From: Geosiphon pyriformis
Taxonomy: Eukaryota > Glomeromycota > Glomeromycetes > Archaeosporales > Geosiphonaceae
Reading direction: 5' to 3'
NCBI GenBank assembly: GCA_016748015.1
Contig: JAAOMT010000134.1
Coordinates: 673,732-737,731, forward strand
DNA length: 64,000 nt
Below, piece after piece: positions 1 to 64,000 of this stretch; position 1 is the first letter of the stretch, and each line of letters begins with the position of its first letter. The notes beneath the pieces are model-generated. The model had not been told where the DNA came from, searched no databases, and saw only the letters and a program-made list of their open reading frames with translations. Made by a program: the position numbers and the translations under genes.

Positions 1-1047
1 TTTTTAATCTTATTTTAACATAATTTATAATATATAATTATTAAAAATTTTTATTTTAATTTTATTACTTTTTTTAATACTAAAATCTAAATTAAAAAAT
101 ATATATATATATTAATTAATATTAATTAAACAAATTTTTTAAACAAAAATATAAATTATATATATATATATAATATAATTATAAAATTATTAATATAAAA
201 TTTACTTTATTTTATTATTAAATTTAACATATTTTTTAATAAAAAAACCTAAAATAAATACATTTTTAATTAATATATATAAATAAATATTATATAAATA
301 TCTTATTTATAAAATATTTTTAATTAAACAAATTTGTTCAGAAAAAAAATGTAAATATAAATTATTTTATTGATAAAATTAGAAATAAAAAATTATTTTT
401 AATGTTTAATTTAGCTTAATATAATATTAATATAAATTTAAATAATTAATTATATATATTATATAAATATATATAAATAGTAAAAAAAACTGTACTTAAT
501 TAAAACAATATAAAAAATAAAATTTTTAAATTTAAATATTTAATTCTTATTAAAATTTAAATCAAAAATTTTTTTTTGATTTTTATTATTATTTTATTAT
601 TTTATAAATTATATTAATTAATTAATTAATTATTAACACAAAATTTTAATTTACAATTATAACAAATATTATAATTAAATTATACAAAATTTTAAACAGT
701 TTAAATTAAAATTTAAATAAATTAAATAAATTTTAAATAGTTTTTATTTATTTATTTATTTATTTAATATATAGTTTAATTACTATTTATTACGTACTTT
801 TTACATGTAACTAAACATAATAGTTTAAGTTAAAATTTATATAGTTTAAATAAATTTCAAATAATTTAAATAAAGTTTATTTAATTTAAATTTATTAAAA
901 TATAAAATAATATTATAAAAACTATATATCTAAAAAACTTATTTTATAATAAAATAATAATTTTAATACATAAAATATATATTATTATATTTAAAACTTT
1001 TAAAATTTTTATCAGTAAATTATAATTGATTTTTTTTTATTGTTTTA

Positions 1048-1300
1048 TAAATGCAGTCCAATTACTATCTAAGAATATAAATTAAACAAAATTCTAAATT
1101 AAGCATGACTTATATTTTTTTTACATGTAATTAGCCATTCAAATCAATTAAAGTAGTACTATATACTTAAATTGTTCACTAAAAGAACATTTTTTAAAAA
1201 ACCAAAATTCAATCTGAATAAACAGAAGTATAACTTAAAACAAACATAAATATCTAATTTAACACTAAAACTGTAAATTAATTCAAAAAACCACAAAAAT
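1048..1300 (+). repeat. Dispersed repeat family R1, copy a
   Basis: This roughly 250-bp segment begins with GCAGTCCAATTACTATCTAA and contains the inner block TTTACATGTAATTAGCCATTC. It aligns along its whole length with 5257-5520. Copy a has T or A at many sites where copy b has C or G, so it is the more decayed of the two. No coding capacity is visible. It could be one end of a DNA transposon or a MITE-like unit, because the same start block recurs at 18.67, 34.38 and 34.56 kb. Confidence 0.6.
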
Positions 1301-1859
1301 AACAAACTAAAAACCAAAAAAACATTAAATTTATTATACAGCAAAAAATTATGCTTTTTATAATAAGATCTTAACCTAACAGTTAGTAATTAAATAACAA
1401 ATTTATAATTTTTAACAAGACCATTAACCAATTTAATAATCAATGCACTATTATCAAATCTAGTATTCAAATAGTATATTGTATTAGCTACCCAATTTTT
1501 TAATACAAAGTTTTTGGTCAGTAATATATACAAATCAGCAAACAACTTAACTTTACATAGAAACTGAACAATTATATTTTTTTTAATAAAAACACTTAAT
1601 AACTTATTCTATTTTAAGACAGTATCCAATAATAATTTTTCTCTGGTATTATTATTATATACACATAAAAATGAGTAATTAGAGTTTTCTACTATTTTAT
1701 ATTAAATACAAGTTATACTGTTATGAAACTTAATAAGATATGATAGTAATAAGTGATTTTTGGCTTTAAATATTTTTTTTATTTAAGGTACTATAAATAT
1801 ATAGTTAAAGTAAATTTAAAAAATATAGATAAAAAAATATTGGGTTTTTTCTATCTATT

Positions 1860-2060
1860 TGTCTTTTTTTCTTTGTTAAAACTATTTATTTTTATACATA
1901 TTTCTAATTTTACAAGCTTGTTTTCAATTATTTGTTGTTATTAGCTATTATTTACTATTTCTGTTATTGCTTTATTTTTTTACATTATAACTAGTTATCC
2001 TATATTATAACTAATTATTTTGTGCTATTTCACATTATTGTATATTATCTTGTATTATTC
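1860..2060 (+). repeat. Direct repeat, left copy (partner 2750-2960)
   Basis: A roughly 200-bp segment that shares order and wording with 2750-2960, including the block TTTCTGTTATTGCTT. Both copies run into a degenerate short-period tract of ATTATCCTGTATTATTC-like units that read as an imperfect minisatellite. The two copies lie about 890 bp apart in the same orientation. No gene is visible. A decayed element end or a local duplication would both explain it. Confidence 0.5.
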
Positions 2061-2540
2061 TGAGTTATTATGTTGTTATGAGTAGAATTCCATGTTTATG
2101 GTAGTAATGTTTGGTGCTTTACTTTAGCCTTTCAAGTTTGTATGTTTTTCATAGTATTAGTGTTATCAGTCTCTAAAGGTCTATTCTTGTACATGAATTT
2201 ATCTATTGAGTTTTTTGGTTATAAAGCACAGAGTTTATCTCTCATTGATTGCAACTTTTCCATTAATGTAAATGTTTTCTTCCGAGCTAACGAGCACAGT
2301 TGTTAGGGTTCAGCATTGTCTTTTCACTCTTTTGATAAACTAATAAGATAACATTAATATCCAAAACTGTAGAGGGAGCTTTCCTTTTTTACCAGACTAT
2401 CACAAAGTCTATTCCAAGACAGTCAATTTTCCAATGTTGCTGCTTCACAAAAAAAATTAAAAGAAAAGAAAATGAAAAGAAAATAAGAGAAAATGAAAAG
2501 AAAAAAGAAAAGAATTAGTTCTCATCAATTATCATGATCA

Positions 2541-2640
2541 AGAGTGATTGGTCCAAGTTGTTAAGGTTCGAGATGTTTATGCTAATAGCATCTGTTTTAG
2601 AACAGAGGTAATCAACAATGATTCAATTAAAACATAGAAG
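2541..2640 (+). other. Possible decayed tRNA-like or SINE sequence
   Basis: TGGTCCAAGTTGTTAAGG resembles the D-arm and A box of Leu/Ser tRNAs. A short hairpin CTGTTTTAGAACAG follows at the place of a long variable arm, and a weak B-box-like block ATGATTCAATTA comes about 60 nt later. Stem pairing is poor and I cannot name an anticodon, so this is not a functional tRNA call. If real, it is a tRNA-derived SINE or a dead tRNA gene. Confidence 0.2.
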
Positions 2641-2749
2641 TTGGGAGAACATAGGTTTGTGAGTTTGGAATATTTGATTTATTTCAGAATGTGTGTATAA
2701 GCTAAAATATGAGAGAGTAAAAGGAAATTGATTCTTCTCCAGCTATCTG

Positions 2750-3030
2750 TCTTCTTTCTAATTTCTATGACTATTCATTTTTATACATTCTTTTGGTTTT
2801 ACAGGATTGCTTTCAATTGTTATATTATCATTAGCTATTGCTTTGTTATTTCTGTTATTGCTTCATTATTCTATGTTATTACTAGTTATTTTATGTTATA
2901 ACATGTTATCCAGCATTATTACATGTTATTCTGTATTATTCTATGTTATAATGTGTTATCCTGTATTATCTTAAGTTACAATGTATTATTCCACATTATT
3001 GCACATTATCCTGCATTATGTTACGTTTTG
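2750..3030 (+). repeat. Direct repeat, right copy, with degenerate minisatellite
   Basis: The partner of 1860-2060. The second half (about 2820-3030) is a run of imperfect 10-16-nt units built from TGTTAT, CTGTATTAT and CCACATTAT words. The 96-residue ORF across it only translates this tandem repeat and is not regarded as a gene. Confidence 0.5.
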
Positions 3031-5256
3031 TTCACATTTTGGTCATGTTTTTCTCATAACTTAGATCAGTTTTTCTACTCAGGTAACAATGTATTATTAT
3101 ATTTTTTTTTAAATTATTACATTTTTAATCATGTTTTTTTAATATTTTTGGATTGGTTTTTTTACTCAAGTAACAATGTTCAAATACTTCAAATCATACA
3201 ATCTTTTTTTTAGCTATTAATAAGTAATAGTACAATGCTTTTATAAAATAAAATCTAAGTGTTATTAATAATATGCTAATATAATCAAAGTAAATCTTAT
3301 TATCAAAATGTTAAACACTAAAAGTTCTAATCATATTAAAATTGACATCAATGCTTGTATTTATAATATTATTAGTATATTTGAATTTTCAACCAATAAA
3401 ATTAACTATATTAAACAAACTCTTAACAAAGTAATAAGAATTTTCAAAGATAGATCTGCCTTTAATACTAAAAAAAACAACATAATACTTGAATAAACAG
3501 AATAAACTTAGAAGCAGTAATAACATTAGCATAAAAATTAGTACATTCATTTTTGACAATACCAAAATAATTCTTAATTTTCTTTGAAGCAACTAACAAA
3601 CTTTTTTTTAAAATAATTTAGCAAATATGTTTTTTTTAATTTAGTATTTACTGTAAAAATCAGAATCAAACATACTTTTGTTGAAACAATACATATCTAA
3701 TGATGCTTAACTGTTTGTAAACAAAGTGACAGAGCTGAAAACAAATACACAATTTAAAACAAAAACAATGTTTACAATTTTACCAAAATCAAAGACAACA
3801 GACTATTTACATTTATTCTAATATTTATGTTAATATCTGAAAAATATGCAGCAGCATCTTTACAAACACTTACTAATTCCAGACTCCTGACAGAACTATT
3901 TGTGTAAACATTCATATTATTTAACTCAGAATTTAACAAATATCTACTAATATAACCAAAATCACAAAAGTGGTTTACAAGAGTAAAATAAAAAGCCAGT
4001 GCTCTATTATTTACTAAACTACTATTTTCAATAAATTTGACCAGCAAACATAACTAGCCAGGAATTAGACCTCTAAAATTCAGTCTTTTTTATTTGTAAA
4101 AAGTGTTTTACATAAAACATGTATCATAATAATCCAAAAGCTGATTTACAAAAATAATGCCAAACTTCTTGAAAAATTTCACCATACTTATATAACAATC
4201 TAAGCCCAGAATATTTAAAATAACAATACTATTTCCAACCCAAAAAACATCAAGCAAATTGTTATTTAAAAACAAATTGCAAAAGACAAAAATACTTATT
4301 ATATCTTTTCAAAAAACAATTTATAAAATTAATTGACAATTTTATTGAAACTCGAAAAAGGTGCTAAGACATTTAGTTAACAATTTGTATATTCATAGCT
4401 TTGTGCATTATTTTTTTTACAACTTTTTTTAACTTAAAACAACCAATTTTTTTAATTTTTTTTAAAGTATTATTTTTATTTTAAAATCTGTTTTTTTGTA
4501 AAAAATATGATATTAATTTTATAATAATTGTATTAATTATAATATTTAATTTAAATTTGGTTGTAAATAATAACTTATTTTTTATTTAAATAATAGTAAA
4601 TTATTTAATCTTAAAAATTAAACTAATTAATAGAAATTAAATTATTATTTTTTGTTTTTTAATAATATTGTTTTAAAAAATTATAAATTATTAAAAATAT
4701 TCTAAATAAATGGTTTTTTTTGGTGTTTAATAAAATTGCTAAACTAAAATAACTTATGTTAAATTTATTTTTTAGTTTATATATGATTTTTTAATTTATA
4801 ATTGGTTATAAAAAACAATATTAAATTTTGTTAAATATTATTATTTTAATTAAGCTTTTTGATTTTTTTTGCTATTTTTAAGATTGCAAAATTTCTGTGG
4901 TATTTGTTTGTGTTTTAATTTTACTGTTATAATATTTTTTTAAATTTTTTATAATAAAATAAGAATTAGTTTAAGTATTTATAAATATTAAATTAAAGTT
5001 ATTAATTTTTAATAATATATTATTGTGTATTTTAAGTTTTTTAAATCTGTTTTTATTTGTTAATTTTTTAATATATATTTAAAACCAAATTAATCAACTT
5101 TTTTTTTAATTATATAGTTTTTGAAGTTAAAATTTTGGTTTTTTAAGTTGGTATTTAAACTTGTTTTGTTTTTTAATTTTCTAATACTTATTTTTACTTT
5201 TATTTTTAGATTTAAAAAAATTTTAAAAAAGATAATTATTTTTTTTATTAAGTTTT

Positions 5257-5520
5257 ACAAGTGTAGTCCAACTATTATTTAAGGAAATAAAATTATATAA
5301 AATTCTAAATTAAATATGACTTAGCTTTTTTACATGTGATCAGTCATTCGGATCAATCAAGACAGTACTATACACTTAAATTACTTACTAATGGAAATCT
5401 TTCAAAAAACCAAAACTTAATTTAGATAAACAAAAATATAATCCAAAGCAAATATAAATACCTAATTTAACACCAAAACTGCAAATCAACTCAAGAGTCC
5501 ACAATAATGACAAGCCAGAA
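5257..5520 (+). repeat. Dispersed repeat family R1, copy b
   Basis: Starts AGTGTAGTCCAACTATTATT and carries the inner block TTTACATGTGATCAGTCATTCG. It is the better preserved copy of the 1048-1300 repeat. Where the two differ, copy b usually has C or G and copy a has T or A, for example ACACCAAAACTGCAAATC here against ACACTAAAACTGTAAATT there. It sits alone in AT-rich sequence with no coding frame. Confidence 0.65.
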
Positions 5521-6879
5521 GATAATTATTAAAATTAATATTTTATATAAAAATTAAATTTAATAAAAAACTTTTAAATATTAATATTATTATATAATTA
5601 AAATCAAAAAACTTATAGAAAACCAATCATAGTTAAATTAATAATTAAATATACCAAAAAACACTTTTGTAATTTTATCTAAAATAATAAAAAACTTTTA
5701 TTTAGTATTTTAATTATAAAAAAATTAATATTACTAATATAATATACAGCCAAGAAAATATTAATATATAAATCAAAAATAAAAATCAAAAATCTGTTTT
5801 TGAATAGTAATTTAATCAACAAAAATCAGTCAATTAATTTAAATACTTTGTAAATATAATAAACCAAATTAATATTTATATATTATTAAATTTGTTTTTA
5901 ATTTAAAACTTAAATGGTTTTTTAAGTTTTATTTTAATAATAATAAATATTAAATTGTTTATTTTTTGTGTTATTTAATAATGTTTTTTTATTTTACAAA
6001 ATTGTTTATTTTTTTTATATTATATATAACAATTTTTTAAATTAACTTATTTATTTAAATAAATAATATAATAATTTTATTTCAAAAAACAATATATCAA
6101 GTTTTAACAAAATTATAATTACAAAGCCAAAAAACCCAAATATATTTGTTTTTAAACTATTTAATTAAAAAATAACAATAATAAAAACACAAATATTTAC
6201 AAATAATATATTAATAAGTTTTTTAAAAAATTGGTTAAATCTATATTAGTATTAATAAATAAAACCAAAAAATATATTTTTTTAATAAAAAAAATAACTA
6301 AAAAAATATTTGATTAAAAAAAATTTTTAAATTGTATTCTAATTTGTCCAAATATAAAAATACCAAAAAAATATTAACAAAAAATACTTTAAAAAAAACA
6401 GAAATTATTTATTATTTCTGTCAAAATTTTTATTAGAAAAAATTATTTAAATTTAAAATTATTATTAAATGTAAAATAAAAATTTTTTTGACATAAAAAT
6501 TAGCCAATTAAAAATAAATTCTCTTAAAAAGTACATACTTAAAAACTTTTTAAATTAACTATTAAAAAATATAAAAAAATCATATTTTAATACAAAATTA
6601 TTAAATTTTTCATAACAAAACAAATTTAATTTAATCCAAAAGAGATTTATACTATAAAAAACAAAATAATATAAGAAATTAATCTAAAGTCTTTTTAAAA
6701 TTAAAACAAATTATTGTATATTAAATTTTAGTACTAATAGTAAATATATAATTAATAATATATGTTTTATTATTAGTTTTTTTCAAAATTATATATAATT
6801 ATGCTTATAAATAAAGTAAACAATAGTGTTTTATAATAATTTTTTAACAATTAAATAATTTAATACATATTAATTTTAA

Positions 6880-6990
6880 TTATATATATTAAATTTTTTT
6901 AATTAAAATTAACTATTTAAATATTAACAATTTAATTAATTAATTTGGCAAATTATATTATAATTTTCTGTTATAATTAAGATTTTAATG
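6880..6990 (+). repeat. Direct repeat pair with 16770-16890
   Basis: About 100 bp, including ATATATATTAAATTTTTTT and a later AATTTGGCAAATT block, recurs in the same orientation near 16770-16890. It is followed at about 6980-7140 by a run of TTTGGTTTAGTTTGG-like and AAATTTAAACTTAAATT-like words. Function is unknown; it is probably a relic of one transposon family. Confidence 0.4.
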
Positions 6991-7639
6991 TTTGGTTTAG
7001 TTTGGTTAAACTATTAAATTAAACTAAACTTAAACAAAAATTTTGGCTAAATTTTAAATTTAAATTTAAATTAAACTTAAAATTATTAAACCTAAATTAA
7101 ACTTAAATTTAAACAACAAATTTAATTTAAGTTTAGTTTAAAGTTTATAAACATATTTAAATTTGACTATTAAAAATTATGTTAAATTATTAATTAGTTT
7201 TTTTTAAATAATTTTTGTATTTATAATTAAAAATACTATAATGTTTTTATAGTTTTAAGCACTAAACAAAATCTTATATCTGTAATTATATTTTTATCTA
7301 CGGAAAAAACATATTTAAAAGCAATAAATAATTTTTAAATTGCTAAATAATTATATATTATATATTATAAGATAAAAAAATTGTGTTTAATATATCTAAA
7401 TATTAAATTTTTAATAAAAATAATAATTTAAATACAGTTTTTTAATTAAATTGGCCAAAAAATCAGTAATTTTATTTCTTAAAATATTTTTTTGATTAAT
7501 CTATAATTGTTCTAAATATCTTGTCTTTTCTTATAATATTTTTTTATTGTAATATATTTTATTTAATAAAAAGTTTTTAAATAATATTATAAAAGTTTAA
7601 TATTATTTATAGTTTTATAAAAAAATAGTTTATATTATT

Positions 7640-7965
7640 ATTAAAGATTTTTTTACTCTTTTTTAAATATTATTAATGCTATTTTTATTGTTAATTCTGT
7701 TATTAATAAAAGTTAATAAATCTTTAATAAGCTAATTTTTTTCCAAAATATTTCTCTATATTTTAAACTATGTATATTATTGAACTTATAATGAAATAGC
7801 CAATTTTATACCAATTATTTGTATAGTTACTTTATAATAAAAATCGATTCTTTTATAAAAAATTTTTATCTATAAGCTCTTCAAAAATATGTATAGTTAT
7901 TTTGCTATAAAAATCAACTTTTTTATAAAAAATCTTAACTATAAACTATTTAATAATATAAAAAA
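7640..7965 (-). repeat. Inverted fragment of the LTR
   Basis: Read on the minus strand, this matches the 3' part of the LTR at about 8690-8970. The shared landmarks are a CTATAG-type block, two copies of an AGCAAAATAACTATACAT-like word, and the following TTAACTTTTATTAATAACAG region. It stops just before the 5' LTR begins. It is best explained as a truncated or solo LTR of the same family inserted in the opposite direction. Confidence 0.6.
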
Positions 7966-8019
7966 AATAAAAATAAAAATAAAAATATAATAAGAAAGTT
8001 ATTATTACTAGCTAAAATT

Positions 8020-8644
8020 TAAGATATTATTTAACATGAAATTATTCTTATAATTTATATTATTAATTAATATATATTATTATTTTAAATTATTACTTAT
8101 TATCTTATTAAATTATTTAAATTATTATTTAATTAATAATTTAATTTGTACAGAATACAAATATAACCAAATTAAGATAATTAAATTATGTAATATACTA
8201 AATTATAGAATATTTAAAATTTGTCAAAATATTTAGTAATTTGATAAAATATTTAACAGTTTACTAAAATAATCTATAGTTTGCAAAAATAACTTGTAGT
8301 TTAATAAAATATATTTTTAGTTTGCTAAAATATTAGAAAAAAAAAGAGTGCTAGATTATAAAATAGTATTACAACAAATTATATAAAAAAAAAGCTTTTT
8401 TTTTTAAGAAAATATATCTTAATTAAAATTACTATCTTTTCTAGTATCTTTTATACAAATTAATTTCAATAAAAACTTACTTTAAAAACATAAAAATTCT
8501 TAATTATTTCTATTGTAAAATTAACTATTCTATATTAATATTTTGAAATTAATTAATTACTAATTTTAATAATTGTTAATAATTTTCAGACCTGAATTCA
8601 AAACAACTTCTTTAAATTATATTTTCTTATTTTTTTATTTGGTT

Positions 8645-8686
<42 letters not shown>

Positions 8687-8990
8687 TTATTAAGTAGCCT
8701 ATAGTCGAAATTTTCTGTAGAAAAATTAACTTTCATAGCAAAATAACTACACATATTTTTAAAAAGTTTACAGAAAAAATTATTTTATAAAAGAGTCAAC
8801 TTTTATTGCAAAATAACTATACAAAAAATTAACATAAAATTGATTATTTTATTATAAATTTAACAACATATATAGGTCAAAGTATAAAAAGATACTTTAG
8901 AAAAAAAATTAGTTTATTAGAAATTTACCAATTTTTATTAACAGTAAAATTAACAACATTTAGAAAAAAATAGAAAAATTTTTGGTAATA
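8020..8990 (+). repeat. 5' LTR
   Basis: Homologous along its length to 12590-13555. Shared landmarks are the AATTAATAATTTAATTTGTA block near the start, a ladder of AGTTTGCAAAATA-like words, ATTACAACAAATTATATAAA, and the AAAATAACTATACA blocks near the end. The expected 5' TG reads TA here but TG in the other LTR, which is one of many G-to-A differences. A 37-T homopolymer (8647-8683) interrupts this copy only. Confidence 0.65.
8647..8683 (+). repeat. Poly-T tract
   Basis: An uninterrupted run of 37 T inside the 5' LTR. The 3' LTR has only short TTTAT words at the equivalent place, so the run arose after the LTRs diverged or is an assembly length artefact. Confidence 0.9.
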
Positions 8991-9559
8991 TTTGGTGTTT
9001 TCTTAAAAATAATACAATAATAATTAAATCAAAGTAGTAATTATATTAAACATAATAACTCTAGAATATTATCAGTTGATTTACACTTATTGTAAACAAC
9101 AATTTGGAATTTAAAACAAAATTACAGCTTTTAAGAAAACTTTTTTTCAATACATTGAAAATCAAATCAATAACTATTTCTTTAAAAATTACAATATTGT
9201 AAAAAGATAGCAAAATTTTCTTAAAAACTTAATTCACTATTCAAATAAAAATTTAAAAAATATTAGTGCTAATGCTTATACTACTTATTTTAAAGAACTT
9301 GAATATAATATTATTTAGTTTTGTAAAAAAAAATACTCTGCCAATTTACAATTTGTTCTTAAACTTGAGTCTAAACTTAAAACTAATAATAAAAGCAAAA
9401 AAAACACTTAATTAGTTTATATAATATCTAATACATCAAAAACAACTTTTCAATATTTGTAAATATTTAAACAAAAAACCAGTTCTAAATTATCACTTTT
9501 AATCACACTTTTTTTAGATTTATTTGCTTAAACACAAACACCTAATTTACTTTTTAACA

Positions 9560-10380
9560 AATTTTTAAGACCAAAAAACTTTATTAAAAGTCTAATTCAA
9601 CAGCCAGAATTAATTTATATTAGCACTAATTTTCTTGATTTTTTACCAGAAAATCAAAATAAATATTTAAAAATATTAGCTTATAAAAAAACATTTTTGA
9701 ACCAGTCAAAAAAAACAAATAAAACAAATAAAACTACAGACAATAAAAAAGATAAAAAAATAATCACTTATATTACAAAAATTTCTGAATTTTTTAAAAA
9801 AATACTGAAACCAGTTTCTAAGAATGGTTTGACCAAGTTATTAAAGTAAAAGATATAAACAAATAAAATACAGTAAGAATATTAAGAGCAATTTTTTATT
9901 TTTTTAAAGAAATTACAGACAAATAATTTGAAAACTTGATCATTTTTTTTGAAAATTAGTCAGTCTTCAAAACTGTTTTTTTTAAAACAATTTACAAACA
10001 ACAATACTTTAACTATTTTCTAAAATTATTTTTAAAACATCAAACAAAAACTATCTAAATCTGTTATAACTTATATTGAAAAGTTTAATAAACTTCTTTG
10101 AAAAATTTGCCAGCTTAAAACCAATGTTTACTACTTTAATACTCAAGTTTTAAATCAATTTATTGCTGGTTTAAAGAATAAATTAATCAAAAAAATTTAT
10201 TTATATGTTTTAACAGACTTAGCCACTGTTATTTAACATATTAAAAACTATAAAATAGTAATAAAAAAACCAAATTACATAAAACTTGTTAACTTAACAA
10301 TTAGAAAAATTAATTCAGTTATTGAAAAAAATTAACCAACTTACAAAAAAATCAAAACATACTGTTATGAATTGAAGTAA
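9560..10380 (+). pseudogene. Gag-like remnant of the LTR element
   Basis: An in-frame segment at about 10039-10380 translates to gag-like sequence, including VITYIEKFNKLL, QFIAGLKNKLIKKIYLYV, LTDLATVI and a cysteine-bearing YCYELK tail that may be a ruined zinc knuckle. The pattern of a short helix, then F-x-x-G-L-K, then L-A-x-A-I is typical of retrotransposon Gag capsid regions. The frame is broken by TGA at 10099 (where Trp would fit) and TAA at 10234, 10333 and 10378 (where Gln would fit). A separate open stretch at about 9579-9849, rich in Lys and Asn, may be the amino-terminal part. Family assignment comes from recognition, not a search. Confidence 0.5.
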
Positions 10381-12589
10381 CAAGCTAATAAATAACAAAA
10401 AAAAACAAAATTGTATGATAATAAAATAAATTAAAAAAAAATTAATTTTAAGAAACAAATTGAATAAGTATGGATTTAATATATAAGATTAGTCTTATAA
10501 AATATCTCAATCACTATTCTTTTTAAAAAATAACCAAAGAATTTAAAAGTAGAAAAATAGTTTATATTGTTAATAAATAATAACATACTAGTATAATTTT
10601 ATGTCTTATATCAATATTTTTAGAATATAATATCAGGTATTAGATATGCTTTTTAGTTATATTTTATTTAATAATCTTTAAATACTACAATTACATAAAT
10701 CAGAAAAAGAGTAGGAAAATGCCAACAAATAATTTTTTATTTCAAGATATTTAAATACTTGAAAGTAAAAAAAGAGAAATAAATAATATAAGAAAAATTA
10801 AATTAATAATTGTTATTTTATTTCTTATATTTGATTATATTTTTTTATAGCTAAGAATCTCATTGTTTATATAGTTATTAAAGATAATTAATAATCAAAT
10901 TAATAATTAAGTCAATAATTAAGTTAACAGTTAGATCATTAATTAGGTCAATAATTATTATCTAAAAATAGAGTGGCTAATTATATAATATTAGTAACTA
11001 ATAAATGTAATAATTAATAAAAACTATGAGTTTCAACCATAATAATACTTTGTTAATTAATAAAAAAAGTATCAATTATCTTAATAATAAAACCAAGAAA
11101 ATTTTTTATTATTTAATAATTAATTTTAACAATTAAACTGCTATTATTATAAAATCTTTAAATACTGAAAACACAATTGCTAAAAAATGTAAAAAATCAA
11201 TAATAACAAAATAATTAACATTATTTTTTCCAATAATATCAATCTTATAATTTATTATTATTTATTTACTATTTCTTAAAATTTTAACTTATAGTTTTTA
11301 GTATTATTCTATTACAATTAGATAACCAAAACAATAAGTAAATTATTGTTTATACTAGTTAAATACTTAAGCCAACAAAATTGAAATATAATTTAATTAA
11401 ATTAAAAACCACAACTATTATTTAAATTTTCAAAAATTTTTAACAATACTTTTAAGAAAGACCAAAATTTAATATTATTACAAACAATATTGGTCTTAAA
11501 TAGCTTAATAAAAAAAATCTGAACAAAATACTAAACAGTCTTAATAAAATAATTTTTTAACTGATTATATATATATTATTTACTATAAATTAGAAAAACT
11601 ATATATTAATATTAATAGTTTTTCAAGAATAAGGCAAAATTAATATTAGTATCAATCAACTTATTCAATAAAACATTCAATAAAAACAATAAATCTAAAA
11701 AACTACAACAACTTAAAAATATATTTAGAAATTTTCACAATATTAACAAACTGATTTTTAAGTAAAAAACACTAATTACAACATTAATTCAGATAGTATT
11801 TTTTATATTATAATAAAATCTATTATTAAAATTGCAAAAATTCAACCAATTTACTTAGATTAGTTTAATATTTAGTAATTTTATCATAATTATTCTTTAA
11901 AATATTCAACAATTATTCTAAAAATTAATAATAACATTAAAAATACTTCTTAACTTATTTATAACAATTAATAAAAGTCAAATTAATTATACTTAGAAAA
12001 AAATTACAGTCTCAATAGTAAAAAAATTACAAAGCTATTATTTTTATAAAAGAAAAACAAAAAATTATTTTTGAAGTTATTTACCAGAATTTTTAAAGCA
12101 AGTTTTAAAAAAAAACATTTTATTTATTTTTATTAATCTTTTACCAAATATCACAATTCAACAAAAATTTTAACTGTGTTTTAATAAACAAAACAATGAT
12201 TATACTCTTATTTATTAATATTTTTATATTAAAAAAATGCTTTATAAACAAAAATTAAAGCTTAAAGCAACAAACTTTATTCTTAAAATAATACAAAAAC
12301 AAATTTACAACAAATTCAAAACAGTAATTAAACCAAAAACACTTATTATAAACTTAAAATAGCTTTTAAACTTTATAAATTATTTAATATTTGTAAAAAT
12401 ATTCTATAAAATTCAATATTTTAACTATTAAAAATTCAATATATTAAAAAACTTATAAAACTAAAATTTCAATAATTTTTAAAACCAATTACATCAATAA
12501 TTTTAGATTATTATTTAAAAATTATAGAAAATATTAAGACTTTAATAAAACTTAGTTTTGAAAAGAAAATTATATTATTAATAAAAATT

Positions 12590-13555
12590 TGAAATATTAT
12601 TTAGCATAAAATTATAAAAATAATTTCTATTATTAATTAGCCTATATTATTATTTTAATTTATTACTTATTATCTTATCAAATTATTTGAATTATTATTT
12701 AATTAATAATTTAATTTGTATAATATACAAATTGTAATAATTGAATTACATAATATTTTGAACTATATAATATTTAAAGAATTTGCCAAAATTTACCGAA
12801 ATTTACCAAAATAATTAATAATTTACTGAAAGACTTAATAATTTGTAAAAATTATTTGTAGTTTACCAAAATGTATTTTTAGTTTAACAAAATAATAACA
12901 AAAAGAAAAATACAAATTTATAGACTAATATTACAACAAATTGTATAAAAAAAGAGCTTTTCTTTTTAAAAAAATATATTTAAGCTAAAATTATTTTTAC
13001 TAAAAATATCTTCTTTAGTATTTATACAAATTATTCCAACAAAAACTACATTAAAAAACAACAAAATTATAATTAATTTGCTTGAAAATTTTCAAATTTT
13101 AACTAATGTTTTGAAATTGACTAGTTACCAATTTCAGTAATTTATTAGTAATTTTAAGTCTGAACAAAAAACAAATCTTTAAACAAAATTTTTTTATATT
13201 TCTTTTATTTATTTATTTATTTACTTTTAATATATATATTAGAGTAGCTTATAGACAAAATTTTTGTAAAAAAATTAACTTTTATAACAAAGTAATTACA
13301 TATTTTTAATAAGCTTTCAAATAAATATTTTCTAAAAAAAAGTTAATTTTTACTACAAAGTAACTATACAAGTAATTAATATAGAATTGGCTATTTTACT
13401 TATAAGTTTAACAATTCAAATTATAGGAGATAATTTAAAGATAAATTTAGTTATTAAAGATTCAATAACTTTTAATAATTAGGAATTAACAACAAAACAA
13501 CAACAATAACAACATTCAAAAAAAGAGACCAAAAACTTTTAATAATATTGTTATT
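12590..13555 (+). repeat. 3' LTR
   Basis: Direct-repeat partner of 8020-8990. It begins TGAAATATTATTTAGCATAA and retains more C and G than the 5' copy, for example GCCAAAATTTACCGAAATTT where the left copy is more AT. It ends around AACATTCAAAAAAAGAGACC. No gene is present. Confidence 0.65.
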
Positions 13556-16500
13556 GTTATAAAGTTTGTGTTTATTTTATATATATATAAATATTTATGT
13601 TTTTTTATTTTATATAACAAAAAATCATAAAAAATCTTCCAAAAAATGATAAAAATATCTTATTCTAATCAAGTTTATCTTGTATTTTATAATTATTTAA
13701 AAAGCCAAAATCAGTTATTACTTTGTTAACTCTGTCTATATATATATTTCCAAAAAACTTAATAAATTTATTACACATTTTAATATATTACAAACTAGTT
13801 TTAAATAATACTATTCAATTAAATTATATATTTTACATATATTCTATAAGATTAAACAAAATTTTTAGTTTTTTTTCAAAATACTTTCTACTATTAAACC
13901 AATAGTAAATACAAAAAATTAAATTAAAGTATTCTTTAAAACCAAGAAGTTATCACTTTAAAAAACATTAAACTTACTATAAATAAATAAAATATAATCT
14001 AAGAAAATCTTAAATAAAATTTTTTTAATTATTTTAATTAGTGTAATAAATTATATATTTGTTAAAATACTATTTTAGTTGTAAAACTTAAGAATCATTA
14101 AAACTTATATTCTCTTTCAAAAAACTAGAATATTATTAAGAGTCAAATAAAAATTTAAAAATTTAGAAGGCATTCTATTATTATATTATTACAATACTTT
14201 TAAAATTTGTTTAATATATTAAATAAATTAATAGCTTTATTATTAAGCAGATCACTAATTATTAAAACCAATTTATTTATATTAATTTTTTTTATTACAC
14301 CAAAAAAAACATTTTTTTTATATAATTCAATAATACATATTGATAAAATTACAAATTAGATAATATTAAAAATATATTTTATTTTTTTGTCTAACTTATT
14401 ATAATTTTATTAATTCTAAATTTTATTTTATTTGATTTCAAAATCAACTCTTCTTTAATCATTAAATAGCTTAAAATTACTTTATAAAAAAACTATTCCA
14501 AAACATTTTTTATTATATTTTTTTATTATAACTAAAATTTTTTATATATTAGTTAATTATTTTTTTAATTAATATATATTTAGCTGTTTTTAATTTATAG
14601 TACTTAAATTTCCTATACTTTTTCTTAATTATTGACAAATTTTTAATAATATATATTAATTTTATATTATTTTAAATCATATTATTGATTCTAAAGTCTT
14701 TTTATTATAAATGACTGATTATTTTATAATAAAATTATTAAATTCAAGTCTATTATCTAAACTTAACTTTTTTCCAATTTTGATAACTAATAATTTTAAC
14801 TTAAAAAACTTTGACAATTGCTTGTTTTTTAAACACTTAAATTTATTGTACTAATATTTAAAAAAATTTCATTTGCTAAATTCATCATTATTTTTTTTAA
14901 TATTTCTTATATTTTATTTATATTATTAAAAAATTTTGTATTTACAAATCTACCTATTGTTACTAAAAGCTTAGCAAAAAAGTATTTTAGAAATATATTT
15001 ACTTGGTATTATCTATATCTTTAACCTTAAACTTCTAATAATTTTTGTTTGTTTATTTATAAACACTATTTATTTAAATATTTATGAGATTATTTAACTT
15101 AACTAAAATTATAACTGCTTTGTAATTGATATTAAAAAAGTCAGATATAAAATTAATTTTACAATTTATGATTACAAATAACAAATTTTTATTTATAAAA
15201 ATATAGTTAATAACTTTTTTAACTTTTTTCAAGTTGTTTTAAGTAAAAGTCTTAGTCAAAAAATATTTATTAAATAAATTGACCAAACTCAAGTCTAAAC
15301 AAAACTTGAAACTTGCATTTTTTTTAGATCTATTCTTATTGAAATCTTTACCCAAAACCATAAAAAAACTAAAATTAACTATTTTAACAATAAAAATATT
15401 AATTTTTAATACTTAATCAAACCTAGCTTTAGTGAAAACACTAATATACAAACTTAAAACTATAACTAAAAGTTTATTTTTAAACAAAAAATAGATTAAA
15501 ATAAGTTGATCTGAAATCTTTTTTACTTTTAAAATATATTAAGTCAGAAAATTATTCATAATAATAGTTATATTAACATTATAAAATTTTTTATCCAAAC
15601 CAGAAATAAAAAACTAAATTCCATTAAACTTGTTATAATTTATGACTTAATATTAAACTTTAACTTTGTATCTGTAATAATTAAAACCATGTTGTCAGAT
15701 TTCACATACCAATAAACAATGTCTTTTTGCTTAGTTAAATTATTTATGTTTTTAATATTACATATAACTACTTTCTAAATAAGATTAATTATTAAAATAA
15801 TAAATGTACTTAAAAATCTGAATTAGTACACAATTGATTTAATTTTATTAAAACAAAAACAATAAATATTTCATAAGCAATAATTTTTAATTTTAAACTA
15901 TTTATTTTGGTGGTTAAAATTTTAAAACTGCTTATATCTAAATCTAAATTCTTATTTATTACTATTAAAAACTAAGAAAATAACACTTATAAATTGTTTA
16001 AAACCATATTTGAATTCAAATTCAAATTTAAAACTACCAAATTAATCAAGACAAAAGATAGAAAAATAAGAGTTAGAAGTACTAATTTTAAACTGCTTAG
16101 TTTGTATACAATATTAAATACTTAATTAGTTAGCAATTCCAGAAACTATTTCAATAAAACCAACTAAATATTAACAGAAAATTTTTTTTGAAAAATAAAA
16201 AAAAATTCATTAAATTGTAAAGCACTAAAACAATAGAAACCAGAGAAAAAAACAAAATAAAAATTAGCAGAAATAACAACCAAAAAAATTATTTGTGCTT
16301 AAAATTTGCCATTAAAAGCAACAAATTAAGAAATAAAAACATTTTTTTTAACATAAAAGCAAAAATAATTGAAGACAATTATTATTTAAAACAAACTTTT
16401 TATAAATTTTTTTTAAAGTAAAAACAAAAGAAATCTTAGAATTATACTTAAAAAAGAAGTATTTAAAACATTCATATTTTTTATATTAAATCAAGTCCAA

Positions 16501-16769
16501 TTTAGCTTATAAAAGTTTTATTTTACTAAAAATTGGTTTTATACAAAGACAAATTTCAGATTTTTCTTAAATTCAAAACCAATCACAGTACAATAAACTT
16601 TATTATCAATTTTAAATAATTAATTAATTACATATGTTTTCTTATTAGCATTTTTTAATAAAGCACTTAAATTATAAATTGCCATTTTTATAAACAATAT
16701 AAACAGAAATACTCTAAGCTAATTTTTTAATATCTAAACATCATGATTTTTTATAGTTTGGCTATATAT

Positions 16770-16890
16770 ATTAAATTTTTTTTGATTAAAAATAATTATC
16801 TTAATATTAGCAAATTAGTTTAATTTGATTTGGCAAATTTTACTACAGCTTTTTATTATAATTTAATAAGTTATAATTGAATTAATATTA
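16770..16890 (+). repeat. Direct repeat pair with 6880-6990
   Basis: Shares ATATATTAAATTTTTTTTGA-like sequence and a GATTTGGCAAATTTTA block with 6880-6990, same orientation, about 9.9 kb apart. The element type is unknown. Confidence 0.4.
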
Positions 16891-18319
16891 TTTGATCAAA
16901 CTTAAAATAAGCTGTGACAATTATTTTTTTTGGCATATCTATAGAAATATTTTTAATAATTACAGTTTGATTCAAACAAAATTTTTGTTTTTTAAAATCA
17001 CTATTTATTTTAATGTTTTTTTTTGTTAATAAAACAGCTTTTTTTATGCTCTTTTCTAATGTAAATATTAATTTAATTATATATTTAAATTTTAAGAAAA
17101 TAGTAATTTCCTTAAAATTATTGACTAATAAAAATAATTTTTTGATTAATTATGTTTTTGCTGTTGTTAATTTGTTTTTTACTGCTAGAAAATTAATGTT
17201 TAAAACAAAAAAATTTTTAATAGCTACTTCTACTTAAGTTTTTACAATTTTGAGATCAATTTATTTTCTGTTCAAGAAAATATTAAGAGAAGATAGAAAA
17301 AGTTTAATATTTTCTTCTATTTTAAAATTAAAAAAACCAAAAAAAAATCATAATTTATATTAATATTCATTCTTTTAGTTTTAGAAATAATAACAGTTAA
17401 ATTCAAAAGAAACTTATTATTAATACCAACCAGAATACTACTGTTTTCATTATTACTAAACTTACTATTTATATTTAAATATATACTACTAAGATTAAAC
17501 TTGATTAGAAAAATATTTTTATTATTATTTAAGTATTTAATATTATTAAAAATAACTTTTTTTTTAAGAAAAAAAACCATCAGCAGAATCATAAAAAATT
17601 TTTTTGAACATTTTTTTCTTAAACAAATTACTACTTAAAACAGTTTCTAAGTCTATAACAAAAAGATTATTTGTTTGAAAAATATTAAAAGAAAATAACA
17701 AAAAAAACAAAAAAAACATGTTTTTTGAGGAATTTTAAATATAAAAGAAAAAAAAAGTTTTAATTATACTTATATATTATATAAATAAGATTATTAATTA
17801 AATAATAAGTAATAAAAATAAAAATAATATAAATTTTGTTTAATAACAATAAATATGAAAAAAGATACAAAAAATAGTTTATTATTAATTTGCTATTGAA
17901 CTTTTTATAATAAAAATAATTACACTAAAACTGATTTTAATTAATTACATAAAAAGAACTTTAAATAAAAACTTTTAATTAAAGCCAAAATAATGTTTTT
18001 TTAACAGTTAAAATCTGTTTAATGTCTTTTATATTAAAAAAAATAGTTTAAAAAAATGCTATTTATTTACTTTTATTTTTAAAAAAATTTGTTTTTTTAT
18101 TATTTTTTGCTTTAAATATAATTATAAAAATATAAAAAAAATAGAGTTTTTAAAATTTTTTAATATATATTTATATAAAATTACAATATTTTTAAAATTT
18201 AATATTATTGTTTTATATATATTGTTTTTTTCTGTTTTTTTATATATTATAGTATTTGTATTGTTGTTTTAAATAATACTATTTTAAATATTATTATTTA
18301 TATTATTATTATTTTATAA

Positions 18320-18320
<1 letters not shown>

Positions 18321-18354
<34 letters not shown>
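18321..18354 (+). repeat. ATT microsatellite
   Basis: A pure ATT trinucleotide run of about 11 units inside AT-rich sequence. Confidence 0.9.
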
Positions 18355-18355
<1 letters not shown>

Positions 18356-18669
18356 TATTATGTTTTAACAAAGTGTAATTCTATCAATGTTTAAATTATT
18401 TATTATTATTAGTAAACAAACAATTAAAATTAAATTAAAAATCAAACAATAAATCAAATCAAATCAAATATTTATATAATTAAAAAATCATATTTAATAT
18501 TTTATTTGAATTTTACAAAAATAATTAAAAATCATAAATAATAATAAATTATTTTAATTATTTTTTTATTTTTTATTTTTTCAATTAACTAATATTATAT
18601 TTTTTTATTTATATTATAAATTAATTTATAATATAAAATATATTAATAATATATATACATATAATTTAA

Positions 18670-18760
18670 AGTGTAGTTTAATATACACATATTCTGTTTT
18701 GAACACTGGTAATGCTTTTTTTATACACATAACCAGCCATCCGAATTATAAGTATGTTAT
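18670..18760 (+). repeat. Dispersed repeat family R1, copy c (short)
   Basis: AAAGTGTAGTTTAATATACA followed about 60 nt later by TACACATAACCAGCCATCCG. Both blocks and their spacing match the R1 copies at 1048, 5257 and 34380. The first block shows TTTAA where other copies have TCCAA, consistent with C-to-T decay. It marks the desert edge just before the ArfGAP gene island. Confidence 0.5.
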
Positions 18761-19539
18761 TTGATTTAATTAATTAACTAATATTTTTGTATTTTTTAAA
18801 ATCTTAAAGTATAAAATATATTTGTATATTGTTTTTAAATCTTTAATTAAAAATCGTATAAAAATATCAATTTATTTATCATACAACCACTTTGGATTTG
18901 GCTATCATAAAATTTTACGCTTTTTGATTATTTAACTGTTTATTCATTATGTAACACAATTCGCTAGTTTTATTTATTGGGGTAAGAAACAATTGGATAT
19001 TTAATATAACCCAAATCCTAAAAATAAAATGACTATTTTGAATATAAGATTTTGAATTAAAAACTACTTAAATTACATAAATAAGGTTACGGATTCAAAA
19101 AGCTATGAAGATGTAACATTATCGTCACCCTTACAGAACCCTTTTATAGAATCGCTCAAAGCAAGGTAAATCTAATCGGCTAAAATCAGCATTCCCAATG
19201 ATTAACTTTCAAGGGTAGATACTATCAATTGCGCACCTTCTTAAAACTAGAACACTTTAAAAGTTTTGTCATCACAACGTTTTTACACAACCAACCCTTT
19301 ATCTTTTTGTCACTATTTTTTTATTCTTTTGCAGCCTGCTCTTTGAGTGAAAACGAGACAAATTTGCATAGTAAAACACTAGAGGGCTTGGGTGTGTGAG
19401 AAAGACGGTTACACTTTGAGATAAATAGCTGGGTCTTAGTTTTGAGACTTGGATCATTTATTTTTTTTGAGGACTTTACTAAAAAAAATATATAAGTTCT
19501 TTGTTTTGCTTTTATTCTGTAAACTTTTTTTTGAAAAAT
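18761..19539 (+). other. Desert edge and ArfGAP upstream region
   Basis: Base composition changes here from extreme AT to ordinary gene-island composition between about 18.9 and 19.2 kb. No coding frame with gene-like content is visible. I see no clear TATA element close to the ArfGAP start. A small minus-strand ORF at 19321-19581 overlaps the start of that gene and is taken as chance. Confidence 0.5.
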
Positions 19540-22233
19540 ATGGCGCTGGATCGAGCAAAGAAAGTTGTGAACGAGAAACATGAACGTATATTGCTTGAAA
19601 TGACCAAACAGCCAGGGAACGACACGTGTGCGGATTGTGGCATTAAAGGTGTGTGTCTATTGATATTTACAAAAGCATGGAGGCTTTTATCTCTCTGAAA
19701 GTTGGAATTTTTTGGACGGATTTTTTTTCAAATTTGGTTACCATGTTTTGTCTGACCATTGAATAGTTTTTTTGACGGGTGTTTTTTCTTTCATTGTCAG
19801 CACCACGTTGGGCATCGCATAATCTTGGGGTATTTTTGTGTATCCGATGTGGAAGCATCCATCGTAAAATGGGAACACATATAACTAAAGTGAAATCGAT
19901 CTCTTTGGATTCGTGGACCTCGGAGCAAGTTGAGGTATGGTCGAACTTGAGATTCTTGGATCGTTTGAAAATTTGTGGCAATCAATTTAAATTCCTCATT
20001 AATTCAATGTTAATTTTCTCTGTATTTCTTGATTTTTGCGGTTAGAATATGAAACAATGGGGAAATCTAAAAGCTAATGCAAAATGGAATCCACGTCCGG
20101 AAGTTAATCCTGTTCCAGTTGATGCTTCTGATGGGTTAGAAACTCATTTTTTTTCCGTTTTCTTTTTGAGGTTTTCAATCTAAATTTAAAATCTTTGTGA
20201 TTTACAAACTAAAAGTGAAATGGAGCGTTATATTAGGAATAAGTACGAGAGGAAATCGTTTATGGATGGAAAGGTTTGAATTCAAAATCGTTGATACTAT
20301 TTTCTTTAGAAAATGTTAACCTATATATCTATCGATGTAAACTTTAGCCAATTCATATGAAAAGTTCATCATCATTATCATCCTCTCGCTCTACAACTGC
20401 TTCAATACTGTCACCAGCAAAACGGGCAGAACCAGTCGTTACGTATTCTGATCGAAATGATAAAGGAACCCATGATAATGCTTTACGCAAACTTTTAGAT
20501 ATGGGGTTCACAGATATGACTAGAAATCGAGATGTATTATCAACCACAAATGGAGACCTTAATGCCGCGATCGAGATTCTATGTAGGCTACCATCTGGTG
20601 GTGGTGGTAGTAGTAGTAGTAGTAGTAATAGTGGGGGTGGGGCTTCTGCTTCCTCATCTCCAGCAAAGCCTCCGACTAGCTTAAAATTAAGTCGCAGATC
20701 AACTGTAACCGACGATGAAAAATTAACCGCCATTTGGAATATGGGATTTCATGATGAATCAAAAAATCGTGATGCATTACGACGAACTGGTGGGAATGTT
20801 GAAGTTGCAGCTGCACTATTAAACGATGAACGATCAAAGCCATCCATAACCGAATCTGCTGTGAGTGTTTTCGCGCCGAAATTGAATAGCTCAAATGACG
20901 TAATAAACGGAACTCCGCAGCAAGATCAACAACGGAGGCAGCATAAATTGCCTTTAACACAAAAGCAATCGCAGGCCTCACTTATTACTGATGGTATTAC
21001 CAGCTCACCTCAGAGTTCCCCCCAATTAATCACGAAGCAAATCAATTCTGGAAATCCGGGTGGACTTGATCAAGGAACTAACAATCTTTATGGTTTGTGG
21101 AATCAAATTTACAAATAAGATTTATGTTAGCTTAAAAATCAAATAACCTGCAAATTTCTACAGGTTTGACTTTGCAACAACACCATCTTCAACAGTTACA
21201 GAATCAACAGAATCAACAGCAGCAATTTCAACAGTTACAAAATCAACAGCAACAGCAACAACAAATTCAACTTCAACAGCAGCAGCAACAACAACAACAA
21301 CAACAACAACAACTTCAGCAGCAACAAACACAACAATTATTACAACAACAACTTCAGCAGCAACAAACACTTCAACAAAACAGATTTGATAAAAATTCAA
21401 TACTATCTTTATATAACAATAATTCAAGGCAAAACTCAATATCATCCAGTTCTAGTGCTTTAAGTGGAATCAGTAGCGCTTCTCAATTCGGTAGTACCCC
21501 TGTCACTCAAAATCAATTTGGTCAAGTTCAATTTGATAGCCAATCATCACAACCGAATTTCTCTTCGTTTGGGAACATGCCTGTAAATGGCCTTGGAAAC
21601 AATGGATTTGCAAGTCAAATCACTACTCTACAAAATGGTTATGGTACGAATTCAGGTGGATTCAATAGGTCAAATCAAGGACTCACCACGCCGGTTTTAA
21701 ATCCGACAACAGTCGCTATGAACAATTCAAATACGGTAAGCATTTGAAATTCTTAATACTATTCTCCTTTAAAACTTTTTTTGATTCATGATTTTCACAT
21801 TTAGTCGATCGGTTTGGAGAATTATTTAATTAGTCTGGGAAATGGGCCACAACGACAAGATTCACGACCTTTTGCCAATACAACATCAATAGTAGGGACC
21901 CGATCGGGGAACACGACACCTTTTGCCGAATTGGTGAATTCTTTCGGTAACCTGGGAATGGGGACACCAACGCGTCAACCCTCATCATCATCTGGGTTCT
22001 TTGATGTACAACAACAGCAACGACAAACATCACTTCCAGTATACGGTGTTCCCACCCAACAAAACACTACATTTTCAAGTACCCAGACGAATCTGAATTT
22101 TCAACAAATTTCACCTGGTCCCGGTTTTGGTAGTACGCTAAATCAAACAGCGAATCCTCCAGTAGCAGCTAATAAATTTTTTCCGGGAACTGGCATGGGT
22201 GGAAACATCAACCATAATTGGTGGCATGAATAA
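19540..22233 (+). CDS. ArfGAP with two UBA domains and polyglutamine
   Basis: A GTPase-activating protein for Arf-family G proteins, acting in vesicle traffic. Model: join(19540-19648, 19801-19934, 20046-20134, 20216-20273, 20348-21092, 21164-21735, 21805-22233), 711 aa, all introns GT-AG and frame-consistent. The ArfGAP zinc finger has Cys30, Cys33, Cys50 and Cys53 (C-x2-C-x16-C-x2-C), with the arginine finger at Arg58 in [12 protein letters not shown]. Two UBA domains follow at about 173-212 (KLLDMGF) and 252-293 (AIWNMGF). A tract dominated by Gln at about 380-450 is coded by mixed CAA and CAG, and the tail is rich in Asn, Gln, Ser and Gly. Domain order resembles yeast Gts1, which has one UBA. 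The start is the first ATG before the conserved amino terminus. Skipping the splice at 21093 would end the protein at 21118. Confidence 0.93.
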
Positions 22234-22895
22234 CTTTTAATTTTTATTGACTTTAAAAATTAACCTTAAACTATGGGATATATTCTTTTTGAATGGAGGA
22301 TGTTGCACCCTTTTATCTAGATTTTGTGATAGAAATGCAAAAACAGACACTTCTGAAGATCCATCCAACTTTTTGGTTTATATAAAAAGGCAGAATATTT
22401 GATGTATTCACTTGCCGATTGGTATTTTGTACACATAATTTATAAATATATACCATAATTACACATTGTCACTAGATTTTTTTAATATAGAATTTGAAAT
22501 TTTGGTTTTTATTAAAATGTGTAGAGGTCTAAATTATTTTTGAATAGGTCAATAATAAAACATGTTATAGTGATCTTAAGATGAATGGGGTATCTGAGAT
22601 TACAAGGGTTATATAATGTTAATTCCCAAATTCAATCAGTGTTAAAACCCCTGAACAAGATTTCCTATCCCAAAGTTTGGGACCCATTTTTTTCTCAATA
22701 CAATAATACAACACTGTTGGCCTTGACTCTCGAATTCTCAAGAACCTGACCTAAATCCTCTAACTAGAAATATTATCAGTGTGCTTTTCAATTATACCTT
22801 GCAGAACTTGCACTCACGGATTCACAAAACTAAAACACTTGGACTTTTTCGTTAGTCGCAAAACTCACTATTATAAACGTTTTGGTAACTGTTAA
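22234..22895 (+). other. Intergenic region between two plus-strand genes
   Basis: Holds the ArfGAP 3' UTR and the bromodomain gene promoter. No open frame of note and no repeat was recognised. Candidate polyadenylation context is AT-rich sequence around 22430-22560. Confidence 0.5.
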
Positions 22896-25800
22896 ATGAG
22901 TAAATTTAACAAGAAAGGAAGCCAAAAGAACCCAAAGATTTCAGCAAATACCAAAGGACCTGCTATAGAGTTTGGAAATGATATAAGACATTTACCGGCT
23001 CAAAGCCTTAACACAACTGATTCCGTGACAGATACGAGGCCAGTAAAGAGAATTCGTCTATTCGTGAAGTCCAGAGAGACGACTAGCCCAGCTGATGATA
23101 ACGGTGAAGGTTCATCAAGAGGTACCTTGAACAATCATGTATCGCGATCGTTATCCGTTCCCGGAAATCAAGCAAATATCGATAAAACAAGCAAGAGCAC
23201 TGTCGAAGCCGTTCAATCACAAGATCGGAATAGGGAAGAAAAAAATAATGTGACTTCTGCCCCACTTAATGCCCATGCCGCCACTCCAAGGCCTAGATTG
23301 CGGCTAAAATTTAATATGGCCTCGACTATCACCCCAACTGAAACCAAGAAAACTAAAAAGTCCCACAAAAGGAAAAAAATGATGACTTCGGATGATGAAG
23401 CTGATGAAAAACGACTCGACCAGCCTTCTAAAAAGAGATCAAGAAATTCCAACGTTGAGATCAACCAAAAAGACGTGAATCTAGAAGACATTAATCTTAA
23501 TCACTCTTCAACACCAGAGTTGAATATCGAAATGGAGCAAATCAAACGTAGAGAAAAGGAATATAAAAAAGGAATAGAGAAGGCTAACTCAAAGGAAAAA
23601 GGTAAAGGGAAACTTGTAGAAAGACAAGAAGTACCTACAAAAGAAGGTGATGGAAAATCTGCCGCACGACAAAAGGGACATGGAGAAGAAGGGCATAAAA
23701 TACAAGAGGTAATTTCACAGGTTGAAGGAGTGGTGACTCGACGCAAGGCCGCTGCTGTCATATCTTCTTTAAGCTCTTCATCGACTCAAGGAAGTCCCGA
23801 AATACAGACCATAGGACCACTAAAATCTGCCAAAAGATCTAAACATACATCATCAAAATCCAAACCCGAGCTTGGGAACAGCGTTAAGGATAATTACCAT
23901 CCATCTGATGCTGTTAGAAAACCAAAAGATGAACTATTGAACTCAGCCAATAAGACTGAGTCAACACCATTGGCAACTAAAGCAAAATCCGAAATCGCTA
24001 AGAACGATGATAATCCCCCCCTATCCAATACCAATGGAAAATTCAAAGATCATCCATTGTTGAAATCAAGCGGTGGAAAAACTCCTGCATCTCGTAGTAT
24101 AAGTTCTCCAGTCGCTGATAAGACCCGACACCTACCAAGTCCAGGCATGCGAAAGATCGCTGTTCCAAGAAGGAAGCCAGTTCCAGCTCCTCCTAAGAAA
24201 ACAGAGCTTAGAACCATACTTCTGCGACTCATGGACAGTTTCGAAAGGTATAAATTCATCATGCAATTTACATGATTATACTACATTATTTTCATTATCC
24301 CTCAAACTCATCCTTTATTCTTGATAACAGGAAAGATCCATATGCGTTTTTCTTGGAACCTGTCGACACTACAGTAGTTACAGATTACTTGGATCACATC
24401 AAGAATCCCATGGATTTTACCACAATGAGACACAAAATTGACGATCAGATTTATAAAAATATCGATAGCTTCAAGGTAAGCGTGAAAATGAATAATGAAC
24501 GAATAAAATTCCAAGATGTAGCGTTTTACTAATCGATTTCCACATGTTAAATTTTTTTGCAGGTGGATTTGAGCCTTATATGTAACAACTGCATGACTTA
24601 TAACGCTCCGTCCACCCAATACTACAAAACTGCTGAAAAGCTTTTAAGGTTCGGTGAAAAGGCAATTGAACGTGAACGGAATTCTATCTTAAAGGAGGAA
24701 GCGAAGATTCAGGAATATCTAAAAAATGAGGAGGCCAAGAAAAAATATCAAGATCAAACTGAGGGTATAGGTCGTAATCAAGAAAATGGCGAACTCACTG
24801 CCTTATCCAGTATCGTATGTACTTTGATGCTACTCTATTGGATTTTGTTCTTGATGGTTATCAAAAACGAATGATAATAATTTTCTGATGCAGAACAAAC
24901 GAGGTAAAGGTAAACTGGTTAATTCAGCTACCTCGGATGCTCCAAAACCAGGGAGGAAAAGAAGACGAACCCCTAATAAATTTGAACTTGATGGCTCTCT
25001 TCGGCCACGTATGTTCTTTCTCCCCCCTCCCTATTTCTAGCATTTTTCTGCTTTTAAAATCGAAACTCATTACATGTTTCATTTTTAGTTCCAGACCACA
25101 ACGAAATAATATTTGATGAATCTTCATTTGCGGAAACACCCCTTCTAACTGTTATTGGAAATTATGGGGGTGTTAATCCAAAACGATTTGGTAAGCCTTG
25201 GCAAATTCTTTTATTTTCTAAATTTAGTCACCTATCAAAAAGTGATTATAAATATGATGTAGTATTCATGGGTTTTTTTTCTTCTATCCAATCTTGTCCC
25301 TTCATAAATCCAGCAACATTCCCTGATTATGGACCAACTGCCACCCTTGGGTCTGAACGTCTTATTCCGTTGGAGAACAGCGAAAACTACCATATGCGGA
25401 ATCTCTTAGGCGATCATGGGATGGCTTACACAAGAAGCCTAAAAGACTTTATTAAAGACATGGACGAAGATGTAAATCAGAAAGCAGACGAAATTCTAGA
25501 CGAGGTTTCTCTAGGAGCTTTCAGTATCGACAAGATGGTTACCCATTTCCTTGCCTCCGAAAGCACCACTCGAGGAAATAGCGTCGTAAATACTTGTATG
25601 GGTTTCGTTGATGTCGCGCGTGAAATTGACAAAATAAGAGCACGACAACGGGAAGAGGAATTGCAAAAACAAATCTCCGAAGCCTTAATGGACTTGAACT
25701 TCTTGGGGAAAAGCCAAAACATGGCTAATACGATGGCACCTCCAATTTGTGACACAATCAGTAAATTGCTGGCCAAAAATTTGGCCTCGTTTAAACAGTT

Positions 25801-26586
25801 GTTCCGCGCTCAGGAGGAGGGGAATATTGGTGGAATACAACATGTTGGTGAGTAAAAATTATATTAGTTTTTTTTCGGAGCTGTTTCTGAATTAAAGTTT
25901 TAGTGGACGATACTCGGGAAAGTTTGGCCCAAGTTGTTGCCGTAACAAACGTGACATCTTATCAACCTCGACCTGCAACTGTTCCGCCCTCTGGTGCTCA
26001 TGTTCAACAGGTGAGAAATCTTCTGTTGCAGTTCATAGTCCATTTTTATCAACATTTTAGTTCTTACATGTATGGAAATCCTTTCAATAGCAAATGATTC
26101 ACTCGCCCGTATTTCCCCTTGCTCACTCGCAAGCCCCAGCTGTGGGCGTTGGTCCTAACATGTTGCTGGCACCAACGACCTTTGGTTTCGGTACTAATCA
26201 GCTGTCCAGTAACAGCCACGCTCGTCTTCCCCCTACCTCAGTGGTTAGGCCGGCGAGGCAAAGGGCACATCGTGGTAAGCAATAATTTTTCGGAGGTTCT
26301 GAAAAGATTGTTTTAATTGAAAGTTTTATTCTAACTTTTAATCTTGATAATTAGGGGGAGCACGATGTGCCAATTGCCAGACCACGGATACCCCGGGATG
26401 GAGAGCTGGTGAAACCCCAGAGCAAAAGCTCTGTAACGGTATGTTTCATTTATTTCGAATTGATTTGAAATTCCCACCAACATTAATAAATAAAAATTGT
26501 TTTTTCTCCTTAAAACAGCTTGCGGCTTGTATTTTGCCAAAAACAGGACGCACCGTCCGTCCAACCTTTGGACCCACCGTAATTAA
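22896..26586 (+). CDS. Bromodomain protein with C-terminal GATA zinc finger
   Basis: A likely nuclear chromatin protein. Model: join(22896-24247, 24331-24475, 24563-24814, 24894-25008, 25089-25190, 25314-25847, 25904-26010, 26091-26274, 26355-26438, 26519-26586), 980 aa, frame-consistent through ten exons. Residues 1-430 are disordered, Lys/Ser-rich and full of basic nuclear-localisation-like clusters. The bromodomain (about 435-540) shows KDPYAFFLEPVD, HIKNPMDFTTMRHKID and ICNNCMTYNAP, in which the Asn of YNAP is the acetyl-lysine contact. A helical middle region follows. The last 50 residues form a GATA finger: Cys934, Cys937, Cys956 and Cys959 (C-x2-C-x18-C-x2-C) with TTDTPGWRAGE and NACGLYF. 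The bromodomain looks closest to the BRD7/BRD9 type, which suggests a SWI/SNF-like complex; that is inference. The finger is split across the last two exons, so ORF-only annotation misses it. Confidence 0.9.
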
Positions 26587-26678
26587 GTGGCGTTGCTGTA
26601 CGGCCTGTTGTGGCAAAGGAGGCGTTGGCCATTGATGGTTGAGATGAAATAAAATTTATTACATTAAAAAATTTTGTA

Positions 26679-27150
26679 ATATGGGTATACTGTAAAAAAA
26701 CCAGACAAAGTGAACATTTGACTATATGAGTTAAAAATGGCTGATGTAGCAAAAAAAAATTGGCTAGAGTGACTGATTCTATTTAGCTTTGATTTTTAGC
26801 ATTAGTGGCATATGTCTGAATTCATGGATACATTAATTTGGTATCATTTTTCATATAAGCCTATTTCTATATAAAAAATATAAATATGAAACTAATTTAC
26901 ATCCACTATGGAACCAAAGAATTACAGCACTATTAGAAGCATTCTAAAAAAAGAACAGGGTGAAAAGATTGTTCCATACATTTTTAAAATGAATGATACC
27001 CAAACACTTTAGGTATATCTAGATAAAGAAAAAATTGCTTATGAAATTTATCAAGAACGAAAAATACAAAGCAATAAACCAGCATTAACGCTTACGTATG
27101 ATGAATCAAGAAAGAAACGAAAAATTGAAGAAACGTAAATAAATTTAACG
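26679..27150 (+). repeat. Left arm of about 470-bp inverted repeat
   Basis: Pairs with 30700-31172 read on the other strand. The outer end is ATGGGTATACTGTAAAAAAA here and ATGGGGTACACTGTAACAAA in the partner, followed in both by CCAGACAAAGTGAACATTTG. A TA lies at both outer edges, as expected for a DNA transposon that targets TA, but I cannot prove a target duplication. This arm keeps the C and G residues; the other arm is AT-converted. The left arm starts less than 100 bp after the bromodomain stop codon. Confidence 0.75.
26908..27138 (+). pseudogene. Small ORF inside the inverted repeat, one internal stop
   Basis: An ATG-started frame of 76 codons plus terminal stop, interrupted once by TAG at 27010, in a place where CAG would restore Gln. 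It reads as plausible protein with a basic end (DESRKKRKIEET). I do not recognise the family. The corresponding frame in the right repeat arm is destroyed by many G-to-A and C-to-T changes. It could be a relic of an element-encoded protein, or the first exon of one. Confidence 0.4.
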
Positions 27151-27789
27151 TAAATGCTTTCCACCAAGGCCTCCACTGATCAAGCGACCTATCAACGAAA
27201 AATTGTTTCTTATAGTTGATAAAGGACTGCTTGAAGCCATTCGTTGAGCCTTGATTCGCATTTCACTGTTTTGATACGATTATAACCAAAGAGTCAAATA
27301 ACGTAACAATAATTTTGATTTTTGTAGACACAATTTTATTATCTTTAATTATAGAATGCGATCGCTCTTGAAACATAATTAATGATAAAAGCACCAGAGT
27401 GATTGCATGGGAGGAAAATACTCGGACCCAAAGCCATTAATGAGTATAACCTATTCTGGTAAAACCTATACTAAACTTCATTATTATTTTATAGTGACTG
27501 GTTATGCAACATAACATTTTATACTCTGTGTAGATATTTGATCAACTGTTAACACATATACACAAACTGTATCGCATACAATTTTTATACATATAAAGAA
27601 ATAGGAATCACGGAATCAACTCGAGAAAGAATTGTGGATCATTTTAAAATATGTTAGGTATTACGACAACCATATGTATTTATTCAAACTTCGAGAATTG
27701 AATGAAAAACTTTGCCTATCCGAATATTTTTTAGATTAGAAAATACCCATCATTAATTAAAGAGAAATAATCGATGAATTTTAATTTTG

Positions 27790-28600
27790 GATTTCTTTAC
27801 ATTCTCATGATCTGGTAACCAAATCCAATCACGAATTTTTGGTACAATTATACCGTCGACTGATTTGGATAACCTTAGTTTATTAATTACTCCTGTTTGA
27901 ATTTCGAGCTCGCTCTGGAAATTAAATATGAATGTTATATTGAAGTTCATATAATATCAAATGTACGTATTCAGCATACTTTAAAATGCCTACCACGAGA
28001 ATATAAAGACCTCCAAAAAATCTGTCACATCAATGAATCCAAATGGTAGTGTTGCAGATTTGATCTGCGAAACTTTGTAAACATGCTTATTTATAAAGCA
28101 TAATTTACTATACGTTAACCGGTCACCTAATAAATATTTCCATGTAAGATTTATGTGTTAAAATAAGTAAATGAATGACTTATGAGTGCAGTAAATAAAT
28201 TACCAATGCTTTGAATTATGAATGTGCATAACTGCTTCGATTTTTCTGCGCTTTTGTCCAAGTAATTTCATAATAAGGAAACAAGACCAAATACAGCTTC
28301 TTTCAAAAGCTTCTCTGAATCTTTGTTCACATGTTTTGAATCTATGTTTTCGGGACCACCTGATACTTCGATAAAAATAACAGCCTTGTTGCTCGAATTT
28401 CGTACTCCCAAACCATCAGCTTGGTTTATAGATAAATCAAACTTGGGAAATATCTTCTTCACTTCCCTCATGCAATCCAATTCAACTTCAATCCAATGAA
28501 ATTTGTATTCACTATATACCGATTGAATTGCTTTGAACAGCGAACAATCCTTTCGACGATATATGTACGTTCACCAATGTCTCTTTTTTAAAGGACCTTT
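27790..28600 (-). pseudogene. Decayed member of a multicopy AM-fungal protein family
   Basis: Three minus-strand coding fragments lie in order. The first (about 28270-28580) includes SINQADGLGVRNSSNKAVIF and IEVSGGPENIDSKHV. The second (about 27990-28140) includes RLTYSKLCFINKHVYKVSQI. The third (about 27790-27915) ends VPKIRDWIWLPDHENV. I recall this combination (an 'IEVSG' core, then 'KIRDWIWLP' at the end) as an abundant uncharacterised family in Rhizophagus-type fungi. The copy is broken: a TGA at 28268-28270 replaces the Arg expected in SLL(R)NYLDKSAE, and the amino-terminal part needs a frameshift near 28540. The IEVSG strand could belong to a restriction-like nuclease fold, but I cannot show catalytic residues. 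Confidence 0.6.
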
Positions 28601-28639
28601 CTTTGCCATAAAATAACTAATCGAATTAATATAAATAAC

Positions 28640-30699
28640 AACCATATTAGTAAAAACCAAAATAATTATTAATATAACTGTTGCTACTACTGTGCTAAAA
28701 TTTATGAATTACCAAGTTTTGATAAAAATGTCAATTGTATTACTTAATTATTTATATTTTTATTAATTAAAACTAGTTACAAATTGGTTTATTATAATTT
28801 TATTATAAATTCTGAAAATAACAATATATTAAAATTGTTAAAATATGATATATTTAACAAATTATTATAATATTATTATTATAATTTATTATAGTAATAA
28901 TTTACAAATATTTACATATTTTATTTTAATTAACAAATAAGTAAAATTTATTATCTTAGTTTACATAAAGTATATTTATTTGGTTTTCAAAATAAAGCAA
29001 TATGTAAACAAATTAATTATGTACTAAATAAATATAAAATTATTAACAAAGATTTTAATAGTATATTATTTAATAAAATAAAAAAATTAAATAAAAACAA
29101 AAAACATTTAAAAATTATTTGTAATAATACAAAAAAACAAAATAAAAATAATGTTATTATTTGATTTTAATATTTAATAATTTGTAATTATTATAAAAGT
29201 ATTATATTAAATTTTATGATATTTAAATATATAAAATTCAAGTATGATAATAGTTTTGAATTGATTAAAAAATTATAGTATAAAATAACTGTAAATTATG
29301 TAATTTATATTATTAAAAAATTATTTTCAATTTTAATATTAATTTTTTTTTAAATTATAAAAAACAAAAATATTTATTTATTTATTAAGAATATTATTTA
29401 TTTTAAGTTAATATTAAATAATTTTAATTTAAGAATTTTTGTTTTTTATAAAAATTTTTTTTCTTTATTTGTAATTTTTAGGTATTAAATCTATTTATTT
29501 GTTTTTTATTATTATTTAATATGTGTGATTTAATTATTATTTAGTATATATAAATAAACTAGATATTTATAATTAAATATAACTTATGTTTTTACTATAT
29601 AACCAATTATTTAAATTAATTAAGATTATATTATACATTTATAATAATATTAATACTACTATTTAAATCAAAAAACAATATATATTTATAACATAAATCA
29701 AAATCAAAAACTTTATTAATATTAAGCATAAAAATTATATTATTTGATAAATATCTAACTAAATTATACAAATTATATAAAACAAAAAAAATATTATTAA
29801 CTAAATCATTTTTTTTTATTGTAATTTTATATTTAAATTTATATAATTATCTTTTTTTTCTATAATTTTTTAAATAGCAAACAAAAAAAACTAAATATAA
29901 TTAAGCCAATTTATTATTTTTAAATATTAAAAAAACTTTAATATATTAAATATTAAAGATAATACTCTTATATATAAATATATATATTTAATTATTTACC
30001 AGAATTAAAAATAATAAAAATAATATATTAAAGAAAAAAATTCAATATTTTAAAAGATTTTTTAATAATTTTAAGTAAATATTAGTATTTAATTTTTATG
30101 TAAAAATATAATCTGAAAATTTAATTTTTTATAATAAAAACAAATTATTTTAGAGTACTGCCTATTATATAAATAATTTTAAATAATAACAAATAGTTAT
30201 TTATAAACAATATTTATTAATATATATACAAATTAACTGTAAATTTGCTAATAAAACTTAAACTTATATAAAAATTTATTTATTTTATATTTAAGAATTA
30301 ATTAATTGTAAAAGTAATTTTTGTTTTAAAAACCAAACTTTTTTACTAAAATGCTAATTTAAAAACTAAAAAAATATTTTTAATAATATTATCTTTTAAA
30401 ACAAATAATATATTATTTTATTTTTTTTAACTTATTTTTTAAACATTATTATTATATTTTTTATTAATAAGAACATAATGTTTTTTAATATTAGGTTTAA
30501 TTTTAAAGTAAGTAAAAACATTATTTTTTAAATTAATTATTAAAATTTTAAATAATAATTTTTTATTACTAATTTTATTATGTAAAACTTTTATAATATT
30601 ATATATTAAAATTGTATTAATAAGTATAAACTAAAACACTATTTTGTTAAGTAATATTTTTACAGTTTTTTTTCTATAATTTATATTTATAAATTTGGA
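28640..30699. other. Extreme AT block inside the putative element
   Basis: About 2 kb with hardly any C or G and no open frame worth noting. It is probably the most mutated part of the inverted-repeat element or of a nested insertion. Confidence 0.6.
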
Positions 30700-31172
30700 A
30701 TTTTAAAAATATTTTATGTTTTTTAATTTTATGTTTTTTTTTTGGTTTATTATATATAGATATTAATAATTATTTATTGCTTTGTGTTTTTTATTCTTTT
30801 TAATAAATTTTATAACCAATTTTTTCTTTATTTAAATATTTTTAAAGTATTTAAGTATTATTTATTTTAAAAACATATGAACCAATTTTTTTACTTTGTT
30901 TTTTTTTAGAATGCTTCTAATAGTGCTGTAATTCTTTGGTTTTATAATGGATTTAATGTAAATTAGTTTTATATATTATTTTTTATATAAAAATAAACTT
31001 ATATGAAATATGATATCAAATTAATATAGATTTAAAATACAACCATAAATTCAGACATAAGCCACTGCTATGTCATCAAAGTTCAATTTTTTTCTGCTAC
31101 ATCAGCCATTTTTAACTTACATAGTCAAATGTTCACTTTGTCTGGTTTTTTGTTACAGTGTACCCCATATAA
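30700..31172 (-). repeat. Right arm of inverted repeat, AT-converted
   Basis: The reverse complement aligns to 26679-27150 over the whole length, with very few insertions or deletions. Differences are dominated by sites with G or C in the left arm and A or T here. The outermost 150 bp next to the Rpt2 gene are least affected, while the inner part is nearly stripped of C and G. It has lost the open frame seen in the left arm. Confidence 0.75.
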
Positions 31173-31558
31173 ATGAAGGAAGATGTATTTGGATTTGATT
31201 ATTAGATTGAGTTTTTGAAGCACTCAAGCTCGTTTCTATTGGCATTTGATCAATATCACGTTTTGACACAAGAGTTGCTTACTAATTTCGACAAATCGCT
31301 TTTTAAGATTGATTTCCTCGCTCGCAAATGCCGCGTAATCACTGACGTAACCCTGTGAACTGTGACCCAATTGCTAAAATCTAAAAAAAATCTTGAACCG
31401 AATGTTCAATTCGACTTTTTCGAGGAGCTTTAAACTCTTCAAGTGTTAATGTTTGAAACTTTCTCAGTCTTTAAGTTTCTCTATCCAAGCACTTAAAGTG
31501 ATCCCTTCGAGAAGCTTTATTATTGTGAATAAAGTCCCGATTGGTGTAAAAGATAACT
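31173..31558 (+). other. Rpt2 upstream region
   Basis: Ordinary island composition between the inverted-repeat edge and the Rpt2 start codon. It should contain the promoter and 5' UTR. No TATA box or repeat stands out. Confidence 0.45.
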
Positions 31559-33935
<2,377 letters not shown>

Positions 33936-34379
33936 AACATATTAATATATTTATCGGAGCACCAGTTGGAGATGGTGGGTTGAATTGTTGTTGGTTGGAG
34001 GGTAAGTACTTATTTGTTTTCCCATTTTAATTACTTAAATGGTAACAAATTGACAAGTCAAATCAAATTTTGTAAAATAACATAGGCACAAAACGCTAAA
34101 AAAACTTTGAAATTTGAATCATTGGCTTAATTTTATTACATAACAATTTCTTTAAGAACAAGAAGATTGTTAAGTTCAATATAATCAAGATTTTTGCTCT
34201 TAAAAGACGCATGTTGTCAAGATATTGAAATTAAGCCATTGATTCAATTGATTCAAATGATTTAATTATTGCTAACTGTGGAAATATTGTTTTTGGTCAT
34301 GTGTGTGAATCAAAAAGTTTGAATGATAATCGAATTTTCAGGTTATAAAGTTTTCATTGTGAATTTTTTTCAATGCTTT

Positions 34380-34500
34380 ATTGAGTATAGTCCAATCGCC
34401 ACTTAATATGTGCATGTTCTATTAGAAACTTGTTGTTTAATCACTCTATCATATTGATATGCGCTTTTTCTACACGTGAACAGCCACCATTGTAAATTTT
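34380..34500 (+). repeat. Dispersed repeat family R1, copy d
   Basis: GAGTATAGTCCAATCGCCAC followed about 75 nt later by TTTCTACACGTGAACAGCCA. This is the same pair of blocks, order and spacing as at 1048, 5257 and 18670. It is the most GC-preserved copy and lies in a less AT-rich stretch. Confidence 0.55.
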
Positions 34501-34557
34501 TGTTAATCTGATTTTTAATATACAAAATAATTTATACATATGCAATTTTTTTAATGC

Positions 34558-34615
34558 TTTTGCGAGTGTAGCCCAATCACAATCTACCAAAATGAATTTG
34601 TGTTTTATAAATTAA
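34558..34615 (+). repeat. Dispersed repeat family R1, copy e (start block only)
   Basis: GCGAGTGTAGCCCAATCACA matches the family's first block, but the second block is missing because AT-saturated sequence follows directly. Copies d and e lie about 180 bp apart in the same orientation, which suggests nested or tandem insertion. Confidence 0.45.
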
Positions 34616-36955
34616 CAAAAAATAATTATAATAAATAATAAATAATAATTATTTGTTTTATTTTACAATTCTGAATGTGTTTTATAATTAGTTAAATTAT
34701 CATTTTAAAATTGATTTAAATAAAAGTTAATAAAAAAATGATTAATTAAAAAATAGAATGATTAATTAAAAAAGTATTTACTTAAGAAAAGAATCAATTA
34801 AAAAAATAAATTTTAATAGTGTAATAAATTATAAAATTTATTATTATGTTATTTTAATTTCAATATAATGTTTAATATTAAATATTAAATATTTTTTAAT
34901 ATTTACAATTTAAAACAATTTAAAACAAGTTTTTAACTTTTTACTTTTAAAAAATGGTAAAAATTTTTAAGAATTATAAAATTAATCATTTATAATTTTA
35001 ATTTTAATTATTAAAAATGTATTCAATAAATAAATTATTTTTAAAAAAAAATATGAAGCTAAAAAAAATTACAAAAAGTCAATTATAAAAATAATATTTT
35101 TATTAGCATCTTTTTACTTGATATTATTTTTTAAATTAAACATTTTTTTATATATGAATGTTTAAATTATTATAAATTTTTGTTCTTTCAAAGAAAATTT
35201 TGAAAAGATTTTAGTTTGTAATTTATTACAAGATAGTGTATTAATAATATTAATATTTTGTAATTAATTAAAGTTTCTTTTTGACTTAATGAACTCAAAT
35301 TACTTCATCAAATGAACTAATTGTGAAACCCACATATTCTTATATAGAAAGTTTATTTATTTATTGTAATCATAATTGATTAAAAAAAAAATAACAGAGA
35401 TTTTTGAAACAAAATCTATTTCAAAAACCAAACGAGCGTGAGAACTTAAATTGTCTCACAAATCATCATATTTGGTTTTTTAAAAAGGTTATTAGAAACA
35501 ATGCCCAAAATCCGGTTATTTGTGTTTAGATCTCGGGAGATAAAGATCAAAAACTTTTTATTAACCCCCTTGCGTGAGAAAGAATAACTAAACTCAGAAA
35601 ATTTGGATAATGACAATTTTCACGAATATTATTGGAGGAAATAGAGACTCAACATTAAAAAAATCCAGTAACGAGAATGCCATAAAAAATTGAAAAAGGT
35701 AATCAATCATCCGACAAAAAGCACGAGCCTGTGAGAACGGAAAATAAACGGTACATTTTTATTCCTGGGCATTCTCCTTGACGATTACGCTAAAATTATA
35801 GTTATCGCCTTTGCGAGTTCTGTCAGACTTTCCCTAATCGTCGAAATTGCAGACTAAAAACAATATAATTGTGCCTTTTTTTAAAAAAATTTGTTACTGT
35901 TGGCAGATATAAGAGATACCGCGAACGGAGAGATTTTTGATCCGTTACGAAATGTTTGCATCAATCGTGTAAAACCATCGAGCTCTCACTGTGAACAATT
36001 TTCGTTATTCTTCACCGTTTGCTAACTCTAATCGTCCTCATTTATTCTTCACCGTTTACGAGTTACAATGAAAATTAACGAAAACAAGTTTATCTATCAA
36101 GTTGAACCGTGTGTACATCAAAAATGAATATTTTCCTCTTTATTTGAGCTAATGCATCGAATGATCGAATGCCCATTTTCTTTGTTGCGCATTAATTCTT
36201 AATTCTAGAGGTTTGGTTATTCATAAAAATAAACTTAATGAAATAGCAGCGGCGCATTTAAAGATTACGAAAGTACCACCCAAAACACACACACACACAC
36301 ATACAAATTTATATCTTGTTTTTCTCGTTACAAATAGAATTTTTTAATAAATCAGTGTATCCAGAAATTATTTGACGCAGTTTTTAAAAGAAATTCAGAA
36401 ATTTCTATTCCCTCCTGCGCCAAATTATTTATATATCAGTGAATTTATTAAACTAAACTATTTTAAATTTGTTAATTCAATGATGCTTTTTAACTAACTT
36501 TAACTAACTTTGACTGCGGCGGCGCGACAATTTGACAAACATACACGTACCTCATGACCAACAACAGAACTGACCATCAGTACTGCATCAAAATCGTAAT
36601 TGTTATCCTTGCCCTTTTACGGTAACAGCTATTTTAATTTTTAAAAATATATGCAGGATGGAATTTTAGTTTATTAATCAATTTTTTTTTTGAAAGACAC
36701 AATTTTTTCTCGATAACTCCGACCCAAAAATTTTTCAATAAATAAGGGTCTAATTCTGAGCGCTGTTGGGGCTTGTTTTTTCAAATTTTAAACTTTGATA
36801 TCGTTGCCTTTTCATTATCGTGTAAATTCAAGTTTTTTTCTTTCCAAAAACTCTCAAAGAAAAAAAAATCTTGTTTTCTTCCACAATACGGCATAAAGAA
36901 AAGTCGCGCGCAAAATTCTCTGGTTTTTTTTTAAATCACACCAAATATAATTCAA

Positions 36956-37842
36956 ATGTCTCAAGGTATGTTCTTACGCGACTCCATTCTGGCTTTTGCC
37001 ACGAAACCGAGCTCAATTGTGAAAGCTCATTTGTCTTTTATTCGAAACAAAAAAGACTATCAACGCGCTCAAACCCAGTTTTATCCTCCAACGTTCAAAA
37101 CAGAACGTTCGTGGAGCATGTTGGCTAACGAAACGTTTCTCGAAGACGAGACCAATGACGACGTCCCACCACCTAGTTATCACCAACATCAACAAAACTA
37201 TACCATGAACTCTTCTCCACTCTTTATTTCTGAAAAATCTTGGAGTGTTTTGCCTGCTACTGAAGCCGAAGAAAGAAGATTCTTGAATTATGGAAATTTT
37301 AACAATAGCCCGGATACTGCACCCATTACGGGAGGTATATACTCGAATCACTCCCATGGCCCTCTCCCTGAATACTCCTCCTACCCTCACCAAAAGCAAA
37401 CCATACCAGAGTCACTCACGTGTGAAACTACTGCCGCGTTCCCCGAGCCAGAATTTCAACCTTCGTTGGGCTCGTCAGCTAAAGAATTTCTAGAAGAAAC
37501 GTTCCGATATGAACGAAGATCTGCCGCAGATTTTGTCGGGTCTCCTGATGAATATAGGCAACACCAGAGTGGTATTTTTCACGATGATTCGGATATCACT
37601 CCCCGGTCGAGTAAAATCTATCATCACTCACACCAGCAACAAGAATTACCAAGGACTGAAACTGGTTCGGGAATTGGTTGGTATTCGAGTATGTATTATT
37701 CGCCCATTTTTAATATGATTGTCGCAGTAATTTTCGGACTTTTAATCTTAAACGCGTGCCTGTTCGCTTTTGAATTCTCGCAGTTATCGGCGTTCCAATA
37801 ATTGGTGCCGCTGTTGTGGCTTACCTTATGTTTTTCAACTGA
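36956..37842 (+). CDS. Tail-anchored protein with PY-like motifs, unknown family
   Basis: I do not recognise the family. Two products are possible. Read through, 36956-37801 is one open frame of 281 aa ending in a hydrophobic segment (NMIVAVIFGLLILNACLFAF). Spliced, join(36956-37688, 37784-37842) removes a GTATGT...CGCAG intron of 95 nt in frame and gives 263 aa ending in a different hydrophobic segment (IIGVPIIGAAVVAYLMFF). Both forms would be anchored by a C-terminal membrane helix with the body in the cytosol. The body has PPSY at 72-75 and LPEY at 137-140, motifs that bind WW domains of Rsp5/Nedd4-type ubiquitin ligases, and two similar blocks ERSWSML (50-56) and EKSWSVL (93-99). A role as ligase adaptor is inference. 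The gene ends before a minus-strand neighbour. Confidence 0.75.
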
Positions 37843-38699
37843 AACTACAGTTCAGGTCTATTTAATTTAGTTTCCTTTTCACATTCAATCTCGTAATATA
37901 TTTTCATTCAACCAACAAGTCTAAGCAGAGTTATTTAGAAATAATTTTATTTGTTTTCTTTTCTCTTTCTCTCTTCCTCCCTTCCTCTCTATATAGTTTT
38001 CATCTTTTTCCTCGGGAAATCTTCCCTTTGTATAAAAATCAAATTTATTCGATAGACTTTTTGATTATTTGTTTGTCCTTTTATTTCTTGTAAATTTTTT
38101 TCTCGTTTTTCCCCTCAGCTTTTTGGTAATTTCTCATGGTTCAATTCCTTTTCAATCTTCACAGGTCAATTTGCCTTTGTGTTGATTCACATTGAGACAC
38201 TTAGTAGTAAAATTATAAATATATAAAATCCAGAGAATGGCAAACCTCCCTTTCTTATATAAATCTACTAGGTATCCATTTTTGCGATTCAACAGGTCTC
38301 CATTGTCCAATATACGCGACAAAATTTGAGCACCTTCTAATGACATGACTTAGAGCGTGACCTTGGAACAAATATTCTATGGTTAAAAATCAGATGGGCA
38401 AATATATATATAGCATTCATAAAAGATAGCCTTATTTTTAAGAGTGATCCATGAATAATTGCTCAAAATCTAAAATTACAAATAGCCAAGAGGAAGAAAA
38501 AAGACTGGTTCATTGATCATTTGAAGAAACAAAAAAAAGATGGATTCGATAAATTTAGTCAATGTGTAGAAATCTCAGCCTCAGTTTATTACCAAGAGTT
38601 TTTAATTTCCCAGCAAGAAAATTAAGGACAAATTAAATTAATAAAAAACGATATTAAATAATACAATCAAAAGAATAAGTATACAGGCTTGTTCTAAAA
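37843..38699. other. Convergent intergenic region
   Basis: Lies between the 3' ends of the tail-anchored gene and the DUF4442 gene. It includes a pyrimidine-rich run at about 37950-38000. A minus-strand frame at 38152-38346 (64 codons, ATG start) has a reasonable composition (GAQILSRILDNGDLLNRKNG) but no recognised homology and no clear partner exons. I treat it as a possible gene fragment only. Confidence 0.4.
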
Positions 38700-39692
38700 T
38701 TAATCTGTCCTATTTTCAATGGTCCAATTCACAGTAATTTTCGCAACAGTCTCTAATTTCTCATTTTTTAGAATCGCAAATGATTCTCGATCTTCTTTCC
38801 TTCGTACATAATCTAGTTTGAAACTACATGTTGCCGTGATGAGGCCTGGTACAATAGACAGATAGGCTTGAAATTCTAAAGGGTTCTGTTAAAGTGTATA
38901 GAACGGATCGACAAGTTTGCTTACCTCTTGCTTTTTTGTAATACTAAATAAAAAATGTGAATTATAATTTTAAAAAAAATATTAAATATAAGAAAAAAGA
39001 ACTTTAAAAATTATTTACCTCACAATTGATCCTATTCACAATCGCGCGATCTTTTTTTCCCAATTGTGAGAAAACGGCCAAACCAATTATAGTCTCTCCA
39101 AACAAACATAAGGACGCCGCGTGAATTGAATCGAAAGGATTATGTATGCGTTTCTGTTCCTAATTTTTGAAAAAAGTCGTTATGGAATCAATTAGGAATT
39201 AGTGAAACAAAATTCGAAATCGAATTTGTTACCTTCAAGACCCCTGAACATAGGCCTTTGTCGATCGTCGTGATGCGTAAATCTTAAAAAATCAAAAAAG
39301 GTAAATTAGCAAGTTTAACGATTTAATCAAGATATTAATGGAAAACGATGAAAAACGATGAAAATCTACGTATTCCCCTGGTATATGGGTTCACAAATCC
39401 AAGCAAAAGAGAATATACTTTTGGACGGAAGCGGCCCAAACGGCTTAAAGAGTTCCATACGGATATTGGATCCCTAACTAAAGAAAATAAGTGAAACCGA
39501 GGTTGAATTTCCGGTTTTTAGTTTTTTTTACGGAGATTATCGACTAAAAGAGTAAATTGATAGAAAGAAACAAAAATACAGTTAGTTTTACTGAACCCAA
39601 AACTTACGAGTAGATGTCCTCGTCTTTATTTGAAAGAAGAGGGTAAGTAATAGAACAAGAGAAAAACCCAAGCCAATAGTTAACAATAGCAT
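38700..39692 (-). CDS. DUF4442/PaaI-like hotdog-fold thioesterase family protein
   Basis: Model on the minus strand: complement join(38700-38845, 38925-38943, 39019-39159, 39233-39282, 39370-39477, 39608-39692), 182 aa, six exons including one of 19 nt, all in frame. The amino terminus is a hydrophobic anchor (LLLTIGLGFSLVLLLTLFF). The rest matches the DUF4442 pattern: LLGFVNPYTRGIHLRITTID, then IHNPFDSIHAASLCLFGE (the hotdog central helix), then YYKKARG with the Tyr-Lys-Lys-Ala-Arg-Gly signature split by the 19-nt exon. Members are related to acyl-CoA thioesterases; substrate is unknown and no catalytic role is shown here. The gene is head-to-head with Snu114, with 187 bp between start codons. 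The exons are too short to appear as long ORFs. Confidence 0.8.
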
Positions 39693-39879
39693 ATTTTTAT
39701 TTGAAGTCTCAGAAGAGACGAAGAGCTCGTCGTCACGATAGTTGGATGCGTGTCATATTTAGCGTTAGTGGTCGAAAGATCAAAGATCTACAACAATAAA
39801 AGATGATCTTTTGATAAACTATTTGTATACAAATTGGATCCTTGACAACAAAATCATTCATCTCTCTCGAACTGCTAAT
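39693..39879. promoter_or_regulatory. Shared divergent promoter, DUF4442 / SNU114
   Basis: Only 187 bp separate the two ATG codons, so both promoters and 5' UTRs must lie here or inside the genes. The spacing is what supports this. I see no convincing TATA box or factor site. Confidence 0.5.
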
Positions 39880-44534
<4,655 letters not shown>

Positions 44535-45005
44535 TACAAATTCATCCTATCGGCGATAGATAAAATTGGTTAATATGCAGTATGGTTTTGGGAAAATGTT
44601 TTGATATTTCGAACTTTTTTGAGGATCGCCAGTGTTTTGTTAATCCTTTAGTTCTGTATCACATTGAGCAATATAATAATTTCCCGAAGGGAAATCTTAT
44701 TTATATTTGGCCTTTACCACGTCCTATCTACCACGTTGCCCAATCGATGATGATAATCCTCCATTGTTTTTGTCACGTGGTTTTATTGATGCGCGTGTTT
44801 CAATTTGGGAAGATGAACCAATAAAGTGACAACACGACAATTGCAGGTCCACATGGCAAGCCAAAATAAAAAGGGATCAAAAGCCTTCGAAATTATCCTT
44901 CAATTTTAAAACTTTTTTTTTGACCTTTGAACCCTTGTTCTCGCACTGGCGGTTTATAATATCTGATAAGTTAGTAACAATTCTAGTATTGTCGCCTCCA
45001 TCACT
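44535..45005. other. SNU114-calnexin gap with a frameshifted ORF fragment
   Basis: Contains the calnexin promoter, including a CACGTG palindrome near 44773. A plus-strand frame from 44582 reads FFEDRQCFVNPLVLYHIEQY and continues convincingly only after a shift of one base near 44683, as AFTTSYLPRCPIDDDNPPLF through to a TGA at 44827. I do not recognise the family. It is probably a decayed gene fragment, or a coding exon with a single-base T-run error. Confidence 0.35.
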
Positions 45006-47444
45006 ATGAAGTGTCGCCCTCGTTTTCTCGCTTTCCTTATTGCTGCCGCACTTTCCTTGGCAGTAGCCGAAAAAGATAAAAAAACAACTCCCATAGAGCC
45101 AAAACCCGAGTTCAAGGTAAGACGGCGTATTTTCCAACGAAGGCTTGGAAAAACTTTTGACATAAAGAAGAAAGGAGCTTTTTGCCTTTTATCGGTTTAA
45201 ATAGCTGGAAAGCAACGAATTCTGTTTCAGCAAGTCCCAACTTTACCGACAACACGTTTCGAAGATCTTTAAATATATATTTCTTATTTCTCTATTAGTA
45301 ACTTTTTAAAAACATTTTCATAGGCAACAACCATCAAAGCACCTTTCTTGGAACAGTTCACTTCGGACTGGACAAAACGTTGGTCACCGAGTGAAGCTAC
45401 GAAAGAAACAAAAGACCGTGAAGAGATATTTAGTTATATTGGGAAGTGGGAGGTCGAAGAACCGAGCGTATTCCCAGGCATAAAAGGTGATACCGGCCTC
45501 GTGGTAAAAACCGCAGCGGCACATCACGCGATATCTGCACCTTTTGCCAATCCATTGGATAATACGGATAAAACGCTAGTTATTCAGTGCGTAAAAACCA
45601 TTTTTGGTTAACCTCGATCCTTCGGAAAATCTAATCCAATTTGATTGTTTTTATAATTTTCAGATATGAAGTTAAACTTCAAAATGGGCTAGAATGCGGT
45701 GGTGCTTATTTAAAATTATTAACGGAATCCGAGAAGGGTATTCAGGCCGAAGAATTTTCCGATAAAACACCATATACAATTATGTTTGGGCCGGATCGAT
45801 GTGGCGCCACCAATAAAGTGCACTTTATTTTCCGACACAAAAATCCAAAGACAGGCGTATATGAGGAGAAGCATATGAACTCGGCGCCGCCTGTAAAAGT
45901 ATCAAAACTTAGTACTTTATACACGCTTATCATAAGGTCAGCCAGCGAAAATATTTCCTATGATAATTTTAGACAGAGTTTAAAAGACGGATTTTCCTTT
46001 TTTTCAGACCGGACAACACCTTCGATCTTCGTATCAATAATGAGAGCTCGAAGACTGGGAGTCTTTTAGAAGACTTTACCCCATCTGTTAACCCAGTGGC
46101 TGAGATCGAGGATCCTGAAGGTACTATCCACTTCAACTAAATTATTTGTTTGGAAAAATCTAATAAATATATGTTTGAAATTAGATAAAAAACCCAAAGA
46201 TTGGGTGGACGATCCAAAGATTCCGGATCCAAGTAAGCTTTAAGAGAATTTGATAGCCTTTCTTTGAAGTCGTTTTTATTGAAATGATTATTTGCCTAAT
46301 AGACGCTAAAAAGCCAGATGATTGGGACGAAGATGCTCCATTTGAGATTCCAGATGAAGATGCAGTTAAACCTGATGATTGGTTAGAAGATGAACCAGAA
46401 ACTGTCCCTGACCCAGATGCCGAAAAACCTGAAGATTGGGATGACGAGGAGGATGGTGATTGGATTCCTGAATCGATTCCTAATCCCAAATGTGAAACTA
46501 TATCCGGCTGTGGCCCTTGGAAACGTCCAACAAAACGTAATCCTGCTTACAAAGGCAAATGGTATTCACCGCAAATCGATAATCCGGCCTACAAAGGCCC
46601 ATGGGCTGCTCGAAAGATCCCCAATCCCGATTTCTTTGAGGATAAATATCCTGCCAATTTTGAGAAAATTGTAAATATAACTTAAATATTCACCCTCATC
46701 TGCTCTTGAGGTTTCATTTGTTTACGTATAAATTCAAATTCAATAGGCTGGAATTGGTTTCGAACTTTGGACGATGCAAAATGATATTCTATTCGACAAT
46801 ATTTATATTGGACACTCTGCGGAAGATGCAAAAAAATTATCTGATGAGACTTGGGATGTTAAATACAAAATCGAGAAAGCAGCTGAGGATTCGGAAAAAC
46901 CTGAGGATGATGATGACGATGACGATGTAATTATTATTTCGTCTTCTGCCAAAAATTAACCAAATGAGGAATTTACCTATTTATTTTTTCTTTGAAGTCT
47001 CCACCTGTTTTCTGGGAAGATCCCATCAAATTTGCGCAATACCATTTTACTCGATTCTTGGCTCGTTTGGTCGAAAGTCCTATCGATGCCGTCAGAGCAT
47101 ATCCGGAAACTGCTGGCGCATTGGGCGCGATTGCCGTTCTTTTCTTCTTATTAGTCGCAATTTTGTTGAATTTACTGACATCGGTCAAAAAGGTATGTCC
47201 AATTTATTCTGTCTTTAATTTAGTTGCTTTGGCTTATTCTCTCGAAAATTAATGATTAAAATCATGTTTATCCTCACAGCCCGTTGCTCCACACAAGAAA
47301 ACCGATGAACCCACTCCAGATGATGCAGATGGTGATGTCGCAGAATCCAGCACAACTAAGGATGAAGGAAATGATGGCGATAATGAAGAAGATGAAACAA
47401 AGAGCAACGCCAAAAAACGGTCAAAAACTCGACAAGACCAGTAA
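45006..47444 (+). CDS. Calnexin, ER lectin chaperone
   Basis: A membrane-bound chaperone that binds monoglucosylated glycoproteins in the ER. Model: join(45006-45116, 45324-45586, 45664-45936, 46008-46120, 46185-46232, 46303-46670, 46747-46926, 46998-47192, 47280-47444), 571 aa, in frame throughout. The signal peptide (residues 1-21) is [15 protein letters not shown]. The lectin domain includes [10 protein letters not shown] and [13 protein letters not shown]. The P-domain has both motif types: [36 protein letters not shown], then NPAYKGKW and NPAYKGPW. A membrane helix lies at about 491-512 ([20 protein letters not shown]), followed by an acidic cytosolic tail ending in basic [10 protein letters not shown]. 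One P-domain exon is only 48 nt. Confidence 0.96.
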
Positions 47445-50088
47445 TCAAACAAATCGAAGACAATCATCATCATTACCAATATTACCGCAACTCCATTAGT
47501 TCCAAAGACTTTCTCGATTATATATGGGAATTTTGAGATATTTAATCTAGTATTTGATGCTGGTATAAAAAACCTAAATGGTTCTTGGCGAATTATAGTT
47601 ACAACAGATTCACACGCTAGTCGATGTGCTTACTTTTTTTGGTTTCAAGAGGTTACGATTGAAAAAAAGCATAATGTAGCTAGCCTTAAATCCTTTTTAT
47701 TTTTTTAATAGATTTTTGGACAACTTGTTTTTTGGAAAGGGCTGAAATGAAACCGATGTTTCAATAATTTTTACCAAAAATTTTTGCAGGGACCAAAAAA
47801 GAAAATCACTGCTTAAAGTATCAAAAAACATTGATACAACAATAAAATGAATTCTGCAAAATTATTTTATTTGTTGTAATTTGTTAATCTGCTTTTGATT
47901 TGTTTTTAAACTTGGAAATAAATTTCAGGTTATTTTATTAATATTGTTTAAGTCTGAATTGTAACAATGTAATAAACCAAAATATCAATTACAATTAAAA
48001 TATTTAACAAATTTAAAAAATAAAAAATAATTTTTGGGTTTTTGGGTTTTTCACTTATGCATATTAAGTTTTGTGAAAAAATATATCAATTCAAAACAGT
48101 TTACAAAATGCTTTATTAGTATTAAAAAAAATTCACCATTGTTTCCTCATTCAGTTAAAGACTTACTACAAAATAGGACAGCATCTAAATTCAGTCATAA
48201 ATTTATAGAACTTTCGAAATTTAATTTAGGATCCTGCAATAAAAACACAAATTTTAATGGTAAATTGGGAATACCTAAAATTTAGAGTTAATTCTTGTAT
48301 AACAACAACTATAAAAAATAAAGTTTTGATTATGTTCTTTTGTTGCAGAAATTATTTCGAAAAATTTATTGACAACATTATAATGCTCAATATTGTTGGA
48401 ATTACTATGAAGGGAGTGAAGAGACATAGATAGTTTGTATAATCCTACTTATATTGCAAATAAATTCAATAAATTCCTTAGCTAGTTTCGCTCCAGATGC
48501 TGTTGCTAAATCTTCCCGTCTTGTATTTCCAAAAAGAGTTACGCAAACTTGAATTTACAGACAACATTATTGAGGCAACAAAAATACCTCACATCACTTA
48601 GGAATCGAAGAAATGTGACGCGAAATTTGCGAAGCTAAATGATTAATTTGTCCTAATCATTTCTCTTTCAAATAAGACTTCAAAATTGTGATATCTACTC
48701 TCAGCATTAATCATTATGAGCCAAATTCTGAAAATGGTATAACCCTACTTATTCTTGGTACTGTACTGATTATGCGAAAAATAAAAATGAAATAAATGAC
48801 TGCGTCCATTTCTCAATAAAGAAAATTTCAGAGCGCGCAAGAGGATTAGTTATCTGAATCCAAGATGCAATATAAAATAGGTTCACATTTCTACTAAAAA
48901 ATAAAGATGGTCATCCTGATGTTAATCCGCTTAATCAATTCTTAGATTATTACAAAATTACCTCAAGTTATTTGGGAAAAATAGGTGCTTATCAAACCTC
49001 TAGAATACATGGAGGATCGAAAATGATTCTCGTCGCCAGACTCTTCGAGATTTAGCAACCAGACTAAGAAAGGTCGTGAATCTTCAGTACAGCATTAAGG
49101 TATAATGAAGCTCAGATTGCAAGAAATAGATTCGATGTTAGCTACACCTAATGGAAGATGTGAAGCATTGAGGTCCAGAAATAATGTCTATTTCCTAAAT
49201 TTTTCAATGTTAATCCATTTTCAGATTCACGTGGATGTCTGTTAGATTTTTTATGTTAATTAAATTTAATTATTCAATAAATTTAACCAAATCTGAGTAA
49301 ATATTAAATTTAGCTTTTTATAGTTTTTCAAGTGAAACTAGCTTTGCATGACAATATATTTTCCATTTCACATAATATTATAGGAAGGACTTGATAATAA
49401 AATTAGGTTGATAGTTTGATCAAACTATTATTTATGATATATTTTTGAATATCATGCCAAATGAAGCCGTCATCACCAGGTGCAGACCTACAACAAAGAA
49501 TATCCCAGAACCATACTAGCAGTCAAGGATAAATTCATGTATCTTATTCACCACAGGGCCCGGGACCATACCTCCAGCTAAATTCGGTTGGTGTAGAGAA
49601 GGACGCTCACAGTACGCCGTCCACCATACGCTAGATCTGCAAACTGTGGCCACGAAGAGCTTCCGTTCTTCTAGTGGCATAACTTCTCGTGATAATCACA
49701 TTCTTCGATCACGTGTAATGTGAAAAATATATTGGGTGTAGGGTATCTGATATGAACTAACACCAATAGCGAATATGCTATCGTTGATTAGGAAATATAT
49801 ATATTGGGCTATTACACAAACTAATATTAACAATAAAAACTAACAGACTAAAATGAGAAAATGAAGTATGCTTTTCGTGTTCAACACCTATTTACTAAAT
49901 AACGGAAAGATTATATAACAAATGAAGAATGAGAGACCGTAGGTCATAAACGTAAGGAAGGCACGAGTAAACAAAAGGCCAACTCAATTAAAATATTTAA
50001 AAGGGTTCTAAATATAAGGATATAAGAAAATATATACAATGAAAGCAGCAGGTATAATCCAACATTAAAAAGTTCAAAACTGTTTCGT
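47445..50088. other. 2.6-kb gap of unidentified degenerate sequence
   Basis: The calnexin 3' region runs to about 47.9 kb. A plus ORF at 48034-48285 (83 codons) has plausible composition but no recognised family. 48.3-49.2 kb and 49.44-49.72 kb have near-island GC and scattered coding-like fragments in several frames with many stops, so they look like old gene or element debris. No repeat within this window matches them. Confidence 0.45.
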
Positions 50089-52327
50089 TTAAATCCAAGA
50101 AGATTCGTAAATATTTTTCTGTGCAATAGTTAACTCTGGTTTGGTTGGATTTGAAAAGCTTTTTGGTGGAACCTCAATGACAGAGGTTATTTCAGGGAGA
50201 TAGAGGGATTCATATTCACGAAGGTTAGCCTCTGCCACTAGCCGGGATTTGCGCAAAACGTTCACCTCAAAACTAAGATTATTCTCAAAAGTGGAGTCAG
50301 TATCATCTGGAGGACACTCAGAATCTTCCTCCTCTTCATAATCATCATAGATTTGTTCCGGCTGGTATACTTGGGATCCTCCCTCATCGACATCTAATTT
50401 TACAGTTTCTGCTCGGCCAAATTCTTTTTGAAGATTTTGGACAAACATCAAAAATTTTTCCTCCGCTTCTCGAGCTGCATTGAGTTTTGCTTGAATAGAA
50501 GCCTTTTTTATTTCCTCCTTGGCTGCCAACTTTTTTGCAGCGGAAGCTGCATTTTTTGCTTCCAATTCAGCGATCTTTGCTTTAACTGTATTGGGTGTTT
50601 CTTTTACAAGGTAAGTTTTATCTTTGTTTTCAAGTATTTGGCCTGGAAATATTTCAGCCGCCTCGGGTTCCCTTTTCTCGGCGGATGCGGGAGCTGGTTT
50701 TCCTTTGACGAGAATGGTTTTATTCTCGATAATGGCTTTTTTTGGTACCAAGGGGGGTGACAGTAATTGAGTTATTGTTTGGTGTTCTTGTTCATCTTCT
50801 TGAGAAGACTGCAATACTTCAGCAATTGGAGATAGTGCAATACGGAAAGGTGCTATTGACATTATCTCATTAGTGGGACTATTTGACTCGGGAACTTCAT
50901 CCAGAGCAAGCGAAGACACTGGACTGTCCACCAAAGCCATTCTTTCGTCATCGAGAAATGACGAACTAACGCTTTGGTTGCTGCTGTTCGAAATTCCGGC
51001 ATCAATTTTCGGAGCGGCAGTTTCACGGAATTTCAGCTTTTCATTATAGATCGCTACATCACCACCACCCGGAGTATATTGAATATTGTCGAGCGAACCG
51101 ACGCGTGCCTTTACATTCTTAAATGTAATTTTGTCCGAAAAAATTTGAATATTACCCCCCTGTGGGACGTAGTTAATATTTTCCAAAGATCCGATTCGAG
51201 ACTGAACCGATGAGAAATTAGGCTTTTTAGAGAAAACTTTGACCTCCCCGCCTTTAGGGGGCAGTGTATCGAGTGAGCCTTCTTTAGACGCTAAAGATAA
51301 GCACAAGAAAAACTCGTTAAGACAAAATTACTACTATTAAAGACTAATTATTTATTATAATCTCCACCTTTTGGGGTGTGCTTGATATTATCTAATGATC
51401 CAACACGTGACTTGACTTTCGAGAAATCTGGTTTGGCTGAAAAGATCTTTTTTTCACCACCAACTTTAGGTGTGTATTTAATATTATCCAAAGATCCGAT
51501 ACGGGGTCTTACATGGGAAACATCAATTTTTTGATCAGCTGGTATGTGAGGTAATTTAACTGATGCGGAAGTCGAGATTAAATCTGGCTGAGATGCACGT
51601 CGTTTTGAGGGTTTTTGAGTTTCAGTACTTGATTGAACTGATCTATTGATCCGCGACGGAGTACTTTTTGTTGATCGATTTGATTTTAGTGTAGACAGTT
51701 TGGCTTGTGTGGATCCTACATTTGCGGTTGCTACCAGTGTTCCTTTAGAGGTGGGTGGAAGAACAGGGTTAGAAGCCTTTGGAATGGTTGAAGATTTTTT
51801 CAGGATAGTTGACGGAATAGGTTTTGTAGGAGTCCAAAGGTTCTTCAGAGTATTTAAGTTGTGACCAGTTTTTATAGGTGTTAAAGGAGTTTTTAAAGTG
51901 TTTGAAACGGACTTAGAAGGGCTTGAAGCATTCTTTCCAGGTGTTTTTGTGGGAGTAACAGTATTATTACTATTACCGGGTGACGTATTTGGGGTTGTTG
52001 GCAGGGAGTTGACTGGTGTCTGAATACCTTTTTTTCCACTACCTAAAGAATTTTAACAGTGTAAAATAGAAGAAACCGTGACTTCCTTCTTCATGATAAC
52101 GCTTGCCAAAAAATTTTATTACCATTCAATGTAACTTGTGTAGGCTTAGTAGCAGTATTTGCCGTCACGTTATTTAACGCCGATAATATTTGGGTTTTAT
52201 CTTCAAAGATAGTGTTATTCTTTGCAACAGTAGTTCTTGGAACAGATTTCATCGAACTAACAGTATTGGGGCCACCACCACTAACTTTCAATGCGACCAC
52301 ATTTGCTTTTTGTTGCAAAGTTGTCAT
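50089..52327 (-). CDS. Tau/MAP2/MAP4-type microtubule-binding repeat protein
   Basis: Likely binds and stabilises microtubules. Model: complement join(50089-51290, 51368-52042, 52123-52327), 693 aa, three exons in frame. Residues 1-245 are disordered, basic and Ser/Thr/Pro-rich. Tau-type repeats follow at 246-277, 278-293 (truncated by the intron junction), 294-321, 322-352 and 353-383. Each carries a GSLDNI-type core and most a P-x-G-G turn, for example VKARVGSLDNIQYTPGGGD and VQSRIGSLENINYVPQGG. The last repeat ends KLKFRETAAPKIDAG, very like tau's final repeat. The carboxy half has an Ala/Lys-rich coiled coil (KIAELEAKNAASAAKKLAAK) and an acidic stretch. The family is best known from animals; a fungal member is notable. 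A different donor near 51367 could add residues to the short second repeat. Confidence 0.88.
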
Positions 52328-53152
52328 ATTTCTCACGAACGCGTTCACAATAGACCTTACAAAGTAATATATTTTTGCGAGCTAGGTTCTGGTACGGTTT
52401 ATCGAAAGCAGGACTAGGTTATCGTCAAAAAATAAAATAAAATAACGAATCAAAATTATTTTTAAAGGTTTAGGCGTTTAAACTTGACTTTGGATAGTTA
52501 GTAAGTGTGCAAATAAAAAAACATAGGAATTTACTGAACACTAAAAGGGGTGTTTGAAAAATAAACTTAGGGACCAGAGGTTTTACACCGGTTTTTATCT
52601 GGAAACTTTTTGTTTATGAACTAGAAAACAAAGGGACTCAAAATATTTGTAAATAATCCCTATCTCTCACACAGTAGTAGCCTAGCTTCCTTAGAGAAAA
52701 AGAAAAGAATTAAGGTCAAAAAAATAATGTAAGCTTTAAAAAACGGGGTGAGCCAAATGAGAACTGTGTAAAAGATAAAAATTAAAGCGCGTTACACTGC
52801 TCAGTGAACTTTTTTGCAAGAAAAAGTTTTGTGACGCTGTCAAAAACGATAGATACAAATACGAACGTTTTGCAATGTCCATGTGGGGAACTGTGCGTAC
52901 ATTATCCTCAGCAACTGTACGATGATGTATGGTTGACTGGTTTATTAATTTGTGTCACACAATAATTCCAAGTTTCGCGGTGCGTAACAAACAATCATTG
53001 AGTAACCCAAAAAGCACTTTTAAAAAAGTCCTTTTAGGTCAAGATCCAAAATTCTAATATTATTTGATACTTTGATTTTTCTATGTAGATTTACAAAAAT
53101 TTTTCTAAAATAAGATTTTGGAGCCAATTATAATCGAAATTCTGTTAACTGG
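52328..53152. other. Promoter region of the tau-like gene and MscS 3' region
   Basis: About 825 bp between two minus-strand genes with ordinary island composition. No coding frame, repeat or clear regulatory site is visible. Confidence 0.45.
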
Positions 53153-55006
53153 TTATTGGATTTTTTCAGGGTATTCCGGTGTAATCTCGTGCAATATTGG
53201 ATCACCCATTCTTGCTATTAACCTCGTCATATTATCATCTCCTGAACGTGTCGGAACTTTTTCCATTCTAGCATGAGGAAGATAGGCTGGGAAGTTGACA
53301 ACGAGATAATTGATCTGATAAAGATTTTAAAATGTGAATTTCATTTTAGCGAATGGGTGCAATAGGTTTTTTGGGTTGATTTGAAAACTTACTAATTTTT
53401 CCCGCATTAAAACTTTAAGTTTATTTCCATCTTTCAAATTATTTGCCTATAGAAAATGAAACTTTATTAGACAAAAAAAAATTATTTTTTTCTTGGACAT
53501 AAATTCATTGGATATTCTTTACCGTCATTTTTGCCCGAAGTTGCAATGCATTTTCCTTTGCTTCAAAAATCTTTAAAAGATTGCGTGATTTATGAGTATA
53601 CTTATTTGTGCTAGGAAAATTTTTGCTTTAAACCACTTACATCAAGGCTTGCGTTTCTGTGGTCCCATTGTTCTGATTTTTGCAAATCTTCCATAAACTG
53701 TTTTCGCAAATCTTCTAGAGGGATGCCATAATCAACGTAAATGTCAAAGCTAGCAGTTATGGCGCCTCCATTACGCGTTAAATTTTCGAAGGTTCCTCCG
53801 ATTACACGAGATAAGGGAATAATCATGTTTCTTTCGTCAGATGTTTTTAATACAATGTATTGTGCCTGGATTTCCTCTAATTTCAAAGACCAAATGAAAA
53901 ATTAGATTAATCTCTTTCAATGAAACATCAAAGAATATAGAAACTTACGAACAGTTCCTTGCTCCCCATCAAACTTAACAATATCCTCAAGCAACAAAGG
54001 TTGCGTCAATGCGATTTGTAATGATGCTACTAAATTCTATGTTGACATATATTCGGAAATTAATAAAGATGATTTTTCAAGTTAATGATTTTCAAGTTGA
54101 AATTATTTATACCTCCATAGATGGTTTCGTTGCTAGACCCAGAAACAAGGAGGCTACACTGGCACTTGCCAATAAAGCGGTACCAAACTCTTTAGCATTG
54201 GGGAACGTAAAAATAATTCCAGATACACCAAGAACAAATATTATTGCGTATAGGATTCTTGTCGTGACCACCAGTTGAGTAGAAAGTCTTTTGGATTGCA
54301 TATCAGCTGTTTCTTTACTGAAACCGTCGTCACGTGATAAAGCGTGGGAACCTGCTTTTACAGCATTGATAGCACACCATGTTGAAGCAGCAATTAAGAT
54401 TATTAAAAAAGCATGTTGGATCGGTTCCAAAATTGACGGATGTACGTTGGTAATGAATTGAAGGGTAAGAAGTATTGATCCCACGGGAAACAATATCAAA
54501 GTTGGTGCGTAACTTTGGGATGAAAAAAACCGAGGAAAGTTAAATTTCAATTCGTCATTGTTTATTAATTTCCAACAAAGCATAAATGGCCGCTTGAATT
54601 TTCTAACTTTTTTTGGTATGGATCAGTAACTTTCATGCATCCCAATAAAGAAAATGGTTTTCTAAGCTAACCCAAATTTCCTTAAAAGGCGGGGATGGTC
54701 GTTTTTTTTTTTGGATACTTACCACAAATCTACAATTTCGTTGTCAAATTGAAAGGCCGACATTTTCGCAAACCGTCTATCAAATAAAAATATATTGTAT
54801 TAATGACAGATCAGCCCAAGAGCTCTAATTCTCATAAAAACATACTTTAAGATTATATGAAGAATCGAGTGCACAATTATCGACCCAAAAGCGATACTTC
54901 CGATAATAAGTAACGGGAGTAAGTGATTATTCTTTCCAAAGGCCAAGGCTTTGACATCATAGCCTGTATCATCAGTACTACTTTCACTCATTGTGGTATT
55001 GGACAT
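53153..55006 (-). CDS. MscS-type mechanosensitive ion channel
   Basis: A small-conductance mechanosensitive channel family protein, probably in the plasma or ER membrane. Secure exons on the minus strand are 54846-55006, 54723-54776, 54113-54602, 53949-54036, 53641-53876, 53523-53570, 53393-53446 and 53153-53314. They encode an amino-terminal membrane helix (LLPLLIIGSIAFGSIIVHSI), further helices (YAPTLILFPVGSILLTLQF; ILYAIIFVLGVSGIIFTF), and the pore helix and beta domain (GTALLASASVASLFLGLA, then NLVASLQIALTQPLLLEDIV and FDGEQGTVQEIQAQYIVLKT). With a 9-nt exon at 54672-54680 the frame is open for 433 aa. However, the skipped segment contains coding-like LRKPFSLLGCMKVTDPYQKK in another frame, so the 54.6-54.7 kb part is doubtful: wrong splice choice, small indels or a damaged gene. 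It is head-to-head with the DUF7721-like gene. Confidence 0.82.
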
Positions 55007-55467
55007 TGCTTGAGACTCTTGTTAGCACCAGCGTTATAGGGTAAAAGCAAATTGTTTTTTCTTTTGAGATGAGGTCTAGAGCTTCTAAGACTCGGATAGG
55101 TAGGTAATAAATATATAAGGATCAAGAGGGCCAACACAGCAAAGGAATTTGAAACATATTCATTTTTCCCGAGACTCCTTTGTTTGCTTTATAGCTCTCG
55201 AACAATGATAAACATAATAACCGAGCGATAAGTGCAACTACTTCAGTTTCCTATTGTAGTCTTGTTGATGCCCTTGCACGTTTAAAAATGGTGTAGCCAT
55301 AGAAATTTCGATTGTACAGCGGTAGCAATTAAATTCATATAAATAGCCGCGATCACCCTTTTCTTTCTCACACCGCCTTTAGGTGCATATCAGTAACGAG
55401 AATTTTTTTTTTGTATAGCCCTTTCCTTTCTTTTCATACCTTCTCCACACTAAGAATTCTTGAAAAG
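55007..55467. promoter_or_regulatory. Divergent promoter region, MscS / DUF7721-like
   Basis: 461 bp between head-to-head start codons. A good TATA element (TATAAATA at 55338-55345) lies 123 bp upstream of the plus-strand ATG and is oriented for the DUF7721-like gene, followed by a pyrimidine-rich tract (about 55355-55380), a common fungal start-site context. Nothing clear is seen for the MscS side. Confidence 0.5.
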
Positions 55468-56681
55468 ATGAGTTTATTCCAAACCCTCGAAGGTCTTGCT
55501 GGTGCCGCCATAAAGGCAAAACTGGGTGGTGGTGGACAGCAAGAAGACTCTGGTTCTGAAGAAGAAGGTATCGTGTTTTATCGAGAATAAGAAATATGCA
55601 CTTGTTTATTCTTTACAAGCTCGGTGTTCTTGCGGAACTAAAACAAATTTTAGAAAACACCAAAAACATAATCGAGTAGGACCAATAACCCCTTTGTGTA
55701 GCGTTAAGATTAAATACAAAAAAAAAAAAGCCAAATTTTTTTGAATTTTTATTTGATGCATGTATTGATACATGCATCTTTCACTCTAATTTCATGTAGC
55801 CTCTCCGACTAGACCACCAGCAAAACAAGGTTGACCTTTAAATTTTTTTACATTATATTGGTAATTTAAAAACTATCAATACGAATTGACTGAGAACTTT
55901 AATTTACTCATACAGGAAATCGCCCTTCAAATCTTGATGTATCCGATGCACATAAAATTGCTGCTGAGGATTCGGGTCATGATCCAGGTATTCATTTGAT
56001 AAATAATTTTGAACTTTGTCTAGCATTTCCTCATCATTAATGATAGAAAATTGGTTTCATAGAAATCTTTGAGAATGCTCTGAGCAAGGCTAAAAGCAAG
56101 GTCTCACGCCGGGATGAGGAGGACGACGAGGAAGAGGAGGATGAAGAGAAATATGCTCAACTTCACAAAAAAGTATACAAGCAAAAAGCCAATGCTGAAG
56201 ATGGTTCGGACGAGGAGGTCAGCTATGAAATTATTTGAAATTCAAATTTATTCGCTTTGCACGCTGTATTGACAATTTCACTCACCTTATAATATACATG
56301 ACAGGAGACTCCCAGCTCATCTGGTCTCGGTAGTGCTGCTGCTATGCAAGCCTTTAAGATGTTAAAAGGTGGTAAGGGCGATGGTGAGGGTGGCAGTGGT
56401 CTCCAATCTCAACTTGTTGGAGTTGCTATGAGTGAAGCCGCGAAATTGTGGGAAGGCAAGTATCCTTATTAAAATCCTAGATGTTAAAAATTCAAGTTAA
56501 TATAATTTTTTGAACACATTTATTTTTGAAATTAGCACGTGGTGGAAAAGGTGGTGGTAGTAAGGAGGATGCCGTTACTCAAGCAGCTACCATGGCCATG
56601 AAAATGCTGATTGCGAAAAAGGGAGGTGAAGGTGGTGGTTTGTCTAGCTTAGCTTCTCAATTTCTCTCTAAAAGGGAGTAA
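55468..56681 (+). CDS. DUF7721-like (beta-flanking type) protein
   Basis: A small fungal protein of unknown function. Model: join(55468-55567, 55800-55829, 55916-55987, 56063-56217, 56305-56455, 56536-56681), 217 aa, in frame. One exon is 30 nt, and the intron after 56455 starts GCAAGT, a GC-AG intron; no GT donor in the right phase fits. The amino terminus MSLFQTLEGLAGAAIKAKLG is followed by an acidic stretch and then the part I recognise from the family: HKKVYKQ, then GSAAAMQAFKMLKGG, LVGVAMSEAAKLW, AVTQAATMAMKMLIA and a terminal SSLASQFLSK. Gly-rich linkers separate short amphipathic helices. Family assignment is from memory of this helix pattern; no biochemical role is claimed. Confidence 0.75.
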
Positions 56682-56956
56682 AAAGCTGTTATATTGACTT
56701 TGGTAAACTGCCATTTTATATTAAATACTAAATTTTGTAAAGGTTAAATCTTGGGCATTTGAAAGATCTCAAATTGTATATTTATAAAGTTTAAACCATA
56801 TTTCCACTTGTCCATTTCTTTTTATAATCATTTTCGCATCGTTTTATTCATATTTAATATGATTGTTGAAAGTATACCTAGATTCATTAGACTTTTTAAA
56901 AAAGGTGGTACAAAAAGTATTTTTCTAAAATGCTACCTCAAGCTTATCATTTGTGT

Positions 56957-58320
56957 TTAACACAATGGTTCAAAGTAAATATTCCACGCATACATATGAA
57001 CACCTATATCAAACAAATTTTTGCGTGCAAGGCAGTTTTGATCTTCAACCAAATCAATGCCATTTAACTTGGAATCATCACAATGAAAAGTATGAGTGGT
57101 ATTTTTTATCCAAATTTCATGTGAATGATGCAAGAATCCCACATTTTTTGGAGGTAAATGAGGGACAAGATCATTGCGATTCGTAATTCTTTGAAAATAC
57201 ACCAGGTATGAAAGAATTTGTCAAGAAAAGATCACAAAATTTTGGAAAAATGGAAATTTTTAAAAGAAAACTTAAAAACCTTGTTACAACATGTTTCAAA
57301 TCGCCCGAATTTTCGGGTGAAAATTCAGCGTAAATAAGGTTTGCAAAAATATCATTTCCAATACGAGGCTCTCCAATAGTTGTTACTTTGATATTAAAGG
57401 GTAATCCAAAAGACCGACCTTTCAGGATCGGGTTTAAAATGTATCGCTTTACATCTAATCCTAAAAATATCGATAAGGCACCACCCTATTTTCAAAAATT
57501 AACGCATTTTTTTGTTTATTTTTTTTTGAAAATATTTCAGCTAATGATGAAATACAAGCAGAATCAGAAAAGAATTTTAGTTTGGATTGAATGAATGACT
57601 TACCAGAGAATGACCACTAATTATGACATCATAGCCGCCACATGAATTTTCTTCTCTATTTAGCATCCACTGAATTTTCCATAAAATCGATTCTCGAACA
57701 CGTTCATAAACTTCATAGAATCCTCCGTGAATCCGTGCGCCTAAAATTTTTTGATTTAGAATTGAATATAGCAAAAAGATGAGCAAATAATAAAAATTTT
57801 GAAATTTTCCTTGCCTGGAACCTCAGGATAGTCATAATCAAGTTGCAAATATCGCAAGTTGTAAAACCAACCCGTCCAATCCCGAGTTCTAGATCAAAAA
57901 ATTCAATATTTAAATACCGTTTTGATATCATATATATATAAAGGACTGATTTTTAACATACCCGCGGAACCCGATAATAATAGCCTTTTCCGTTTTATCC
58001 ACAGCAACATATCCAAAAGCTCCTTTAACTTGGTCATGAAATATTGACTCAACTGTCACGTTTCCAACACAATTACACCCACAAGACCATGCGGCCAAGT
58101 GAGACTTATAACAATAAGTAGCTGCCGCATAACGAGCCTGGTTTTTTAATGTTTCAAGTTCTTGCTCTGTGACTTGACTTTTCGGGTCTGTACGATTATT
58201 CAATCTAAACGTTAGAGACTCAACATTCTCATTACTTTCAGTCTGATATTGGTCGAAATAAATGTTAAAAACATATATAAACAACACAGATAAAGGAACA
58301 GCCAACAATAGGCGTTTCAT
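56957..58320 (-). CDS. Class 3 (Rhizomucor-type) lipase with N-terminal anchor
   Basis: A serine triacylglycerol lipase or esterase. Model: complement join(56957-57188, 57280-57485, 57604-57740, 57815-57888, 57962-58320), 335 aa, in frame. The start MKRLLLAVPLSVLFIYVFNI is a signal peptide or signal anchor. The nucleophile elbow GHSLGGA, with Ser189, is split by an intron. Asp265 in NRNDLVPHLPP and His323 in DIGVHMYAW complete the Ser-Asp-His triad at the positions expected for fungal class 3 lipases. Cys pairs in SCGCNCVG and the final Cys suggest a secreted or lumenal domain. The intron after the second exon begins GCAAGG (GC-AG) because only that donor keeps the phase. It is divergent from the OMP decarboxylase gene. 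Confidence 0.88.
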
Positions 58321-58624
58321 TACAAAGCTTGTGAAGTCAAAATTATTTGATTGGGGTGCAAAGCTGAAAAATTTTGCTTTATCTCGTATAAGCAAGTGAT
58401 CGATCTATAGAAAATAGAGACAAAGTCTAGACACCAACTTCTGTACCAAGTATCAGTGAATGTGCCATAACAAAAAGAACCCCATGGGGTGAAATTGAAT
58501 AGAAAACCTTGATCGCCTGTCAGATACAAAGTAATAGAAGATGCGAGTTGATTGGGAAATTTTAATGTGAAAAATTTTAGATTATCAAGCACTTTTTTTT
58601 TTATTTTTTTTTATTATTTTTGAA
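58321..58624. promoter_or_regulatory. Divergent promoter region, lipase / URA3
   Basis: 304 bp between head-to-head start codons, with a T-rich run just before the plus-strand ATG (about 58589-58620). The minus-strand frame that spans this region has no ATG and is not considered a gene. No specific factor site is recognised. Confidence 0.45.
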
Positions 58625-59805
58625 ATGTCGTCTCTACCAGAAACGTATGCACAACGTGTCCAAAACTTTGTTGGTAACGCTACAGCACAAGCTTTGCTAC
58701 AAGTTATGGAACGTAAAAAGACGAATTTATGTGTTTCTGTAGATTTAACACTTAAACAAGAAGTGTTGAGTGTCGTTGAAAAAGTGGGACCCTTTGTTTG
58801 TTTGATTAAAGTGAGTAAAGGAAAAAAACTGATTTTTTGATTGAAAGAATTTTATTTTTACTAGAAAAATCAATTAAAGAATTTGATTCGAACCAAACTT
58901 TTTTCCCGAGAAATTTCTTTTAATTAAAAAAATAATTTAATGAAAATTTTATATTTTGTTTTTTTCATGAACCACCACCAGACACACATCGATATAATCC
59001 AAGATTTTGATCAAGAGTTAATTGAAAAGCTTCAATCGCTTCAAGAACGCTTTGATTTTTTAATTTTCGAGGATCGAAAATTTGCTGATATCGGTGGGAT
59101 CTCTACATTCTTCATTTTGTGCCAATTTTGTTTCATCACCTAAAATGTCTCGGCTTCCGTTAACTAATTATATTTAAACTTGGAAATTATCCTCTAATTT
59201 TTTTGAATTTACTGATAACTTTTGGATTTTAACGGGGGTGGCTATGCATCTCACGGTCTAATAACTTATCAGGCAATACAGTGAAATTGCAATATTCCTC
59301 GGGAATATACAAAATTGCCGAATGGGCTCACATTACAAATGCTCACCCGATACCCGGGGATGGAATTATTTCTGGTTTAAAAGAAATTGGAAAACCACTT
59401 GGTCGTGGACTATTAATTTTGGCTGAAATGTCATCAGCTGGAAATTTGGCTACCAGCTCATATACCGATGCAGCAGTGGCGATGGCACGGAGAAATCGAG
59501 ATTTTGTGATTGGATTCATTTCAATGAGAAAGTTGATTGTTAATTGTAAAAGTGGAGAAACAGATGAAGAAAAGGAAACAGGGAAAGAAGATTTTATTTA
59601 TATGACGCCCGGAGTTGGATTGAATGAATTTGGCGATAAATTGGGACAACGATATCGAACTCCACGTGAAGTTATATTGAATTGTCAGAGTGATATAATA
59701 ATTGTTGGGAGAGGAATTTATGCATCAGGACGGGATGTAGCTGCTGAAGCAAAACTTTATAAAGAAGCAGGCTGGAACGCATATTTAGAAAGATTACAGC
59801 TTTAA
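58625..59805 (+). CDS. URA3: Orotidine-5'-phosphate decarboxylase
   Basis: Last step of UMP synthesis, a cytosolic enzyme converting OMP to UMP. Model: join(58625-58810, 58982-59093, 59273-59805), 276 aa, near the fungal length of about 265-280. Landmarks are SVDLTL and VCLIKTHID near the start, the catalytic motif [12 protein letters not shown] (Lys95 with Asp93 and Asp98; the intron falls within Gly100), [16 protein letters not shown], and near the end YMTPGVGL and IIVGRGIY for phosphate binding. All active-site residues are present, so the gene looks functional. As in other fungi it is a separate decarboxylase rather than part of a UMP synthase fusion. Confidence 0.96.
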
Positions 59806-60032
59806 TTTATGAAATTTTAAAAAGAAATTATTTATTATTAATAAGTTTTAATAATATTAAATGATTTTTTTAATATATATATATATATATATATATTTAT
59901 TTTATTTTAAGACAGTTTTTTATGTTTAAGAATATATATATTTTTTTTTCTATAAATTTCCAAATCTTTTAAAAAATATATATGGTTGAAAATTTTAACA
60001 TATATTTTGACATTTATTATTTTCAATTTTAA

Positions 60033-60033
<1 letters not shown>

Positions 60034-60066
<33 letters not shown>
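60034..60066 (+). repeat. ATT microsatellite
   Basis: Eleven ATT units without interruption. Confidence 0.9.
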
Positions 60067-60423
60067 TTATCAGTGTTTATTTATTAGTATTTTTATTATT
60101 TTTATTTTTATTATTATTTTTTATCAGTGTTTATTTATTAGTATTTATTTATTTAAAAAAATCAATAAATTAAGATAATATATATATTAAAAAAAATATA
60201 TATTTATTTAAATACTTGTGATATACATATTTTTTTTAGGTTAACAAATATGATTTTATTTGTTTATTTGATATTTATGTATATTTTATTATATGAATTT
60301 TATATTCTTAAAAATAAATAATAAATAATAAATAATAATATAATAATATAATAATTAATAATATAATATAATATAATCAAGTTTTTTTTATTTTTATTAA
60401 TGTATAATAAATTATAAATTATA

Positions 60424-60426
<3 letters not shown>

Positions 60427-60511
<85 letters not shown>

Positions 60512-60520
60512 TAAATAATA

Positions 60521-60565
<45 letters not shown>
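60427..60565 (+). repeat. Long AAT/ATA microsatellite
   Basis: Nearly continuous AAT repeats over about 135 bp with a few AAAT interruptions. Together with the ATT tract 400 bp upstream it could fold into hairpins. Confidence 0.9.
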
Positions 60566-60568
<3 letters not shown>

Positions 60569-60822
60569 AAGATTTATTAGATTTTATGATAATAAATAAA
60601 GAAAGAAAGAAAATAAAATAAAATTGTGATTCATGTTTTTTATTTTCAAAAAATAAATAAATAAATAAGATAATTAAAGATCAAAAAATCCAAATTTTAA
60701 AAAAAAAGATTTATTACAAAGATTAAAATATGTATGTAACAAAAAATATATATAATAAAAAATATATGTTATTGATATGAAATGTAAAATGACAAAAAAA
60801 AAAAAGTAAAATTCTCATATTT

Positions 60823-60824
<2 letters not shown>

Positions 60825-60862
<38 letters not shown>
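60825..60862 (+). repeat. Poly-T tract
   Basis: An uninterrupted run of 38 T. Confidence 0.9.
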
Positions 60863-60865
<3 letters not shown>

Positions 60866-61091
60866 CAAAATCGACTTTAAAAAAATTATTAAATCCACAT
60901 CAAAAAATTCTAGTCCTCATCTAGTTATAAAGATCGAAATCGACTACACGTTTTCTTTCTTTTCCTTTTTTGTTACTTTAAATAAAAAAATAAAAAAAGA
61001 TCAAGATTACAAATTTTTGATGCCACAAACATGATAAACAAATCTGCAAAAGAATCAATGAAATTATCTTATCTCTATGTTGTGTTACCGG

Positions 61092-61138
61092 GTTGTTTTT
61101 GTTGTTGTTGTTGTTGTTGTTGTTGTTATTGTTGTTAT
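61092..61138 (+). repeat. TTG microsatellite
   Basis: GTT units with one ATT interruption, followed at 61145-61209 by a purine-rich GGAGGA-type tract. The strong purine/pyrimidine asymmetry of the latter is unusual in this AT-rich DNA. Confidence 0.85.
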
Positions 61139-61824
61139 TTTTTTGGGGGAGTAGGAGTAGACGGAGGAGAAGGAGGAGAAGAGGAGGAGGAGGGGGAGGG
61201 AGGAGGAAGGGATAATTGAACAATATTAAAATAGATTTTGGTGAAAAATGAGTCTCGGGAATTGTAAAATAATGAGTAACCTTTTAAGTTTTAACCATTA
61301 AACTAAATCTATTTATAATGGAAAATTGTGGGTCATTGTTCCTATTATAGGTAACTATCATCATAAAAAATTATATATTAAATAGGGGTATATCTTAATA
61401 TTATTTATTTGATCTCCTGATTTATTTATTTATTTGTGATGAGGAAAGAAGATCATACGCATTTTAAAAAAGATGTATAAATTTAAAATTCTAAAGGGAA
61501 TAAAAATACCAAATGACTCTTTGTTTGGAATGTCATCGTGACTATATGGAAGAACTAGTCACTAAATTAAATAAAAACTCAAAGTCATAAGGTTAAAAAA
61601 TTTTATGTCTTTTTGAAACGTATAGCATAAATCAAAAAGTATTTTCTTTACTGTTATTATTTAGTTGGTTTTTGTGTCATTGGGAACTTTTTTCATCTCA
61701 TTCGAACTGAACACATTATTTTCTCGCCAAATAACCAATTGAGGAATGAAAAAAAAAGTGGGTTTAACATGTATGAATGTAAGAGGTTGATCTTGAGAAT
61801 AATTATGGTGAACAACCTTCTCAG

Positions 61825-61869
<45 letters not shown>
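61825..61869 (+). repeat. CAA microsatellite
   Basis: About fifteen AAC units, the reverse-strand counterpart of the TTG tract 700 bp away, so the two could pair as an interrupted inverted repeat. Confidence 0.9.
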
Positions 61870-61870
<1 letters not shown>

Positions 61871-61946
61871 GATAATAAAAGCCTGGGAAAATTGTACAAA
61901 TTTTAAATTTTGAAGTAACCGTTTTATAATATCATTTAAAATGGAT

Positions 61947-62070
61947 GAAAGACTATTAACTATGATTATTGAAAGACTATTAACTATGATTATTGAAAGA
62001 CTATTAACTATGATTATTGAAAGACTATTAACTATGATTATTGAACATTGAACATTGAACATTGAACATT
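61947..62070 (+). repeat. Minisatellite: four 24-mers followed by four 7-mers
   Basis: Four exact copies of a 24-nt unit beginning GAAAGACTATTAACTATGAT (61947-62042), directly followed by four copies of GAACATT (62043-62070). There is no divergence between units, so the array is recent or actively homogenised. A near-palindrome of T and A runs (CTTTTTTTTAAAAAAAAG type) follows at about 62076-62100. Confidence 0.95.
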
Positions 62071-62150
62071 GGTCTTTTTCTTTTTTTTAAAAAAAAGAAA
62101 TAAAATTACAGAAATTTATAATTTTTGTGTTCTTGATGCACCTACCTACC

Positions 62151-62263
62151 TACTACTACTATTACTACTACTACTATTACTACTATTACTATTACTATTG
62201 CTATTGCTATTACTATTACTATTACTATTACTATTACTATTGCTATTACTATTGCTACTACTC
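62151..62263 (+). repeat. TAC/ATT mixed trinucleotide and hexanucleotide array
   Basis: Mixed TACTACTAT and TACTATTGC units; the 59-Leu frame across it is only translation of the repeat. Confidence 0.9.
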
Positions 62264-62887
62264 GGATTTGTGTAAAATAGATAAGATAATAATGTAGGCT
62301 AAAATAAATTTGTGAAATAGTGAATGAAAAGCAGCATATATTGAGATAAGATTATCTGCGGGGAACCGGTTGATCATAATGATTTTTAAAAATGTCGGAA
62401 TCAAATAAGGGGAATTCTAAAGGGTAAAAAAAAATTTTTAAATTGGTCAAATAAATGTGTGTTTACCCATCACATCACAATGCATACATACACACACACA
62501 CTTTAGTATTTTTCTCAGGCGGATGGTCATCCTACCGCCGAAAAACCGTATTTTACACAAAATTAGAAATTTTTTTAAAAAAAAGGGGCAAATTGCGCAT
62601 TATCAAAAATTAATAGGGTATTACATCATAATACAATAATAATAATTTAAATAATAATAATAATAATAATAATTTAAATAAGAATAATATAATTTAAATA
62701 AGAATAATAAGAATAATCAGATTAAGATAAGATTATCGAGACAACCTTTTTTTTTTAAAAAAATTTAACTGAGTAAATAAATCGAGTAACTCGAATTAGT
62801 CATATGGGCTGTGTAAAAAAGTAAAAAAAAAAGGTTTTTCGCAAAATAGAGGATTCCTATGGAAAAGAATGCGTGAGAAATTGGTCA

Positions 62888-62891
<4 letters not shown>

Positions 62892-62927
<36 letters not shown>
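62892..62927 (+). repeat. GA microsatellite
   Basis: Eighteen AG units without interruption. Confidence 0.95.
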
Positions 62928-62931
<4 letters not shown>

Positions 62932-62999
62932 TATATACATGCATATATAAATTATTATTTTTTTAATGAATAATATTTAAAAAGATTTTTGAATAGAAT

Positions 63000-63060
63000 A
63001 CACACACACACACACATACACACACATACACACACACGCACATACATACACACACACATA
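63000..63060 (+). repeat. CA microsatellite
   Basis: ACACAC runs with ATAC interruptions; a shorter CA run lies at 62489-62501. Confidence 0.9.
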
Positions 63061-63636
63061 TTACCCCGCACTTGAGAGTTTCTTATTACAGAAACTCTAT
63101 TTAAACTTTTAAAGAAAATTATCAAAGGTTAAAAAAATAAAATAATCCTCTGTTTAAAAATACCGAATAGAATAAATTGATCGCAAATCGGTTAATCAAT
63201 TAAATTTATTATTAATTTTAAGCTTGGCTGAATAGACTTTTTTGATCTAAAATACAAATGAAATAGAAGAATATCGGTGATTTAAATTTTGAAATCACCA
63301 TATCTGATTAGTAATTGGTAAAGTAAGGTAGGATTTTTCATAGATATCTGATACCTGATATCTGATATCTATATTTAAAAGATAAGGTAAGTGAGTCAAA
63401 AACTATCATTAAAAAAAAATCATATACACTATATATATATAATTAATCACCATTTGGATCTTCTTGTTTAAAAATTTTCCGAACTCTTTTATGGAAATTA
63501 CTAAATTTGAAAAACATCTCGGATATTTATTTAAAATTTGTTATTTCTTTTTGACCGAATTTGGAAATTGATAACAAATTTTTTTATCTTATCTATTGAG
63601 ATAACAATATTTCGATTCGAATCGATTCGAAATTTG

Positions 63637-63745
63637 TCAAACAAAACAAAATCAAATCAAACCAAATCAAAATCAAACCAAAATCAAACCAAATCAAAAT
63701 CAAAACAATTCAAAATGAATCAAAACAAATCAAAACAAACCAAAA
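63637..63745 (+). repeat. AAATC/AAAAC-type degenerate repeat
   Basis: A purine-rich run of ATCAAAACCAA-like units with variable length, coding Lys/Asn/Gln/Ser in one frame only by composition. Confidence 0.75.
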
Positions 63746-64000
63746 TATAATAACATAAAACATAATATCAATCGTGTTAAAAATATATATTTATATTTTG
63801 TCTTGGAACACATCATCAAAATAAAATAAAATAAAAAGACATTAACCATCATCGTTTCCCAAATCTAAAGATTCTAACCAATTTTTTTTTTGTAGGGCTC
63901 ATGTCATCGATTTTAAAAAAAAATAAAAATAATAATTTTAATTAATTAATTAATCAAGATCTATTTGTTTGATCGTTTGTGACCAAAACCCAAAGCAAAG

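Follow-up and report, generated by a model that had tools for sequence, protein, structure and literature searches.

Introduction

Repeat-induced point mutation (RIP) in Ascomycota is marked by C-to-T and G-to-A decay of repeated non-coding DNA, by AT-rich deserts and by few transversions, and the enzyme criterion given in PMC6709928 and PMC7862722 is that motif VI of RID/Masc1-type methyltransferases reads EQT or EET and that a BAH domain is absent. In Zymoseptoria tritici, a Dim2-dependent C-to-T change in repeats is reported to need no sexual cycle and to fall at CpA, according to the account in PMC8016269. A kingdom-wide k-mer screen, as summarised in PMC12543289, found RIP-like repeat signatures in Ascomycota only, and a report cited in PMC8647823 detected no RIP signatures in Gigaspora margarita. 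Outside Dikarya, a RIP-index signal has been reported for Entomophthorales, with major caveats voiced by its authors in the account of PMC10515909.

The locus described here, an element with two inverted arms in a window of 64,000 nucleotides (the whole stretch of DNA that was analysed), resembles each of these systems in part. The decay of repeated non-coding DNA, the deserts and the paucity of transversions are those of RIP in Ascomycota; unlike there, no CpA preference and no RID/Masc1-type enzyme were found, the decay is graded, and coding transposon parts are kept. The repeat-confined C-to-T change and the presence of DIM-2/DNMT1-like genes recall Z. tritici as portrayed in PMC8016269, whereas the CpA preference of that system is absent here and methylation is presumed. 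With Entomophthorales, as presented in PMC10515909, it has in common AT-shifted repeats in an early-diverging lineage, but the case there is built on dinucleotide indices and methyltransferases with a RID-like domain layout, and here on polarised changes, with ENV in motif VI. As in methyl-CpG deamination of silenced transposons, C-to-T change is CpG-biased in a small-subunit (SSU) rDNA copy and the large AT-rich stretches are CpG-depleted; in contrast to it, most lost G/C of the transposon arms lay outside CpG.

Results

By self-BLAST, positions 26679–27148 of the window aligned with the reverse complement of 30703–31170 (75.6% identity, E = 1e-94), and this arm alignment scored 595, whereas none of 200 random inverted pairs drawn from the window scored above 238. 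The arms are the ends of a many-copy, DNA-transposon-like family, and the element itself, with inverted arms of ~470 bp, is probably DNA-transposon-like, a class that rests on its terminal repeats and on the DUF7869 gene present in the relatives L015 and L025 and that extends to no superfamily. Self-BLAST and a 52-arm alignment identified the left arm (26679–27148, + strand) as the kept arm, holding the outer terminal repeat and a short ORF; the right arm (30703–31170, − strand) is its inverted copy, the middle and inner part of which are decayed by transitions from G/C to A/T. The left terminal repeat in the outer part (26695–26762, +) is 96% complementary to the right one (31084–31151, −), and neither is decayed in the window element. 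Such repeats were recognised in 36 of the 52 arms of the family, and an exact 24-base terminal-repeat pattern gave 0 matches in genome_contigs and 0 in viral_contigs. The half of the element at 28621–30690 is AT-rich (GC 0.096, CpG observed/expected 0.21) and includes a decayed transposase-like gene (28906–29947, +), which aligned with the DUF7869-bearing region of relatives and had lost 181 of 270 reference G/C sites via transition (reference, L019). An unbroken 100-amino-acid piece at 28271–28570 had no Pfam match at the cut-off.

Differences between the arms were scored as S>W (G/C in the left arm, A/T in the right arm) or W>S (the opposite). An earlier note on this DNA had counted by eye about 18 changes from G/C to A/T, one opposite transition and about three transversions; our recount of the same region (26930–27075, 145 columns) gave 19, 2 and 3, respectively, and so agrees with its one-directional change. 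Over 464 columns (26600–27150), transitions numbered 46 for S>W and 10 for W>S, and there were 20 transversions (sign test for directionality over all 469 aligned columns, P = 1.2e-6). The A/T state was mostly derived in the right arm: for 37 S>W differences, other intact copies had the left-arm state at 29, the right-arm state at 6 and neither at 2. The change also reached beyond CpG, as the same note had held, and in the inner part it affected all four CpN contexts (CA 11/18, CC 5/7, CG 9/12, CT 9/15). The outer part leaned the opposite way, with 1 S>W and 5 W>S transitions in 104 columns (26647–26770; outer vs inner, P = 6e-4). At the start of the ORF, 41 aligned columns (26916–26957, +) were free of substitutions; in 21 decayed arms G/C sites of this stretch were lost somewhat less (0.38 vs 0.51, P = 0.055). 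Sparing of the outer terminal repeat as a general rule was rejected, because terminal-repeat GC was lower in 12 decayed arms (0.24) than in 14 intact arms (0.35; P = 8e-5; the 36 of 52 arms with recognised repeats). Since terminal repeats are decayed in other copies, it is a peculiarity of the window element that its own are spared.

The short ORF of the left arm (MEPKNYSTIRSILKK..., 26908–27138, +) has 77 codons including the final stop and is interrupted by an in-frame TAG at 27010–27012. In two intact relatives, the arm ORF had no Pfam match at the cut-off. Twelve intact copies elsewhere gave a dN/dS of 0.19, that is, purifying selection on the arm ORF, and GC was 0.26–0.28 across the ORF region. 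The earlier note had argued against general AT drift from the intactness of one arm. This argument does not hold, since that arm was a coding one on which purifying selection acted; its intact state is explained by its short ORF.

One kept and one decayed arm were seen in 5 of 5 elements with both inner arms visible, with S>W:W>S ratios of 23:2, 19:3, 26:7, 17:5 and 22:8; the arm pair of L020 also had 31 transversions. Across the 52 arms, decay was graded and increased with the number of transversions (Spearman 0.61), although within the 23 decayed arms alone the correlation was not significant (Spearman 0.27, P = 0.21). Some copies paired high S>W with 0–2 transversions, such as L053 (17/40 S>W, 2 transversions) and L044 (10/38, 1 transversion). 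In a desert repeat of ~1 kb, differences from the consensus were 775 W>S and 335 S>W, a surplus that we read as decay of the consensus itself.

An old inherited subfamily was considered for the right arm of the window and is not supported. In 20 comparisons with further decayed arms, its lost sites were not clearly shared (lowest uncorrected P = 0.042; L050m107, misaligned upstream, was left out of the set), so that the arm is not simply a member of such a subfamily; the sharing of state with many copies that the earlier note had named as a refutation was thus not clearly found. Some sharing of lost sites was seen among L013, L020 and L025 (P = 0.003–0.022). By eye, in the 52-arm alignment, the right arms of L013, L015, L020 and L025 diverged from their own left arms past the middle of the ORF, and those of L013, L015 and L025 had a common sequence there.

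Gene-rich DNA of the window had a median GC of 0.35 and a CpG observed/expected ratio of 0.96, compared with GC 0.10–0.15 and ratios of 0.14–0.21 in two large AT-rich stretches; a low-GC stretch at 60–61 kb was without CpG depletion (1.75). GC within the element was 0.305 at 26679–28620 and 0.096 in the right part, as would be expected of a chimera in which recombination had fused a young left half with a right half long dead; the arms would then differ in age and not in treatment. Family members do have interior segments in common at differing identities, but the window arms have in common the outer terminal repeat and features absent from other copies, which together with 3 transversions in 145 columns indicates that they parted recently, and the same arm contrast appeared in four other elements. 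We regard such a chimera as very improbable. GC at 200–500 bp outside the element was 0.34–0.42, compared with 0.096 inside, but the decay may predate the insertion of the element.

Relaxed selection combined with the ordinary AT-biased mutation of the genome, under which the coding arm is conserved and the free arm drifts to AT equilibrium, accords with the purifying selection on the kept arm and with the correlation of graded decay and transversions over all 52 arms. It is at odds with the GC just outside the element and with the gene-rich DNA of the window, which has not been pushed to 10% GC (6 of 193 windows of 150 bp lay below 15%). Contrasts within the same two copies showed raised transitions in non-coding parts and transversions equal or lower: 117 transitions to 9 transversions in the right segment of L015/L025 vs 51:20 in the coding segment (P = 1e-4), and 76:7 in the AT-rich interior of L012/L021 vs 10:5 in the gene part (P = 0.018). 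When changes were polarised, S>W was 34/387 in the AT-rich interior and 5/301 in the gene part (P = 4e-5), with transversions equal (4/1679 and 3/997). Among 29 non-overlapping repeat alignments (windows with more than 8% transversions left out), transitions/transversions was 7.0 below 20% GC and 2.3 at ≥34% GC (P = 3e-8). Fourfold sites of intact transposase copies had GC 0.295 and 22 transitions to 24 transversions, which are small numbers from non-independent pairs (five L028 pairs of low identity excluded). On the other side, the polarised triple L012/L014/L021 gave 42 W>S and 59 S>W, W>S transitions outnumbering transversions as expected of a generally transition-rich spectrum; in two further triples transversions were numerous along one branch (totals of 117 and 133), probably from unequal homology. 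The earlier position that general AT drift is insufficient thus stands on the transition excess in non-coding parts of the same copies and no longer on the intact arm, and we consider drift rather unlikely as the whole explanation.

Mean loss per site in the arms was 0.57 where T preceded the site, 0.55 where C did, 0.34 for a preceding A and 0.33 for a preceding G (40 sites; YpC vs RpC, P = 4e-4), and TpC was favoured both in AT-rich pairs (unpolarised odds 2.0, P = 1e-13) and in the polarised triple (24/102 vs 34/279, P = 0.009). A cytosine deaminase or other damage process with a 5'-pyrimidine preference, acting on silenced transposon DNA independently of methylation, would give such figures. 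The preference is only about two-fold, however, CpC is without it in pairs and in the first triple, T-to-C changes in T runs could inflate the unpolarised TpC figure, and CpG dominates in the SSU copy; this process is in our judgement quite improbable. CpA was not preferred over CpY in the arms (P = 0.34) or in AT-rich pairs (0.265 vs 0.283, P = 0.36). Nor did AT-rich repeat pairs favour CpG (3/13 and 15/80), so that CG methylation alone leaves the non-CpG part unexplained; the arm consensus holds one CpG only.

The only full-length SSU rDNA found had 20 G/C-to-A/T changes, 3 reverse changes and 0 transversions over 581 conserved positions, a count that omits the printed alignment blocks at model positions 183–267, 631–721 and 1357–1446 as well as unprinted parts. 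CpG was hit at 12/47 and other G/C at 7/214; a CpG excess in GC-rich repeats (75/427) was weaker. With what we take to be the primer sequences, one mismatch each was counted at the sites of AML1, AML2, AMDGR and GeoA1, two at AMV4.5NF and four at AM1, in a copy that is itself decayed. Not all were C-to-T or G-to-A, that of AML2 being a transversion and AM1 having two reverse changes. As an exact pattern, AML1 had 0 matches in the genome. An arbuscular mycorrhizal host is plausible.

A profile search of the genome gave 10 PF00145 matches, and cytosine methyltransferase genes, DIM-2/DNMT1-like ones included, are present; two of the genes bear a BAH domain. The RID/Masc1-type EQT/EET triad was seen in none of the matches found, a search that could overlook a divergent gene split by introns; motif VI was visible in six genes, each time as ENV, and was not visible in the damaged gene L033. 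Strict RIP, i.e. RID-type, homology-triggered C-to-T mutagenesis in the sexual cycle, would fit the directional change in repeated DNA with few transversions, and copies such as L053 and L044. It would also fit the index shifts between AT-rich stretches (TpA/ApT 1.08–1.09, (CpA+TpG)/(ApC+GpT) 0.79–0.95) and gene-rich ones (0.75–0.79 and 1.14–1.25), but by reasoning any randomised AT-rich DNA would come near the same values. The absent CpA preference, the ENV motif, the graded decay and the spared outer terminal repeat of the window element also speak against it, and we hold it to be highly doubtful. What remains of the RIP-like reading proposed earlier is a directional, transversion-poor change of repeated DNA; the evidence does not support RIP in its classical form.

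Discussion

The explanation that we favour, and to which we give about an even chance, is that selection keeps one arm ORF while unselected transposon DNA decays by transition-dominated cytosine deamination linked to silencing, with methylation and an enzyme as presumed links. Both arms would once have had the same short ORF, and in transposing lineages purifying selection, as the dN/dS shows, has kept that of one arm and not that of the other. Transposon DNA free of selection decays through transitions, mostly C-to-T on either strand, from ~30% towards ~10% GC, a regime that differs from the fourfold-site spectrum of intact transposase copies, small as those numbers are. Its cause may be cytosine deamination in silenced, methylated transposon chromatin, presumably at methyl-CpG first and later at other cytosines, preferably after a pyrimidine. 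We accordingly favour CpG as strongly affected in the rDNA copy and mainly C after a pyrimidine elsewhere. The genome-encoded DIM-2/DNMT1-like methyltransferases are candidate enzymes, and RID-dependent RIP would not be needed. Counter to this account are the lack of a CpG preference in AT-rich repeat pairs, the W>S counts of the L012/L014/L021 triple and of the desert repeat, the transversions of the two further triples and of the L020 arm pair, the low-GC stretch at 60–61 kb with its undepleted CpG, and the spared outer repeats of the window element. Protein-encoding transposon parts are retained by selection, and dead parts lose G/C mostly via C-to-T.

RIP indices alone cannot tell mutagenesis from methylation-driven decay. 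It is an unlikely but conceivable outcome that an early-diverging, possibly arbuscular mycorrhizal fungus has a repeat-confined C-to-T mutagenesis with no RID and no CpA preference, favouring C after a pyrimidine and eroding not only transposon DNA free of selection but also an rDNA copy, as a RIP-like defence or by-product outside Dikarya. In a genome with no recognisable RID, a transition regime that is polarised and confined to repeats would allow a test of whether transposon-directed mutagenesis, or methylation-driven decay strong enough to mimic it, reaches further than has been supposed, and such a regime would also explain 10%-GC deserts beside normal genes.

Directional change between the arms of the element

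The inverted repeat pairs 26679–27148 with the reversed 30703–31170, and its alignment score was 595, compared to at most 238 for 200 random inverted pairs from the window. The strongly one-directional arm differences described in the earlier note were borne out: the stretch on which it drew held 19 transitions from G/C to A/T (S>W), 2 in the opposite direction (W>S) and 3 transversions, and the whole arms (464 columns) held 46, 10 and 20, respectively. The bias was carried by the middle and inner arm (S>W:W>S transitions = 11:1 at 26771–26915 and 34:4 at 26958–27150); the outer part leaned in reverse (1:5), and 26916–26957 showed no substitution over 41 columns. The outer terminal repeats (26695–26762 and 31084–31151) are spared although the inner right arm is decayed; other decayed copies differ.

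When 37 S>W differences were polarised by other intact copies, the right arm had changed at 29, the left arm at 6, and 2 were undecided. The mutated state might instead be that of an old shared subfamily, an alternative raised in the earlier note, but the lost sites were not clearly shared with 20 other decayed arms. A kept arm was paired with a decayed one in all five elements in which both inner arms were seen (this element and copies L013, L015, L020 and L025), 'left' being defined in these pairs by intactness of the arm. GC was 0.27–0.30 in kept and 0.15–0.21 in decayed arms, and S>W:W>S was 23:2, 19:3, 26:7, 17:5 and 22:8 in the above order; the L020 pair also held 31 transversions. In copy L028, a second outer end was visible and an inner second arm was not found. 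Over 23 decayed arms, transitions caused loss at 44% of G/C sites and gain at 2.8% of A/T sites, and transversions affected 5.8% of sites.

Coding content of the arm and of the AT-rich half

Arm copies were picked for similarity to the window arms from the 124.7-Mb, 406-contig assembly holding the window; the scoring covered 40 of 77 and 40 of 127 candidates, which makes the copy numbers minimum values. The alignment comprised 52 arms (the window's 2 and 50 from 46 loci). Inside the arm, beyond the outer terminal repeat, lies a short ORF starting MEPKNYSTIRSILKK, which in the window's left arm has an in-frame TAG at 27010–27012. Twelve arms were classed as intact, their first 62 codons being free of stops and their GC at least 0.27. 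Among these, dN/dS was 0.19 (pS 0.37, pN 0.093) and differences were highest at the third codon position (0.142, 0.087 and 0.206), whereas 21 decayed ORF copies were near-flat (0.307, 0.236 and 0.300), and for them the same calculation, passing over stops, yielded 0.40. The kept arm owes its preservation to having been coding. The ORF had no Pfam match at the cut-off. Relatives harbour a gene that includes a DUF7869 region; we read it as a transposase, and by virtue of that reading the arm family is taken as a probable DNA transposon.

The AT-rich half was once a gene: 28906–29947 aligned with a transposase-like region of copy L019 (score 637 versus 263 in one shuffled control), with G/C lost by transition at 181/270 sites, A/T gained at 15/653 and 96 transversions in 923 columns. 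L015, L021 and L025 agreed, with scores far over their own controls; L013 was only modestly over its control (495 versus 413), and L020, below its control (284 versus 323), was given no weight. In the element's left half, 28271–28570 (minus strand) encodes a 100-amino-acid piece without stop or Pfam match, which has a crinkler-like look.

Excess of transitions over general AT drift

Over 29 non-overlapping repeat alignments, the transition/transversion ratio fell from 7.0 (<20% GC) through 4.1 and 2.6 to 2.3 (≥34% GC). Transitions to transversions were 76:7 in the AT-rich interior versus 10:5 in the gene part for L012/L021 (p = 0.018), and 117:9 in the right segment versus 51:20 in the coding segment for L015/L025 (p = 1e-4). 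With L014 as the polarising reference, the S>W losses of L012 and L021 were 34/387 versus 5/301 (p = 4e-5), and transversions were equal (4/1679 versus 3/997). Fourfold sites of intact transposase copies had GC 0.295, with 22 transitions versus 24 transversions in ten non-independent pairs. Gene-rich DNA at 31.2–60 kb had median GC 0.35 in 150-bp steps, 6/193 being below 15%, and CpG observed/expected was 0.96 at 36–60 kb; the two large AT-rich stretches of the window had GC 0.15 and 0.10 and CpG observed/expected 0.14 and 0.21. GC was 0.34–0.42 in the 200–500 bp immediately outside the element. The same-copy contrasts, fourfold sites and GC of genes and flanks therefore require, or at least favour, a separate mutation regime that is specific to transposon DNA free of selection. 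Next to the element lie host genes for a calreticulin family member (46257–46685), tubulin-binding (tau/MAP) repeats (50089–52052) and orotidine 5'-phosphate decarboxylase (59233–59805).

Some results ran against one-way change. In the L012/L014/L021 triple, W>S was 42 versus S>W 59 over all branches, and 18 versus 34 on the L012 and L021 branches alone. In two further triples, transitions in the two directions stood at 106:112 (117 transversions) and 90:57 (133 transversions), the transversions lying mostly on one branch, which we put down to unequal homology. For the ~1-kb repeat of the AT-rich desert (1–19 kb; >3,000 first-look candidates genome-wide), the differences of 18 copies from their consensus numbered 335 for S>W, 775 for W>S and 386 for transversions; since the consensus itself has GC 0.11, most of these W>S are read as retained ancestral letters. 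For the AT-rich repeat at 7940–8960 and 12512–13494, the less decayed copies L073 and L076 have GC 0.19–0.22 and most copies ~0.13.

Sequence context and methyltransferases

No CpA preference was detected in the arms (p = 0.34) or in AT-rich pairs (p = 0.36). Change in the arms favoured C after a pyrimidine (p = 4e-4, 40 sites). The unpolarised AT-rich pairs and the polarised triple both showed a preference for TpC (odds ~2); the desert repeat gave TpC 77/228, AC 186/751, GC 68/276 and CC 4/36. CpG was raised in GC-rich repeats (75/427 versus 0.08–0.13 elsewhere) and not in AT-rich ones.

Six-frame search of the assembly yielded 10 cytosine methyltransferase domain matches. Loci L030, with an upstream BAH domain, and L034, with a sub-threshold one, both matched DNMT1 chains and PDB entries 9baq/9bap, which we take to be Neurospora DIM-2. 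L032 matched DNMT1. The enzyme of L029 is small and has a single domain; L033 is a damaged relative of it. The motifs of L035/L036 and L037 resemble those of DNMT2. L029/L031 (G000:C318:788280-789372) and L033 (G000:C318:820713-821336) lie ~32 kb apart on one contig. Motif VI was ENV in all six genes where it was visible; in RID/Masc1 proteins this motif is EQT or EET, and a BAH domain is missing (PMC6709928, PMC7862722). The RID/Masc1-type enzyme envisaged in the earlier note was not found in the assembly, where a divergent, intron-split gene could escape.

A full-length SSU rDNA copy

The assembly search gave one full-length SSU rDNA match (L081:256-2072 = G000:C320:1044781-1046597) and two short ones; the former is close to the end of contig C320, a contig that carries an arm copy too. 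At 581 positions capitalised in the Rfam consensus (13 alignment blocks), it differed by 20 S>W and 3 W>S transitions, transversions being absent (p = 5e-5). The S>W changes fell on 12/47 CpG and 7/214 other G/C sites (p = 6e-6; 19 of the 20 changes, the remaining one lying without context at a block edge). We read this copy as decayed, the other reading being an odd but working rRNA. All positions of these blocks together gave a less clean picture, with 98 changes of S>W type, 33 of W>S type and 75 transversions, as expected where taxa differ. In its primer sites, the copy had one mismatch to AML1, AML2, AMDGR and GeoA1, two to AMV4.5NF and four to AM1; these were C>T/G>A for AML1, AMDGR, GeoA1 and AMV4.5NF, a transversion for AML2 and two of each direction for AM1. 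The sites fit, and do not prove, an arbuscular mycorrhizal or related fungus.

Discussion

Of the RIP-like reading in the earlier note, the spectrum stands; the context and enzyme do not fit, and decay looks graded. Strict RIP is thus not supported. In published work, RIP-like repeat signatures are reported as confined to Ascomycota (PMC12543289), chytrids are reported to have no RIP (PMC6572847), signatures are cited as absent from Gigaspora (in PMC8647823), Rhizophagus irregularis transposons carry CG methylation (PMC8647823), and Dim2-dependent mitotic C>T occurs at CpA (PMC8016269). We found no report of such decay in arbuscular mycorrhizal fungi among titles and abstract openings of the open-access papers searched; index-based RIP described with caveats in Entomophthorales (PMC10515909) reduces the novelty. 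Our preferred account, held with about even confidence, is methylation-linked deamination of transposon DNA that has been silenced, combined with purifying selection on coding parts.
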